From Pseudomonadota bacterium (GTDB taxonomy: Bacteria; Pseudomonadota; Gammaproteobacteria; Burkholderiales; Burkholderiaceae_F), in NCBI GenBank assembly GCA_029778535.1, contig JAKOQB010000041.1:124001-188000 (forward strand): a stretch of DNA of 64,000 bases. Reading direction: 5' to 3'. Position 1 is the stretch's first letter. Each line of letters begins with the position of its first letter. This document shows, in pieces, positions 1 through 64,000 of this stretch. Position numbers and translations under genes: made by a program. The notes beneath the pieces are model-generated. The model had not been told where the DNA came from. It made no database searches and saw nothing but the letters and a program-made list of their open reading frames with translations.

Positions 1-307
1 AGTCGTCGGCGCCGACCTCGAGTCCGACCACGCGGTCGACTTCCTCGCCGCGCGCGGACAGCATCACGATCGGCACGTCGGACGTGCGGCGCAGTTCGCG
101 CGCCAGCGACAGCCCGTCCTCGCCCGGCAGCATCAGGTCAAGCACGATCGCGTCGGGCGCGCGCTCGGCGATGCGCGCGCGCATCTCGCCGCCGTCGGCC
201 GCCTCGACGACATCGAAGCCGTTGGCGGCCAGAAAGCTCTTCAGCAGTCCGCGCAGGTCTGGATCGTCGTCGACGACTAGGATTCGCGTTGCCGTGGTTG
301 TCTGCAT
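1..307 (-). CDS. Two-component response regulator, receiver domain (5' part of gene, runs off window start)
   Basis: Reverse strand reads MQTTTATRILVVDDDPDLRGLLKSFLAANGFDVVEAADGGEMRARIAERAPDAIVLDLMLPGEDGLSLARELRR...PIVMLSARG; DDD, DLMLPGEDG and LSARG receiver motifs. Confidence 0.9.
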   Translation of the reverse strand, partial: MQTTTATRILVVDDDPDLRGLLKSFLAANGFDVVEAADGGEMRARIAERAPDAIVLDLMLPGEDGLSLARELRRTSDVPIVMLSARGEEVDRVVGLEVGADD

Positions 308-472
308 TTGAGGTCAGTCTAGCGGCCGGTCGCGACCGGTTCTTGCGTTCGTGCAGCTTGCCAATCGGTAACGCCGGCGTCAGCGCGGGGTGGGTGCGCC
401 GCGCACACACTCGCAACCGTGCAAGTCAGACGCTGCACACAACCCTGACGACAAGACTCGATGGAGGTTTTC

Positions 473-826
473 ATGTCAACGCGCAAACTGTTCCTTGCCC
501 TTGCATTTGCCGGCGCCGCCCCGCTGTCCGCGATGGCGGGTGTCGATTTCGTCAACGTCGGCGGCGAATTGGGCTACACGCTGCAGCAGGTGCCGACGAC
601 CGGCCTGACGCGCACCGAGAAGGTCGCGCAGGACCGGGCCCAGGCCGCGGCCGAGGCCGCGCAGTTGTCCGGCTGGCGCCGCGTCAACGGCGAGCCCGGC
701 TGGATCTACGAAGGGCACAAGTACGCACGGGTCAACGGTGAGTTCGCTTGCGTCGACGGCATCGACCACGGTGTGCAGGCGAGCCTTGCGCCGCTCGCGG
801 ATCCGACGCTATACCGCGGGGTGTAG
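473..826 (+). CDS. Small secreted hypothetical protein
   Basis: ORF with N-terminal signal peptide MSTRKLFLALAFAGAAPLSAMA; alternative start at 461. Confidence 0.65.
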   Translation: MSTRKLFLALAFAGAAPLSAMAGVDFVNVGGELGYTLQQVPTTGLTRTEKVAQDRAQAAAEAAQLSGWRRVNGEPGWIYEGHKYARVNGEFACVDGIDHGVQASLAPLADPTLYRGV

Positions 827-906
827 CGACATGCTCGACGCGGGTGGAGGACGCGGAGGCCGGGCGCCGGTACGATTCGCGCTCCGGCCTTGAACGCTGC
901 GCCCAC

Positions 907-1272
907 GTGTCAATCCCGCTCGACCCGCTCGGACTTTTGGCCCCGCGCATCGCGCTCGCGATGCTGGCGGGGTTGCTGCCGTTGCGCGCGCTGGCCGGGC
1001 CGCTCGACCTGCACATCGCGGCGGACAAGTTCGATGAGCATTGCGTGAAGCTCGCCGCGGGCGAGGTGATCAGCTATCGCTTCAAGAGCAGCGCGCCGCT
1101 GGATTTCAACATCCATCACCACCGCGGCAACGAAGTGCTGTATCCGGTCAGGCACGCGCAGGTGCGCAAGCTGGCCGGCACCTTCCGCGCGCCGGCGGGC
1201 GACGACTACTGCCTGATGTGGGAGAACAAGGGCGCGCAGGCGGTCACGGTGCGCGGCATCACCGAGCCGTAA
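907..1272 (+). CDS. Secreted hypothetical protein
   Basis: GTG start candidate at 907 followed by hydrophobic leader (LALAMLAGLLPLRALA-like) and a compact conserved-looking domain ending ...DDYCLMWENKGAQAVTVRGI. Confidence 0.55.
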   Translation: MSIPLDPLGLLAPRIALAMLAGLLPLRALAGPLDLHIAADKFDEHCVKLAAGEVISYRFKSSAPLDFNIHHHRGNEVLYPVRHAQVRKLAGTFRAPAGDDYCLMWENKGAQAVTVRGITEP

Positions 1273-1279
1273 GCGCGCG

Positions 1280-2737
1280 ATGAGCGGGCCGCGGGAAACG
1301 GAACTGAAGCTCGCGGTCGATGCGGCGGACGTGGCGCGGCTGCGGCAGCGGCTGCGGCGCTTCGGCCGGCCGAAGGTCGAGCGGCTCGAGACCGTCTACT
1401 ACGACAGCGCCGATTTCGCGTTGGCAAAGCAGGGCATCGCGCTGCGCGTGCGCCGCGCCGGCGGGCGCTGGCTGCAGACACTGAAGACGCTCGGCGCGCC
1501 GACCGCGCTCGCGCGCCGCGGCGAATGGGAGATGCCGGCGCCGCGCGGCCGGCTCGATCTGGCGCGCTTTGCCGGCACGCCGCTGCCGGCGCTGCTGCGC
1601 GCGCAGCCGGCGCTCGCGATCGCGCCGCGCTTTCGCACGCGCTTCACGCGCGCGCTGTGGACCAGTGCCGATCGCGCGATCGAGATCGCGCTCGACCGGG
1701 GCGAGATCGTCGCCGGCGATCGCTCGGCGCCGATCTGCGAGCTGGAACTGGAGCTGAAGGCGGGCGCTGCGGCCGCGCTGTGGCCGCTCGCGCTCGAGCT
1801 CGCCGGCTCGGGCAGATCGGCGCTGGCGCTCGCGCCGTACGGCGACTCGAAGGCCTCGCGCGGCGTCGCGCTCGCGTTGGGCCGATCGGCGCAGCCGGTG
1901 AAGGCGAACGCAAAGGCGTTTGCGGCGGCGCTCGCGAACTGCGACACGGCGGGCGCGGCGCTGCGTTCGGTGATCGGCACCGGCACCTCGATCCTGCTCG
2001 CCAACGCGCACGGCCTGCGTGTCAGCGAAGAACCTGAGTTCATCCATCAGGCGCGCGTCGCGGTACGACGGATGCGCTCCGCGATCCGGCTGTTCGAGCG
2101 CGAGGTCGAGTTCCCGCCGCGGCTGGATCGCGAGCTGCGCTGGCTCGGGCGCACGCTGGGCGCCGCGCGCGACTGGGATGTGTTCGCGCTGCAGACGTTG
2201 CCGTCACTGGCGCCGGCGGCGCAGCCGCTGCACGCCGCGGCCGCGCGACGCCGCGCGCAGGCGCTGCGGCGTGCGCGCGGACAGGTGGTGAGCGCGCGCT
2301 TTGCGCGCCTGACGCTGCAACTGCTGCAATGGTCGGAGTCGCCCGCGCGCGAGACGGTCATGTTGAACGAATTCGCGCCGCGCGCGATGCGCCGCGCGCT
2401 CAAACACCTGGTTCGTTCGGCGCGCGAATTCGAGCGGCTCACGCCGGCGCGCCAGCATCGCGTGCGCGTGCGCGCCAAGCGGCTGCGCTACGCGGTCGAC
2501 GCCCTCGCCGGCACGGCGGCGCGTTCCACGGCCGCGCTCGGCGCAAACCTGGCTTCGGTGCAGGACGCGCTCGGCGAGCTGAACGACATCGTGGTCGCGC
2601 GCCGTCTGCTGTCCGAGCTGCCGGCGCCGCACGCGCGATCGCTTCGCCTCGCGCTCAAGCGGCGGCGGACAGAACTGGCGCGCGCGGCCGCCAAGGCGCT
2701 GGCCGGCCTCGCGCGAATTCGCGATCCCTGGGCCTGA
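1280..2737 (+). CDS. CYTH and CHAD domain-containing protein
   Basis: N-term ETELKLAVDAADVARLRQRL (CYTH ExExK motif); C-term helical His/Arg-rich CHAD repeat (EFIHQARVAVRRMRSAIRLF, HRVRVRAKRLRYAVDAL). Confidence 0.9.
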   Translation: MSGPRETELKLAVDAADVARLRQRLRRFGRPKVERLETVYYDSADFALAKQGIALRVRRAGGRWLQTLKTLGAPTALARRGEWEMPAPRGRLDLARFAGTPLPALLRAQPALAIAPRFRTRFTRALWTSADRAIEIALDRGEIVAGDRSAPICELELELKAGAAAALWPLALELAGSGRSALALAPYGDSKASRGVALALGRSAQPVKANAKAFAAALANCDTAGAALRSVIGTGTSILLANAHGLRVSEEPEFIHQARVAVRRMRSAIRLFEREVEFPPRLDRELRWLGRTLGAARDWDVFALQTLPSLAPAAQPLHAAAARRRAQALRRARGQVVSARFARLTLQLLQWSESPARETVMLNEFAPRAMRRALKHLVRSAREFERLTPARQHRVRVRAKRLRYAVDALAGTAARSTAALGANLASVQDALGELNDIVVARRLLSELPAPHARSLRLALKRRRTELARAAAKALAGLARIRDPWA

Positions 2738-2759
2738 ACCGGCCCGGCTCCGGCGCAAA

Positions 2760-2775
2760 GGTGACCTGGGTCACA
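2760..2775. promoter_or_regulatory. CRP/FNR-superfamily-like palindrome GGTGA-N6-TCACA
   Basis: GGTGACCTGGGTCACA upstream of the SQR-like gene; GTGACC/GGTCAC perfect arms. Confidence 0.5.
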
Positions 2776-2790
2776 TACCCCGACCCGTAT
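2775..2790. promoter_or_regulatory. Candidate (degenerate) CsoR-family operator ATACCCCGACCCGTAT
   Basis: ATAC...GTAT ends and C-tract resemble the perfect site at 4592-4607; same 16-bp length. Confidence 0.4.
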
Positions 2791-2862
2791 CGCTTCTAGG
2801 TTAGCGCCTGGCTGCGGCGCCGACGACCGGCGCCGGCGACAGAGAACAGGGAGACTATTCAT

Positions 2863-4140
2863 ATGGCACACGTCGTCGTGATGGGCGCGGGCCTCGGCGG
2901 CCTGCCGATGGCCTACGAGATGAAGGAACTGCTGCGGTCGGACGACCGCGTCACGGTGGTCGGGCTGGGTGCGAGCTACAGCTTCGTGCCGTCGAATCCG
3001 TGGGTCGCGGTGCACTGGCGCAAGCGCAGCGACATCGAGTTCGCGGTCGCGCCGTACCTCGAGAAGAAGGGCATCGCGTACGACGGCCGCGGTGTGAAGC
3101 GCGTGCACCCGAAGGAGAACCGGGTCGAGCTCGCCGACGGCTCGAGCCTCGCATACGACTACCTGGTGATCGCGACGGGACCCAAGCTCGCGTTCGACGA
3201 GATCGAGGGGCTGGGGCCGAACGGGCACACGCAGTCGATCTGCATGGTCGATCACGCGGAGAAGGGCGCGTCGGCTTGGGACGCATTCGTCAAGGCGCCG
3301 GGGCCGATCGTGGTCGGCGCGGTGCAGGGCGCGTCGTGCTTCGGCCCCGCGTACGAGTTCGCATTCATCATGGAGACCGACCTGCGGCGGCGCAAGATTC
3401 GCGACAAGGTGCCGATGACGTTCGTCACCTCCGAGCCGTACATCGGCCACCTGGGACTGGGCGGCGTCGGCGATTCGAAGTCGATGCTCGAATCGGCGCT
3501 GCGCGAGCGGCACATCAAGTGGATCTGCAACGCCAAGGTCACCAAGGTCGAACCCGGCAAGATGTACGTGACCGAGCACGACGACGAGGGCAAGCCGAAG
3601 AAGGAGCACGTGCTGCCGTTCGCCTACTCGATGATGCTGCCGGCGTTCAAGGGTGTCGATGCGGTGTTCGGCATCGAGGGGCTGACCAATCCGCGCGGCT
3701 TCATCCTGATCGACGAGCACCAGCGCAATCCCACGCACAAGAACATCTACGCCGTCGGCGTCGCCGTGGCGATCCCGCCGGTGGAGGCCACGCCGGTGCC
3801 GACCGGCGCGCCGAAGACCGGTTTCATGATCGAGTCGATGGTGACCGCCACCGCGCACAACATCCGCGAACAGATGGACGGCAAGGAGCCGAGCCACAAG
3901 GCGACGTGGAACGCGGTATGCCTGGCGGACATGGGCGACACCGGCATCGCGTTCGTCGCGCTGCCGCAGATTCCGCCGCGCAACGTCAACTGGTTCAGCG
4001 AGGGCAAGTGGGTGCACCTCGCCAAGATCGCATTCGAGAAGTACTTCATCCGCAAGCTCAAGAAGGGCACGTCGGAGCCCTACTACGAGAAGTTCGTGAT
4101 GAGTGCGCTCGGCATCACCAAACTGAAGGAAAAGGTGTAA
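2863..4140 (+). CDS. sqr: Sulfide:quinone oxidoreductase-like FAD-dependent oxidoreductase
   Basis: N-terminal dinucleotide fold VVVMGAGLGGLPMAYE; GASCFGPAYEF motif; Cys at positions 127, 159 and 353 of the protein; C-terminal membrane-binding type region. Confidence 0.8.
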   Translation: MAHVVVMGAGLGGLPMAYEMKELLRSDDRVTVVGLGASYSFVPSNPWVAVHWRKRSDIEFAVAPYLEKKGIAYDGRGVKRVHPKENRVELADGSSLAYDYLVIATGPKLAFDEIEGLGPNGHTQSICMVDHAEKGASAWDAFVKAPGPIVVGAVQGASCFGPAYEFAFIMETDLRRRKIRDKVPMTFVTSEPYIGHLGLGGVGDSKSMLESALRERHIKWICNAKVTKVEPGKMYVTEHDDEGKPKKEHVLPFAYSMMLPAFKGVDAVFGIEGLTNPRGFILIDEHQRNPTHKNIYAVGVAVAIPPVEATPVPTGAPKTGFMIESMVTATAHNIREQMDGKEPSHKATWNAVCLADMGDTGIAFVALPQIPPRNVNWFSEGKWVHLAKIAFEKYFIRKLKKGTSEPYYEKFVMSALGITKLKEKV

Positions 4141-4143
4141 CGC

Positions 4144-4542
4144 ATGGCAACGCAAGTCAAATACGGCTTCGGCAAGACGGTCGCGCTCGGCTTCGACGCG
4201 GCGATCGAGAAGGTCACGCAGGAACTGGCGAAGGAGGGTTTCGGCATCCTGACCGAGATCGACGTGCAGGCGACGCTGAAGAAGAAGCTCGGCATCGACG
4301 GGCTGCCGTACCGGATCCTCGGCGCGTGCAATCCGCCGTTCGCGCACAAGGCGCTGTCGGCGGAGCCGCAGATCGGGCTGCTCCTTCCGTGCAACGTGGT
4401 GGTGCGGCAGGATGAGGCCGGCCGCGTGCTGGTCGAGTTCATGGACCCGGAGGCGGTGCTGAAGCTGGTCGACCGCGCCGAGGTCGCGCCGATCGCGGCC
4501 GAGGTGAAGGCGCGGCTGCAGCGGGTGATGGCCGCGCTGTAG
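4144..4542 (+). CDS. DUF302 domain-containing protein
   Basis: FDAAIEKVTQELAKEGFGILTEIDVQATLKKKLG...YRILGACNPPFAHKAL...GLLLPCNVVV is the typical DUF302 signature. Confidence 0.9.
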   Translation: MATQVKYGFGKTVALGFDAAIEKVTQELAKEGFGILTEIDVQATLKKKLGIDGLPYRILGACNPPFAHKALSAEPQIGLLLPCNVVVRQDEAGRVLVEFMDPEAVLKLVDRAEVAPIAAEVKARLQRVMAAL

Positions 4543-4549
4543 CTGCGCG

Positions 4550-4565
4550 TGTGAGGCACGTCACA
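4550..4565. promoter_or_regulatory. CRP-like palindrome TGTGA-N6-TCACA
   Basis: TGTGAGGCACGTCACA, exact match to the CRP half-site consensus and spacing. Confidence 0.55.
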
Positions 4566-4591
4566 AAGGGCGCCGCCGGTGCGCCTCGCGC

Positions 4592-4607
4592 ATACCCCCA
4601 GGGGTAT
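4592..4607. promoter_or_regulatory. Candidate CsoR-family operator ATACCCCCAGGGGTAT
   Basis: Perfect 7-bp dyad ATACCCC/GGGGTAT with 2-bp centre, 30 bp upstream of the RND adaptor ORF; CsoR-family gene lies in the same gene run. Confidence 0.7.
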
Positions 4608-4636
4608 CATCCGGCCGCAAGGATTCCTCTCACCGG

Positions 4637-5713
4637 ATGCTCACGATGCAACGCAGGACCCTGATCGCCGCCGCCGCTGCCGCAGTGGCGCTCGCCGCGG
4701 GCGCGGCGCTGCATGCGCAGAACAAGGGCGCGCCCGCGCCGGTCGACGCGCCCGCGCCGGCGGCGCGGCCCGCCACCGCCGAGGTGCAGTTGCGCACCGT
4801 GGCCGATGTCTATGCCGCCGACGCGGTGATCGAGGCGGTGCGGCAGGCCACCGTGTCGGCGCAGATCTCCGGCACGGTCACGCAGTTCTTCGTCGATGCC
4901 GGTGACCGCGTCAAGCGCGGCCAGTTGCTGGCGCGCATCGACGCGCGCGAGACCGACGCGCAGGTTGGCAGCGCGCGCGCCAACGTCGCACAGGCGCAGG
5001 CGGCGCTGGCTCAGGCCAGGCTGAACTACGATCGGACCGCGAGCCTGGTCAAGAGCAATTTCGTCAGTCAGGCCGCGCTTGACAAGGCCGACGCGGACCT
5101 GAAGAGCGCGCAGGCCGCGCTCGACGCGGCGCGCGCCGGCACCAGCCAGGCGATGACCGCGCGCAGCTTCGCCGAGGTGCGCTCGCCGATCGACGGCGTG
5201 GTCTCGCGCCGGCTGATGGAGCGGGGCGAGCTGGCCGCACCCGGCAAGCCGGTGGTCGAAGTGTTCGATCCCGCCGCGCTGCGAGCGGTGGGCGCGGTGC
5301 CGCAGTTCGTGATGGCGCGCGCGGCGCGCGCCGACCGCGCCACCGTGCAGTTGCCGACTCTGAATCACACGGTCGCGGCGACCAAGCTCACGCTGCTGCC
5401 GGCGGCCGACCCCAGGCTGCTGTCGACGCAGGTGCGCGCCGATCTGCCACAACAACTGCCGGCCGGCGTGGTGCCCGGCACCGCGGCCAAGATCCTGCTG
5501 CCGATCGGCACCGCCACCCGGCTCGTGATGCCTGCTGCGGCGCTGATTCGTCGCGGCGAACTGGCGCTCGCCAACGTGGTCGGCGCCGACGGCAAGCCGC
5601 AACTGCGGCAGATCCGCGTCGGCGACCCGGTCGAGGGACAGCAGGTCGAAGTGCTCGCGGGCCTGGCGGCCGGCGAGCGGGTGCAACTGAATCCGCTGCT
5701 GGCGAAGCAATGA
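4637..5713 (+). CDS. Efflux RND transporter periplasmic adaptor subunit (MFP)
   Basis: Signal peptide, lipoyl-like barrel (ISGTVTQFFVDAGDRVKRGQLLARID), alpha-hairpin, RSPIDGVVSRRLMERGE. Confidence 0.92.
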   Translation: MLTMQRRTLIAAAAAAVALAAGAALHAQNKGAPAPVDAPAPAARPATAEVQLRTVADVYAADAVIEAVRQATVSAQISGTVTQFFVDAGDRVKRGQLLARIDARETDAQVGSARANVAQAQAALAQARLNYDRTASLVKSNFVSQAALDKADADLKSAQAALDAARAGTSQAMTARSFAEVRSPIDGVVSRRLMERGELAAPGKPVVEVFDPAALRAVGAVPQFVMARAARADRATVQLPTLNHTVAATKLTLLPAADPRLLSTQVRADLPQQLPAGVVPGTAAKILLPIGTATRLVMPAAALIRRGELALANVVGADGKPQLRQIRVGDPVEGQQVEVLAGLAAGERVQLNPLLAKQ

Positions 5714-8700
5714 GCATCGCCGAGAACACCGCAAAGCTCGGCATATCGGGCCGCATCGCGCGCGCATTTCTCACGTCGCAGCTGACGCCGTTGCTGGCGT
5801 TGCTGGCGCTGCTCGCGGGCCTGTTCGCCGTGCTGGTCACGCCGAAGGAGGAAGAGCCGCAGATCAACGTCACGATGGCCAACGTGCTGATCCCGTTCCC
5901 CGGCGCGTCCAGCGAGGACGTGTACCACCTGGTTACGGTGCCGGCCGAGCAGGTGATCGCGCAGATCACCGGGATCGAGCACGTGTTCTCCGTCACGCGG
6001 CCGGGCCTGGCGATCCTGACCGTGCAGTTCAAGGTCGGCGAGGACCGCATCGCCGCGCTGGTGCGGCTGCACGACACGCTGCGCGCCAATTCCGATTGGC
6101 TGCCGCGGTACCTCGGCGTCGCCGACCCGATCGTCAAGCCCAAGGGCATCGACGACGTGCCGATCGTCACGCTGACGCTGGCGAGCGCGCGCGCGGACGC
6201 GACCGCGGAGAGCCTGCAGCGGATCGCGCACGCGCTGGAAATCGAGTTGAAGCGCGTGGCGGGCACGCGCGAGGTCGCAACCGTCGGCGGCCCCGATGAG
6301 GTCGTGCGAGTCACGCTCGACCCCGAGCGGATGGCCGCACACCGCGTCACCGTGACCGACATCGAGCGCGCGCTGCGCGCGACCAACGCGTCGGCGCCGG
6401 CGGGCGAACTCGTCGGCGGCAACCGCACGGTCGACGTGCGCGCCGGCGAGTTCTTCGGGTCGGCGCGCGACGTGGCGCAGCTTGTGGTCGGCGTCTCCGG
6501 CGACGCGATCGCGCGCCATCCGGTGTACCTGAGCGACGTCGCGCGCGTCGTCGCCGGCGCCGACACGCCGACCCGGTTCGTGTGGCACGGCGAGAAGATC
6601 GACGGCAACTACGTCGAAACGCCCGCGGTGACGATCTGGGTGTCGAAGAAGGCCGGCGAGAACGCGGCCACCGTCGCCGACGCCGTGCTGGCGCGCGTGG
6701 CGGAACTGAAGGGCACCGTGATCCCGAGCGATACGCAGGTCACGGTCACGCGCAACTACGGCGACACCGCGCGCGACAAGGCGAACAAGCTGATCCAGAA
6801 ACTGATCTTCGCCACGCTGTCGGTGGTGGCGCTGGTGTGGGCCACGCTCGGCCGCAGGGAAGCGATCGTGGTCGGCGCCGCGGTCGTGCTGACGCTGGCG
6901 GCCACGCTGTTCGCGTCGTGGGCCTGGGGCTTCACGCTGAACCGCGTGTCGCTGTTCGCGCTGATCTTCTCGATCGGCATTCTGGTCGACGACGCGATCG
7001 TGGTGGTGGAGAACATCCACCGCCGCTCGGCGTTCGATCACGCGCCGCCGACCGAGATGATCCCGCGCGCCGTCGACGAGGTCGGCGGCCCGACCATCCT
7101 CGCCACGCTGACGGTGATCGGCGCGCTGCTGCCGATGGCGTTCGTCACCGGGCTGATGGGCCCGTACATGGCGCCGATCCCGATCAACTCGTCGATGGGC
7201 ATGCTGCTGTCGCTGGCGATCGCGTTCGTCGTCACGCCATGGCTGGCGCTGCGGCTGCTGCACAAGCACCTCGGCGCCCACGCCGCGCCGGCAGCGGCCG
7301 ACAAGCTGTCGCAGAGGCTGGCCGCATTTTTCACCCGCGTGATGACGCCGCTTTTGCGCGGCGAAGCCGGCCGCGGCAATCGCCGCAAGCTGTGGCTCGG
7401 CATCGGCATCGCGATCCTGCTGTCGGTGGCGCTGGTGCCGCTGAAGTGGGTCGTGCTGAAGATGCTGCCGTTTGACAACAAGAGCGAGTTCCAGGTCGTG
7501 GTCGACATGCCGACCGGCACCGCGGTCGAACGCACCGCCGGCGTGCTGCGCGAACTCGCGGCCGAGATCGCCAAGGTACCGGAGGTCACGAACATCCAGG
7601 CCTACGCGGGGCTGGCGGCGCCGATCAACTTCAACGGGCTGGTGCGGCAGTACTACCTGCGTTCCGGCGGCGAGGTCGGAGACCTGCAGGTGAACCTGGT
7701 CGACAAGCACCAGCGCGAGCGCAAGAGCCACGACATCGCGCAGGCCGTGCTGCCCGCGCTGCAGGCGATCGCGAAGAGGGACGGCGCCGACATCAAGGTG
7801 GTCGAGGTGCCGCCCGGGCCGCCGGTGCTCAGTCCCATCGTGGCCGAGATCTACGGCCCCGACTACGACGCGCAGATGAAGCTCGCCAAGCAGGTGCGCA
7901 AGGTCTTCGAGGCCACGCCCGACATCGTCGCGATCGACGACACCACGCTCGACCCGGCGCCGCGCATCGTGCTGCGGGTGGACGCCGCCAAGGCGGCGCT
8001 GTACGGCATCGCCGCCGCCGACGTGGCGCGCACCGCGCAGCTCGCGCTCGCCGGCGAGGACATCACGCCGCTGCACGACGGAGTCAGCAAGCACGCGGTG
8101 CCGGTGCGGGTGGCGCTGGCGCCGGAGAAGATGGGTCGGCTCGACGACGTGCTCAAGCTCAGGCTGCGCGGACAGGACGCGCGCGGCCAGCCGTACGACG
8201 TCGCGCTGGCGGAGCTGGTGCATCCCGTGACGCTGCCGGCCGAGCGCGTGATCTACCGCAAGGACCTGCAGCCCGTCGTGTACGTCGTCGGTGATGTCGC
8301 GGGCGGCAAGGGCAGGACCGATTCGCCGCTGTACGGGATGTTCGAGCTGCGCGACGGCATCAAGAGGCTCGCCACGCCGGGGGCGCTGCCACTGCGGGAG
8401 CACTGGATCGCGCAGCCGTCGGACCGCTTCCGCGAATTCGGCCTGAAGTGGGACGGCGAGTGGCAGATCACCTACGAGACCTTCCGCGACATGGGCATCG
8501 CCTATGGCGTCGGCCTGATACTGATCTACCTGCTGGTGGTGGCGCAGTTCCGCTCGTACCTGACGCCGCTGATCATCATGGCGCCGATCCCGCTGACGAT
8601 CATCGGCGTGCTGCCGGGGCATGCGCTGTTCGGCGCGCAGTTCACCGCGACGTCGATGATCGGCATGATCGCGCTGGCCGGCATCATCGTGCGCAACTCG

Positions 8701-9015
8701 ATCCTGCTGGTCGATTTCATCCACCAGCGGCTCGGCGAGTGCGGCGACCTGCAGCGCTCGACGATCGACGCTGCGGCCGTGCGCGCCAAGCCGATCGTGC
8801 TGACCGCGGTGGCGGCGATGCTCGGCGCGCTGTTCATTCTCGACGACCCGATCTTCAACGGGCTCGCGATCTCGCTGCTGTTCGGCATCTTCGTGTCGAC
8901 GGCTCTGACGCTGATCGTGATCCCGGTTCTGTATTACGCGGCGACGTGGCGGCAGGAAGCCGCCCGCGCGTGCGCGGCCGAACCCGCGGTTCGAACCCAC
9001 CCTCAAGGAGCCTGA
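5710..9015 (+). CDS. Efflux RND transporter permease subunit (AcrB/MexB-like superfamily)
   Basis: 1101 aa; GILVDDAIVVVENIHRR, VDMPTGTAVERT, GIIVRNSILLVDFIHQR; ATGA overlap with adaptor gene. Confidence 0.95.
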   Translation: MSIAENTAKLGISGRIARAFLTSQLTPLLALLALLAGLFAVLVTPKEEEPQINVTMANVLIPFPGASSEDVYHLVTVPAEQVIAQITGIEHVFSVTRPGLAILTVQFKVGEDRIAALVRLHDTLRANSDWLPRYLGVADPIVKPKGIDDVPIVTLTLASARADATAESLQRIAHALEIELKRVAGTREVATVGGPDEVVRVTLDPERMAAHRVTVTDIERALRATNASAPAGELVGGNRTVDVRAGEFFGSARDVAQLVVGVSGDAIARHPVYLSDVARVVAGADTPTRFVWHGEKIDGNYVETPAVTIWVSKKAGENAATVADAVLARVAELKGTVIPSDTQVTVTRNYGDTARDKANKLIQKLIFATLSVVALVWATLGRREAIVVGAAVVLTLAATLFASWAWGFTLNRVSLFALIFSIGILVDDAIVVVENIHRRSAFDHAPPTEMIPRAVDEVGGPTILATLTVIGALLPMAFVTGLMGPYMAPIPINSSMGMLLSLAIAFVVTPWLALRLLHKHLGAHAAPAAADKLSQRLAAFFTRVMTPLLRGEAGRGNRRKLWLGIGIAILLSVALVPLKWVVLKMLPFDNKSEFQVVVDMPTGTAVERTAGVLRELAAEIAKVPEVTNIQAYAGLAAPINFNGLVRQYYLRSGGEVGDLQVNLVDKHQRERKSHDIAQAVLPALQAIAKRDGADIKVVEVPPGPPVLSPIVAEIYGPDYDAQMKLAKQVRKVFEATPDIVAIDDTTLDPAPRIVLRVDAAKAALYGIAAADVARTAQLALAGEDITPLHDGVSKHAVPVRVALAPEKMGRLDDVLKLRLRGQDARGQPYDVALAELVHPVTLPAERVIYRKDLQPVVYVVGDVAGGKGRTDSPLYGMFELRDGIKRLATPGALPLREHWIAQPSDRFREFGLKWDGEWQITYETFRDMGIAYGVGLILIYLLVVAQFRSYLTPLIIMAPIPLTIIGVLPGHALFGAQFTATSMIGMIALAGIIVRNSILLVDFIHQRLGECGDLQRSTIDAAAVRAKPIVLTAVAAMLGALFILDDPIFNGLAISLLFGIFVSTALTLIVIPVLYYAATWRQEAARACAAEPAVRTHPQGA

Positions 9016-9018
9016 CCC

Positions 9019-9240
9019 ATGACCGTCGACCGTCTGATCCGCATCTTCGCCGGTACCTTCATCCTGCTCTCGCTTGCCCTCGGTATCGAAGGCAGCCCGA
9101 TCTTCGTTTCGAAGTGGTGGCTGGCGTTCACCGCGTTCGTCGGCGCCAACCTGTTCCAGTACGGGTTCACGAACGCGTGCCCGCTGGGCTGGATGCTGAA
9201 GAAGCTCGGCGTGCCAGAGTCGAAGGTCGCCTGCGCGTAA
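9019..9240 (+). CDS. DUF2892 / YgaP-type inner membrane protein
   Basis: 73 aa, two hydrophobic segments, TVDRLIRIFAGTFILLSLALG...NLFQYGFTNACPLGWMLKKLGV. Confidence 0.85.
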   Translation: MTVDRLIRIFAGTFILLSLALGIEGSPIFVSKWWLAFTAFVGANLFQYGFTNACPLGWMLKKLGVPESKVACA

Positions 9241-9248
9241 CGACGACC

Positions 9249-9527
9249 ATGAACGGGCAGAGCAACGCCGACGACGCGCGCCGCGAACTGGTGCTGCGCC
9301 TGAAGCGGGTCGAGGGGCAGATTCGCGGCGTCGCCGGTATGATCGATGCCAGCGCCGACTGCGAGCAGGTCGCGCAGCAGCTCACCGCGGCGCGCAGGGC
9401 GCTCGACAAGGCGTTCTACGAGCTGATGGCGTGCGCGATCCAGCACCCGCAGTTCTCGGCCAACCAGCGCGAGCGCCAGCAGGCGCGCGTCGAACGCATC
9501 ATGCGCGTGTTGACGAAACTCGGTTGA
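9249..9527 (+). CDS. CsoR/FrmR/CstR-family metal- or persulfide-sensitive transcriptional repressor
   Basis: LVLRLKRVEGQIRGVAGMIDASADCEQVAQQLTAARRALDKAFYELMACAIQ; family helical core and first Cys. Confidence 0.88.
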   Translation: MNGQSNADDARRELVLRLKRVEGQIRGVAGMIDASADCEQVAQQLTAARRALDKAFYELMACAIQHPQFSANQRERQQARVERIMRVLTKLG

Positions 9528-9542
9528 ACCCGGAGTCGAACG

Positions 9543-9818
9543 ATGGAACTGAGATTCGAAGTCGAGAACGTCAAGTGCGGCGGCTGCGCCCGCACGATTG
9601 AGAAGACGCTGCGCGCCGACGCGCGCATCGCGCGGGTGGCGGTCGATCCGGCCGCGGGCGTTGTGGTGATCGAGGCCGCGGGCGACGTGCGCGCCGAGGC
9701 GGCGGCGGCGCTGGCCCGCATCGGCTATCCAGAAAGGGGTTCGGTCGTGGGGCTGCGTTCAGCGGCCGCCGCCGCGAAGTCGCTGGTGAGCTGCGCGGTC
9801 GGCCGCGTCGGCGCCTGA
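9543..9818 (+). CDS. Heavy-metal-associated (HMA) domain protein
   Basis: [23 protein letters not shown]: CxxC metal-binding loop. Confidence 0.85.
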
Positions 9819-9830
9819 ACGGGCGCGAGC

Positions 9831-10025
9831 GTGGCACACGTGCGCGCGTTCCTTCGTACTCGCCTCGGCCGCGAAATCGCCGCCGTGCTCGTCTTCAAGT
9901 CCATCGTCCTGTACGCGCTCTGGGCGATGTTCTTTGCCCATCCCGGGTCGCCCGACGCCGCGGCAGTGGCGCAGGCGATCGCCGCGCCGCCTGCGGCTGC
10001 CGATCGCGCGAGGAAAAAACCATGA
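9831..10025 (+). CDS. cydP: Cytochrome oxidase putative small subunit CydP
   Basis: GTG start; single [19 protein letters not shown]; stop overlaps cydA start (ATGA). Confidence 0.8.
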
Positions 10026-11617
10026 TCCCGGACCAGCTCGTCGACCTGTCGCGCCTGCAGTTCGCCGCCACCGCGATGTACCACTTCCTGTTCGTGCCGC
10101 TCACACTCGGCATGGTGTGGCTGCTGGTCATCATGGAAAGCGCCTACGTGATGACCGGCAAGCAGGTCTACAAGGACATGACGAAGTTCTGGGGGAAACT
10201 CTTCGGCATCAACTTCGCGATGGGCGTGACCACCGGCATCACGCTCGAGTTCCAGTTCGGCACCAACTGGGCCTACTACTCGCACTATGTCGGCGACATC
10301 TTCGGCGCGCCGCTGGCGATCGAAGGGCTGATGGCGTTCTTCCTCGAATCGACCTTCATCGGCCTGTTCTTCTTCGGCTGGGACCGGCTGTCGAAGGTGC
10401 AGCACCTGATGGTGACGATCCTGCTGGCGATCGGCAGCAATCTGTCGGCGCTGTGGATCCTGGTAGCCAACGGCTGGATGCAGGATCCGGTCGGCGCGAC
10501 GTTCAACTACGAGACGATGCGGATGGAACTCACCAACTTCTGGGCCGTGCTGTTCAATCCGACCGCACAGGCGAAGTTCGTGCACACGGTGAGCGCGGGC
10601 TATGTCACCGGTGCGGTGTTCGTGCTGGCGATCTCGTCGTGGTACCTGCTCAAAGGGCGCGATGTCGAATTCGCCAAGCGCTCGTTTCGCATCGCCGCGG
10701 CGTTCGGGCTGGCATCGGCCGCTTCGGTGATCGTGCTCGGCGACGAGTCGGGCTACACCGTGACCGAGGCGCAAAAGACCAAGCTGGCGGCGATCGAAGC
10801 GATGTGGAAGACCGAGCCCGCGCCGGCGGCGTTCACGTTGTTCGCCGTGCCGAACCAGAAGGACATGCGCAACGACTACGCGATTCACATACCCTACGTG
10901 ATGGGCCTGATCGGCACGCGCAGCGTGAGCAAGGAGATCCCGGGCATCGAGGAGATCATGGCGAAAAACCGCGCGCGCGTCGTCTCCGGCATCGAGGCGG
11001 TCAGCGCGCTCGAGGCGCTGCGCAAGGATCCGCGCAACCCGGCGCTGCGCGCTGCCTTCGAACAGCACCAGGCCGACCTCGGCTTCGGTCTGCTGCTGAA
11101 GAAGTACACGACCGACGTGCGCGCCGCCAGCGCGCAGATGATCGATCGCGCGGTGGCCGACACGATCCCGCGGGTGGCGCCGCTGTTCTGGGCGTTCCGC
11201 ATCATGGTCGGGCTCGGCTTTGCGATGCTGGTGCTGTTCGCACTCGCCTTTTATTACACGTTGCGGGGCAACTGCGGGGATAAGCGCTGGCTGCTCAAAT
11301 GGGCGCTGTGGTTCCTGCCGGCGCCGTGGATCGCCGCCGAGCTCGGCTGGTTCGTCGCCGAGTACGGCCGCCAGCCGTGGACGATCTTCGGCGTGCTGCC
11401 GACCCATCTGTCGGTGTCGTCGGTGTCGGTCGAGAGCCTGTACGGATCACTGGCGGGGTTCATCGGCTTCTACACGCTGCTGGCGATCGCCGATGTGTAT
11501 TTGATGGCGAAGTTCGCCCGCCAGGGGCCGGGATCGCTCGGCACCGGCCGCTACGACAACGAACCGCGCGGCGGCGGCGCATTGCGGCCGCTGCCGGCCG
11601 ATCGGATCCGGATTTGA
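10022..11617 (+). CDS. cydA: Cytochrome bd ubiquinol oxidase subunit I
   Basis: [65 protein letters not shown]. Confidence 0.97.
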
Positions 11618-11629
11618 GGAGGCCCGGAG

Positions 11630-12769
11630 ATGCTCGACTATCCGACATTGAAATTCATCTGGTGGCTGCTGGTCGGTGTGCTGCTGATCGGTTTCGCGGT
11701 GATGGACGGGCACGACATGGGGGTAGGCACGCTGCTGCCCTTCGCCGGACGCGACGACGCCGAACGGCGCGCGATCATCAACACGATCGGTCCGCACTGG
11801 GACGGCAACCAGGTGTGGTTCATCACCGCGGGCGGCGCGCTGTTCGCCGCCTGGCCGCTCGTCTACGCCGCGGCATTCTCCGGCTTCTACTGGGCGATGC
11901 TCGCAGTGCTGTGGGCGCTGTTCTTCCGTCCGGTGGGATTTGATTTCAGAAGCAAGCTGGAGGCGCCGGCGTGGCGCAACGGCTGGGACTGGGGCATCTT
12001 TGTCGGCAGTGCGGTGCCGCCGCTGATCTTCGGCGTGGCCTTCGGCAACCTGCTGCAGGGCGTGCCGTTTCATTTCGACGACAGCCTCGTGCCGCACTAC
12101 ACGGGAACCTTCTGGCAACTGCTCAATCCGTTTGCGCTGCTGGCGGGCGTGGTGAGCCTGGCGATGATCGTCTTTCACGGCGCCAACTATCTGATGCACC
12201 GGACCGAGGGCGCGATCTACGCGCGCGCGCGCACGGCATCGCTGCTCTTCGGCGCGCTGCTGCTCGCGAGCTTCGCCGCGGCCGGCGCCTGGGTCGCCGC
12301 CGGCATCGGCGGCTATGCGATCACCGCGGGCGCTGATCCGGCTGCGGTATCGAACCCGCTCGCCAAGACGGTCGCGGTGGCGCCGGGCGCGTGGCTCGCC
12401 AACTACGCACGTTACCCGCTGACGTTGCTGGTTCCGGCGGTCGGTTTCGCCGGCACGCTGGCCGGGCTGCTCGCGGCCTGGCGCGGCTGGACGCTGACGG
12501 CGTTCTCCGCCTCCTCGGTGGCGCAGGCCGGCGTCATCGGCACCGCGGCCGTGTCGATGTTCCCGTTCGTGATGCCGTCAAGCTCCGATCCGGGTTCGAG
12601 CCTGACGGTGTGGGACTCGACCTCCAGCCATCTGACGCTTGGACTGATGTTCTGGGCGGTCGTGATCTTCATGCCGCTCATCCTTTTCTACACGCGCTGG
12701 GCGTACGGCGTGATGGCGGGCAAGGTCACGACGGCCTACGTCCGCGAGAACGAGCGCAGCGTTTACTGA
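11630..12769 (+). CDS. cydB: Cytochrome bd ubiquinol oxidase subunit II
   Basis: LKFIWWLLVGVLLIGFAVMDGHDMGVGTLLPF, GPHWDGNQVWFITAGGALFAAWPLVYA. Confidence 0.97.
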   Translation: MLDYPTLKFIWWLLVGVLLIGFAVMDGHDMGVGTLLPFAGRDDAERRAIINTIGPHWDGNQVWFITAGGALFAAWPLVYAAAFSGFYWAMLAVLWALFFRPVGFDFRSKLEAPAWRNGWDWGIFVGSAVPPLIFGVAFGNLLQGVPFHFDDSLVPHYTGTFWQLLNPFALLAGVVSLAMIVFHGANYLMHRTEGAIYARARTASLLFGALLLASFAAAGAWVAAGIGGYAITAGADPAAVSNPLAKTVAVAPGAWLANYARYPLTLLVPAVGFAGTLAGLLAAWRGWTLTAFSASSVAQAGVIGTAAVSMFPFVMPSSSDPGSSLTVWDSTSSHLTLGLMFWAVVIFMPLILFYTRWAYGVMAGKVTTAYVRENERSVY

Positions 12770-12783
12770 ATCCGGAGGCAGAC

Positions 12784-12894
12784 ATGTGGTACTTCACCTG
12801 GGTGCTCGGCGTCGGTTTCGCGGTGTTGCTCGCGATCCTGAACGCGATGTGGGGCGAGCTGGAAGAAGAACGCAGCGGGGGCGGCCGCCGGTGA
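12784..12894 (+). CDS. cydX: Cytochrome bd-I oxidase small subunit CydX
   Basis: 36 aa MWYFTWVLGVGFAVLLAILNAMWGELEEERSGGGRR, classic CydX; too short for the supplied ORF track in this frame. Confidence 0.93.
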   Translation: MWYFTWVLGVGFAVLLAILNAMWGELEEERSGGGRR

Positions 12895-12907
12895 AGGAAA
12901 TCGCCGC

Positions 12908-13180
12908 ATGCGCGGTCATCTGTTGCGCCGTCTTTCGCTTGCGCTCGCGATCGGCGTGTCGGTCGCGCTGACGATCTACCCCAAGGCGGCGATCGGCGCC
13001 TCCGGCATCCCGTCGCACGGATTGCTCGCGCTGCTGCTGTGGGGTGTGGCCGCCGGCTTTGTCCATGGCGTCGGCTTCGAGCCGCGCGCCGCGTTATGGC
13101 GCATCGCGTTCGGGCCATGGGTGGCGCTGCCGATCATGACGCTGGGCGTGATCGCGCTCGTGCGCAACATTCTCGGATAG
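12908..13180 (+). CDS. ybgE: Cyd operon protein YbgE
   Basis: YPKAAIGASGIPSHGLLALLLWGVAAGFVHGVGFEPRAALWRIAFGPW; position after cydX. Confidence 0.85.
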   Translation: MRGHLLRRLSLALAIGVSVALTIYPKAAIGASGIPSHGLLALLLWGVAAGFVHGVGFEPRAALWRIAFGPWVALPIMTLGVIALVRNILG

Positions 13181-13214
13181 CGCCCGGCCTTGTCGGACAG
13201 GCGCCGCGGTCCGA

Positions 13215-13910
13215 TCAGCCGTCGATTCTCAGAACGGAACCCTGCAAGAGGAACGGGCCGCTCGGGCGCCCGGTCGCCGAGCCGCCCCTGGGTTCGACGC
13301 TGACGCCGATCGCCTGCGCGTCTTTCAGCGCGCTCGCCGCCGCGGCGTGCAGTTCAAGCACCTGGTGTTCGTCGGCCGAGACCAGCCCCAGCGAAATGGG
13401 CGGCTCGCCCTGCCGGCGCACGAGCCACGCCTCCCATGACGTGCCGGCCGGCATCTGCGGATGCGCGAGGACTCTCACTCTGATCCGGCGTTCGACAGCC
13501 TGTCTTGCCGTCCAAGAGACCAGAATCCCCGGTTCGCCTTTCGGATCGTTCAACAGGGCGACCGCCGTGAACGCCGGCGGAGCGGGTGGCACGACGGCGA
13601 AGTAGACGAGCAGCGCAAGCGCAACTGCAAGCCCGGCCAGCGCGAAGCGCTTCCACCCCGCGAATGCCCAGGCGTCACGTCGCGGCGCGATGCGGGAATG
13701 GATCTTGCGCCACACGCGCCGCGGCGGCTTCGCCTCGGGCGCGCGTACGATCAACGGAAACAGGCGCTCCTCCCATTGCCCAACCTTGCGGCGCAGACCG
13801 TCATGCTGTCGCAGCAGTGTGATCAGGCGCCGGCGTGCCGCGCCGCGCAGAATCCCCACCACGTACTCGGCGGCGAGCAGATCCTGCAATTCCTCGTCTT
13901 CGTAGCGCAT
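13215..13910 (-). CDS. Anti-sigma factor, RskA-like
   Basis: DLLAAEYVVGILRGAARRRLITLL N-terminal anti-sigma domain, single TM, C-terminal RskA domain (WEAWLVRRQGEPPISLGLV). Confidence 0.88.
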   Translation of the reverse strand: MRYEDEELQDLLAAEYVVGILRGAARRRLITLLRQHDGLRRKVGQWEERLFPLIVRAPEAKPPRRVWRKIHSRIAPRRDAWAFAGWKRFALAGLAVALALLVYFAVVPPAPPAFTAVALLNDPKGEPGILVSWTARQAVERRIRVRVLAHPQMPAGTSWEAWLVRRQGEPPISLGLVSADEHQVLELHAAAASALKDAQAIGVSVEPRGGSATGRPSGPFLLQGSVLRIDG

Positions 13911-13922
13911 CGATCGCCTTGG

Positions 13923-14510
13923 CTAGGCGCTCCCGGCCAGACACGACTTCAGGCTCCTCAGCGCGCGGCGCACCCATGCCTTTACGGTGCCGAGTGGCTG
14001 TTGCAGGTGACGGGCGAGGTCGCCATGGCTCAGTCCGTGGAAGAACACCAGCACGATGCTCTGGCGCTGTCGCGCCTCGAGCGCGGCAATGCAGGCGGCG
14101 ATCCGTTCGGCCAGCCGCGAATACTCCAGCAGTTCCGCGCTTTCGGCCTGCACGCCGGCCGGCCCTTCGCGGGCTTCTTCGTCCAGTAGGTCGTCGGGCA
14201 CGGCGCGACTGCGCTCGAACCCGTCCGGGCGCGACGGACCGATCCAGTCGAGCGCCTGATTGCGCACGATGCGGATCAGCCACGTCATCGCCGCCCCCTT
14301 GCTCATGTCGTAGCGGGCGGCATGGCGCCAGACCGAGACGAAGCTTTCCTGCAGCACCTCCTCGGCCCATTCGCGTCGCTTCAACATGCGCAGCGCCACG
14401 CCGAACAGCGCGCCGGAGGTGGCCAGATACAGGCGATAGAAGGCGCGCTGATCACCGCGCGCACTGGCGGCGATCAGATCGGCAAGCGACTCGGAGGCGC
14501 GGTCTGACAA
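13923..14510 (-). CDS. ECF RNA polymerase sigma factor (SigK-like)
   Basis: FYRLYLATSGALFGVALRMLKRREWAEEVLQESFVSVWRHAARYDMSKGAAMTWLIRIVRNQALD; region 4 HGLSHGDLARHLQQPLGTVKAWVRRALRSLK. Confidence 0.95.
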   Translation of the reverse strand: MSDRASESLADLIAASARGDQRAFYRLYLATSGALFGVALRMLKRREWAEEVLQESFVSVWRHAARYDMSKGAAMTWLIRIVRNQALDWIGPSRPDGFERSRAVPDDLLDEEAREGPAGVQAESAELLEYSRLAERIAACIAALEARQRQSIVLVFFHGLSHGDLARHLQQPLGTVKAWVRRALRSLKSCLAGSA

Positions 14511-14552
14511 GCGAATCGAACCTTCCGCAAATACATCGAGAGCCAGACGGCA

Positions 14553-15242
14553 TCACTGGACGCGACGAACGGTAATTCGCGCCACCGGATTGCGCCAGTC
14601 GCGGTTCGACGGCTTGAAGTCGCCGATGCCGTGCATGCCGGCATGAATGTGCACGTAGCCCTCTTCGCCGCCGCTGGGCGACGCGCCGCCGCCGGAGCCG
14701 TTGCATTCGGCGAAGAACGGGCCGGGGATGGATGCGCAGGTCTCGTCATTGCGTTCCGTGCCCGAATCGTAGGCCGGCGACATCAGCGTCATCGTTTCAG
14801 CGCCGTTCGGGAGCCTGGCGCCGTTGACGGCGAAGAATCCATCATTGGTCGGAATCAGCATCGCTGCGACGCTGAAGTGACCGAACCCGCCACGTGCATC
14901 GACGATCAGGGTCGTCGATGCGCCGGGATTGGTCAAACCGGTGCCGGTGACGACTTGTCCGGTATCCGACCGCAATCTGAGCGCGGCCGCCAGCGGCGCG
15001 GTGTTGCCTTCCTCGGCCAGACTGGCCAGCTCAGCGCTGGCGGGCCGGCCGAGATCGAACAGCCTTACGCCCGCTCTGTGGGAGGCAACAAGAATCGGCG
15101 TGAACTGCTGGCCGCGGGTCAGGTTAGTGACGGTGATTTCGAAACGGCCGCCTCGATGCTCGTCGGTGGCGAGCGCAGAGCCGGATGCAAGTCCGAGCGC
15201 AACGACGAAAATGCAGCGCCGGCGCGTCAGTCGGAAGGTCAT
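14553..15242 (-). CDS. Secreted spondin-domain-containing protein
   Basis: Signal peptide, then RFEITVTNLTRGQQFTPILVASHRAGVRLFDLGRPAS...LIVDARGGFGHFSVAAMLIPTNDGFFAVNG. Confidence 0.85.
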   Translation of the reverse strand: MTFRLTRRRCIFVVALGLASGSALATDEHRGGRFEITVTNLTRGQQFTPILVASHRAGVRLFDLGRPASAELASLAEEGNTAPLAAALRLRSDTGQVVTGTGLTNPGASTTLIVDARGGFGHFSVAAMLIPTNDGFFAVNGARLPNGAETMTLMSPAYDSGTERNDETCASIPGPFFAECNGSGGGASPSGGEEGYVHIHAGMHGIGDFKPSNRDWRNPVARITVRRVQ

Positions 15243-15624
15243 GATGTACTCCTCGAATGAATGAAGTTCGGAACCCCCTGTTGCCCGGCCGATGCGATTC
15301 GCGTCGCGGGCAGCGTATATACCGGCGCGCGCGCAAATTGGACGCGCGCAGGGCGGCCGGCGTGCCCGCCATCGCAAATGGACATGCGGAGGTGCGTTCG
15401 CGCCGACCGGCGTTAACTGCCGTGCGCTGTACTCCCTGTTCCGAAACGCCGGGCGGCTGTGAACCGGGGTTGGTGCCGGGCGAGCGGAATCGGCGGGGCG
15501 TCCCATCGACGGAGTCGGCGCGCCGACCCGACGCGACTATCGGATCACGCTCGACGCCGAGCGCGACCGTGAAGTCGCCGCTGCGATGGCGCGACAACCC
15601 GGAGTGGAAGTTTTCGACTCGAAG

Positions 15625-15662
15625 CTCCCCTCGCCCCTCGTGGGGAAGGGGCCGGGGAGAGG
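15625..15662. repeat. GC-rich palindromic intergenic repeat (CTCCCCTCGCCCCTCGTGGGGAAGGGGCCGGGGAGAGG)
   Basis: Self-complementary CCCCTCGCCCC/GGGGAAGGGG hairpin; related motif at 41012-41046. Confidence 0.6.
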
Positions 15663-15700
15663 ATGCTGAGCGTTCGCCCTGTCAGTCAATTCCGGAACGC

Positions 15701-15844
15701 TCAGTAATTGCCCCAGGTCCTCGCGTAGTCGGCTACATGCAGCAGGAACGCAGCCGCGCCGGCAACGTTGATCGTCGCGCCGACGACGAACTGCAGATAG
15801 CCAGCGCGAGTGCGCGTGAGCGTTCGTACGATGTCTTGCGCCAT
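15701..15844 (-). CDS. Short single-TM hypothetical protein
   Basis: 47 aa MAQDIVRTLTRTRAGYLQFVVGATINVAGAAAFLLHVADYARTWGNY with one TM; downstream of katG, same strand. Confidence 0.5.
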   Translation of the reverse strand: MAQDIVRTLTRTRAGYLQFVVGATINVAGAAAFLLHVADYARTWGNY

Positions 15845-15896
15845 GGCTTGCTCCTTGTCGAAACCCGGATGCCCGCGGCAAACGTAGTCGCATGAC

Positions 15897-15925
15897 GGCC
15901 CGGGCGCCCGCGCGGCGCCCGGGCC
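15897..15925. terminator. Perfect 12-bp hairpin between katG and the downstream small ORF
   Basis: GGCCCGGGCGCC-CGCGC-GGCGCCCGGGCC; no clear U-tract. Confidence 0.5.
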
Positions 15926-15936
15926 GCCGGCCTGCG

Positions 15937-18204
<2,268 letters not shown>

Positions 18205-18208
18205 TCAA

Positions 18209-18227
18209 TAGAAATTGATTGTTTCTA
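18209..18227. promoter_or_regulatory. Dyad TAGAAA-N7-TTTCTA upstream of katG
   Basis: Perfect 6-bp dyad in an AT-rich patch of the katG 5' region; possible OxyR-type site. Confidence 0.35.
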
Positions 18228-18260
18228 CAGAAACGATTGACTCTGTCGATCGTTGGTCCT

Positions 18261-19652
18261 TCATACCCGATCGGCACGACCGAGCGGGGCGAAGGCGATC
18301 CACGCGAGCAATGCGACGCCGGCGGCGGCGAGCGCGCCGGCCGCGAGCACGCCGGCCGCGAGCACGGCCGCCGGCGCCGCTCCCGCCCATCCGGCGAGCG
18401 CGCGCACCGCCAGCCACAGGTTGAGCGCGATGATCAGGGCCGCGGCGCTCCAGCCGAGCAGGGTGACCCAGCGGGGATTGGCGAGCACGCCGAGCAGCCG
18501 GCGGCTGGCGGTGAATCGAACGAGCGGAATCACCGCGAACGGCAATTGCAGGCTCAACACGACCTGGCTCAGCACCAGCAGTTGCAGCAGCCCGGCGCCG
18601 CCATAGGCTGTCAGCACGGCGACCGCGGGCACGACCGCCAACCCGCGCGTGGCGAGCCGCCGCACGACCGGCGACAGGCGGATGCGCAGGAACCCCTCCA
18701 TGACGTACTGTCCGGCGAGCGTTCCGGTGATAGTCGAACTCTGGCCGGAAGCCAGCAGCGCGATCGCGAACACCGCCGCGGCGGCCGAAGTGCCGAGCAG
18801 CGGGGTGAGCAGCTCATGCGCCTGCGCCAGCTCCGTGACCGCTACGCCGTGGCGGAAGAACGTCGTCGCAGCGAGGACCAGGATTGCCGCGTTGATCAGC
18901 AGTGCGAGATTCAGCCCGACCGCAGTGTCGATCTGGTTGTAGCGCAACGCTTCGCGCTTGGCGCTGATGCTCGCGCCGATGCGCCGGGTGCGCACCAGCG
19001 CCGAGTGCAGATACAGGTTGTGCGGCATCACGGTTGCACCGAGGATGCCGACCGCGACATACAGGCTCGCCGTGTCCAGACGGGGGACGACCCCGCGCGC
19101 GACCTCGCCCCAGTCGGGTCGCGCCAGCAGAAGCTCGAAGGCAAAGCACGCGCCGATCGTCAGCACCATCGCCGCGACGACGGCTTCGAGCTTGCGCACG
19201 CCGTAGGCTTGCAGCGCGAGGATCAGCATCACATCCAGGCTGGTGATCAGCGCGCCCCACACGAGCGGAAGCCCGAACAGCAGGTTCAATGCGATCGCGC
19301 TGCCCAGCACCTCGGCCAGGTCGCAGGCGACGATCGCCAGTTCCGCCAGCGCCCACAGCGCGATGGCCACCGGCTCTGCGTAGTACTCGCGGCACGCCTG
19401 CGCGAGATCGCGGCCGGCGACCACGCCGAGTCGGGCCGCCATGCCCTGCAGCAGCAGCGCGATCAGGTTCGAGGCGAGAAGAAGCCACAGCAACTCGTAT
19501 CCGAAGCGGGCGCCGCCCTCGAGGTCGGTGGCCCAATTGCCCGGGTCCATGTAGCCGACGCTGACCATGGCCGCCGGACCGAGGAATGCCAGCAGCCTGG
19601 CGCGTCCCGGTGTGCGGGTCGAAATCTCGACGCTCTGGGCCAGATCGGTCAT
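18261..19652 (-). CDS. mntH: Nramp-family divalent metal (Mn2+/H+) transporter
   Basis: LAFLGPAAMVSVGYMDPGNWATDLEGGARFGYELLW (DPGN motif), ATVMPHNLYLHSALV (MPH motif). Confidence 0.93.
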   Translation of the reverse strand: MTDLAQSVEISTRTPGRARLLAFLGPAAMVSVGYMDPGNWATDLEGGARFGYELLWLLLASNLIALLLQGMAARLGVVAGRDLAQACREYYAEPVAIALWALAELAIVACDLAEVLGSAIALNLLFGLPLVWGALITSLDVMLILALQAYGVRKLEAVVAAMVLTIGACFAFELLLARPDWGEVARGVVPRLDTASLYVAVGILGATVMPHNLYLHSALVRTRRIGASISAKREALRYNQIDTAVGLNLALLINAAILVLAATTFFRHGVAVTELAQAHELLTPLLGTSAAAAVFAIALLASGQSSTITGTLAGQYVMEGFLRIRLSPVVRRLATRGLAVVPAVAVLTAYGGAGLLQLLVLSQVVLSLQLPFAVIPLVRFTASRRLLGVLANPRWVTLLGWSAAALIIALNLWLAVRALAGWAGAAPAAVLAAGVLAAGALAAAGVALLAWIAFAPLGRADRV

Positions 19653-19810
19653 GCGTTCGCAGCGGTTCGTGCGGCGCTGGTCGTGGCGCGCCGGTTGGCC
19701 GCGCCTGCCGGTAGCACGAGCACGCTAGCCGCGGCGCCTGCCAATTGCCAATCGATTGTTCGAACGCTTACCATTGATGCCATCGATGACGATGCGAAAC
19801 CGGATCCGCG

Positions 19811-20758
19811 ATGAACCTGCGTGACCTGCGTTACCTGGTCGCGGTGGCCGACTACCGGCACTTCGGCCGCGCCGCCGAGGCGTGTCATGTCAGCCAACCG
19901 ACCCTGAGCACGCAGTTGGCGAAGCTGGAGGACTACCTGGGCGTAAAGCTGTTCGAGCGCACCAATCGCGCCGTGACCGTGACCCCGGTCGGCAGTCGGG
20001 TCGCGGCCGCGGCGCGGCTGGCGGTCGAGAACGCCGAGCGCGTCCTGGAGATCGCGCGCGAGAACAAGGACCCGCTGGCGGGACCGCTGCGCATCGGGGT
20101 GCTGCCGACGCTCGCGCCGTACCTGATGCCGTGGCTGCTGCGCCCGGTGCGCACGCGCCTGCCGGGCTTGCGCCTGTCGCTCACCGAAGAGACGACCGCG
20201 CACCTGACCGAGCGGCTGCTGCGGCATGAAATCGACGCGGCGTTCCTCGCCACGCCGGTCGCCGACGAGCCGGCACTGCGTGCGATCGAACTGTTTGACG
20301 AGCCGTTCTGGCTGGCGGCGCCGCCGGACCATCCGCTGGCCAAGACGGCGCACGTCACGCGCAAGGACATCATCGAGGCCGGACTGTTGATGCTGTCGGA
20401 CGAACACTGCCTGAAGCAGCAGACTCTGGAGGTCTGCCGCCATCGATCGAAGGAGCCCGAGTCGAGCGTGCCCGATCTGCGCGCCTCGAGCCTGGACACA
20501 CTGCTCGAGCTGGTGGCCGCAGGCCTCGGCTGCACGTTGATTCCCGCATTGGCGACAAGGGGGCCGTGGGCACGGTCGCGGCGCATGGTGCTCAAGCGCC
20601 TGCCGATCGACGGCGCCTACCGGCGCGTGTCCCTGGTGCTGCGGACGACCTTTCCGCGGGCCGCCGCCGTCGAGGCGCTGGCCGCTCTGGTCGCGGAGGA
20701 GGTGCCGCGCGATCTCGTACGCATCGTGACGCGGTCGGCGCGCAAGGCTGCGGCCTGA
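19811..20758 (+). CDS. oxyR: LysR-type hydrogen peroxide sensor OxyR
   Basis: MNLRDLRYLVAVADYRHFGRAAEACHVSQPTLSTQLAKLEDYLGVKLFERTNR; redox motif HCLKQQTLEVC. Confidence 0.93.
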   Translation: MNLRDLRYLVAVADYRHFGRAAEACHVSQPTLSTQLAKLEDYLGVKLFERTNRAVTVTPVGSRVAAAARLAVENAERVLEIARENKDPLAGPLRIGVLPTLAPYLMPWLLRPVRTRLPGLRLSLTEETTAHLTERLLRHEIDAAFLATPVADEPALRAIELFDEPFWLAAPPDHPLAKTAHVTRKDIIEAGLLMLSDEHCLKQQTLEVCRHRSKEPESSVPDLRASSLDTLLELVAAGLGCTLIPALATRGPWARSRRMVLKRLPIDGAYRRVSLVLRTTFPRAAAVEALAALVAEEVPRDLVRIVTRSARKAAA

Positions 20759-21231
20759 ACGTTCGCGCTCCGGGTGCTGCGATACCTCCAGGCGCGCCGG
20801 CGGGCCCACAGGAAGAGCGCCTCGTCGTCAGCGGCGCGCGCCAGCGCGGCGATCGTGCGGAACTCCGCCGCCAGCAGGCGCAGTGACGTAGGCAGCGACG
20901 GCGCGGTGCCGCGCTCCGATGTCGCCGGCCATGTCGCCGCGGGGTTTGCGTAAGCGCGCAACGCACGTTCGGTCGTCGCCAGCTCGCGTCGCAGTTGCGC
21001 GGCGCTTACGCCGGCCGGAGGCCGCAACGTGCGCTGCAGCGACAGCCGGGCAAGCTCGAGCAGCAAACGGAGCACCGGCAGCCGCCGAGACAGCCGCACA
21101 TGCGCCGCAACGCCGTTCGCCAGCGCATCATCCACTGCCAGGAGAAAGGCGGCGCCTTCGGCGAGGAGTGTTTCGCTGACGAGCAAGGGGGCCGGCATAG
21201 GCGTTGGGCTGCGGTGCAAGGTCTGCGTCAC
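20617..21231 (-). CDS. Hypothetical protein (coding status uncertain)
   Basis: 204-aa ORF filling most of the oxyR-hoxF gap but overlapping the oxyR 3' end antisense; no recognised motif. Confidence 0.3.
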   Translation of the reverse strand: MTQTLHRSPTPMPAPLLVSETLLAEGAAFLLAVDDALANGVAAHVRLSRRLPVLRLLLELARLSLQRTLRPPAGVSAAQLRRELATTERALRAYANPAATWPATSERGTAPSLPTSLRLLAAEFRTIAALARAADDEALFLWARRRAWRYRSTRSANVQAAALRADRVTMRTRSRGTSSATRAASASTAAARGKVVRSTRDTRR

Positions 21232-21594
21232 GTCCTAGTGCGCAGCCATCGTGGGCCGACTTTCCCAAGTGCGCCAATCGTTTCTTTGGCTTGCAGCGAT
21301 AGCCGCCATCGATGGCCACGCGCAGTCTGGCCTGGTCGTATCAGTTTGCTTGGCGTACCCTCCGGATTGGCGCTGCGAGAAGTCCTGACGAAAGGCAGAC
21401 GATCCTGACGGACGAAAGCGCGCGATGTATGTCGATTCGAGCAGGTTCTTCTCGCGCCCGCAGAGCGTTCGCCGCTCCGCCTTCTTCCGGGCCCGGACGC
21501 AGTGCCCGACAGCCGGCCGCGCGCCGTCGCCGGGTTCGCCGTGAATTGACTTCGGTCAGCGGTCGAGCCGCCGCCGGCGCGAGCATTGCACTGC

Positions 21595-23460
21595 ATGACA
21601 TCATCGTCCTTGCTTGACCGCGTCGATGCGATCGTCGATCGCCACGGCGCCGCGCGCACTCATCTCGTGCAGATACTGCGCGAGGTGCAGGAGCCGGAGG
21701 GCTGGGTTCCGCCCGCCGCGATCACGCGGATCGCGCAGCGCGTGAAACTTCCGCGCGCGCGCGTCGAAGGCGTGGCCGGCTTCTACAGCTTCCTGCACCG
21801 GACACCCGGCGGGCGCTACCGCGTGCGCTTTTCCGACAACATCGTCGACCGCATGGCGGGCAGCCTGCCGCTGCTCGAGCGGCTGTGCGCGCAGCTCTGG
21901 GTCGAGCGCGGCAAGGTGTCCGAGGATCACTTGGTGTCGGTCGACACAACCTCGTGCACCGGCATGGGCGACCAGGCGCCGGCGCTGCTGGTCAACGGCC
22001 GCGCGATCACGCGGCTGACGGCCGACCGCATCGACCGGATTGCGCAGCTCATCCGCGAGCAGGTGCCGCTCGACGACTGGCCGGCGGAGCTGTTCGAGAT
22101 CGAGGACAACGTGTGCCGCCGCGACCTGATTCTTGCGAGCACACTACGGCCGGGCGACGCGATCCGCGCCGCGATCGCGCGCGGGCGACCGGATGCACCC
22201 GAGGCCGCGTCGAACCAGCGCGCCGGGCCCGGGGGCCGCGACGCGTCGGAGCAGGGGCCGGTCGCGACGCTGGAGGAAATCAAGCGCTCGAAGCTGCGCG
22301 GCCGCGGCGGCGCGGGCTTCACGACGGGATTGAAGTGGGAGGCGTGCCGCAACGCGCGCGCGTCGCAGCGCTACGTGGTCTGCAACGCCGACGAAGGCGA
22401 GCCGGGCACATTCAAGGACCGCGTGCTGCTGGCGCGCCATGCCGACCTCGTGATCGAGGGCATGACGGTTGCCGCCTACGTCGTCGGCGCGACCAAGGGG
22501 TTCCTGTATCTGCGCGGCGAATACCGGCATCTGTTTGCGTCGCTGAACGAGGCTGTGTCGCGGCGGCGCGCGCATGGGTTGCTGGGCAGCGGCATCTGCG
22601 GCAAGCCCGATTTCGAGTTCGATATCGACATCCACCTCGGCGCCGGCGCTTACGTGTGCGGCGAGGAGTCGGCGCTGATCGAATCGCTCGAAGGCAAGCG
22701 CGGCATCCCGCGCAACCGGCCACCGTATCCGGTGACGAGCGGGTTCCTGAAGTTTCCGACCATCGTCAACAACGTCGAGACGTTTTGCGCGGCGGCGCTG
22801 ATCGCGCTCAAAGGCGGCGACTGGTACGCAGGCATCGGCACGCCGCGCTCGACCGGCACCAAGATCCTGTCGGTGTCGGGCGACTGTGCGCGGCCGGGGA
22901 TCTACGAGTACCCGTTCGGAGTCACCGCGCGCGAGGTGCTCGACGACTGCGGTGCGGAGATGACGCAGGCGGTGCAGGTCAGCGGCCCGTCGGGGATCTG
23001 CATCGACGCCAGCGAGTTCGGCCGCCGGCTCGCGTTCGAGGACCTGCCGACCGCGGGCGCGTTCATGGTGTTCGACGAGTCGCGCGACATGTTCGAGGTC
23101 GCGCGCAACTTCGCGCACTTCTTCGCGCACGAAAGCTGCGGCTTCTGCACGCCGTGTCGCGTCGGCACCTCCTTGCTGCGCAACCTGATGGACAAGCTCG
23201 CGGCCGGCAAGGGCTCGCAGCACGATCTGAAGCGGATCGGAGAACTGAATGAACTGCTGCAGGCGGCCAGCCACTGCGGGCTCGGCCACACCGCGTGCAA
23301 TCCGATTGTCGACACGCTCAAGCGCTTCCGCCCCGCGTACGAGCAGCGGCTGGTGTCGATGGAGTACGAGCCGGCGTTCGATCTGGACGGCGCGCTGGCG
23401 CGCGCGCGCGCGATGACCGGCCGCGACGACGCCGGCGCGCACCTGACGGAGTTCGAATGA
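21595..23460 (+). CDS. hoxF: NAD-reducing [NiFe] hydrogenase diaphorase subunit HoxF
   Basis: SKLRGRGGAGFTTGLKWEACR, VCNADEGEPGTFKDRVLL, SCGFCTPCRVGTSLLRNL; NuoE-like N-terminus. Confidence 0.93.
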   Translation: MTSSSLLDRVDAIVDRHGAARTHLVQILREVQEPEGWVPPAAITRIAQRVKLPRARVEGVAGFYSFLHRTPGGRYRVRFSDNIVDRMAGSLPLLERLCAQLWVERGKVSEDHLVSVDTTSCTGMGDQAPALLVNGRAITRLTADRIDRIAQLIREQVPLDDWPAELFEIEDNVCRRDLILASTLRPGDAIRAAIARGRPDAPEAASNQRAGPGGRDASEQGPVATLEEIKRSKLRGRGGAGFTTGLKWEACRNARASQRYVVCNADEGEPGTFKDRVLLARHADLVIEGMTVAAYVVGATKGFLYLRGEYRHLFASLNEAVSRRRAHGLLGSGICGKPDFEFDIDIHLGAGAYVCGEESALIESLEGKRGIPRNRPPYPVTSGFLKFPTIVNNVETFCAAALIALKGGDWYAGIGTPRSTGTKILSVSGDCARPGIYEYPFGVTAREVLDDCGAEMTQAVQVSGPSGICIDASEFGRRLAFEDLPTAGAFMVFDESRDMFEVARNFAHFFAHESCGFCTPCRVGTSLLRNLMDKLAAGKGSQHDLKRIGELNELLQAASHCGLGHTACNPIVDTLKRFRPAYEQRLVSMEYEPAFDLDGALARARAMTGRDDAGAHLTEFE

Positions 23461-24203
23461 ACGAAGCGCGGCCGACCTTCCTGCTCGACGGCGAAGAGGT
23501 GCCGTTCGCGCCGGGGCAGACGATCGCGCAGGCGGCGCTCGCGGCGGGCCGCTACGTGCCGCACCTGTGCTACCACCCAGAGTTCAAGCCGCACGGAAGC
23601 TGCAAGCTGTGCACGGTGAAGGCTGACGGGCGCTGGATCACGTCGTGCACGACGCCGGCGCAGGCGGGCCTGCAGGTCGAAAGCAACACGGACGAGATCA
23701 ACGCCAAGCGCCGGCTGCTGGTGCAGATGCTGTTCGTCGAGGGTAACCATTTCTGCCCGTCGTGCGAGAAGAGCGGCAACTGCCGGCTGCAGGCGGTCGC
23801 GTACGACCTCGGCATGGTGAGCACGCAGTTCGACCACTTCTATCCCGACCGGCCGGTCGATGCGTCGCACCCCGACATCCTGCTCGATTTCAACCGCTGC
23901 ATCCTGTGCGAGCTGTGCGTGCGCGCCTCCAGCGAGGTCGACGGCAAGGGCGTGTTCGCGCTGTCGGGCCGCGGCATCACCAAGCACCTGATCGTCAACA
24001 GCGAGTCGGAGCGCCTGGCGGACACCGACATCGCGGTGACCGACAAGGCGATGGACGTGTGCCCGGTCGGCGTGATCCTGCGCAAGCGCGTCGGCTTCGC
24101 CGTGCCGATCGGCCAGCGCCGATTCGATGCGCAGCCGATCAGCGCGCAGGCGCTGCGCGATGCGCCTCGGCCGCTCGACCGCAGGCCGAACGGAGCCGAG
24201 TAG
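23457..24203 (+). CDS. hoxU: NAD-reducing hydrogenase diaphorase subunit HoxU
   Basis: 2Fe-2S ferredoxin-like domain, HFCPSCEKSGNCRLQ, NRCILCELCVRA. Confidence 0.93.
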   Translation: MNEARPTFLLDGEEVPFAPGQTIAQAALAAGRYVPHLCYHPEFKPHGSCKLCTVKADGRWITSCTTPAQAGLQVESNTDEINAKRRLLVQMLFVEGNHFCPSCEKSGNCRLQAVAYDLGMVSTQFDHFYPDRPVDASHPDILLDFNRCILCELCVRASSEVDGKGVFALSGRGITKHLIVNSESERLADTDIAVTDKAMDVCPVGVILRKRVGFAVPIGQRRFDAQPISAQALRDAPRPLDRRPNGAE

Positions 24204-24743
24204 ATGGCGCGCAAGTTGCGGGTCGCCACCACGTCGCTCGCCGGCTGCTTCGGCTGCCACATGTCGCTGCTCGACATCGACGAGCGGCTGTTCCCGCTGC
24301 TCGAGCGCATCGAGTTCGACCGCTCGCCATTTACCGACGTGAAGCACTGCGGCAAGTGCGACATCGGCTTCATCGAAGGCGGCATCTGCAACGCCGAGAA
24401 CGTTCACGTGCTGCGCGAGTTCAGGAAGAACTGCCGCATCCTGGTGGCGATCGGCGCCTGCGCGATCAACGGCGGGCTGCCGGCGCAGCGCAATCATCTC
24501 GATCTCGGCCAATGCCTGCAGGAGGTGTACGTGACCGAGCCGGGTCTCGCCAAAGGTGGCATCCCGAACGATCCGGAACTGCCTCTGCCGCTCGACAAGG
24601 TGCACCCGCTGCACGAGGTGGTGCAGATCGACTATTTCCTGCCCGGGTGCCCGCCGTCGGCCGACGCGATCTGGAAGTTCCTCAATGACCTGCTGTCGGG
24701 GCGAACGCCGCAGTTGGGGCATGCGTTGCTGCACTATGACTGA
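24204..24743 (+). CDS. hoxY: NAD-reducing hydrogenase small subunit HoxY
   Basis: [67 protein letters not shown]. Confidence 0.95.
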
Positions 24744-24763
24744 GACAAGCACTTCGAAGCTGC

Positions 24764-24835
24764 CGTCGCCCCGGCGCAGGCCGGGGCCCAATTTGCAGCG
24801 TTCGAACTTGGGCCCCGGCCTGCGCCGGGGCGACG
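24764..24835. repeat. Perfect 28-bp inverted repeat (REP/dRS3-like element) inside the hox operon
   Basis: CGTCGCCCCGGCGCAGGCCGGGGCCCAA-(16 nt)-TTGGGCCCCGGCCTGCGCCGGGGCGACG; arms are exact reverse complements. Confidence 0.92.
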
Positions 24836-24854
24836 CGGCACCTCACGCTGATCG

Positions 24855-26339
24855 ATGCACCCGATGACACTCGAACTCGAAACCGCTGCCAACCAGGAGA
24901 ACCTGCGGCGCGTCGCGATCGACCCGGTGTCGCGTGTCGAGGGGCACGGCAAGGTCACGATCCTGCTCGACGCCGACGGCCACGTGCACCAGGTGCGGCT
25001 GCACATCGTCGAGTTCCGCGGCTTCGAGAAATTCATCCAGGGCCGGCCGTACTGGGAGGTGCCGGTAATGGTGCAGCGGTTGTGCGGCATCTGCCCGGTC
25101 AGCCATCACCTCGCGGCGTCCAAGGCGCTCGACATGATCGTGGGCAGCAAGCTCACGCCGACCGCGGAGAAGATCCGCCGGCTGATGCACTACGGCCAGA
25201 TCCTGCAGTCGCACGCGCTGCACTTCTTCCACCTGTCGGCGCCCGACCTGCTGTTCGGCTTCGATGCGGAGGTGGAGCGCCGAAACATCGTCGGCATCGC
25301 CGCCGCCTATCCCGAGATTGCGAAGCAGGGCGTGCTGCTGCGCAAGTACGGGCAGGAGGTGATCCGTGTCACCGCCGGCAAGCGCATCCACGGCACGGGA
25401 AGCGTTCCCGGCGGCGTAAACAAGGCGCTGACGGTCGCGGAGCGCGACGCGTTGCTGGCGGACATCTACCAGGTGATCGCCTGGTCGCGCGACGCGGTGG
25501 CGCTGGCGCAGAAGCTGCATCTTTCCAACGTGAATCGGTACAACAGCTTCGGCGCGTTCCGCTCCCACATGCTGAGCCTGGTCGCGGCCGACGGCGCACT
25601 GGATCTCTACGACGGCGCGCTGCGCGCGCGCGACGAGAACGGTGCGATCCTGTTCGATCACTTTGACACCCGCCGCTACTGGGACGCGATCGTCGAGGAA
25701 GTGCGGCCGTGGTCGTACATGAAGTTCCCGTACCTGCGCGCGCTCGGCCCGGAGCGCGGCTGGTACAAGGTCGGGCCGCTGGCGCGGGTGCAGAACTGCG
25801 ACCACATCGCCACGCCGTTCGCCGACGCGGCGCGGCGTGAGTTCATCGACTTCGGCGGCAGCCAGCCGGTGCACGCCACGCTCGCGTACCACTGGGCGCG
25901 GATGATCGAAATGCTGTTCGCGGCCGAGTGCATCAAGGAGCTGCTGCACGACGGCGACCTCACCGGCACCGAGCTGATGGCGCCGCCGGGCGAGCGCGCC
26001 GAGCGCGGCATCGGTGTGATCGAGGCGCCGCGCGGCACGCTGATCCACCACTACCGGGTGAACGAGGAGGACCTGGTCGTGCGCGCCAACCTGATCGTCT
26101 CGACCACGCACAACAACCAGGCGATGAACGAGGCGATCCGCCAGGTGGCGAAGCGCTACCTCGACGGCCGCAAGCTCACCGAGGGGCTGCTCAATCACAT
26201 CGAGGTCGCGATCCGCGCGTTCGATCCGTGCCTGTCGTGCGCGACGCACGCGCTGGGCCGGATGCCGCTTGCGATGGAACTGATCGACTCCGACGGCAGC
26301 GTCGTCGATCGGCTCGTGAAAGGTTCCGACGCATGTTGA
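24855..26339 (+). CDS. hoxH: NAD-reducing [NiFe] hydrogenase large subunit HoxH
   Basis: [13 protein letters not shown] (L1) and [17 protein letters not shown] (L2) Ni-Fe ligation motifs with C-terminal peptide. Confidence 0.96.
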
Positions 26340-26812
26340 CGCTCGATGCGCCGGTCGGCGTCAAGCCGTTGCTGGTGATCGCGGCCGGCAATCCGAGCCG
26401 CGGCGACGACGCGCTCGGTCCGCTGCTGGCGGAGAGAATCGCCGCGCTCGAACTGCCGGACGTCGAGGTGCTGGTCGACTTTCAACTCCAGGTCGAGCAC
26501 GCGCTCGATCTGATCGGCCGGCGTGAAGTTGTGTTCGTAGATGCGGCGACGTCCGGCGATGCGCCATTCACATTCACAACCGCTTGCGCGCAGGCCGGCG
26601 CGTGCGTCAGCACGCACGCGCTATCGCCTGCGGCCGTGCTCGACTGTCTAACTCGCATCGGCAAGGCGGAGCTGCCGCGCGCTCATGTACTGGCGATCCG
26701 CGGTTACGGCTTCGAACTGGGAACGCCGCTGACGCGCGCGGCGCGCGCCAATCTCGACGCGGCGCTCGATCATCTCGTCGCCTGGCTGGCGCACGCGCAC
26801 CCGGCGACGTAG
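26333..26812 (+). CDS. hoxW: Hydrogenase maturation protease HoxW
   Basis: LLVIAAGNPSRGDDALGPLLAERI, ELPDVEVLVDFQLQVEHALDLIGRREVVFVDAA; overlaps hoxH end. Confidence 0.88.
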   Translation: MLTLDAPVGVKPLLVIAAGNPSRGDDALGPLLAERIAALELPDVEVLVDFQLQVEHALDLIGRREVVFVDAATSGDAPFTFTTACAQAGACVSTHALSPAAVLDCLTRIGKAELPRAHVLAIRGYGFELGTPLTRAARANLDAALDHLVAWLAHAHPAT

Positions 26813-26846
26813 CTCAAGCGCGCCGACACCGTGCCGAAAGGCATGG

Positions 26847-27149
26847 ATGGCTGGCACCTTCCGGACCCTGGCCGCGTGCGGCGTGGCTGTCTTTTGCAGC
26901 GTGGCGATCAGCGGCGATCGGCGCGCGAACGCGACCCTGCGGGTCAGCGCGACCGTAATCGCCGAATGCTCGATCGACGATCCGCCCTCTGCTGATCAAC
27001 CCGGCTGTCGCCCGATGTCGCGCCGTGTGCTGCACAACGTGGTGCCGGTTCGGCTGACCGCGCGCCCGCTGCCGTCGGGGCAGGACGAGCCGCTCCCGAC
27101 GAAAGGCGGGTCCAACAGCCCATTGACGGTCGTTTTCATCCGCTTCTAG
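26847..27149 (+). CDS. Small secreted protein with SCPU-like N-terminal strand (uncertain)
   Basis: Leader followed by ATLRVSATVIAECSIDD, resembling FQVSANVTGACTV of the next gene. Confidence 0.4.
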   Translation: MAGTFRTLAACGVAVFCSVAISGDRRANATLRVSATVIAECSIDDPPSADQPGCRPMSRRVLHNVVPVRLTARPLPSGQDEPLPTKGGSNSPLTVVFIRF

Positions 27150-27256
27150 AACTTCCGGACGAGTAGCCAGAAGGCAGTATGCGCTTCCTATACTTCTAGC
27201 GCCTACATAGCAAACCACAAGTCGATTCCGCTCAATACGTGATATCGGAGGAAAGA

Positions 27257-27709
27257 ATGAAAACTTTAGGAAGAATCCTGGTGGCGGCCGGTCTGGCGAC
27301 GGCGGTATCCGGCGCGTTCGGGGCGACGGCGACGACCACGTTTCAGGTGTCGGCGAACGTGACCGGCGCATGCACCGTGTCGGCCGGCAACCTCGCATTC
27401 GGAACCTATCCGGTTAACTCTGCCGCCGACATCGACGCCGCGTCGACGATCACGGTCAACTGCCCGAACGGCCTGCCGTATTCAGTGTCCGTGCCGACAC
27501 CGACCGCGCGCACGATGACCGGCCCGGCCGCCGCGACGCTGACGTACGGCCTGTACTCGGATGCGGGTCGCACCAGCGGCTTCGCCGCATCGGGCACCGG
27601 CTCCGGCGCGAACCAGAGCATCACCGTGTACGGCCGCATTCCGCTCGGACAGGCGCCGACATCGCAGGGTGCGTTCAACGACACGGTGACGGTGACCGTC
27701 ACCTATTAA
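27257..27709 (+). CDS. Spore coat protein U (SCPU)-domain pilin, major subunit candidate
   Basis: ATATTTFQVSANVTGACTVSAGNLAFGTYP...ITVYGRIPLGQAPTSQGAFNDTVTVTVTY; RBS GGAGGAAAG. Confidence 0.92.
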   Translation: MKTLGRILVAAGLATAVSGAFGATATTTFQVSANVTGACTVSAGNLAFGTYPVNSAADIDAASTITVNCPNGLPYSVSVPTPTARTMTGPAAATLTYGLYSDAGRTSGFAASGTGSGANQSITVYGRIPLGQAPTSQGAFNDTVTVTVTY

Positions 27710-27755
27710 TCGGACTCCGGCGCGGGCGGCGCAGCCGCCCGGCGCTTGAACGGCC

Positions 27756-28238
27756 ATGCGGCGAGTGCTCGTCGCGCTGGCGTCGTTCGTCGTCAGTGCC
27801 GCCGCAAGTGCTGCACAGTCGACGGCGACGTTCGGCGTTTCGGCCACGGTGACGAGCGGTTGCGGCGTCGTCGCGACGCCGGTCGCCTTCGGCACCTATC
27901 TTGGCACCGCGGCGTCACCTGCGGTCGACGCGCTGGGCAGCGTCGTCGTGACCTGTCCGGCCGGCAAGACGTACGACGTGCGGCTGAACAACGGCGCTAA
28001 CGCCAGCGGCGGGCAGCGCAGGATGCGCGTGGTGCTTGGGCCGGCGTCGTTTCTAAATTACGAGCTGTACCGGAATCCGGCGCGCACGCAGCGCTTCGGC
28101 AACTCCGGCCCCGAGCGCGTCAACGGCGTCGGCAGTGGCCTGCCGCAGACGATCCCCGTGTACGCGCGGCTGCCCGGCGCTCAGGTCGCGCCGCTGGGAA
28201 TCCACTTGGATACGATTCAGGTCACCCTGCAGTTCTGA
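27756..28238 (+). CDS. SCPU-domain pilin subunit
   Basis: STATFGVSATVTSGCGVVATPVAFGTYLG...IPVYARLPGAQVAPLGIHLDTIQVTLQF. Confidence 0.9.
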   Translation: MRRVLVALASFVVSAAASAAQSTATFGVSATVTSGCGVVATPVAFGTYLGTAASPAVDALGSVVVTCPAGKTYDVRLNNGANASGGQRRMRVVLGPASFLNYELYRNPARTQRFGNSGPERVNGVGSGLPQTIPVYARLPGAQVAPLGIHLDTIQVTLQF

Positions 28239-28246
28239 GAACCTGA

Positions 28247-28921
28247 ATGTTGTTTCGCCTGCTCGCGTTTGCGTTGGCGCTGGTCACGTCGGCACCGGCG
28301 CACGCCGGCGCGTTCACGATCACGCCGGTGCGCGTCGATATCTCGTTCGGCCGGCGCGCCGCGTCGATCGAGGTCCACAACACCGGGCAGCAGGGCGCGC
28401 AGCTGCAGGCCGAGCGCTATCGCTGGAAGGGCGACACCGGCGGCGACGACGAGCTGGAGCCGACCGAGGACTTCGTCGTCACGCCGCCGATCTTCAGCAT
28501 CGAGCCGGGCCAGCGGCAGATTGTGCGCGTGCTGATGCAGGCGCCCGCGGATCAGCAGCGCGAGACCGCGTATCGCCTGATCCTGCAGGAGACGCCGCTC
28601 GGCGATCCGGCCGCGAACACGGTCGCGACCGTGCTGCGCATCAGCCTGCCGGTGTTCGTCACGCCGCCGCGCGCCCGCGCCGAGCTGGTGTGGAGCCTGC
28701 GGCGCGAGGCGGGCGGGCTTTTTCTCGACGTCGACAACGTCGGCCAGGCGCACGAGACGATCACATCGCTGCGCACGCCCGACGGCCGCACGCTGCAGGC
28801 GGGTGTCTACGTGCTGGCGGGCGGACACCGTTCGTGGCCGCTCGACGCGCCGATCGACCGCGTGCTGGTCAAGCTGCGCGACGCGGACGAATCGTCTGCT
28901 GCGGTCCGCGCTGCCCAATGA
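28247..28921 (+). CDS. Periplasmic pilus chaperone (PapD-like, archaic Csu type)
   Basis: AGAFTITPVRVDISFGRRAASIEVHNTGQQGAQLQAERYRW...IFSIEPGQRQIVRVL...YRLILQETPL. Confidence 0.92.
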   Translation: MLFRLLAFALALVTSAPAHAGAFTITPVRVDISFGRRAASIEVHNTGQQGAQLQAERYRWKGDTGGDDELEPTEDFVVTPPIFSIEPGQRQIVRVLMQAPADQQRETAYRLILQETPLGDPAANTVATVLRISLPVFVTPPRARAELVWSLRREAGGLFLDVDNVGQAHETITSLRTPDGRTLQAGVYVLAGGHRSWPLDAPIDRVLVKLRDADESSAAVRAAQ

Positions 28922-31221
28922 CGGGGCCGGCCCGACCTGCGCTCGGCTTCGTCCTGCTCTGCCTGCTGTTCGTCGCAGTGTCGGCGCGCGCGCAGTCGAC
29001 GCTGGTCGTCGAAGCGACGCTGAACGGCGAGGACAAGGGCACGGTGCTGCTGCTCGAACAGGATGGCCGCCTCTATCTGGGCGAGAGCGACGCGCGCGCC
29101 TGGCAGCTGCGCCTTCCTGCGGAAGCAGACGTCGAATTCAAATCACAGCGCTACTTCCTGCTGGCGCGGCTGCACGTCGAATTGGTCGCGCTCGATCGCC
29201 GCGCGCTGAGCATCGAGCTGCGTGCGCCGGCCGCGGCCTTCACCGGCGGCACGGTCGACGCGGCGGGACTCGTCTATCCGTTGACTCCGGCGGCGAACGG
29301 CGGCTTCTTCAACTACGACCTGCTCGGCACCCGCGCGCTCGGCCGCGCGGCGGTCGACGGCGCATTCGAAGTCGGCGCGTTCAATTCGCTCGGGGTGCTG
29401 ACGCATCGCTTCGTCGAGCGCAACCTGTGGCGCGACGACGCGGCGGCACGCCGCTACGAACGCATCGAGACCTCGTTCCGGCGCGATTTCCCGTCCGCCG
29501 CGACCACGCTCGAAGTCGGCGACGCGGTGAGCCGGCCCGGCGCCAGCGGACGCGCGCTGCGCTACGGCGGCGTCGGCGTGCGGACCAACTTCGGACTGCG
29601 TCCCGGCTTCGTGCCGCAGCCGCTGCCGCCCTTCATCGGCACCGCCGCGGTGCCGTCGACGGTCGACGTGTTCGTGCAGAACCAGCTGCGTTCGAGCACG
29701 GAGGTGCCGCCGGGCCCGTTCACGCTGAACAACGTGCCGGTCGTGCTCGGCGCGGGCGAGGCGCGCGTCGTGATCCGCGACGCGCTCGGTCGCGAGCAGG
29801 TCGTCACGTCGTCGTTCTACGCGGCCGGCGGCCTGCTGCGCCCGGGACTGAGCGACTTCGCATTCGGCGCCGGCCGGCTGCGCGCCGCGAGCACCGACGG
29901 CACGCAGCAATACGGCCACGATTTCGCCAGCGGACTGTGGCGGCGCGGGCTGACCGACAGTGTCACGCTCGAGGGCCGCTTCGAAACGGAGGCCAGTACG
30001 ACGCGCGTGATCGGCGCGGCGGTCGACATCGGCGGCCGCTGGGGCGAGATGGAGCTCGCGCTCGCCGCCGACACATGGGGCGGCACGCGCGGATTCGCCG
30101 CGCTCGGCTACCGCTACCAGGATCTCGACCACAGCGTCGGCCTGCGCTGGGAGCAGGCGCAGCGCGGCTTCCGCTTCGCCGGTGAAACGGAGGCCGCGCC
30201 GACGCCGCAACGGCTGGTGACGATCAACGCGTCGCACCGGCTGACGAAGCGCTGGAACCTGGGCGCGCTGCTGATCGACACGCAGCGCTTCGACGGCAGC
30301 CGCACCCGCAGCGCCAACGTGTCGGCGTTCGTCGCACTCGGCGCCGGGACCTCGATCTTCTTCGTCGTCAACCGCATCGACACCAACGGGCGCGGGTCGA
30401 CCGCAGTCGGCGCGTTTCTTTCGTACGCGCTCGGGCCGCGCACGAGCGCCAACGCGAGCATCGAAGGCGGCACCGAAGCGCGCCGCACGATCGGCGTGCA
30501 GCAGGCGCTGCCGATCGACGAAGGCTGGGGCTACCGCGTGAGCGCGACCGATGCGGGCAGCGGCCGGCGCGAGGAAGCCGCGGCCAGCGTGCAGACGCAA
30601 CTGATGTCGCTGACCGCGGAATGGGCGCACGATTCAAGCGGCACTGCGCTGCGTGCCGGCGCCAGCGGCAGCGTGGCGCTGATCGGCGCCACGCCGTTCG
30701 CCGCGCGCGCGATCAACGACAGTTTCGCGCTGGTGCGGCTCGATGACTTCGCCGACGTGCCGATCCTGCTGAACAACCAGGTCGCCGGCCGCACCGACGG
30801 CCGCGGCCGACTGATTTTGCCGCAGCTGAACTCGTACCAGCCGAACGAAATCCGCGTCGAGGCCGACGACCTGCCGGCCGACGCGCGGGTCGGCAAGGAG
30901 CGCGACATCGTGGTGCCGCCCTATCGCAGCGGCGTGATCGTCGCGCCCGACGTGAGGCGGGTGGCGGCCGCGATCGTTCGCGTACGCGATGCCGGTGGCG
31001 CGCCGGTTGCTGCCGGCGCCGCGGTGAAGGTCGAACCCGATGCGCAGGCGACCAACGTCGCGCAGCGCGGCGAGTTCTACGTGACCGGCACGCCGGGCCG
31101 CAAGCGCGCGGTCATCGAATCGCACGGGCGGACTTGTAGCATCGACTTCACGCTCGCGGCCGCGCGTGAGCGCGCGTTCCAGACCCTCGGTCCGTTCAAA
31201 TGCATCGGCACTGCGCCCTGA
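28918..31221 (+). CDS. Fimbrial outer-membrane usher protein
   Basis: Plug and beta-barrel motifs VDVFVQNQLRSSTEVPPGPFTLNNVPVVLGAGEARVVIRDALGREQVVTSSFY; LNSYQPNEIRVEADDLP; ATGA overlap with chaperone. Confidence 0.94.
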   Translation: MTGPARPALGFVLLCLLFVAVSARAQSTLVVEATLNGEDKGTVLLLEQDGRLYLGESDARAWQLRLPAEADVEFKSQRYFLLARLHVELVALDRRALSIELRAPAAAFTGGTVDAAGLVYPLTPAANGGFFNYDLLGTRALGRAAVDGAFEVGAFNSLGVLTHRFVERNLWRDDAAARRYERIETSFRRDFPSAATTLEVGDAVSRPGASGRALRYGGVGVRTNFGLRPGFVPQPLPPFIGTAAVPSTVDVFVQNQLRSSTEVPPGPFTLNNVPVVLGAGEARVVIRDALGREQVVTSSFYAAGGLLRPGLSDFAFGAGRLRAASTDGTQQYGHDFASGLWRRGLTDSVTLEGRFETEASTTRVIGAAVDIGGRWGEMELALAADTWGGTRGFAALGYRYQDLDHSVGLRWEQAQRGFRFAGETEAAPTPQRLVTINASHRLTKRWNLGALLIDTQRFDGSRTRSANVSAFVALGAGTSIFFVVNRIDTNGRGSTAVGAFLSYALGPRTSANASIEGGTEARRTIGVQQALPIDEGWGYRVSATDAGSGRREEAAASVQTQLMSLTAEWAHDSSGTALRAGASGSVALIGATPFAARAINDSFALVRLDDFADVPILLNNQVAGRTDGRGRLILPQLNSYQPNEIRVEADDLPADARVGKERDIVVPPYRSGVIVAPDVRRVAAAIVRVRDAGGAPVAAGAAVKVEPDAQATNVAQRGEFYVTGTPGRKRAVIESHGRTCSIDFTLAAARERAFQTLGPFKCIGTAP

Positions 31222-31688
31222 TCGCCGCCCTGCTCGCCTGCGCGCCCGCCTGCGCACAGCAGGGGATCTCGTGCAGCGCGCAGATGAGCCCGAGCGCGCT
31301 GGCGTTCGGCAATTACGTGCCGAACCTGCCGGGCGGGGTTGCGCGGCTGCTCGGCAACGCGGTGGTGAGCTGCTCGAACACGCGCAGCAACCCTCCGAAC
31401 CAGATCGCGGTGCGCGTTTCGATCTCCGCCGGACAGAGCGGCAGCACGGGCCAGCGCCAGATGACGATGCCGGGATCGAGCGTTCCGCTGCTGTACAACC
31501 TGTACATGGATCCGGCGTTCATGACGGTGTGGCCCGACTCGACCACGGGGCGCGGCGACGTGCTGTCGGTGCCGCCGGGGCGCAGCGCGCAACTGCAGTT
31601 GCCGGTTTATGGCCGGATTCCCGCCGGCCAGACCAGCGTGCGCTTGGGCGCCTACTCCGACTCGCTGGTGCTGATGGTGCGGTACTGA
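31200..31688 (+). CDS. SCPU-domain protein, likely tip subunit
   Basis: Signal peptide, ISCSAQMSPSALAFGNYVP...LQLPVYGRIPAGQTSVRLGAYSDSLVLMVRY; overlaps usher 3' end. Confidence 0.9.
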   Translation: MHRHCALIAALLACAPACAQQGISCSAQMSPSALAFGNYVPNLPGGVARLLGNAVVSCSNTRSNPPNQIAVRVSISAGQSGSTGQRQMTMPGSSVPLLYNLYMDPAFMTVWPDSTTGRGDVLSVPPGRSAQLQLPVYGRIPAGQTSVRLGAYSDSLVLMVRY

Positions 31689-31712
31689 TGGTGCGCCGCT
31701 GAGGCGCGCGCA

Positions 31713-32378
31713 TCAGCGCGGCTGGCCGTAGGTCTCGAAGCGTTCGGCGACGCGCGCCATTTCCTCGTCGGACAGCGGCGGCGGTTCGCCGAGCGCGCAC
31801 GCGAGCAGGTACGTGTGCGCGAGGTTCTCGATCTCGATCGCCAGCCGCAGCGCCCCCGGCAGCGAATCGTCGCAGGCGATCACGCCGTGGTGCGCGAGCA
31901 GGCAGGCCTTGCGGCCCGCGAGCGCCTCGAGCGCGCGGTCCGACAGATCCTGCGTGCCGAAGGTCGCGTAGCGCGCGCAGCGGATGTCGTTGCCGCCGGC
32001 GGTGGCGACCATGTAGTGGAAGGCGGGAATGCCGCGGCCGTGCACCGCCAGTGCGGTGGCTGCCCGCGAGTGCGTGTGCACGATCGCGTTGAACTCGCCG
32101 CGGGTGCGGAAGATGTCGAGGTGAAAGCGCCACTCGCTGCTCGGCTCGCGTTGCCCGACGCGGGTGCCGTCCTGCAGGCGGATGAACACGAGTTCGTCCG
32201 GCGCGAGTTCCGCGTACGGAATCCCGGTCGGCGTGATCAGGAAGCCGGTGGCCGCGCCGCGCCGGCAGCGCGCCGACACGTTGCCCGACTTGTTGACGTT
32301 GATGCCGGCCGCGTTCATCGCGCGCGCGGTGTCGACCAGCGCTTCGCGCAGCGCGCGGCCGTCTTCCGGTTCGGTCAT
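31713..32378 (-). CDS. Class II aldolase/adducin-family protein (candidate 5-methylthioribulose/5-deoxyribulose-1-phosphate aldolase)
   Basis: NAAGINVNKSGNVSAR, TPTGIPYAEL, PSSEWRFHLDIFRTRGEFNAIVHTHSRAATAL, LLAHHGVI; zinc His motifs. Confidence 0.88.
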   Translation of the reverse strand: MTEPEDGRALREALVDTARAMNAAGINVNKSGNVSARCRRGAATGFLITPTGIPYAELAPDELVFIRLQDGTRVGQREPSSEWRFHLDIFRTRGEFNAIVHTHSRAATALAVHGRGIPAFHYMVATAGGNDIRCARYATFGTQDLSDRALEALAGRKACLLAHHGVIACDDSLPGALRLAIEIENLAHTYLLACALGEPPPLSDEEMARVAERFETYGQPR

Positions 32379-33469
32379 CGCAAAGCGCGCGCGGCCGGGA
32401 ACAGCCGCGCGAGTGCCGCCGGCTCCGCGACGCCGCGCTCGGTGATGATGCCGGTCACCAGCCGCGCGGGGGTCACGTCGAAGGCCGGATTGGCGACCGA
32501 CGTTTCAACGCCCGCGAGTTCGACTTCCGCCACGCCGCCCGCGTTGCGCCCGCGCACGAGGCGCACTTCGGCGCCGGGCCGGTCCTCGATCGGGATCTGC
32601 GCCAGCGCGTCGTCGATCGTCCAGTCGATCGTCGGCGACGGCACCGCCACGTAGAACGGCACGCCGCAATCGCGCGCCGAGACTGCCTTCAGGTAGGTGC
32701 CGATCTTGTTGCACACGTCGCCGCGCGCGCTGACGCGGTCGGCGCCGACCATGACGAGGTCGACGCGGCCGTGCTGCATCAGGTGCCCGCCGGCGTTGTC
32801 GACGATCAGCGTGTGCGGCACGCCGTGCGCCGCCAGTTCCCACGCGGTCAGCAGGCCCTGGTTGCGCGGGCGCGTCTCGTCAACCCACACGTGCACCGGC
32901 GTGCCGGCGTCGTGCGCCTGGTAGATCGCCGACAGCGCGGTGCCGTAGTCGACGGTGGCGATCCAGCCGGTGTTGCAGTGGGTCAGCACGTTGACAGCGC
33001 GCCCGGTGCGGGCGTGAACAGCGGCGATCAGCCGCGCGCCGTGCGCGCCGAGCGCGCAATTCAGCTCGACGTCCTCGTCGGCGATCCGGTCGGCCTCGTG
33101 CCACGCGAGTTCGGCGCGGTCGACTTCGGAGGCGGGCGCGAGCAGCGCGCGCACGCGCTCCAGCGCCCAGCGCAGGTTGACCGCGGTCGGGCGCGTCGCC
33201 AGCAGGCGGCGGACCGCGGCGTCGAGCGCGCCGTCGGAAGGATCGTCCTGCATCGCGAGCGCGACGCCGTACGCTGCGGCCACTCCGATCAGCGGCGCGC
33301 CGCGCACCTGCATCGACGTGATCGCGTTGGCGACCTGGTCATGGCTGTCGAGTTCGGCGATTGCGAACTCGAACGGCAGCCGGGTCTGGTCGACAATCGC
33401 AACCCGGCTGCGGCGGCCGTCGCGCGTGACCGGCCAGATCGAGCGGTAGGCGACTCCGTTGACTTTCAT
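32375..33469 (-). CDS. mtnA: S-methyl-5-thioribose-1-phosphate isomerase
   Basis: QVRGAPLIGVAAAYGVALA, LTHCNTGWIATVDYGTALS, VWVDETRPRNQG, VMVGADRVSARGDVCNKIGTYLKAV. Confidence 0.94.
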   Translation of the reverse strand: MKVNGVAYRSIWPVTRDGRRSRVAIVDQTRLPFEFAIAELDSHDQVANAITSMQVRGAPLIGVAAAYGVALAMQDDPSDGALDAAVRRLLATRPTAVNLRWALERVRALLAPASEVDRAELAWHEADRIADEDVELNCALGAHGARLIAAVHARTGRAVNVLTHCNTGWIATVDYGTALSAIYQAHDAGTPVHVWVDETRPRNQGLLTAWELAAHGVPHTLIVDNAGGHLMQHGRVDLVMVGADRVSARGDVCNKIGTYLKAVSARDCGVPFYVAVPSPTIDWTIDDALAQIPIEDRPGAEVRLVRGRNAGGVAEVELAGVETSVANPAFDVTPARLVTGIITERGVAEPAALARLFPAARALR

Positions 33470-33518
33470 GCGATCGATTGTACGGAAGGCGATCGCCGGA
33501 ATCGAAAGACCGACCGGC

Positions 33519-34091
33519 TCAGAAGCGATACAGCACACTGAGCGAGATCAGGTCGATGTCCTGCTTCTCGTCAACGAATTTGGCGCGGAAGCGCTCGAAC
33601 TCGAGCCGCGCGCCAAGGTTCTTCGTGAACTCGTAGCCGGCGCCCAGGCCCCAGGCGAACTCGGTGCTGGTGTTCGAATCGCTGGCCGATCCCTGCAGCG
33701 ACGAACTCACATCGACCTTGGCCTTGATCGAACTGACGCCCAGCTTGCCGAACACGTTGAAGTTGTTGAACGGCGCCAGCGCGACACCGTACAGCGCGAA
33801 GCCGTCCGCCTTGCCGCTGATGTTGAACGTACCCAGCAACGGGTCGCCGCTGCCCGACGCCTTCGCCTTGCCCAGGTCGAAGTAGGCGACCTCGGCACCG
33901 AAGTTGGGCGTGAACATCCATCCGCCGAACACCTTGTAGCCGGTGTCCTTGGTGTCGCAACTGCTCGTGCCCGCGCAGTCGACCTTGAAGTCCGACTGAC
34001 CGGCGCCGACACCGATGTACCCCTGCGCGAGCGCGACCGACGAAAGGGTGCCGGCTCCCGCGAGGAGCGACGCGACGATGAGTTTTTTCAT
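33519..34091 (-). CDS. Outer membrane beta-barrel protein (OmpA-like/opacity-like)
   Basis: Signal peptide, GYIGVGAGQSDFKVDC...SLSVLYRF terminal aromatic residue. Confidence 0.88.
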   Translation of the reverse strand: MKKLIVASLLAGAGTLSSVALAQGYIGVGAGQSDFKVDCAGTSSCDTKDTGYKVFGGWMFTPNFGAEVAYFDLGKAKASGSGDPLLGTFNISGKADGFALYGVALAPFNNFNVFGKLGVSSIKAKVDVSSSLQGSASDSNTSTEFAWGLGAGYEFTKNLGARLEFERFRAKFVDEKQDIDLISLSVLYRF

Positions 34092-34176
34092 ACGACCTCC
34101 ATGCCAATTGCCGGCGATTTCGATCCAACCGGTGCCTGCACTATGGCCTCGGTCCGGATCGACTTGACGGCAAAGG

Positions 34177-35112
34177 TCAGGTCGAGGGCCGGTCGTTGCT
34201 CGATCGCAACGCGCCGACGCGGGACGTCGACGCGAATCCGAGCGCGTGCGGCCGCAGCGCGATCGCGTTGCCGGCCACCGCGAGCGCCACCCCGGCCAGC
34301 GTCGCCGCGGTCCACTCGAAGCCTTCGAACAGCGACGACACGATCAGCGCAACGATCGGCGTCATCACGCCGACGTAGCCGGCGCGCGCGACACCGATCC
34401 GGTGCACCAGCGCATAGAAGGCGCCGAACGCGAGGATCGAGCCGCCGACGACGAGATACGCGAACGACGCGGCAAACGACGGGCTCCACGCGATCGCGAA
34501 CGAGCGGCCGATCGCGAGCGCGTACAGCGCGGTGGCCGCGCCGCCGTACAGCATCGCCCACGCGAGCGGTGCCCAGCCGTGCACGCCGAACTGGTGATAG
34601 CGCGTGGCGACCATGCCGGCCACGCTCGACAGCAGCACCGCGGCGAGCGTCAGCGCCGCGCCCGCCAGCAGTGTCTGATCGAGCGTCACGCGCATGAATT
34701 CGTGCAGGAAGATCAGCGCGATTCCGGCCAGCCCCAGCACGCCGCCGACGGCGACGCGGCGCGATGCGGGCGCGCCGAACAGCACGCGCGCCAGCAGCAG
34801 GTTGGCGAGCGGCGAGGCCGCGTACCCGATCGCGACCAGCCCCGACACGATGAAGCGCTCCGCGTGGTAGATGAACACATAGCTGACGCAGAAGCCGGCC
34901 AGCCCCTGCAGTGCGAACAGCCCGTGCAGTCGCGCGCCGAACGCGAGCCCGATGCCGCGCGCGCGGCAATACAGCGCCAGCAGCGCCGCCGCGCACAGGA
35001 AGCGCAGCGCCACGCCCGGTTCGGGTGCGAGCGCGTCGAGCTGCAACTTGATGCCGAGCCACGTCGTGCCCCAGATCAGCATGCACGCGGCATACAGGAG
35101 GCCGGTGTTCAC
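34177..35112 (-). CDS. EamA/DMT-family transporter
   Basis: Ten hydrophobic segments, LYAACMLIWGTTWLGIKLQLDALAPEPGVALRFLCAA. Confidence 0.9.
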   Translation of the reverse strand: MNTGLLYAACMLIWGTTWLGIKLQLDALAPEPGVALRFLCAAALLALYCRARGIGLAFGARLHGLFALQGLAGFCVSYVFIYHAERFIVSGLVAIGYAASPLANLLLARVLFGAPASRRVAVGGVLGLAGIALIFLHEFMRVTLDQTLLAGAALTLAAVLLSSVAGMVATRYHQFGVHGWAPLAWAMLYGGAATALYALAIGRSFAIAWSPSFAASFAYLVVGGSILAFGAFYALVHRIGVARAGYVGVMTPIVALIVSSLFEGFEWTAATLAGVALAVAGNAIALRPHALGFASTSRVGALRSSNDRPST

Positions 35113-35221
35113 GTGTCGATTGTCGCCGACGCGCGCAAGCGGCGTGGCTGCACGACGGGCTTCGAAACCTCAGCCCGACCCCTCCTTCGATACCTCGGGG
35201 TGAACGGTGCTGCTGGTGGCG

Positions 35222-35614
35222 CTAAGGCCGAACGCCGGGACGGCGCTCGAAGAGTCCCTGACAGGCCGCGCAGCGCAGCGCCGCCGGGTAGGCGCGCAGC
35301 CGCTGGGTGCCAATCGTCTCGCCGCAGTCGATGCAGACGCCGTAGCTGCCGTCGGCGATGCGCGCCAGCGCCGCGTCGATCCGGCTCAGTTCATCCGCAT
35401 TGCGCGACAGGTGCGCGAGGTCCGCGAGGCGCGCGGTTTCCGCCGCGCCGTCGTCGTCGGTTTCGGCGGCGCGCTGCGGCAGCCCGGCCTCGTTGCGCCG
35501 ATCCTCGTCCTGGCCGTGCAGCCGTGCGTCGACTGCCGCCGTGATCGCCGCACGCAACCGCAGCAGCTGCTGGCGGAATTCCTCCAGTTGTTCGCGCGGG
35601 ATCGCGGTTTCCAT
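35222..35614 (-). CDS. TraR/DksA-family zinc-finger protein
   Basis: RIDAALARIADGSYGVCIDCGETIGTQRLRAYPAALRCAACQ. Confidence 0.92.
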   Translation of the reverse strand: METAIPREQLEEFRQQLLRLRAAITAAVDARLHGQDEDRRNEAGLPQRAAETDDDGAAETARLADLAHLSRNADELSRIDAALARIADGSYGVCIDCGETIGTQRLRAYPAALRCAACQGLFERRPGVRP

Positions 35615-35813
35615 GTTCTCCTCGCGTGCTTGCACTGTTGCGCTTCGTCTTGCACCACCATGCGGCATTCAGGCTACGCAGCGACTACACATTCCGATTG
35701 ATCGGCATCAAACCGGAGGGGTCGCTCTAGCCAGTCGCTTGGCGATGCCGCCTTCGACCTGTAACGTGCACGGTGACTTTCGAAACCTGCGCAGCAGCGC
35801 TTCAGCAAATCTG

Positions 35814-38573
35814 ATGTTCACTTCCCATTATCTGCGCGCGGCACTGGTGCCGCGCTCGGTCGCCGTGGTCGGCGCGACCAACCGCAACGACTCGCTGGGC
35901 AAGTACGTATTCGACAACATCGTCGGCGGCGAATTCAAGGGCAACGTCTATCCGGTCAATCCTAAGTACGAGCGGATCGGCACGCACAAGTGCTACCCGA
36001 CGCTGGCCACGCTGCCGGAGGCGCCCGACCTCGCGGTGATCGTCACGCCGGCGCGCACGGTGCCCGACCTGATCGACGATGCCGGCGCGCGCCGCATCCC
36101 CGCGGTGCTGGTGCTGTCGGCGGGATTTGCCGAGGTCGGCGCCGAGGGCAAGCGCCTGCAGGAGCTTGCGCTGGCGCGCGCTCGCGCGCACGCCATCCGC
36201 ATGCTCGGCCCGAACTGCCTCGGCCTGATGCGGCCCGAGATCGGCCTGAACGCGACCTTCGCGCGCACGCCGGCGCGGCCCGGTTCGGTGGCGCTGGTAT
36301 CGCAGTCGGGCGCGGTGGTCGCGGCGCTGCTCGACTACGCGTGGACCGCGGGATTCGGCTTCTCGTCGGTGGTGTCGACCGGCGGCGGCTCCGACGTGGA
36401 GTTCTCCGAGATCCTCGATTTCCTCGCGCTCGACGCGGCCACCCGCAGCATCGTGCTGTACGTGGAGGGCGTGCACGACGCGCGCGCGTTCCTGTCGAGC
36501 GTGCGTGCGGCCGCGAGCATCAAACCGGTCGTGGTGCTGAAGGTCGGCCGCCACATGACCGGCTCGAAGGCGGCGATGAGCCACACCGGCGCGCTGGTCG
36601 GCGACGACGCGGTGTTCGACATGGCGCTGCGGCGCGTCGGCGCGATCCGCGTGACCGCCTACACGCAGATGTACGCGGCGGCGGAAACCCTGGCCGCGGG
36701 CCGGCTGCCTCGCCCGGCGCCGGGCAACCGGCTGGCGATCGTCACCAACGGCGGCGGACCGGGCGTGCTCGCCGCCGACGCGACCGCCGACAACTCGGTC
36801 GCGCTCGCCAAGCTCGCGCCGCAGACGATCGAGGAACTGGACAAGCTGCTGCCGTCGACCTGGTCGCGCGGCAATCCGGTCGACATCATCGGCGACGCGA
36901 CGGCCGAGCGCTTCGCGCAGGCGCTGCAGATCGTGCTCGCCGATCCCGGCAACGACGGCGTGCTGGTGCTGTTCTGCCCGACCATCCGGCTGAAGGCAGA
37001 GGACACCGCGCGCGCGTTGCTGCCGGTGGCACAGGCCTCGGAAAAACCCGTGGTCAGCGCATGGCTCGGCGCCGAGGATGCGGCCAAGGGCCGCGCGGTG
37101 TTCGAGAACGCCGGCATGCCGGCGCTGATCAGCCCCGAACGCGGCGTCGAAGCGTTCGGCTACCTCGCCAAGTACGTGCGCAATCGCGAGCTCCGGCTGC
37201 AGGTGCCGCCGCCGCGCGTCGACGAGTTCCACCTGAATGTCGACGAGGCGCGCCGCATCGTCGAGCGCGCGCTGGTGTCCGGGCGAGCGCTGCTGAACGA
37301 GAAGGAATCAAAGGACCTGATCGCCGCGTTCGGCATCGAGACCGCGACCACGCAGATGGCCAGGTCGGCCGAGGAGGCGGTCGCGCTGGCCGAATCGGTC
37401 GGCTACCCGGTCGCGCTGAAGGTTTTCGCGCACGGCATCACGCACAAGAGCGAAGTCGGCGGCGTGCTGCTGTCGCTCGCCACGCCCACGGACGTGGCGC
37501 AGGGCTTCGAGACGCTGCGCGCGCGCGTGGCCGAGCGCGCGCCGCAGGCCGAGTTCGTCGGTGCGCTGGTGCAGAAGATGATCGTGCGGCCGCACGGGCG
37601 CGAACTGATCGTGGGACTGGCGCGCGATCCGGTGTTCGGCCCGGTGATCTCGTTCGGCATGGGCGGCATCGCGGTCGAGGTGTTCCGCGACTCCGCGGTG
37701 GCGCTGCCGCCGCTGAACCGCTTCCTGGCGCAGGAACTGATCGCGCGCACGCGCGTGGCGAAGATGCTCGACGACTTCCGGGGGCTGCCGGCGGTCGACC
37801 ACGACGCGGTGCTGAACGTGCTGCTGAAGGTATCCGAACTCGCGTGCGAGCTGCCGTGCATCCACGAGCTGGACATCAATCCGCTCTTGGCCGACGAGAA
37901 CGGCGCGGTCGCGCTCGACGCGCGCATCGTGCTCGGCGACGGGCCGCTGGTGCCGGACCCGACCTACTCGCACCTGGCGATCCATCCGTATCCGAAGAAC
38001 CTCGTGCGCGCGACCAAGCTGAAATCGGGCCAGACCGTGCTGCTGCGGCCGATCCGCCCAGAGGATGCGCAGGCGGAGAAGCGCTTCGTGGCGCGGCTGT
38101 CGCAGCGCTCGATGTACATGCGCTTCCACGCGCCGCTGCGCGAACTGACGCTGGAACGGCTGGTCCGCTTCACCACGATCGATTACGACCGCGAGATGGC
38201 GTTCGTCGCGATCGACTCGAGCGCCGAGCAGGAGGAGATCCGCGGCGTGGCGCGCTACACGCGCAACCCGGACGGCACCACGTGCGAATTCGGGGTGGTG
38301 GTCGAGGACGAATGGCAGGGCCGCGGCCTCGGCCACGCGCTGATGAACGCGCTCGAAAGCTGCGCGCGCGAGCGCGGGCTGAGCGAGATCATCGGCTACG
38401 TGCTGAAGGAAAACGAGGAGATGGCGCGGCTGATGCTCGGCCGCACCTATCACGCCGAACGCGACGAGGACGACGCCGGCGTGGTGCGCTTCGTCAAGGA
38501 ATTGCACATGCCGGCCGGCTCCGGCGTACCGCTGTCGAAGGAAGCGGCAAGCACGCTGACGGCGGCGCCGTGA
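35814..38573 (+). CDS. Bifunctional acyl-CoA synthetase (NDP-forming)-like / GNAT N-acetyltransferase (Pat-like)
   Basis: CoA-binding VPRSVAVVGATNRNDSLGKYVFDN, ATP-grasp region, C-terminal GNAT FGVVVEDEWQGRGLGHALMNAL. Confidence 0.93.
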   Translation: MFTSHYLRAALVPRSVAVVGATNRNDSLGKYVFDNIVGGEFKGNVYPVNPKYERIGTHKCYPTLATLPEAPDLAVIVTPARTVPDLIDDAGARRIPAVLVLSAGFAEVGAEGKRLQELALARARAHAIRMLGPNCLGLMRPEIGLNATFARTPARPGSVALVSQSGAVVAALLDYAWTAGFGFSSVVSTGGGSDVEFSEILDFLALDAATRSIVLYVEGVHDARAFLSSVRAAASIKPVVVLKVGRHMTGSKAAMSHTGALVGDDAVFDMALRRVGAIRVTAYTQMYAAAETLAAGRLPRPAPGNRLAIVTNGGGPGVLAADATADNSVALAKLAPQTIEELDKLLPSTWSRGNPVDIIGDATAERFAQALQIVLADPGNDGVLVLFCPTIRLKAEDTARALLPVAQASEKPVVSAWLGAEDAAKGRAVFENAGMPALISPERGVEAFGYLAKYVRNRELRLQVPPPRVDEFHLNVDEARRIVERALVSGRALLNEKESKDLIAAFGIETATTQMARSAEEAVALAESVGYPVALKVFAHGITHKSEVGGVLLSLATPTDVAQGFETLRARVAERAPQAEFVGALVQKMIVRPHGRELIVGLARDPVFGPVISFGMGGIAVEVFRDSAVALPPLNRFLAQELIARTRVAKMLDDFRGLPAVDHDAVLNVLLKVSELACELPCIHELDINPLLADENGAVALDARIVLGDGPLVPDPTYSHLAIHPYPKNLVRATKLKSGQTVLLRPIRPEDAQAEKRFVARLSQRSMYMRFHAPLRELTLERLVRFTTIDYDREMAFVAIDSSAEQEEIRGVARYTRNPDGTTCEFGVVVEDEWQGRGLGHALMNALESCARERGLSEIIGYVLKENEEMARLMLGRTYHAERDEDDAGVVRFVKELHMPAGSGVPLSKEAASTLTAAP

Positions 38574-38618
38574 TGTCGCGCCGATAGAACCCGACGTCTT
38601 TCCTGCGACGTCCGCCGC

Positions 38619-39530
38619 ATGTTGATCCGATCCGTCGCCGGCGCGCTGTGTGCGGCGTGGCTTGCCGCATCGTTCGCCCAGGGCCCGGCCGCCGCCGACA
38701 CCACGGCGCCGCAGCGCGGCTTCATGTGGGAGGCGCGCAAGGGCGAGCGCCGCGTGCTGCTGCTCGGCACGATCCATGTCGGCAGGGCACAGTTCGATTC
38801 GCCCGGCCCGCAGATCCTCGCCCGCCTGCAGCGCGCCGATGTGATCGCGGTCGAGGCCGACGTGTCGGAAGCGGCGCGCGTGGCGCCGATCGTGCAGCGG
38901 CTCGCCTACTACGCCAAGGACGAGCCCGGCCTCGACGCGCGCGCGCCGGCGCTGAAACCGCGGCTGCAGGAGTTCGCCCGCAAGGACGGGCTGTCGGCGG
39001 AGCTGTTCTGGCGCATGAAGCCGTGGATGGTCGCCAACACGCTGGTCGTGATCGAGGCCACACGGCTCGGCTTCAGCCCGGCGTACGCGACCGAGGCGTT
39101 CCTGTTCGACTTCGCGCGCAGGAACGGCAAGCCGATCGTCGAGATCGAGAGCATCGAGGAGCAGTTGCGGCTGTTCGACAGCGCGCCCGAATCAACCCAG
39201 ATCGCGTATCTGAAGCAGGCGCTCGACGCGATCGACAACGGCAGCAGCCAGGACGAGATCACGCGGCTCGCGCGCGCGTGGGACACGCGCGACGGCGCCG
39301 AGATGGAACGCCTGCTCGCCAGGATGCGCGCCGAAAAGGGCGTGGCGGAGCGCTTCGTCGTCGATCGGATCATCGACGGCCGCCATCCGCGCATGGTCGA
39401 CGCGATCGAGCGCTACGCCGCCAGCGGCAGGCTGCACGTGGTCGCCGTCGGCACGCTGCACTACTTCGGGCCGAACGGCCTGCTCGAGCTGCTGAAGCGG
39501 CGCGGCTACGCGATCGACCCGGTTTCCTGA
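38619..39530 (+). CDS. TraB/GumN-family protein
   Basis: FMWEARKGERRVLLLGTIHVGRAQF...VEADVS...LHVVAVGTLHYFGPNGLLELLKRRGY. Confidence 0.9.
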   Translation: MLIRSVAGALCAAWLAASFAQGPAAADTTAPQRGFMWEARKGERRVLLLGTIHVGRAQFDSPGPQILARLQRADVIAVEADVSEAARVAPIVQRLAYYAKDEPGLDARAPALKPRLQEFARKDGLSAELFWRMKPWMVANTLVVIEATRLGFSPAYATEAFLFDFARRNGKPIVEIESIEEQLRLFDSAPESTQIAYLKQALDAIDNGSSQDEITRLARAWDTRDGAEMERLLARMRAEKGVAERFVVDRIIDGRHPRMVDAIERYAASGRLHVVAVGTLHYFGPNGLLELLKRRGYAIDPVS

Positions 39531-40183
39531 TGCGGCTGCAGATCGCCGGCGGCTGGCGCCTGCTCGCGCAGCGCGCCGCCCTCATCGAATCGTCCGCGAG
39601 CCTGGTCGTCGCCGACGCGCACTTCGGCAAGGCCGCCGCGTTCCGCGCGCGCGGCGTGCCGGTGCCGCGCGGCACGACCGGCGACAACCTCGCGCGCCTT
39701 GCCGAACTGATCGAACGCGTGCAGGCGCGCCGGCTGGTGCTGCTCGGCGATCTCTTCCACGCGCGCGAGTCGCACGCGCGGCCGACACTCGACGCGATGC
39801 GCGCGTGGCGCCAGCGGCACGCCGCGCTCGAGATCGTGCTGGTCGAGGGCAATCACGACCGCCACGCCGGTGCGCCGCCGATCGAACTCGGCATCCGCGT
39901 CGAGGCCGAGCCCTGGCGCAGCGACAGCTTCGCGTTCTGCCATCACCCGCAGCGGATCGCGGGCGAGACGGTCGTCGCCGGACATCTGCACCCGTGCGTG
40001 CGCCTGAACGGTCGCGCCGATCAGAGCGTGCGGCTGCCGTGCTTCTGGCTGCGCGACGGACTGGTCGTGCTGCCAGCGTTCGGCGAATTCACCGGCGGTA
40101 CCACGATCGCGCGCGAAGACGGCGACCGCGTGGTCGCGATCGCCGACGACAGGCTGTTCGAGATTCCTAACTGCGCGGCGTGA
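39530..40183 (+). CDS. pdeM: Ligase-associated DNA damage response endonuclease PdeM-like metallophosphoesterase
   Basis: LVVADAHFGKAAAFRARGVPVPRGTT, LLGDLFHARESH, VEGNHDRHAG, VVAGHLHPCVRL. Confidence 0.88.
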   Translation: MRLQIAGGWRLLAQRAALIESSASLVVADAHFGKAAAFRARGVPVPRGTTGDNLARLAELIERVQARRLVLLGDLFHARESHARPTLDAMRAWRQRHAALEIVLVEGNHDRHAGAPPIELGIRVEAEPWRSDSFAFCHHPQRIAGETVVAGHLHPCVRLNGRADQSVRLPCFWLRDGLVVLPAFGEFTGGTTIAREDGDRVVAIADDRLFEIPNCAA

Positions 40184-40973
40184 ACACGTAGGCGTCCAGC
40201 GCCAGCACGCCGCTGTCGACGCCGAGGTCGATGCGCTCAACGCTCGGCTGCGGCCCGGCGGCGCCGAAGGCGAACGGCAGCGGCAGGAAGTGCTCGTCGC
40301 TCGGATGCGCGCGCTGTGCATGCGGCGCCTCCTCGGACCAGCGCGCGATGCGGTCGGCATCCTGGTCGCGCAGCGCCGCATCGACCCAGGCGCGGAATTC
40401 GTCCACGTACGGCGCGGTCGCGCCTTCCGTGACGTGCATCCGGTGGCGGCGCGCGAACTCGATCCACTCGCGCAGGTTGTGCGTCATGTGGCCGGAGCCG
40501 ATGATCAGCACGCCTTCGCTCGCCAGCGGCGCGAGTAGCCGGCCGACGCGCAGCGTGTGCGCGGCGGGAAGCTGCGTCTGCAGCGACAGTTGCACCACCG
40601 GCACGTCGGCGTCGGGATACATGTGCCGCAGCGGCACCCAGGCGCCGTGGTCAAGCCCCCGGCAACCGTTGGCGCTTGCCGGGATGCCGGCCGCCTTCAG
40701 CAGTTCGATCGCGCGCTGCGCGACCTCGGGCGCGCCGGGCGCCGGATAGCGCAGCTTATACAGCTCGTCCGGAAAGCCGCCGAAGTCGTGAATCGTTTCC
40801 GGCCGGGTGCTCGTCGTCAGCATCGGCCATTCGCTGTCCCAGTGCGCCGACGCGATCAGCACCGCGCGCGGCTTTCCGATCCGCTCGCCGAGCCGCACCC
40901 AGCCGGCGCCCGCTCGCCCCGCCTGCAGCGCATGCATGGGCGATCCGTGGGAGAGGAAGAGGGTGGCGAGCAT
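40167..40973 (-). CDS. 4,5-DOPA-extradiol-dioxygenase-like (LigB family)
   Basis: ATLFLSHGSPMHALQ, SAHWDSEWPMLTTSTRPETIHDFGGFPDELYKLRYPAPG, DHGAWVPLRHMYPDADVPVVQLSL. Confidence 0.93.
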   Translation of the reverse strand: MLATLFLSHGSPMHALQAGRAGAGWVRLGERIGKPRAVLIASAHWDSEWPMLTTSTRPETIHDFGGFPDELYKLRYPAPGAPEVAQRAIELLKAAGIPASANGCRGLDHGAWVPLRHMYPDADVPVVQLSLQTQLPAAHTLRVGRLLAPLASEGVLIIGSGHMTHNLREWIEFARRHRMHVTEGATAPYVDEFRAWVDAALRDQDADRIARWSEEAPHAQRAHPSDEHFLPLPFAFGAAGPQPSVERIDLGVDSGVLALDAYVFTPRS

Positions 40974-40994
40974 CATGCAGAGTCCGATCATGGC

Positions 40995-41046
40995 GGTCCC
41001 GCAGGGACCGGCCCTCGCCCTCGTGGAGGGAGAGGGTTGGGTGAGG
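40995..41046. repeat. Intergenic hairpin repeat
   Basis: GGTCCC-GCA-GGGACC followed by CCCTCGCCCTCGTGGAGGGAGAGGG, related to 15625-15662. Confidence 0.55.
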
Positions 41047-41083
41047 GAGCCGTTGACCTCGGCGAAGCTGTAGGGCTGGCCGG

Positions 41084-41692
41084 TTACTTGGCCAGCCCTT
41101 CAGCCTTCAATGCCTCCTGCACCTTCGGCCGCGCGGCGACGCGCTTCATGTAATCGGCGAGCACCGGCCACTTGGACAGATCGATGCCGGTCCACTGGCA
41201 CCAGTTCACGGTGGTGAACAGATACGCGTCGGCGACGGTGAACTGCCTGCCCATCAGGTAGTCCTTGCCCTTGAGCTCCTGATTGAGCCAGTCGAAGCGG
41301 CCCGCGAGCTTGTCGCGCTGGCGCTGCTTGATGTCGTCGGACGCGGTCGGGTCGAACAGCGGCGAGAACTGCTTGTGGATCTCGGACGTGATGAAGTTGA
41401 GCCACTCCTGCAGCCGATAGCGCTCGAGCGTGCCGTTGGCGGGCGCCAGCCCGCTGGCCGGCGCCTTGTCCGCGAGGTACTGCACGATCGCCGGGCCCTC
41501 GGTCAGCACCTGGCCGTCGTCGAGCTGCAGCGCCGGCACGTAGCCCTTGGCGTTGATCTTGCGGTAGTCGCCGCCGCCTTCCATTTCCTTGGTCTTGGTG
41601 TTGACCTTGACCGGGGTGAAGGCCAAATTGGCTTCGCGCAGCACGATGTGCGGGGACAGCGAGCAGGCGCCGGGGGACATGTAAAGCTTCAT
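41084..41692 (-). CDS. Glutathione S-transferase family protein
   Basis: MKLYMSPGACSLSPHIVLREANLAFTPVKVN...KGYVPALQLDDGQVLTEGPAIVQYLAD. Confidence 0.95.
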   Translation of the reverse strand: MKLYMSPGACSLSPHIVLREANLAFTPVKVNTKTKEMEGGGDYRKINAKGYVPALQLDDGQVLTEGPAIVQYLADKAPASGLAPANGTLERYRLQEWLNFITSEIHKQFSPLFDPTASDDIKQRQRDKLAGRFDWLNQELKGKDYLMGRQFTVADAYLFTTVNWCQWTGIDLSKWPVLADYMKRVAARPKVQEALKAEGLAK

Positions 41693-41725
41693 TGCGAAAC
41701 TCCTTTCAGGTCGATACGAAACCGG

Positions 41726-42169
41726 TCAGGCGCGCTGCAGGCGCGACGCGGCGCGTTGGTTGAAGAACTTCGTGCCGAGCGCGTAGGCGCCGTCGCCGAG
41801 CAGCACTTGCGCTACCAGCGCGGCGGTCCAGAACGCCGGGTATTCCCAGCCGCCGCCCTTGGCGCTGAATACCCAGCCGTTGCCGGAGTGCGCCCACAAC
41901 GCGCCGAGCAGGATCGGCACCATCGCCGCGGCCACGTAGCGGCTGCCGACGCCGAGTACGAGCAGCGCGCCGCCGGTGAGTTCCGCGGCGAACACCACGT
42001 ATCCGAGGAAAGGGGGCAGGCCGAGCGAGCCGAAGAACTGCGCGGTGCCGGGCAGCGTGAAGACCAGCAGTTTCAGCATCGCATGCGCGATCAGCGCCAC
42101 GCCGAGCGTGACGCGCAAGACGAAAGTACCCAGGGCGGCCGCTTGGCCGGTGGAAGTCAAAGCATTCAT
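41726..42169 (-). CDS. DoxX-family membrane protein
   Basis: FVLRVTLGVALIAHAMLKLLVFTLPGTAQFFGSLGLPPFLGYVVFAAELTGGALLVLG. Confidence 0.92.
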   Translation of the reverse strand: MNALTSTGQAAALGTFVLRVTLGVALIAHAMLKLLVFTLPGTAQFFGSLGLPPFLGYVVFAAELTGGALLVLGVGSRYVAAAMVPILLGALWAHSGNGWVFSAKGGGWEYPAFWTAALVAQVLLGDGAYALGTKFFNQRAASRLQRA

Positions 42170-42235
42170 GTCTACCTCCTCAGAGCGTTTCGGGACCGGA
42201 GGCGCACATCGGTGCGCCATGGATGCGGACTGTAG

Positions 42236-42256
42236 TTATCCGCGTTTCCGGGATAA
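42236..42256. promoter_or_regulatory. Dyad TTATCC-N9-GGATAA in the doxX/lysR divergent region
   Basis: TTATCCGCGTTTCCGGGATAA; related half-sites TCCCGAAATTCAGGATAAT follow. Confidence 0.55.
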
Positions 42257-42304
42257 ATAGCCTTGGACGCGAAAATCTGTCCCGAAATTCAGGATAATCG
42301 CCGC

Positions 42305-43255
42305 GTGGACCGATTTGCCGCCATGCAGGCCTTCGTCCGGGTCGTCGAGACCGGCAGCTTCGTGCGCGCGGCCGAGCGGATGGGGATATCGACCTCGTCG
42401 CTGTCGCGGCTGGTGGCGGACCTCGAGTCGCACCTGCACGCGCGGTTGCTGAACCGCACGACGCGCAAGCTGTCGCTGACGGAAACGGGGCAGGCGTTCT
42501 ACGAGCGCTGCGTGCAGTTGCTGGCCGATCTGGACGAGGCCGAGTCATTCGCGTCGCGCGCGACCGCGCAGGCGCACGGCACGATCCGGCTCACCTGCCC
42601 GCACAACCTGGCCGCGCAGCCGCTGGCGCCGGCGATCGCGAGCTTCATCGCGCGCCACCCGGCGGTGCGGTTCGACGTCAACGTGTCCGATCGCGTGGTC
42701 GATCTGGTCGAGGAAGGCTTCGACCTCGCGATCCGCGTCGGCGCGGTGCGCGGCGAGCTGCTGGTCGCGCGCAAGCTCGGCGCGACCGAGCTGGTGCTGT
42801 GCGCGGCGCCGTCGTATCTGGCTGCGCACGGCGCGCCGAAGGTGCCGGCCGATCTGGCGCGGCATCAGGTGATGACCTACGCGTATTCGCCGACGCCGCG
42901 CACGTGGCAGTTGCGCGATGCGGACGGCCGGTCGCACGAGGTGCACGTGCAGGGACCGCTGCACGCCAACAGCGGCGAGCTGGCGATCGGCGCCGCGGTG
43001 GCCGGGCTCGGCATCGTCTTCGAACCCGCGGATATGGTCGGGCCCGCACTGGCCGACGGCCGGCTCGTGCGCGTGCTGCCTGGCTATCGCGGGTCGACGC
43101 TGGACATCTGGGCCGTGTATCCGAGCCGCCGCCACCTGTCGGCCAAGGTGCGGCTGTTTGTCGCGCATCTGGCCGAGGTGTTCGCCGCCGCGCCGGCCGC
43201 CTCGGCGTCGGCGTCGCCGCGGCCCCGCCGCGCGGGCGGCCGCAAAGGCGCCTGA
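42305..43255 (+). CDS. LysR-family transcriptional regulator
   Basis: GTG start, DRFAAMQAFVRVVETGSFVRAAERMGISTSSLSRLVADLESHLHARLLNRTTRKLSLTETG. Confidence 0.94.
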   Translation: MDRFAAMQAFVRVVETGSFVRAAERMGISTSSLSRLVADLESHLHARLLNRTTRKLSLTETGQAFYERCVQLLADLDEAESFASRATAQAHGTIRLTCPHNLAAQPLAPAIASFIARHPAVRFDVNVSDRVVDLVEEGFDLAIRVGAVRGELLVARKLGATELVLCAAPSYLAAHGAPKVPADLARHQVMTYAYSPTPRTWQLRDADGRSHEVHVQGPLHANSGELAIGAAVAGLGIVFEPADMVGPALADGRLVRVLPGYRGSTLDIWAVYPSRRHLSAKVRLFVAHLAEVFAAAPAASASASPRPRRAGGRKGA

Positions 43256-43327
43256 CCGCGCCGCACCAATAGACGCGACCCTCTAATCCGTGCCCGCGGC
43301 GGCGCCGGAAGCTGCGCAGGAAATAGT

Positions 43328-43357
43328 ACGATCGTTCGCAATTCAACGAACGATCGT
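43328..43357. promoter_or_regulatory. Perfect 11-bp inverted repeat, candidate TetR autoregulatory operator
   Basis: ACGATCGTTCG-N8-CGAACGATCGT, 12 bp before the TetR ATG. Confidence 0.75.
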
Positions 43358-43369
43358 TTTCCCGTCGCG

Positions 43370-44068
43370 ATGTCCGTCGCCACCCTGCTGCAGACTCTGG
43401 CCGGCCGCGCCCCGGGCGCGGGCGCGCGCAAGGGCGATTTCACGCGCGCGGCGATTCTCGAAGCGGCGCTGGCGATCGCGCGCCGCGACGGCCTCGAGGG
43501 GCTGACGATCGGCGCGCTGGCCGACCGCATGCGGATGAGCAAGAGCGGCGTGTTCGCGCATTTCGGCGCGCGCGAGGAACTGCAGCTCGCGGTGCTGAAG
43601 GAATACGCGCTGCGCTTCGTCGACGAGGTGCTGCGGCCGGCGGTGCGGAAGCCGCGCGGGTTGCCGCGGCTGGAGGCGATCCTTGCCAACTGGCTGAAGC
43701 TGCTGGCGCGCGAAGTCGAGCAGGGCTGCCTGATGATCGGCGGCGCGAGCGAATACGACGATCGCCCCGGGCCGCTGCAGGACGCGATGGTCGCGATCAT
43801 CGGCGGCTGGCGCGACGAACTCGTGCGCGCGATCGCGGCCGCGAAAGAATCCGGCGACTTGCGCGACGACATCGATCCGCGCCAGTTGGCGTTCGAGATC
43901 TACGGCGTGATGCTCGCGTTCCACCAGTCCGCGCGGCTGCTGCACGCCGGCGACAGCTATAAGCGCGCGCGCGCGGCGCTGGCGCGCGTGCTGAGCGACG
44001 CGCAACCGGCGCGCTGCCCCGCAGTCAAACCCGCACTCACCCGCCGCCCGTCCCGGCGCGGCACGTAG
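43370..44068 (+). CDS. TetR/AcrR-family transcriptional regulator
   Basis: RAAILEAALAIARRDGLEGLTIGALADRMRMSKSGVFAHFGAREELQLAVL HTH. Confidence 0.95.
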   Translation: MSVATLLQTLAGRAPGAGARKGDFTRAAILEAALAIARRDGLEGLTIGALADRMRMSKSGVFAHFGAREELQLAVLKEYALRFVDEVLRPAVRKPRGLPRLEAILANWLKLLAREVEQGCLMIGGASEYDDRPGPLQDAMVAIIGGWRDELVRAIAAAKESGDLRDDIDPRQLAFEIYGVMLAFHQSARLLHAGDSYKRARAALARVLSDAQPARCPAVKPALTRRPSRRGT

Positions 44069-44080
44069 CAAGGAGCCCGC

Positions 44081-45892
44081 ATGGCCATCTACAACCCCCC
44101 CTCGCGCGACCAGCGGTTCGTGATTCACGAAGTGCTGGGCGCGGTCGACGAATACAAGGCGATGCCGCGCCACGCCGAGGTCGACGCCGACATCGTCAAT
44201 CAGGTGCTCGAAGAAGCGGGCAAGTTCTGCGCCGAGGTGCTGCTGCCGATCAACCAGTCCGGCGACCTGGAAGGCTGCAGCTTCGACCCGGACACGCACT
44301 CGGTGCGCGCGCCGCAGGGCTTCCGCGCCGCCTACGACCGGTTCCGCGCCGCGCACTGGCAGGGGCTGGCGGCGGAGACCGAGTACGGCGGCCAAGGGCT
44401 GCCGCACCTGCTGCAGATCGCGCTGTACGAAATGCAGTACTCGACCAACCAGTCGTGGGCGATGTATCCGGGGCTCACCGTCGGCGCCTACGAGTGCCTG
44501 CTGGTGCACGGGTCGAAGGCGCAGAAGGATCTGTACCTGCCCAAGCTCGCGTCGGGCGAATGGACCGGCACGATGTGCCTGACCGAGCCGCACTGCGGCA
44601 CCGATCTCGGCATGCTGCGCACCAAGGCCGAGCCGCAAGCCGACGGCAGCTACAAGCTCAGCGGCGAAAAGATCTTCATTTCGGCCGGCGAGCACGACCT
44701 CGCGGACAACATCGTGCATCTGGTGCTGGCGCGCCTGCCGGACGCGCCGGCCGGAACCAAGGGGATTTCGCTGTTCGTGGTGCCGAAGTTCGTGCCGGTC
44801 GGCAAGGCCTGGGATGCGAAGGTCGGTGCGCGCAACAAGCTGTACTGCGGCGGCATCGAGGACAAGATGGGCATCCACGGCAACGCGACCTGCCAGATCA
44901 TCCTCGACGGCGCGACGGGCTGGATGGTGGGCGAGCCGAACAAGGGCCTGAACGCGATGTTCGTGATGATGAACGGCGCACGGCTCGCGGTCGGCGTGCA
45001 GGGGCTCGGCATCACAGAGGCCGCGTACCAGAATGCGGTCGCGTATGCGCGCGACCGCATCCAGGGCCGCTCGCTGTCGGGCGCCAAGCAACCCGACAAG
45101 CCGGCCGACCCGATCATCGTGCACGCCGACGTGCGGCGCATGCTGTTGACCGCGCGCGCCTACGCCGAGGGCGGGCGCGCGTTTTCGTACTGGGTCGCGC
45201 TGCAGGCCGACAAGCAGCTGCACCATCCGGACGAGGGCGAGCGCAAGTTCGGCGCCGACATGATGGCGCTGATGACGCCGGTGGTGAAGGCGTTCCTGAC
45301 CGACAACGGTTACCAGTGCGCGACCGAGTGCATGCAGGTGCTCGGCGGCCACGGCTACATCCGCGCCAACGGCATGGAGCAGCTGGTGCGCGACGCCCGC
45401 ATCAACATGATCTACGAGGGCACCAACGGTATCCAGGCGCTGGATCTCATCGGCCGCAAGGTGCTGATGGACAACGGTGCCAGGCTGCGCAAGTTCGGTG
45501 CGCTGGTGCAGAAATTCGTCGAGGAGCACGGCACTTCGACCGCGATGAATGAATTCGTCACGCCGCTGGCGGACCTCGGCGACAAGGTGACGAAGCTGAC
45601 GATGGAACTCGGGATGAAGGCGTTTGCGAACCGGGACGAGGCCGGCGCGGCGGCCACCAGCTACCTGCGCGTGATCGGCCATCTGTGCTTCGCCTACTTC
45701 TGGGCGCGGATGGCGCGCGTGGCCCTGACGCGGATCAAGGAAGACGGCGCCAAGGTCGATCCCTTCTACACCGCCAAGCTAGCGGTCGCGCGCTTCTACT
45801 TCCAGCGCCTGTTGCCGGAGACCGCGTATCACATCCGTGCGGCACGCTCCGGCGCGAAGAACGTGATGGAATTGCCGGCGGAGCTCTTTTGA
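44081..45892 (+). CDS. Acyl-CoA dehydrogenase (long form, C-terminal extension)
   Basis: GTMCLTEPHCGTDLGMLRTKAEP, GGHGYIRANGMEQLVRDARINMIYEGTNGIQALDLIGRK. Confidence 0.95.
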   Translation: MAIYNPPSRDQRFVIHEVLGAVDEYKAMPRHAEVDADIVNQVLEEAGKFCAEVLLPINQSGDLEGCSFDPDTHSVRAPQGFRAAYDRFRAAHWQGLAAETEYGGQGLPHLLQIALYEMQYSTNQSWAMYPGLTVGAYECLLVHGSKAQKDLYLPKLASGEWTGTMCLTEPHCGTDLGMLRTKAEPQADGSYKLSGEKIFISAGEHDLADNIVHLVLARLPDAPAGTKGISLFVVPKFVPVGKAWDAKVGARNKLYCGGIEDKMGIHGNATCQIILDGATGWMVGEPNKGLNAMFVMMNGARLAVGVQGLGITEAAYQNAVAYARDRIQGRSLSGAKQPDKPADPIIVHADVRRMLLTARAYAEGGRAFSYWVALQADKQLHHPDEGERKFGADMMALMTPVVKAFLTDNGYQCATECMQVLGGHGYIRANGMEQLVRDARINMIYEGTNGIQALDLIGRKVLMDNGARLRKFGALVQKFVEEHGTSTAMNEFVTPLADLGDKVTKLTMELGMKAFANRDEAGAAATSYLRVIGHLCFAYFWARMARVALTRIKEDGAKVDPFYTAKLAVARFYFQRLLPETAYHIRAARSGAKNVMELPAELF

Positions 45893-45895
45893 AAG

Positions 45896-45989
45896 CCGTT
45901 GTTCGTTGTCCGTCGCTCGTTGCCCGTTGACCACAGCACACGGAGCTCCAAACGGACAACGGACAACGGGGAACGGACAACGAACGAGG
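45896..45989. repeat. Imperfect 33-bp inverted repeat built from CGTTGTCCGTT/AACGGACAACG units
   Basis: Reverse complement of the left part and the segment starting at 45957 agree at 27 of 33 positions by hand alignment. Confidence 0.7.
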
Positions 45990-45996
45990 AGAACTC

Positions 45997-48420
45997 ATGA
46001 CCAACAAGAATTTCATCGTCCGCAAGGTCGCCGTCCTCGGCGCCGGCGTGATGGGCGCGCAGATCGCCGCGCACTGCGTGAACGCGAAGGTGCCGGTGGT
46101 GCTGTTCGACCTGCCCGCGAAGGACGGGCCGAAGAACGGCATCGTTCTGAAGGCGATCGAGGGCCTGAAGAAGCTCAGCCCGGCGCCGTTCGGCAGCAAG
46201 GACGACGCGGTGCACATCGAGCCGGCCAACTACGACGAGCACCTCGAACTGCTGAAGGGCTGCGACGTGGTGATCGAGGCGATCGCCGAACGGATGGACT
46301 GGAAGCACGACCTGTACAAGAAGGTCGCGCCGTACATCCGCGCCGACGCGATCTTCGCGTCGAACACGTCGGGCCTGCCGATCGCCAAGCTCGCCGAGGT
46401 GATGAACGCCGATCTCAAATCGCGCTTCTGCGGCGTGCACTTCTTCAACCCGCCGCGCTACATGCACCTGGTCGAGCTGATCCCGACGCCGGCGACGAAA
46501 CCGCAGATCCTCGACGACCTGGAGACATTCCTCACCAGCACGCTCGGCAAGGGCGTGGTGCGCGCAAAGGACACGCCGAATTTCATCGCCAACCGCGTCG
46601 GCATCTTCGGCATGCTGGCGACGATCAAGGAAGCGGAGAAGTACGGCATCCCGTACGACGTGGTCGACGACCTGACCGGCTCCAAGCTCGGCCGCGCCAA
46701 GAGCGCGACCTTCCGCACTGCCGACGTGGTGGGCCTGGACACGATGGCGCACGTGATCAAGACGATGCAGGACACGCTGCCGCCGTCGATCGATCCGTTT
46801 GCGCCGAATTTCGCCACGCCGCCGGTGCTGAAGGCGCTGGTCGACAAGGGCGCGCTGGGGCAGAAATCGAAAGCCGGCTTCTATCGCAAGGACGGCAAGG
46901 TCATCAAGGTCCTCGATCCGAAGAAGCAGGACTACGTCGAATCGACCGGCAAGGCCGACGAACTGGTCGCGCGGATCCTGAAGAAGAAGGACGCCGCCGA
47001 GCGGCTGAAGCTGCTGCGCGAAACCGATCATCCGCAGGCGAAGTTCCTGTGGGCGATCTTCCGCGACGCGTTCCACTACATCGCGGTTCACCTGGAGTCG
47101 ATCGCCGAGACCGCGCGCGACGTCGACTTCGCGTTGCGCTGGGGTTTCGGCTGGGCGACCGGCCCGTTCGAGACCTGGCAGGCCGCGGGCTGGAAGCAGA
47201 TCGCCGAGTGGGTGCAGTCCGACATCGACAAGGGCGAGGCGCTCGCGAAGACGCCGCTGCCGAAGTGGGTCTTCGAAGGTCCGGTGGCAAAGGCCGGCGG
47301 CGTGCACATGAGGGACGGATCGTGGTCGGCGGCGCAGAAGAAGTTCGTCGGCCGCTCGGAGTTGCCCGTCTACACGCGGCAGCTCTTCCGCGCGCCGTTG
47401 CTCGGCGAAGGCGTGGCCACCGGCCACACGGCGGGGACCACGCTGCACGAAGACGAGTCGGGCCGCATCTGGAAGCTCGACACGGGACTGGCGAGCGAGG
47501 TGCTGGTGTACTCGATCAAGTCGAAGATGCACGCGATCGGCCCCGGCGTGCTCGCCGGCCTGACGAAGGCGGTCGAACTGGCCGAGCAGTCGTATCGCGG
47601 CCTCGTGATCTGGTCGCCCGACGAGCCGTTCTCGGTCGGCGCGGACCTGAACGCGATGCTGCCGGTGTTCATGTCCGGCGGCGCGAAGGCGATCGGCCCC
47701 GAAGTGGCCAAGTTCCAGGCGGCGATGATGCGGGTGAAGTACGCGCAGGTGCCGGTCGTTGCCGCGGTCAGCGGCATGGCGCTCGGCGGCGGCTGCGAAC
47801 TCGCGCTGCACTCGGCCAAGCGGGTCGCGAATCTGGAGAGCTACATCGGCCTGGTCGAGGTCGGCGTGGGGCTGATCCCCGGCGGTGGCGGGCTGAAGGA
47901 AGGCGCGCTGCGCGCGGCGCAGGCCGCGCAGGCGGCAGGAATGACCGACGTGTTCCCGTTCATTCGCAACTGGTTCACCAACGCCGCGATGGCCAAGGTC
48001 GCGACCTCCGCGCACGAAGCGCGCGCGATGGGCTATCTGCTGCCCGCCGACACGATCGTCTTCAACCGCCATGAACTGCTGTGGACCGCGATCGGCGAGG
48101 CGTTCGCGCTGCACGCAACCGGCTGGCGGCCGCCGCTCGCGCCGAAGGGCTTCCCGGTCGCCGGACGCACGGGCGTGGCGACGATCAAGGGCCAGCTCGT
48201 CAACATGCGCGACGGCGGCTTCATCAGCCAGCACGACTTCCACATCGCCAGCCTGATCGCCGACGCGATGTGCGGCGGCGACGTCGAGCCGGGTTCGCTG
48301 GTCGACGAGCAATGGCTGCTCGACCTCGAGCGCACGCACTTCGTCGAGCTGGTCAATCATCCGAAGTCGCAGGAGCGGATGATGGGAATGATGCAGACCG
48401 GGAAGCCGGTCAGGAACTGA
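45997..48420 (+). CDS. 3-hydroxyacyl-CoA dehydrogenase / enoyl-CoA hydratase multifunctional protein (FadB/FadJ-like)
   Basis: KVAVLGAGVMGAQIAAHCVNAKVPVVLFDL; SRFCGVHFFNPPRYMHLVELIPT; hydratase region AVSGMALGGGCELALHS. Confidence 0.94.
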   Translation: MTNKNFIVRKVAVLGAGVMGAQIAAHCVNAKVPVVLFDLPAKDGPKNGIVLKAIEGLKKLSPAPFGSKDDAVHIEPANYDEHLELLKGCDVVIEAIAERMDWKHDLYKKVAPYIRADAIFASNTSGLPIAKLAEVMNADLKSRFCGVHFFNPPRYMHLVELIPTPATKPQILDDLETFLTSTLGKGVVRAKDTPNFIANRVGIFGMLATIKEAEKYGIPYDVVDDLTGSKLGRAKSATFRTADVVGLDTMAHVIKTMQDTLPPSIDPFAPNFATPPVLKALVDKGALGQKSKAGFYRKDGKVIKVLDPKKQDYVESTGKADELVARILKKKDAAERLKLLRETDHPQAKFLWAIFRDAFHYIAVHLESIAETARDVDFALRWGFGWATGPFETWQAAGWKQIAEWVQSDIDKGEALAKTPLPKWVFEGPVAKAGGVHMRDGSWSAAQKKFVGRSELPVYTRQLFRAPLLGEGVATGHTAGTTLHEDESGRIWKLDTGLASEVLVYSIKSKMHAIGPGVLAGLTKAVELAEQSYRGLVIWSPDEPFSVGADLNAMLPVFMSGGAKAIGPEVAKFQAAMMRVKYAQVPVVAAVSGMALGGGCELALHSAKRVANLESYIGLVEVGVGLIPGGGGLKEGALRAAQAAQAAGMTDVFPFIRNWFTNAAMAKVATSAHEARAMGYLLPADTIVFNRHELLWTAIGEAFALHATGWRPPLAPKGFPVAGRTGVATIKGQLVNMRDGGFISQHDFHIASLIADAMCGGDVEPGSLVDEQWLLDLERTHFVELVNHPKSQERMMGMMQTGKPVRN

Positions 48421-48432
48421 CCGGCTTCCCGG
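48398..48432. terminator. Perfect 15-bp hairpin spanning the stop codon of the FadB-like gene
   Basis: CCGGGAAGCCGGTCA-GGAAC-TGACCGGCTTCCCGG; TGA stop at 48418-48420 lies in the right arm. Confidence 0.65.
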
Positions 48433-48466
48433 CGGGCCGCCTGCGCGGCCCCGGGATTCAAGGGAA

Positions 48467-48491
48467 CGAGGGGGCTCGGCTGGCCCCCTCG
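48467..48491. repeat. Hairpin CGAGGGGGC-N7-GCCCCCTCG in the fad intergenic region
   Basis: Perfect 9-bp arms, 39 bp upstream of the thiolase start. Confidence 0.6.
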
Positions 48492-48529
48492 TGCTCCCCC
48501 AGCCAAGTTGACGAATCGAGGAGCTGAGA

Positions 48530-49729
48530 ATGAACCGACAAGTACAGGACGCCTACATCGTCGCCGCCAAGCGCACGCCGATCGGCAAGGCGCCGAAGGG
48601 CAGCTTCAGGAATGTCCGGCCGGATGACCTGCTGGTCGCGGCGATCCGCGGCGCGCTGGCGCAGGTGCCGTCGCTCGATCCGAAGGCGGTCGAGGACGCG
48701 ATCATCGGCTGCGCGATGCCGGAGGCGGAGCAGGGCCTGAACATGGCCCGCATCGCGGTGCTGCTCGCGGGCATGCCGAGCTCGGTCGGCGGCATGACGA
48801 TCAACCGCTTCTGCTCGTCGGGGCTGAACGCCGTGGCGATCGCAGCCGACCGCATCCGCGTCGGCGAAGCCGACGTGATGATCGCCGGCGGCGCCGAGTC
48901 GATGAGCATGGTGCCGATGACCGGCAACAAGCCGTCGTTCAACACGCACATCTTCGAGCGCGACGAGAATGTCGGCATCGCCTACGGCATGGGACTGACC
49001 GCGGAGAAGGTGGCCGCGCAATGGAAGGTCACGCGCGAAATGCAGGACGAGTTCGCGTACCAGTCGCACATGAAGGCGATCGCCGGCCAGAAGTCGGGCG
49101 AGTTCAGGGACGAGATCACGCCGATCGACGTGATCGAGAAGTTCCCCGACCTGGCGCGGCGCGACGTCGCCGTGAGGTCGCGCAAGGTCGACCTCGACGA
49201 AGGCCCACGCGCCGATACCAGTGTCGAGGCGCTGGCGAAACTGAAGCCCGTATTCGCCGCAAAGGGTAGCGTGACCGCCGGCAACAGCTCGCAGACGAGC
49301 GACGGCGCCGGCGCGCTGATCGTCGCCAGCGAGCGCGCGGTCAAGCAGTTCAACCTGACGCCGCTGGCGCGCTTCGTATCGTTCGCGATCCGCGGCGTGC
49401 CGCCCGAGATCATGGGCATCGGGCCGAAGGAAGCAATCCCGGTCGCGCTGCGGCTCGCGGGGCTCAAGGCCGAAGACTTGGGCTGGATCGAACTGAACGA
49501 GGCGTTCGCCGCACAGGCACTGGCGGTGATCAACGACCTCGGCCTGGACAAGACCAAGGTCAACCCGATCGGCGGCGCGATCGCGCTCGGACATCCGCTC
49601 GGCGCCACCGGCGCGATCCGCTCCGCGACCGTCGTGCACGCGCTGCGCCGGAAGAATCTCAGGTACGGCATGGTGACGATGTGCGTCGGCACCGGCATGG
49701 GCGCGGCCGGCATCTTCGAACGCGTGTGA
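48530..49729 (+). CDS. Acetyl-CoA C-acyltransferase (thiolase, FadA-like)
   Basis: DAYIVAAKRTPIGKAPKGSFRNVRPDDLL, NRFCSSGLNAVAIAA, NPIGGAIALGHPLGATGAI, MCVGTGMGAAGIFERV. Confidence 0.96.
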   Translation: MNRQVQDAYIVAAKRTPIGKAPKGSFRNVRPDDLLVAAIRGALAQVPSLDPKAVEDAIIGCAMPEAEQGLNMARIAVLLAGMPSSVGGMTINRFCSSGLNAVAIAADRIRVGEADVMIAGGAESMSMVPMTGNKPSFNTHIFERDENVGIAYGMGLTAEKVAAQWKVTREMQDEFAYQSHMKAIAGQKSGEFRDEITPIDVIEKFPDLARRDVAVRSRKVDLDEGPRADTSVEALAKLKPVFAAKGSVTAGNSSQTSDGAGALIVASERAVKQFNLTPLARFVSFAIRGVPPEIMGIGPKEAIPVALRLAGLKAEDLGWIELNEAFAAQALAVINDLGLDKTKVNPIGGAIALGHPLGATGAIRSATVVHALRRKNLRYGMVTMCVGTGMGAAGIFERV

Positions 49730-49733
49730 CGCC

Positions 49734-50207
49734 GTGGCCGTGGCGGGCGACTTCTACACCGCGTTCGCCGCGCGCGACTGGCGCACGATGGCGCTGCTCT
49801 ACGCGGACGACGCGCGCTTCAGCGATCCTGCCTTCGTCGATCTCGATGCCCGCGAAGTGCGCGCGATGTGGCGCATGCTGATCACGCGCGGCACCGATTT
49901 GCGCATCGAGCACGAGGTGCTGAGTCAAAGCGCGGACGCCGCACGGGTGCGCTGGACCGCGCACTACACCTTCAGCCAGACGCACCGCCCGGTGGTCAAC
50001 GTCATCACCGCGACGATGAAGCTGCGCGCCGGCCGCATCGTCGCGCACGTCGATGCGTTCGATTTCCATCGCTGGGCGCGGCAGGCGCTCGGCACGGCCG
50101 GCCTGCTGCTAGGCTGGACGCCGTTCTTTCAGCGCAGTGTTCAGAGCAGGGCGCGCGCCGGACTGCATCAGTTCATGCAGCGCATCGACAAGGGGACCCC
50201 GGCATGA
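49734..50207 (+). CDS. Nuclear transport factor 2 (NTF2/SnoaL)-like family protein
   Basis: GTG start; FYTAFAARDWRTMALLYADDARFSDPAFVDLDAREVRAMWRML. Confidence 0.82.
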   Translation: MAVAGDFYTAFAARDWRTMALLYADDARFSDPAFVDLDAREVRAMWRMLITRGTDLRIEHEVLSQSADAARVRWTAHYTFSQTHRPVVNVITATMKLRAGRIVAHVDAFDFHRWARQALGTAGLLLGWTPFFQRSVQSRARAGLHQFMQRIDKGTPA

Positions 50208-50971
50208 CGATCAAGAGCGAAACCGCAGACGGCGTCTGCGCGATCGAAATCGCGCGGCCCGAGAAGAAGAACGCGATCACCGTCGCGATGTACTCGCAAC
50301 TGGCGCAGGCGATCGCGAGCGCGCACGACGACGACTCGGTGCGCGCGCTCCTGATCCACGGCCAGCCCGACATCTTCACCGCCGGCAACGACCTGGAGGA
50401 CTTTCTGAAGAACCCGCCGCGCGAGGGGATGGACGCGCCGGTGTTCAGGTTCATGCAGGCGCTCGGCTACGCGGAGAAGCCCGTGGTGGCGGCCGTCAAC
50501 GGCGCGGCGGTCGGCATCGGCACCACGATGCTGCTGCACTGCGACCTCGTGTACGCGGCGGACAACGCGATGTTCTCGATGCCGTTCGTGTCGCTCGGCC
50601 TGTGCGCGGAGTTCGCGTCGTCGCTGCTGGTGCCGCTCGCCGCCGGCTACCACAAGGCGGCGGAGAAGCTGCTGCTCGCCGACCCGATCAGCGCCGAAGA
50701 AGCGGTCGAAATGAAGATCGTCAACCGCATCCTGCCGCCCGCCGAGGTGCTGGCGTACGCGCGCAAGCAGGCGCAGCGCTTCGCGGCGCTGCCGCCCAAC
50801 TCCGTGCGCGAAACCAAGCGCCTGATGCGTTCGAGCTGGAAGGCGCTGGTCGAGAAGACCATCATCGACGAGGGGACCACCTTCGGCCGCATGCTGGGCA
50901 GCGCCGAGGCCAAGGAGGCGTTCACCGCGTTCTTCGAGCGCCGCAAGCCGGATTTTTCACGGTTCGTGTAA
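50204..50971 (+). CDS. Enoyl-CoA hydratase/isomerase family protein
   Basis: IARPEKKNAITVAMYSQLAQAI, IFTAGNDLEDF, AAVNGAAVGIGTTMLLHCDLVYAADNAMFSMPFVSLGL. Confidence 0.93.
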   Translation: MTIKSETADGVCAIEIARPEKKNAITVAMYSQLAQAIASAHDDDSVRALLIHGQPDIFTAGNDLEDFLKNPPREGMDAPVFRFMQALGYAEKPVVAAVNGAAVGIGTTMLLHCDLVYAADNAMFSMPFVSLGLCAEFASSLLVPLAAGYHKAAEKLLLADPISAEEAVEMKIVNRILPPAEVLAYARKQAQRFAALPPNSVRETKRLMRSSWKALVEKTIIDEGTTFGRMLGSAEAKEAFTAFFERRKPDFSRFV

Positions 50972-50976
50972 GTCTC

Positions 50977-51028
50977 GGATTGCGGATTGCGTTCGGCCTC
51001 GGACTCCGCGATCCGCAATCCGCAATCC
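50977..51028. repeat. 15-bp inverted repeat GGATTGCGGATTGCG / CGCAATCCGCAATCC
   Basis: Perfect arms 50977-50991 and 51014-51028 in the gap between two ORFs. Confidence 0.75.
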
Positions 51029-51031
51029 CAA

Positions 51032-51469
51032 ATGAAACTCCGCCCCGAAATCACCCTCGACGCCTTGAACGCCTGCGGCGCCGGCCGCCTGCCGGGGCTG
51101 TTCGGACTGCAGGTGCTGCACATCGACGAGCGCGAGCTGAGCATGCGCATGCCGATCCGCGCCGAACTGCTGGCGCCGAACGGCTTTCTGCACGCGGCCA
51201 GCGTCATCGCGGTGGCGGACACCGCGTGCGGTTACGCGTGCCTCGCGCATCTGCCGGAAGGCGCGGAGAACTTCACCACGGTGGAGCTGAAGGTGAACTT
51301 CCTCGGCACCGCGACCGAAGGCGCGGTCGACGCGGTCGTGCGCGCCGCGCATCTGGGCCGCAGCACGCAGGTGTGGGACGCGGGCGTCACGGAAGTGGCG
51401 ACCGGCAAGACCCTCGCGCTGTTCCGCTGCACGCAGATGATCCTGTGGCCGAAACCCGCGAAACGCTGA
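51032..51469 (+). CDS. PaaI-family hotdog thioesterase
   Basis: GLFGLQVLHIDERELSMRMPIRAELLAPNGFLHAASVIAVADTACGYAC. Confidence 0.88.
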   Translation: MKLRPEITLDALNACGAGRLPGLFGLQVLHIDERELSMRMPIRAELLAPNGFLHAASVIAVADTACGYACLAHLPEGAENFTTVELKVNFLGTATEGAVDAVVRAAHLGRSTQVWDAGVTEVATGKTLALFRCTQMILWPKPAKR

Positions 51470-51475
51470 TTCGGA

Positions 51476-52246
51476 ATGATCCACGTCGCCGCCAAGGTGC
51501 TGCTCGGCCCGGTGATCTACGCGCAGGCGCAGCGCGTGCGCGCGACCGCGCTCGAACTGCCCGAGCCCACCGGGCCGCGCGAGGGCACGGTGGGCGCAGG
51601 CGAAGCGAAGCTGCGGCTGCTGGTCGCCGGCGATTCGAGTGCAGCCGGTGTGGGTGCGCGCACGCAGGACGATGCGCTCGCATTGCCGCTCGCGCGCGCA
51701 CTCGCGCAGCGGCTCGATGGCGCGGTGCGCTGGCAGCTCATCGCGCAGACCGGACTCACGTCAGAGGGCTTGCTGCACACGCTGATGCACGGCCACGTGC
51801 ACCCGGCCGACGTCGCGGTGATCGTGATCGGGGTCAACGACATCACGCGCGAGATTCCGCTCGCGCAGGCGCTGCGCAAGCGCGACGAGATCGCTGCGTG
51901 GCTGCGCACGCGCATCGGCGTGCGGCACGTCGTGTTTCCGTCGGTGCCGGAGATGGAGCGTTTCCCAGCGCTGCCGCAGCCGCTCGCGTGGCTCGCCGGC
52001 AAGCTCGCCCGCCGCAACAACGAGGCGCAGGCGCGCTGGGCCGCCACAAAGAGCGGCGTTTCGCACGCGCCGATGGACGGCGCGACGCGCCGGGAGTGGA
52101 TGGCGGAAGACGGATTCCATCCGGCGCCGCCGCTGTACGCGCACGTCGCCGAGCGGCTGGCGCACCACCTGCGCGAGCAGGTCCTGCGCGATGATGCGCG
52201 CAAAGAGCCGATTCGACATTCCAACCACGCAAGGGGAACGCCATGA
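51476..52246 (+). CDS. SGNH/GDSL hydrolase family protein
   Basis: LRLLVAGDSSAAGVGA (GDS block), VIVIGVNDI (GxND block), ...DGFHPAPPLYAHVA (DxxH block). Confidence 0.92.
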   Translation: MIHVAAKVLLGPVIYAQAQRVRATALELPEPTGPREGTVGAGEAKLRLLVAGDSSAAGVGARTQDDALALPLARALAQRLDGAVRWQLIAQTGLTSEGLLHTLMHGHVHPADVAVIVIGVNDITREIPLAQALRKRDEIAAWLRTRIGVRHVVFPSVPEMERFPALPQPLAWLAGKLARRNNEAQARWAATKSGVSHAPMDGATRREWMAEDGFHPAPPLYAHVAERLAHHLREQVLRDDARKEPIRHSNHARGTP

Positions 52247-53070
52247 ATCTCGCCGGCAAGACCATCTTCATCAGCGGCGCGTCGCGCGGCATCGGCCTGG
52301 CGATCGCCAAACGCTGCGCGGCCGACGGCGCCAACGTTGCGATCGCTGCCAAGACGGTGGATCCGAACCCCAAGCTGCCCGGAACGATCTACTCCGCGGC
52401 GCAGGAGATCGAAGCCGCCGGCGGCCGGTGTCTGCCGCTGCAGGTCGATATCCGCGACGAAGCGCAGGTGGTCGACGCGGCGAAGAAGACCGCGGAGAAG
52501 TTCGGCGGCATCGACATCGTGATCAACAACGCCAGCGCGATCAGCCTGACCAACACCGAGGCCACCCCGATCAAGCGCTTCGACCTGATGTTCGGCGTGA
52601 ACGTGCGCGGCACGTTCCTCGTCACGCAATCGTGCCTGCCGTACCTCAAGACAGCGGGCGAGCGCCGCCGCAACCCGCACGTGCTGACGCTGGCGCCGCC
52701 GCTGAACATGGACGCGCGCTGGTTCGCGCCGCACGTCGCCTACACGATGGCCAAGTACGGCATGAGCATGTGCGTGCTTGGTCACGCGGAGGAATTCCGC
52801 GCCTACGGCATCGCCGTCAACGCGCTGTGGCCGCGCACGGTGATCCAGACCGCCGCGCTGCAGATGATCCCGGGCGTGAAGCCGGAGCACTGCCGCACGC
52901 CCGACATCATGGCCGACGCCGCCTGCGCGATCCTGACCGCGGACGCGGCCACGACGACCGGCAACTTCTTCATCGACGAGGAGGTGCTCAAGCGCGCCGG
53001 GGCGACCGACTTCGACCGGTACTCGGTGGTGCCGGGGTCGAAGCAGCTGCTGCCGGACCTGTTCCTGTGA
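52243..53070 (+). CDS. SDR-family oxidoreductase (HSDL2-like)
   Basis: KTIFISGASRGIGLAIAKRCAADGANVAIAAKT, INNASAISL, APPLNMDARWFAPHVAYTMAKYGMSM. Confidence 0.94.
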   Translation: MNLAGKTIFISGASRGIGLAIAKRCAADGANVAIAAKTVDPNPKLPGTIYSAAQEIEAAGGRCLPLQVDIRDEAQVVDAAKKTAEKFGGIDIVINNASAISLTNTEATPIKRFDLMFGVNVRGTFLVTQSCLPYLKTAGERRRNPHVLTLAPPLNMDARWFAPHVAYTMAKYGMSMCVLGHAEEFRAYGIAVNALWPRTVIQTAALQMIPGVKPEHCRTPDIMADAACAILTADAATTTGNFFIDEEVLKRAGATDFDRYSVVPGSKQLLPDLFL

Positions 53071-53191
53071 GTTCGGGTGCTGGTCGCGCCGCCGTGAATG
53101 CGACGAGATACTGCAGACGCGGTGGCAGCGAGAAGACCTCGGCGGCGCCGACCCGTCTGTCTTCCCGGGCATCGACGAATTCGCCGCCTTC

Positions 53192-53506
53192 GTGCGTTCG
53201 CTGCGCAGCGCGTCGGAGTGGCCGGGACGCGATGGCGGCGCGCGTTATGCTTCGCTGATCGGTGCAGCCGGATTCAGGGAGTCGGCATTGGTCAATCAGC
53301 GCAACCGCTATCCCGCGCGGCGCAGGTTTCTGAAGCAGTCGGCCGCGCTTTCGGCGCGCGCGGCGATTCCGGCCGGCGTGGTGTTCGCCGGCGCGGCGAC
53401 GGCGCAATCGGCGCCGGAACCCGAGGACAAGACGCGCGCCGACGCCGCGGCCTCCGGCGGCGCGCAGGCTGCGCGCAAGGACCACCCGGCCGGAAGCGGG
53501 CAATGA
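53192..53506 (+). CDS. Small twin-arginine-signal-containing protein (uncertain start)
   Basis: [30 protein letters not shown] Tat-like leader; stop overlaps amidase ATG (ATGA). Confidence 0.5.
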
Positions 53507-54801
53507 GGGAACCGCTGCATCGCCTGTCCGCCACGCGGCTGGCGCAGATGATCGCCGCCGGCGAGGTGACGAGCGAGGTCGTGACGCGCTCGTTCATCGA
53601 CGCGATCCATGCGCGCGAGCGGCAGGTGCAGGCGTTCGTGTGGTTCGACGCCGATCGCGCGATCGCGATCGCGCGCGAACTGGACCGGCTGCAGGCCAAC
53701 GGCGCGCGGCGCGGCCCGCTGCACGGCGTGCCGGTCGCGATCAAGGACATGATCGACACCGCCGACATGCCGACCACGTACGGCTCGCCGATCTACGCGT
53801 CGCACCGCCCGCCGGCCGACGCGGCGGCGGTGGCGTTGCTCGTCAACGCGGGCGCGTTCGTGCTCGGCAAGACGGTGACCGCGGAGCTGGCGACGTTCAC
53901 GCCCGGGCCGACGCGCAATCCGCACAACCCCGCGCACTCGCCCGGCGGCTCGTCGAGCGGCAGCGCGGCGGCGGTCGCCGCGCACTTCGCGCCGCTGGCG
54001 CTCGGCACGCAGACCGCGGGCTCGGTGATCCGGCCCGCGTCGTTCTGCGGCGTGGCCGGCTACAAGCCGTCGCCGCGGCTGGTCCCGCGCGCGGGCGTGA
54101 AGCCGACCTCCGACACGCTCGACGAGGTCGGCGTGTTCGCGCACACGGTCGAGGATCTGGCGCTCGCCGCGTCGGTGCTGGCGCTGAAGCCCGCGTGGCG
54201 CGAGGCGCCGGCGCAGGCGAACGCACCCACGATCGCATGGACCGCCACTCCGCAGGCGCAACTGGCGAGCCCCGCGCTGCGCGAGACGCTCGAGCGCGCG
54301 GCGCAGGCGCTGCTGCACGCGGGTGCGCACCACACCGAGCTGACCTGGCCGCGCGTGTTCGACGGCCTGTTCGAGGCGCAGCGCGTGGTGCAGGTGTACG
54401 AGACCGCGCGCGCGCTCGGCCCCGAGTTCAACTACCGGCGCGACAAGCTGTCGCAGCGGCTGGTGGACATGATCGAACAGGGCCGCGCGATCCGCACCAT
54501 CGACTACCTCGAGGCGTTGCAGCTCGGCCGCGCGTGCGCGGCGGCGATCGACAGCCTGTTCGGTGCGGCCGACGTGTTGCTGACGTTCAGTGCGCCGGGC
54601 GAAGCGCCGAAAGGGCTCGATTCCACCGGCGATCCTCTGTTCAACCGGCCGTGGCAACTGCTCGGCTGCGCGTCGCTGCACCTCCCGTACGGCACCGGCG
54701 AAGCCGGACTGCCGCTCGGCATCCAGGTCGTCGCGCGCCCCGGCGACGACGCCAGGCTGTTTTCCGCCGGCGCCTGGATCGAGAAGCACCTGCGCGGCTG
54801 A
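53503..54801 (+). CDS. Amidase (amidase-signature family)
   Basis: [68 protein letters not shown]. Confidence 0.95.
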
Positions 54802-54830
54802 GGCGCACGATCGCATCGAGGTGGGTCGCG

Positions 54831-55994
54831 ATGGCTGACCTGTTTGACAATCCGATGGGCCTGATGGGGTTCGAATTCGTCGAGTTCGCCGCGCCCGTCC
54901 CCGACGTGCTCGAACCGCTGTTCGAGAAGCTCGGCTTCAGCCGCGTCGCGGTGCACCGCTCGAAGGACGTCGAGCTGTACCGCCAGGGCGAGATCAACTT
55001 CATCGTCAACCGCGAGCCGAAAAGCGCCGCCTACTACTTCGCCGCCGAGCATGGCCCGTCGGCCTGCGGCATGGCGTTTCGCGTGCGCGATTCGCACAAG
55101 GCGTACGCGCGCGCGCTCGAGCTCGGCGCGCAGCCGGTCGAGATGCCGACCGGGCCGATGGAGCTGAGGCTGCCGGCGATCAAGGGCATCGGCGGCGCGC
55201 CGCTGTACCTGATCGACCGCTTCGAGGAAGGCCGCTCGATCTACGACATCGATTTCGAGTGGATCGAAGGCGCCGACCGCCATCCGCCGGGGCACGGCCT
55301 GAAGGCGATCGACCACCTGACGCACAACGTGTACCGCGGGCGGATGGCCTACTGGGCCGGCTTCTATGAGCGGATCTTCAACTTCCGCGAGCTGCGCTAC
55401 TTCGACATCAAGGGCGAGTACACCGGACTCACGTCCAAGGCGATGATCGCGCCCGACGGCAGGATCCGCATTCCGTTGAACGAGGAAGCCTCCAAGTCGA
55501 CCGGGCAGATCGAGGAATTCCTGATGAAGTTCAACGGCGAGGGCATCCAGCACATCGCGCTGCTGACCGACGATCTGCCGGGCACCGTCGACCGGCTGCG
55601 CGCCGCCGGCGTGCCGCTGATGACCGCGCCGCCGGCCACTTACTACCGGATGCTCGACGAGCGGCTGCCCGGACACGGCGAGAATGCGCAGGAACTGGCG
55701 GCGCGCGGCATCCTGCTCGACGGCACGACCGCCGGCGACGGGCCGCCCCTGGCCGGCGAGCCCCCCAGGGGGGCCGGCGCCGTAGGCGCCTTGGGGGCAA
55801 GCTCAAGCGAGAACAAGCGGCTGCTGCTGCAGATCTTCTCGCAACTGCTGCTCGGCCCGGTGTTCTTCGAGTTCATCCAGCGCAAGGGCGACGAGGGCTT
55901 CGGCGAAGGCAACTTCAAGGCGCTGTTCGAGTCGCTCGAGCGCGACCAGATCGAGCGCGGTGTCATTGCGGCCGCGCAGGAGGGCCCACGATGA
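54831..55994 (+). CDS. hppD: 4-hydroxyphenylpyruvate dioxygenase, with in-frame repeat-derived insertion
   Basis: [98 protein letters not shown]. Confidence 0.93.
55743..55812. repeat. GC-rich palindromic repeat inserted in frame in hppD
   Basis: CCCCCC-A-GGGGGG and GGCGCC-GTA-GGCGCC hairpins; encodes [23 protein letters not shown] between two conserved HPPD blocks. Confidence 0.75.
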
Positions 55995-56530
55995 AGATCG
56001 ACCGCATTCACCACGTTGCATATCGCTGCCGCGACGCGAAGGAAACGGTGCTGTGGTACCGCAAGATGCTGAACATGGACTTCGTGCTGGCGATCGCCGA
56101 GGACGAGGTGCCGTCGACCAAGGAGCCCGATCCGTACATGCACGTGTTCCTCGACGCCGGCAACGGCAACGTGCTCGCGTTCTTCGAGCTGCCGACGCGG
56201 CCGGCGATGGGGCGCGACCCGAACACGCCCGCGTGGGTGCAGCACATCGCGTTCAAGGTCCGCGACCGCGCGGAGCTGCTCGCCTACAAGGCGCACCTGG
56301 AAGCCAACGGCGTCGAGGTGCTGGGCGTCACCGACCACGGGATCTTCCACTCGATCTACTTCTTCGATCCGAACGGCCACCGCATCGAGCTGGCGTGCCC
56401 CGATCCGGAGGAGCAAGCCAAGCTCGCGCAACTGGACGCGGTCAAATGGGAGATGCTGGACGAGTGGTCGAAGACCAAGCGCGCGCCCCGGCACGCCGCC
56501 TTTCTGCACGAACGCGAATTCAAGCGTTGA
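55991..56530 (+). CDS. VOC-family (glyoxalase-like) protein
   Basis: [31 protein letters not shown]...[22 protein letters not shown]. Confidence 0.92.
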
Positions 56531-56564
56531 GCCGCGGCAAAGCGCGCGCGGCGCCGGCGCGCGG

Positions 56565-57026
56565 TCAGTTCGAAGGCAGCTTCGGCAGCGGGCGCGGGCG
56601 GCGGTCGTCGCCGGTGGCTACGTAGACCAGCGTCGCCTCGGTGACCTTCACCACATCGGCCTCGAGGCGGTTGCGCTCGGCGTAGACCTCGACCTCGACC
56701 GTGATCGACGTGGTACCGGTCTTCAGCACCCTGGCGTAGAACGAGCACAGATCGCCGACGAACACCGGGTGCTTGAACAGGAAGCTCGTGACCGCGACGG
56801 TCGCCACGCGCCCGTTGGCGCGCCGCGAGGCCAGCACGCCGCCCGCGATATCGACCTGCGACATGATCCAGCCGCCGAAAACGTCGCCGTGGATGTTGGC
56901 GTCCGCCGGCACCGGCATCACGCGCAGCACCGGATCGCGGGCGGGCAGGGAAACGCGTTCGTTCACTGAATTACCCTCTCGCTGCGCGCTCTGGGATTCG
57001 CCCTTGGGGCGGCCCGGCGGGCTCAT
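56565..57026 (-). CDS. Acyl-CoA thioesterase (hotdog, YciA/BFIT-like); true start possibly the GTG near 56967
   Basis: PVLRVMPVPADANIHGDVFGGWIMSQVDIAGGVLASRRANGRVATVAV. Confidence 0.9.
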   Translation of the reverse strand: MSPPGRPKGESQSAQREGNSVNERVSLPARDPVLRVMPVPADANIHGDVFGGWIMSQVDIAGGVLASRRANGRVATVAVTSFLFKHPVFVGDLCSFYARVLKTGTTSITVEVEVYAERNRLEADVVKVTEATLVYVATGDDRRPRPLPKLPSN

Positions 57027-57853
57027 GCCTTCTGCTCCGAGGTCTTCGCCAGCTTCGCGCGCGCCATCCGGTCGACCCAGCGCGGCGCGATCAGCTTGAG
57101 CCAAAGGCCGAAGCGACCCTGCGCGGTCAGCACCAGCTCGCGCCGGTGCGCGCGGATCGCGCGGATGATACGGCGCGCGCACTCCTCGACCGGCATCGCC
57201 CCCCTTTCGTCGAGACCGGATACGCCCGCTGGCGCGCCGTGCGCGTTCAGCCCGCGGCGGCGAAAGTCGGTGCGCACGACGCCGGGATAGACGACGGTCA
57301 CGCGGATGCCGTCGGCCGCGGCCTCGATCCGCAGCGCCTCGAGGAAGCCGCTCAGCGCGAACTTGCTCATGCAGTACGCGGTGCGGCCCGGCACGCCGGT
57401 CTTGCCCGCCAGCGACGAGATGCCGACGATCTGCCCGCCGCGCCGGCTCGGCGTGGCGCGCAGATGCGGATACGCGTAGCGCGTGCACTGGATCGTGCCC
57501 AGGCAGTTCACGCGCCAGAGTTGCTCGAAGGTCGAGAAATCGGTGATGTCGGCGAAGCGCGCGTGCATCGACAAGCCGGCGTTGTTGATCAGCACGTCGA
57601 TGCCGCCGAACGCCTCGACCGCGCGCGCGATCAGCCGCTTGCAGTCGGCGTCGACGGTCACGTCGGTCGGCACCGCGACGACCTGCGCGCCCAGCGCCGC
57701 GCATTCCCCGGCCACGCGCTCGAGCGCTTCGGCCGAGCGCGCCGCCAGCACCAGCCGGTGCCGCCGGCGCGCGAGCTGGCGCGCCAGCTCGGCGCCGATG
57801 CCCGCGCTGGCACCGGTGATCACGAAGACCCTCTTCTTGGACTTGTAGCGCAT
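57023..57853 (-). CDS. SDR-family oxidoreductase
   Basis: RVFVITGASAGIGAELARQLARRRHRLVLAARS, LINNAGLSMHARF, GISSLAGKTGVPGRTAYCMSKFAL. Confidence 0.95.
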   Translation of the reverse strand: MRYKSKKRVFVITGASAGIGAELARQLARRRHRLVLAARSAEALERVAGECAALGAQVVAVPTDVTVDADCKRLIARAVEAFGGIDVLINNAGLSMHARFADITDFSTFEQLWRVNCLGTIQCTRYAYPHLRATPSRRGGQIVGISSLAGKTGVPGRTAYCMSKFALSGFLEALRIEAAADGIRVTVVYPGVVRTDFRRRGLNAHGAPAGVSGLDERGAMPVEECARRIIRAIRAHRRELVLTAQGRFGLWLKLIAPRWVDRMARAKLAKTSEQKA

Positions 57854-57997
57854 CGGTCAGGCGCGCGGCGGCGGATGCGGGCGATAATCGGGACAATCCT
57901 GTCGCACAGTCTGATCGAAGCCTGACTCGGTTGTGAAGTGAGAAATCGGCAAAACGATGCGCGTTGACCCCTCACGCCAGTAGAACGTTTCCCACCG

Positions 57998-59830
57998 ATG
58001 CGCGGAATGCGGTCTCGCCCCAGCCCGGTCCCGAGCGTACCGCTCGCGGCGGGCGAACAGCGTGACGAGTGGAACGCGCTTCGTACGCTGATCCCGTATT
58101 TGTGGGCGTATCGCGGGCGCGTGCTGTTCGCGATCGGCTGCCTGATCGCCGCCAAGCTGGCGGTGGTCGGCGTGCCGATCCTGCTGAAGCACATCGTCGA
58201 CGCGTTCGCGCAGGCGCCGAAGGACGCCGTGGTCGCGGTTCCGCTCGCGCTCATCGTCGGCTACGGCGCGCTGCGGCTGGCGTCGACGGTGTTCACCGAG
58301 CTGCGCGAGTTCTTCTTCGCCAAGGTGACGCAGGCGTCGGTGCACCGGCTTGCGCTGAAGACGTTCCGCCACCTGCACTCGCTGTCGCTGCGCTACCACC
58401 TGGAACGGCGCACCGGCGCCGTCACGCGCGAGATCGATCACGGCATCCGCGGCATCTCGTCGCTGATCAGCTTCACGCTTTATTCGATCCTGCCGACGAT
58501 CGTCGAGCTGGCGCTGGTGCTCGGCTACCTGCTCGCGAACTACGAGATCTGGTTCGCGCTGATCGTCGCGGTGAGCCTGGTGATCTACGTCGGCTACACG
58601 TTCACCGTCACCAACTGGCGCACGCGCTTCCGGCGCGAGATGAACGAGCTGGATGCCAAGGCGTCGTCGCGCGCGGTCGACAGCCTGCTGAATTTCGAGA
58701 CCGTCAAGTACTTCAACAACGAGGACTACGAGGCGCGCCGCTACGACACCACATTGAGCGCGCAGGAGCGCGCGGCGATAAAGAGCCAGCAGTCGCTGAA
58801 CCTGCTGAACACAGGACAGCAGATGATCATCGCGACCGGGCTGACGCTGATGCTGTGGCGCGCCGCGCTCGGCGTCGCCGAGGGGCGGATGACGATCGGC
58901 GACCTGGTGCTGGTCAACGGCTTCATGCTGCAGCTGTACGTGCCGCTCAATTTCCTCGGCGTGATCTACCGCGAGATCAAGCAGGCGCTGACCGACATGG
59001 ACCGGATGTTCCGGCTGCTCGACGCGCACCGCGAGATCGCCGACGCGCCCGACGCCAAGCCGCTCGTGGTGCGCGGCGCCGAAGTGCGGTTCGAACACGT
59101 GAACTTCGGCTACGACCTGCGCCGGCAGGTGCTGTTCGGCGTCGACTTCACGATTCCCGCCGGCAGCACCTGCGCGGTGGTCGGCGCGACGGGCTCGGGC
59201 AAGAGCACGCTGGCGCGGCTGCTGTTCCGCTTCTACGACGTGCAGGACGGCGCCATCCTGATCGACGGCCAGGACGTGCGCAGCGTGACGCAGCAGTCAT
59301 TGCGCGCCGCGATCGGCATCGTGCCGCAGGACACGGTGCTGTTCAACGACACGATCGAATACAACATCGCCTACGGCCGCCCCGGTGCCGGCCGCGACGA
59401 GGTGATCGCCGCGGCGAAGAGCGCGCACATCCACGACTTCATCGCGCGGCTGCCGGACGGCTACGAGACGATGGTCGGCGAGCGCGGTCTGAAACTGTCC
59501 GGCGGCGAAAAGCAGCGCGTGGCGATCGCGCGCACGCTGCTGAAGGATCCGGCGATCCTGGTGTTCGACGAAGCGACCTCCGCGCTCGACAGCAAGACCG
59601 AACGCCTGATCCAGGCCGAGCTGGAGGAGATCGCGCGCGACCGCACCACGCTGGTGATCGCGCACCGGCTGTCCACGATCGTCAACGCCGATCAGATCCT
59701 GGTGCTGGACCACGGCCGCATCGTCGAGCGCGGCACGCACGCCGAACTGCTCGCCGCCGACGGTGCCTACGCGCGCATGTGGCGCCTGCAGCAGCAGGAT
59801 GCGGCGAGCCACGCGGCAGCGACGGCCTGA
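57998..59830 (+). CDS. ATM1/HMT1-type ABC half-transporter (permease/ATP-binding)
   Basis: LIPYLWAYRGRVLFAIGCLIAAKLAVVGVPILLKHIVDAF, GATGSGKSTLARLLFRFYDVQDGAILIDGQDVR, LSGGEKQRVAIARTLLKDPAILVFDEATSALDS. Confidence 0.94.
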   Translation: MRGMRSRPSPVPSVPLAAGEQRDEWNALRTLIPYLWAYRGRVLFAIGCLIAAKLAVVGVPILLKHIVDAFAQAPKDAVVAVPLALIVGYGALRLASTVFTELREFFFAKVTQASVHRLALKTFRHLHSLSLRYHLERRTGAVTREIDHGIRGISSLISFTLYSILPTIVELALVLGYLLANYEIWFALIVAVSLVIYVGYTFTVTNWRTRFRREMNELDAKASSRAVDSLLNFETVKYFNNEDYEARRYDTTLSAQERAAIKSQQSLNLLNTGQQMIIATGLTLMLWRAALGVAEGRMTIGDLVLVNGFMLQLYVPLNFLGVIYREIKQALTDMDRMFRLLDAHREIADAPDAKPLVVRGAEVRFEHVNFGYDLRRQVLFGVDFTIPAGSTCAVVGATGSGKSTLARLLFRFYDVQDGAILIDGQDVRSVTQQSLRAAIGIVPQDTVLFNDTIEYNIAYGRPGAGRDEVIAAAKSAHIHDFIARLPDGYETMVGERGLKLSGGEKQRVAIARTLLKDPAILVFDEATSALDSKTERLIQAELEEIARDRTTLVIAHRLSTIVNADQILVLDHGRIVERGTHAELLAADGAYARMWRLQQQDAASHAAATA

Positions 59831-59962
59831 CGCCCCGCACTTTCCCGCATGCTCGTGCCGATTGCCGGCCCGTTGACCCCGGTGGTAGATTGCCTGACCC
59901 CGACGCGGAAACGCGCGGCTCCGGCGCGGCCGGTCAAACAATCCAACGAGGAGATTCAGCAG

Positions 59963-60997
59963 ATGAGGAAGACAATGACCCAGGCGCTGCTCGGCGCCGC
60001 GACGCTGGCCATCGCCGCCATCGCCACACCGGCGCACGCCGGCAAGACGCTGGACGCGATCAAGGCGCGCGGACAGGTGATCTGCGGCGTGAACACGGGG
60101 CTGGCCGGATTCTCCGCGGCGGACAGCCAGGGCAACTGGAGCGGACTGGATGTCGACGTCTGTCGCGCGATCGCGGCGGCCGTGCTCGGCGACGGCACCA
60201 AGGTCAAATGGGTGCCGCTGAACGCGCAGCAACGCTTCACCGCGCTGCAGTCGGGCGAGGTCGACGTCCTGTCGCGCAACACCACGTGGACGCTGACGCG
60301 CGATGCGTCGCTGGGACTGTTCTTCACCGGAACCACTTACTACGACGGCCAGGGCTTCATGGTCCCTGTAAGCAGCAAGATCAAGAGCGCCAGGCAACTG
60401 AAAGGCGCGACCGTGTGCGTGCAGTCGGGCACGACGACAGAGAAGAACCTCACCGACTACTCGCGCGCCAACAACCTGAACATCAAGCCGGTCGTGTTCG
60501 AGAAAGTCGAGGCCGCCACCGGCGCGTACTTCGCCGGCCGCTGCATCGCCTACACGACGGACGCGTCGGGGCTGGCCTCGGTGCGCAACAAGGAAGCCAA
60601 GAACCCCGCCGACCACGTGATCCTGCCCGAGCTGATCTCCAAGGAGCCGCTCGGGCCCGTCGTGCGCCGCGGCGACGACGAGTGGTTCACGATCGTCAAG
60701 TGGGTCGTGTTCGGCCTGATCGAGGCGGAGGAGTACGGCATCACCCAGGGCAACGTCGACAAGATGCTGGCGACGAGCGACGATCCGGTCGTGCTGCGGA
60801 TCCTCGGCAAGAGCGAGGACACCGGCAAGCTGATGGGCCTGGACAAGAACTGGATGGTCAACGCGCTGAAGGCGGTCGGCAACTACGGCGAGATCTTCGA
60901 GCGCAACGTCGGGCCGAAGACGCCGCTGAACCTGCCGCGCGGCGTCAACAACCTGTGGAACAAGGGCGGCATCATGTACGCGCCGCCGGTGCGCTGA
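59963..60997 (+). CDS. aapJ: General L-amino-acid ABC transporter substrate-binding protein (AapJ/BztA-like)
   Basis: GKTLDAIKARGQVICGVNTGLAGFSAADSQGNWSGLDVDVCRAIAAAVLGD. Confidence 0.94.
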   Translation: MRKTMTQALLGAATLAIAAIATPAHAGKTLDAIKARGQVICGVNTGLAGFSAADSQGNWSGLDVDVCRAIAAAVLGDGTKVKWVPLNAQQRFTALQSGEVDVLSRNTTWTLTRDASLGLFFTGTTYYDGQGFMVPVSSKIKSARQLKGATVCVQSGTTTEKNLTDYSRANNLNIKPVVFEKVEAATGAYFAGRCIAYTTDASGLASVRNKEAKNPADHVILPELISKEPLGPVVRRGDDEWFTIVKWVVFGLIEAEEYGITQGNVDKMLATSDDPVVLRILGKSEDTGKLMGLDKNWMVNALKAVGNYGEIFERNVGPKTPLNLPRGVNNLWNKGGIMYAPPVR

Positions 60998-61148
60998 CGC
61001 GACCACCATACGCTCGGGCCCTCGCCGCGCGAGGGCCCTGAGCGAAGCGGGCCGGGTGCATGCTTGCCCGGAATGAGAGCACGAGACGCCGGAGCGCGCG
61101 GCCATTCTCGAAGGGCGTATCCGGTGTCCGCGTCGGAGGAGATCCCTG

Positions 61149-62327
61149 ATGGCTGATCGGCAGGCGCCCAAACGCACGGCATGGTCATGGCGCAGCCGGG
61201 CGTTTCGCGGACTGGTCTATCAGCTCGTCGCGGTCGCCGTCATTTGCGCCGGCGTCTGGTACCTGGCGCACAACACGCTTGCCAACATGCAGGCGCGCGG
61301 GATCCAGAGCGGCTTCGGATTCCTGACGCAGGCGGCCGGGTTCGACATCGGCGAAACGCTGATTCCATACCAGGCGCTCGATCCGTACTGGAAGGCGTTT
61401 CTCGTCGGCATTCTTAACACGCTGCGCGTGGCCATCGTCGGCATCGTGCTGGCGACGCTGCTGGGCACCGCCCTCGGGGTCGGCCGCTTCTCGCACAACG
61501 CGATCGTGCGCGGGCTGTGCTACGGCTACGTCGAGTTCTTCCGCAACGTGCCGGTGCTGCTGCAGCTACTGATGTGGTACCTGGTGCTGACCGACGTGCT
61601 GCCGCCGATCCAGGAGGCCCTGTCGCTGGGAGGCGTGTTCTTCCTCAGCAACTACGGCCTGGCGTTTCCGGTGCCGGTCTGGGGACTGGGCCAGGAGCTC
61701 GCGGCGGTCGGCGCTTTGATCGGTTGCGTGATCGCATGGACGTACCGCCGCTGGGCGACCCGGCAGTTCGAGCTGACCGGGCACGCGCGCAGTCTGGTGG
61801 CGGCGCCGATCGTGATCGTGATCGCGACCGCGGTGCTGGGGTGGATCGCCGGTGGCGCCCCGACGGCCTGGGATCTTCCGAAGCTCGACGGCTTCCTGAT
61901 GTCGGGCGGCGCCACCGCGACGCCGGAATTCATCGCGGTCCTGCTCGGCCTTGTGCTGTACACGTCGGCGTTCATCGCCGAGGTCGTGCGTGCCGGGATC
62001 AGCTCGGTCTCGCACGGCCAGGTGGAAGCCGCCGGCAGCCTGGGGCTGACGCGCGGGCAGGCAATGCGGCTGGTGATCCTGCCGCAGGCGTTGCGGGTGA
62101 TCATTCCGCCGATGACGAGCCAGTACCTGAACCTGACCAAGAACTCTTCGCTGGCGGTCGCCATCGGTTACCCGGACGTCGTCTCGATCGCCAACACCGC
62201 GATCAACCAGACCGGCCGCGCGGTCGAATGCATCGCGATCATCATGGCCGTCTACCTGACGACTTCCCTTTCGACCTCCGCGTTCATGAACTGGTACAAC
62301 CGGCGCGCGGCGATCAAGGAGCGATGA
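61149..62327 (+). CDS. aapQ: Amino-acid ABC transporter permease (AapQ-like)
   Basis: GILNTLRVAIVGIVLATLLGTALGVGRFS, YVEFFRNVPVLLQLLMWY, EAAGSLGLTRGQAMRLVILPQALRVIIPPMTSQYLNLTKNSSLAVAIGYPD. Confidence 0.94.
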   Translation: MADRQAPKRTAWSWRSRAFRGLVYQLVAVAVICAGVWYLAHNTLANMQARGIQSGFGFLTQAAGFDIGETLIPYQALDPYWKAFLVGILNTLRVAIVGIVLATLLGTALGVGRFSHNAIVRGLCYGYVEFFRNVPVLLQLLMWYLVLTDVLPPIQEALSLGGVFFLSNYGLAFPVPVWGLGQELAAVGALIGCVIAWTYRRWATRQFELTGHARSLVAAPIVIVIATAVLGWIAGGAPTAWDLPKLDGFLMSGGATATPEFIAVLLGLVLYTSAFIAEVVRAGISSVSHGQVEAAGSLGLTRGQAMRLVILPQALRVIIPPMTSQYLNLTKNSSLAVAIGYPDVVSIANTAINQTGRAVECIAIIMAVYLTTSLSTSAFMNWYNRRAAIKER

Positions 62328-62328
62328 G

Positions 62329-63432
62329 GTGAGCGCCGTCTTTCAGCCGGTGCCGGCGCGGCCGGCGCCGATCAGGACCGAAGGCTTCGTGCCCTGGGTG
62401 CGCGCGAACCTGTTCGGCGGCGTCGGCAACACCATCACGACCCTGCTGATGGCGGCTGTGCTGATCTATCTTCTTCCCAAGCTCTTCAGCTGGGCGGTGC
62501 TGCACGCGGTGACCGCGACCAACGCGGAAGCCTGCCAGGCGGCGCGCGGCGTCGGCGCCTGCTGGGGCGTTATCGGCGAGAAGTTCCGGCTGATCATCTT
62601 CGGGCGCTATCCGTACGAAAGCCAGTGGCGGCCGGAACTGGCGACGATCCTTCTGCTCGCGCTGCTGATCGCGAGCTGCATCCGCTATTTCTGGAAGCCG
62701 TGGCTCGCGCTGCTGTGGGTGATGGTGGTGCCGGCGTTCTTCGTGCTGATGGGTGGCGGCTACTTCGGTCTGGACTCGGTCACCTCGGATCAGTGGGGCG
62801 GTTTGCCGCTGACGATCATGCTGGCCACGTTCGGCATCGTGCTCGCCTATCCGCTGTCGATCGTCGTCGCGCTGGGTCGCCGCAGCGACCTGCCGGCGAT
62901 CCGCTCGCTGTGCATCGTCTACGTCGAGCTGGTGCGCGGCGTGCCGCTGATCTCGGTGCTGTTCATGGCGAGCTTCATGTTTCCGCTGTTCATGCCGGTG
63001 GGCAAATCGCCCGACGTGCTGCTGCGCGTGCTGGTGGGCATCACCCTGTTCTCGGCCGCATACCTGGCCGAGGTCGTACGCGGCGGGCTGCAGGCGATCC
63101 CCAAGGGGCAGATCGAGGCGGCGCAGTCGCTGGGGCTGTCGTACTGGCAGACCCAGCGCAAGATCGTCCTGCCGCAGGCGCTCGCGATCGTGGTGCCGGG
63201 CATCATGAACAGCTTCATCGCCATCTTCAAGGACACGTCGCTGGTGACGATCGTGTCGCTGTACGAGCTGACCGGCGCGCTCGGTCTGGCGCTGAACTCC
63301 GACGCCAACTGGCGGCCGTTCAAAATCGAGGGTTATCTGTTCATCACGATGATCTATTTCGCTTTCTGCTTTTCGATGTCGCGCTACAGCCTGTGGATCG
63401 AGAAGCAGGTCAGCCGCAGCAAGACGCGCTAA
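62329..63432 (+). CDS. aapM: Amino-acid ABC transporter permease (AapM-like)
   Basis: GTG start; GGLPLTIMLATFGIVLAYPLSIVVALGRRSDLPAIRSLCIVYVELVRGVPLISVLFMASFMFPLF. Confidence 0.94.
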   Translation: MSAVFQPVPARPAPIRTEGFVPWVRANLFGGVGNTITTLLMAAVLIYLLPKLFSWAVLHAVTATNAEACQAARGVGACWGVIGEKFRLIIFGRYPYESQWRPELATILLLALLIASCIRYFWKPWLALLWVMVVPAFFVLMGGGYFGLDSVTSDQWGGLPLTIMLATFGIVLAYPLSIVVALGRRSDLPAIRSLCIVYVELVRGVPLISVLFMASFMFPLFMPVGKSPDVLLRVLVGITLFSAAYLAEVVRGGLQAIPKGQIEAAQSLGLSYWQTQRKIVLPQALAIVVPGIMNSFIAIFKDTSLVTIVSLYELTGALGLALNSDANWRPFKIEGYLFITMIYFAFCFSMSRYSLWIEKQVSRSKTR

Positions 63433-63449
63433 CGCAGCCGGGACGCACC

Positions 63450-64000
<551 letters not shown>

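Follow-up and report, generated by a model that had tools for sequence, protein, structure and literature searches.

To our knowledge, the direct regulators of sqr genes described so far belong to the ArsR, CsoR/CstR and two-component families or are sigma-54 activators. SqrR, BigR and YgaV of the ArsR family as well as FisR regulate sqr or ygaP genes in response to sulfide (PMC9774250, PMC7315123), and CstR/CsoR-family regulators of sulfur oxidation include TTHA1953 of Thermus (PMC10318464). In the sqr-pdo cluster of Bacillus licheniformis, the repressor YrkD, a CstR homolog, and the activator NreBC jointly control sulfide oxidation including sqr (PMC9918477).

The locus analyzed here is located in a stretch of 64,000 nucleotides, referred to as the window. 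A preliminary description had placed a composite site, consisting of a CRP-like and an abutting CsoR-like palindrome, ahead of its SQR gene. The features of the locus are as follows.

2761..2774, + strand: predicted CRP/FNR-superfamily activator box GTGACCTGGGTCAC in putative class II position (perfect GTGAN6TCAC; enrichment in relatives; regulon geometry; genome-wide composite rarity; matrix score)
2775..2790, + strand: degenerate CsoR-like dyad ATACCCCGACCCGTAT between box and -10, doubtful (3 mismatches in 14 positions)
2797..2802, + strand: predicted -10 element TAGGTT, exactly 22 nt 3' of the box
2863..4140, + strand: SQR, sulfide:quinone oxidoreductase gene (Pyr_redox_2; solved SQR 3sz0, E 1.9e-170)
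4144..4542, + strand: DUF302 gene (PF03625, E 9e-28), presumably co-transcribed with the SQR gene
4550..4565, + strand: CRP-like palindrome TGTGAGGCACGTCACA (CRP core without mismatch; low score with the regulon matrix)
4592..4607, + strand: predicted operator of the CsoR type, ATACCCCCAGGGGTAT, within the promoter of the RND adaptor gene (no other perfect copy genome-wide; conserved in relatives)
4605..4610, + strand: candidate -10 element TATCAT for the RND operon, sharing positions with the CsoR dyad (from the sequence)
4637..5713, + strand: RND periplasmic adaptor (membrane fusion protein) gene (TIGR01730 above cut-off)
5710..9015, + strand: RND permease gene (PF00873)
9019..9240, + strand: gene for a YgaP-like transmembrane protein (PF11127)
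9249..9527, + strand: CsoR-family repressor gene, the only one of the genome (PF02583; C-x23-C, cysteines conserved in close relatives)
9543..9818, + strand: gene for a heavy-metal-associated (HMA) domain protein (PF00403)

Predicted activator box and -10 element at the SQR promoter

Both palindromes are present with the letters and coordinates given previously, GGTGACCTGGGTCACA at 2760-2775 and ATACCCCGACCCGTAT at 2775-2790, the A at position 2775 being common to them. They are not equally good candidates for regulatory sites, and the activator half is the better supported one. A reading of the palindromes as terminators was rejected: no T-run comes after either of them, and no + strand terminator is listed there by the terminator scan.

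Based on the 22-nt distance to the predicted -10 element, the box would be centred at -41.5, which is a class II position, and sqr transcription would start near position 2809. TAGGTT matches TATAAT at only three of six bases. A consensus promoter scan reported no promoter at SQR, plain sigma-70 promoters included, which fits a dependence on an activator and proves nothing. With a matrix score of 21.4, the box ranks high among the sites of the regulon (15.7-22.2).

GTGAN6TCAC is enriched in the 4.77-Mb genome (102 occurrences vs 12 for the reversed control), yet it is not rare. Likewise, TGTGAN6TCACA with at most one mismatch is found at 22 places (6 in the control); the ORFs next to the near-perfect sites elsewhere share no theme, and many of these sites are located inside ORFs. 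The case for the SQR box thus comes from geometry and from relatives, and not from the palindrome alone. The composite of box and -10 element, GTRAYN4RTYAC-N22-YANNNT, has exactly two matches in the genome (whose assembly is marked as 7.6% contaminated), namely ahead of SQR and at the junction between a regulator gene and a DUF2892 gene on contig C125. Since the reversed control also yields one match, it is the two locations and not the count of two that constitute the evidence. A third GTGAN6TCAC of the window (GTGATCCGTGTCAC, 25359-25372) lies within a 494-aa hydrogenase-large-subunit-like ORF and is probably there by chance.

A cysteine-rich CRP/FNR-family regulator and its predicted regulon

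Six CRP/FNR-family proteins of the genome were examined. The one with a DUF2892 neighbour is encoded at positions 1958-2671 of contig C125, followed by a YgaP-TM/DUF2892 gene, and has its own box with 22-nt spacing at this junction. Its recognition helix is of the CRP type (AVSRESISR, with SRESISR), for which GTGA-type reading is expected. Three cysteines (Cys52, Cys86, Cys92) located in the cyclic-nucleotide-binding-type domain are invariant in 49 of 49 homologs, and this protein probably responds to reactive sulfur or redox and not to a nucleotide. For 3dv8, the solved structure closest to it, the description goes no further than Crp/Fnr-family regulator. In the structure predicted for the homolog from locus L053 (mean pLDDT 68.9) the sensor domain is mostly confident and the DNA-binding half poor. 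No named member of the subfamily turned up in the libraries searched, and we found no report of a tested member in the open-access literature. In two loci (L053, L064; 5.4-7.7 kb) a gene for a PAS-domain sigma-54-type activator-like protein, which resembles a sulfide regulator of the FisR kind, adjoins the cysteine-rich CRP-family gene.

Of 369 genomes sampled across the class, 35 encode a homolog of the C125 regulator. A DUF2892 gene usually follows it immediately, and a GTGA-N5/6-TCAC box lies between the two genes in 32 of 44 loci. Both box lengths, GTGA-N5-TCAC and GTGA-N6-TCAC, are present among the regulator-DUF2892 loci L151-L191: homologs with a G(T/S)ARE helix mostly go with N5 and those with a GSVRE or VSRES helix with N6, exceptions being L160 and L187-L190. 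In a group of 46 promoters, which was gathered partly by similarity and includes close relatives, a -10 element follows the box at exactly 22 nt in 28 cases, compared with 0-6 at other offsets and never more than 8 at any offset in shuffles. The corresponding figure for the regulator-DUF2892 loci alone is 17 of 32. When 32 composite sites were inspected (two from the window genome and 30 from related genomes, of which 31 were scanned), 13 were found at most 450 bp before DUF2892, DUF302, RND-adaptor, YgaP-TM or SQR genes. Further composites of box, 22 nt and -10 element precede a DUF302 gene (G448:C16:13721-13762) and a second adaptor-like gene (C53:25622-25663).

Promoters of RND/SQR clusters contain GTGAN6TCAC in 5 of 34 cases, with 0.09 expected, and none of 47 SQR-only loci has it. 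All seven genomes with a box at the RND/SQR gene set possess the cysteine-rich regulator; the sister genus (L005/G009, G034, G023) and L011 have neither box nor regulator. Four genomes of this family unite the regulator with DUF2892, the RND set and SQR in one cluster of about 12 kb; the single GTGAN6TCAC box of these genus-g4 clusters is located ahead of DUF2892 and not ahead of SQR. The SQR gene lies downstream of the adaptor gene in L005 and L118, and the upstream contig is missing in G002. With SQR internal to the operon in the closest genomes, an alignment of orthologous SQR upstream regions is uninformative; an orthologous SQR promoter with the gene order of the window was not found, so that conservation of the box holds for the promoters of the regulon and not for that of SQR itself. 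We conclude that GTGACCTGGGTCAC is very probably a real activator site. Support for a CRP/FNR-type site ahead of SQR comes from the motif and its spacing, from adjacent genes, and from co-occurrence and regulon membership among relatives.

The predicted CsoR-type operator and the second pair of palindromes

The perfect dyad ATACCCCNNGGGGTAT is present in a single copy in the genome, at 4592. It is conserved at the orthologous promoters of L005, L118 and L243, where it overlaps or abuts a -10 element; the relatives have TACAGT, TATAGT or TATGAT at dyad+15. A perfect and conserved dyad over the promoter and a CsoR gene in the same operon point to 4592-4607 as the real CsoR operator of the locus. 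The genome's only other CsoR-like dyad with at most two mismatches (G000:C26:21594-21609; L124 7595-7610) is located between a gene for a DNR-type regulator and a TonB-dependent-receptor-like gene, close to a gene resembling that of cytochrome cd1-type nitrite reductase. TACCCCATAGGGTA (L205, position 2639) precedes an SQR-like gene in another family of the class; this SQR-like gene adjoins a gene for a C-x23-C CsoR-family protein.

The CsoR-family protein of the window does not show the Cys-His-Cys set of copper sensors, as it has C-x23-C, no histidine at position y and no cysteine at position z. Nor does it have the C-x28-C spacing of CstR, its second cysteine being located five residues earlier. 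The gene context is nevertheless CstR-like: genes for SQR, RND, YgaP-TM and CsoR are consecutive in G034, whose contigs are consistent with one operon over two contigs in the order DUF302, dyad, adaptor, SQR, RND, YgaP-TM, CsoR. Homologs in other genomes adjoin metallo-beta-lactamase, sulfate permease, 5'-nucleotidase_C/SoxB-like and SQR-like genes. Based on the cysteines and these gene neighbourhoods we infer that the protein may be released from DNA by reactive sulfur.

At the SQR promoter the inverted ATACCCC/GGGGTAT arms are incomplete, with seven of seven matches in the left and four of seven in the right arm. The CsoR-like half of the proposed composite is supported for the operator at 4592 and is in doubt for the degenerate copy at 2775, whose ATAC also trails activator boxes lacking a dyad elsewhere (L053, L064, L068, L072, L156, L164, L165, G448). 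The SQR dyad could be a weak operator, the remnant of an operator or the ATAC flank of the activator box.

The pair at 4550-4565 and 4592-4607 does recur in the same order as at SQR, as previously noted; its members are, however, separated by 26 nt and not abutting. The repetition of the pair had been taken to make chance less likely, an argument that turned out to be weak. The 4550 box scores 11.6 with the regulon matrix (range 15.7-22.2), so that 34 of 50 further GTGAN6TCAC sites rank higher in a comparison that covers 50 distinct places of the 102 in the genome. No -10 element follows it at offset 22, and the orthologous promoters of L005 and L118 lack this box; its placing would be compatible with class I, at about -60. 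Strict scans for pairs of CRP-like and CsoR-like sites in 80 loci gave scattered matches only. The RND-adaptor promoter of G002, a genome of the same family, reads GTGACTGGCATCAC-ACCTTGT-ATACCCCTAGGGGTAT-ACAGT, that is, a putative class II box and, within the spacer, a perfect CsoR dyad. Box and dyad are 7 nt apart there compared with 27 nt at the RND promoter of the window, where the box is located 20 bp further upstream. Combined control of one promoter by activator and repressor, as originally suggested, is plausible from this single relative, whereas the repetition within the window contributes little to it.

Proposed mode of control and comparison with known systems

A true composite at the SQR promoter would mean that a CRP-family activator and a CsoR-family repressor, the latter on the degenerate spacer dyad, both bind there, and that expression needs loading of the one and release of the other. 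The G002 promoter has the same build with a perfect dyad, the SQR dyad lies between box and -10 element, where a repressor would act, and the (post hoc) probability of a 16-mer with at most three mismatches in a 125-bp stretch is 0.0006. On the other hand, the right arm CCCGTAT deviates from GGGGTAT at three positions, the register is shifted by 7 nt relative to G002, and no relative has box and dyad together at SQR. Moreover, a window-wide scan for the 14-mer core with at most two mismatches gave four matches where 5.0 are expected, which is not above chance, and ATAC, part of the left arm, is also found behind the activator box in genomes without the dyad. A repressor site at SQR is possible, and we rate the composite reading as rather doubtful.

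The activator box might also belong to another CRP/FNR protein, either the CRP-like protein encoded on contig C36 or an oxygen or NO sensor of the FNR/DNR type, in which case sulfide oxidation would be coupled to energy or oxygen status; the same could apply to the box at 4550. The genome encodes at least five other CRP/FNR-family proteins, and the S-R-D (R-D) recognition helix of the C36 protein may read GTGA as well. FNR-type sites (TTGAN6TCAA) are present at the same promoters in L011, L065 and L070, and an FNR-like gene adjoins the box in L013-L015. However, FNR and DNR recognise TTGA rather than GTGA, and by adjacency and co-occurrence the box group and its spacing follow the cysteine-rich regulator, which makes control by one of these other proteins unlikely. 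Even less can be said for chance palindromes in a GC-rich intergenic region: the low score of the 4550 box and the degenerate 2775 dyad, which weaken the repeated-pair argument, would agree with it, but the rarity of the composite, its location and its enrichment across genomes at the same gene families make it a very improbable explanation.

We therefore favor, as the likely mode of control, transcription of the SQR-DUF302 operon from a class II promoter that the C125 protein activates, with the RND operon controlled mainly by its own CsoR-family protein. The C125 protein would bind to GTGACCTGGGTCAC at -41.5, taking the role of a -35 element, and would recruit RNA polymerase. At ATACCCCCAGGGGTAT the CsoR-family protein would cover spacer and -10 element of the RND promoter, to be released from this operator by reactive sulfur. 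In at least one relative both controls may act on one promoter, and a contact of the CsoR-family protein at SQR of the window is conceivable.

It is tempting to speculate that the three-cysteine CRP/FNR subfamily comprises one-component (per)sulfide- or redox-sensing activators of a sulfide-defence regulon (YgaP-TM/DUF2892, DUF302, RND pump, SQR). In some lineages these might act on single promoters jointly with a CsoR-family persulfide repressor, which would bind an operator occupying the spacer, resulting in a two-input gate that needs both activator loading and repressor release; we put this general model forward as tentative. From a CRP-family activator of this kind, functions could be predicted for DUF2892, DUF302 and the RND pumps linked to SQR. 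The signature of box, 22 nt and -10 element would make sulfide-response genes searchable in many uncultured sulfur bacteria, and with activator palindrome and repressor site together in a relative, two-switch control of sulfide oxidation becomes testable.

SqrR, BigR, YgaV and FisR resemble the proposed regulators in their sulfide-responsive control of sqr or ygaP genes; they belong to other protein families and use different DNA sites. A CRP-family activator with fixed promoter geometry would thus add a class of sqr regulator. With CstR and TTHA1953 the protein of the window shares membership in the CsoR family, two cysteines, the absence of the copper His/Cys set, a location beside sulfide genes and an inverted repeat operator of the TAC/GTA type. 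It differs in its C-x23-C spacing, as opposed to C-x28-C in the best aligned solved sequence, and in its operator, ATACCCCNNGGGGTAT. The activator promoter has the hallmarks of class II CRP/FNR promoters, i.e., inverted GTGA/TCAC half-sites with a 6-bp centre, a -10 element 22 nt downstream and an activator that would replace the -35 element, the difference being that the predicted activator is a member of the cysteine-rich CRP/FNR subfamily. B. licheniformis, where a CsoR/CstR-type sulfane-sulfur repressor is accompanied by a separate activator, offers a precedent in kind for joint control. NreBC, however, is a two-component system, whereas here the activator would be a one-component CRP-family protein and the gene set includes an RND pump, DUF302 and YgaP-TM.
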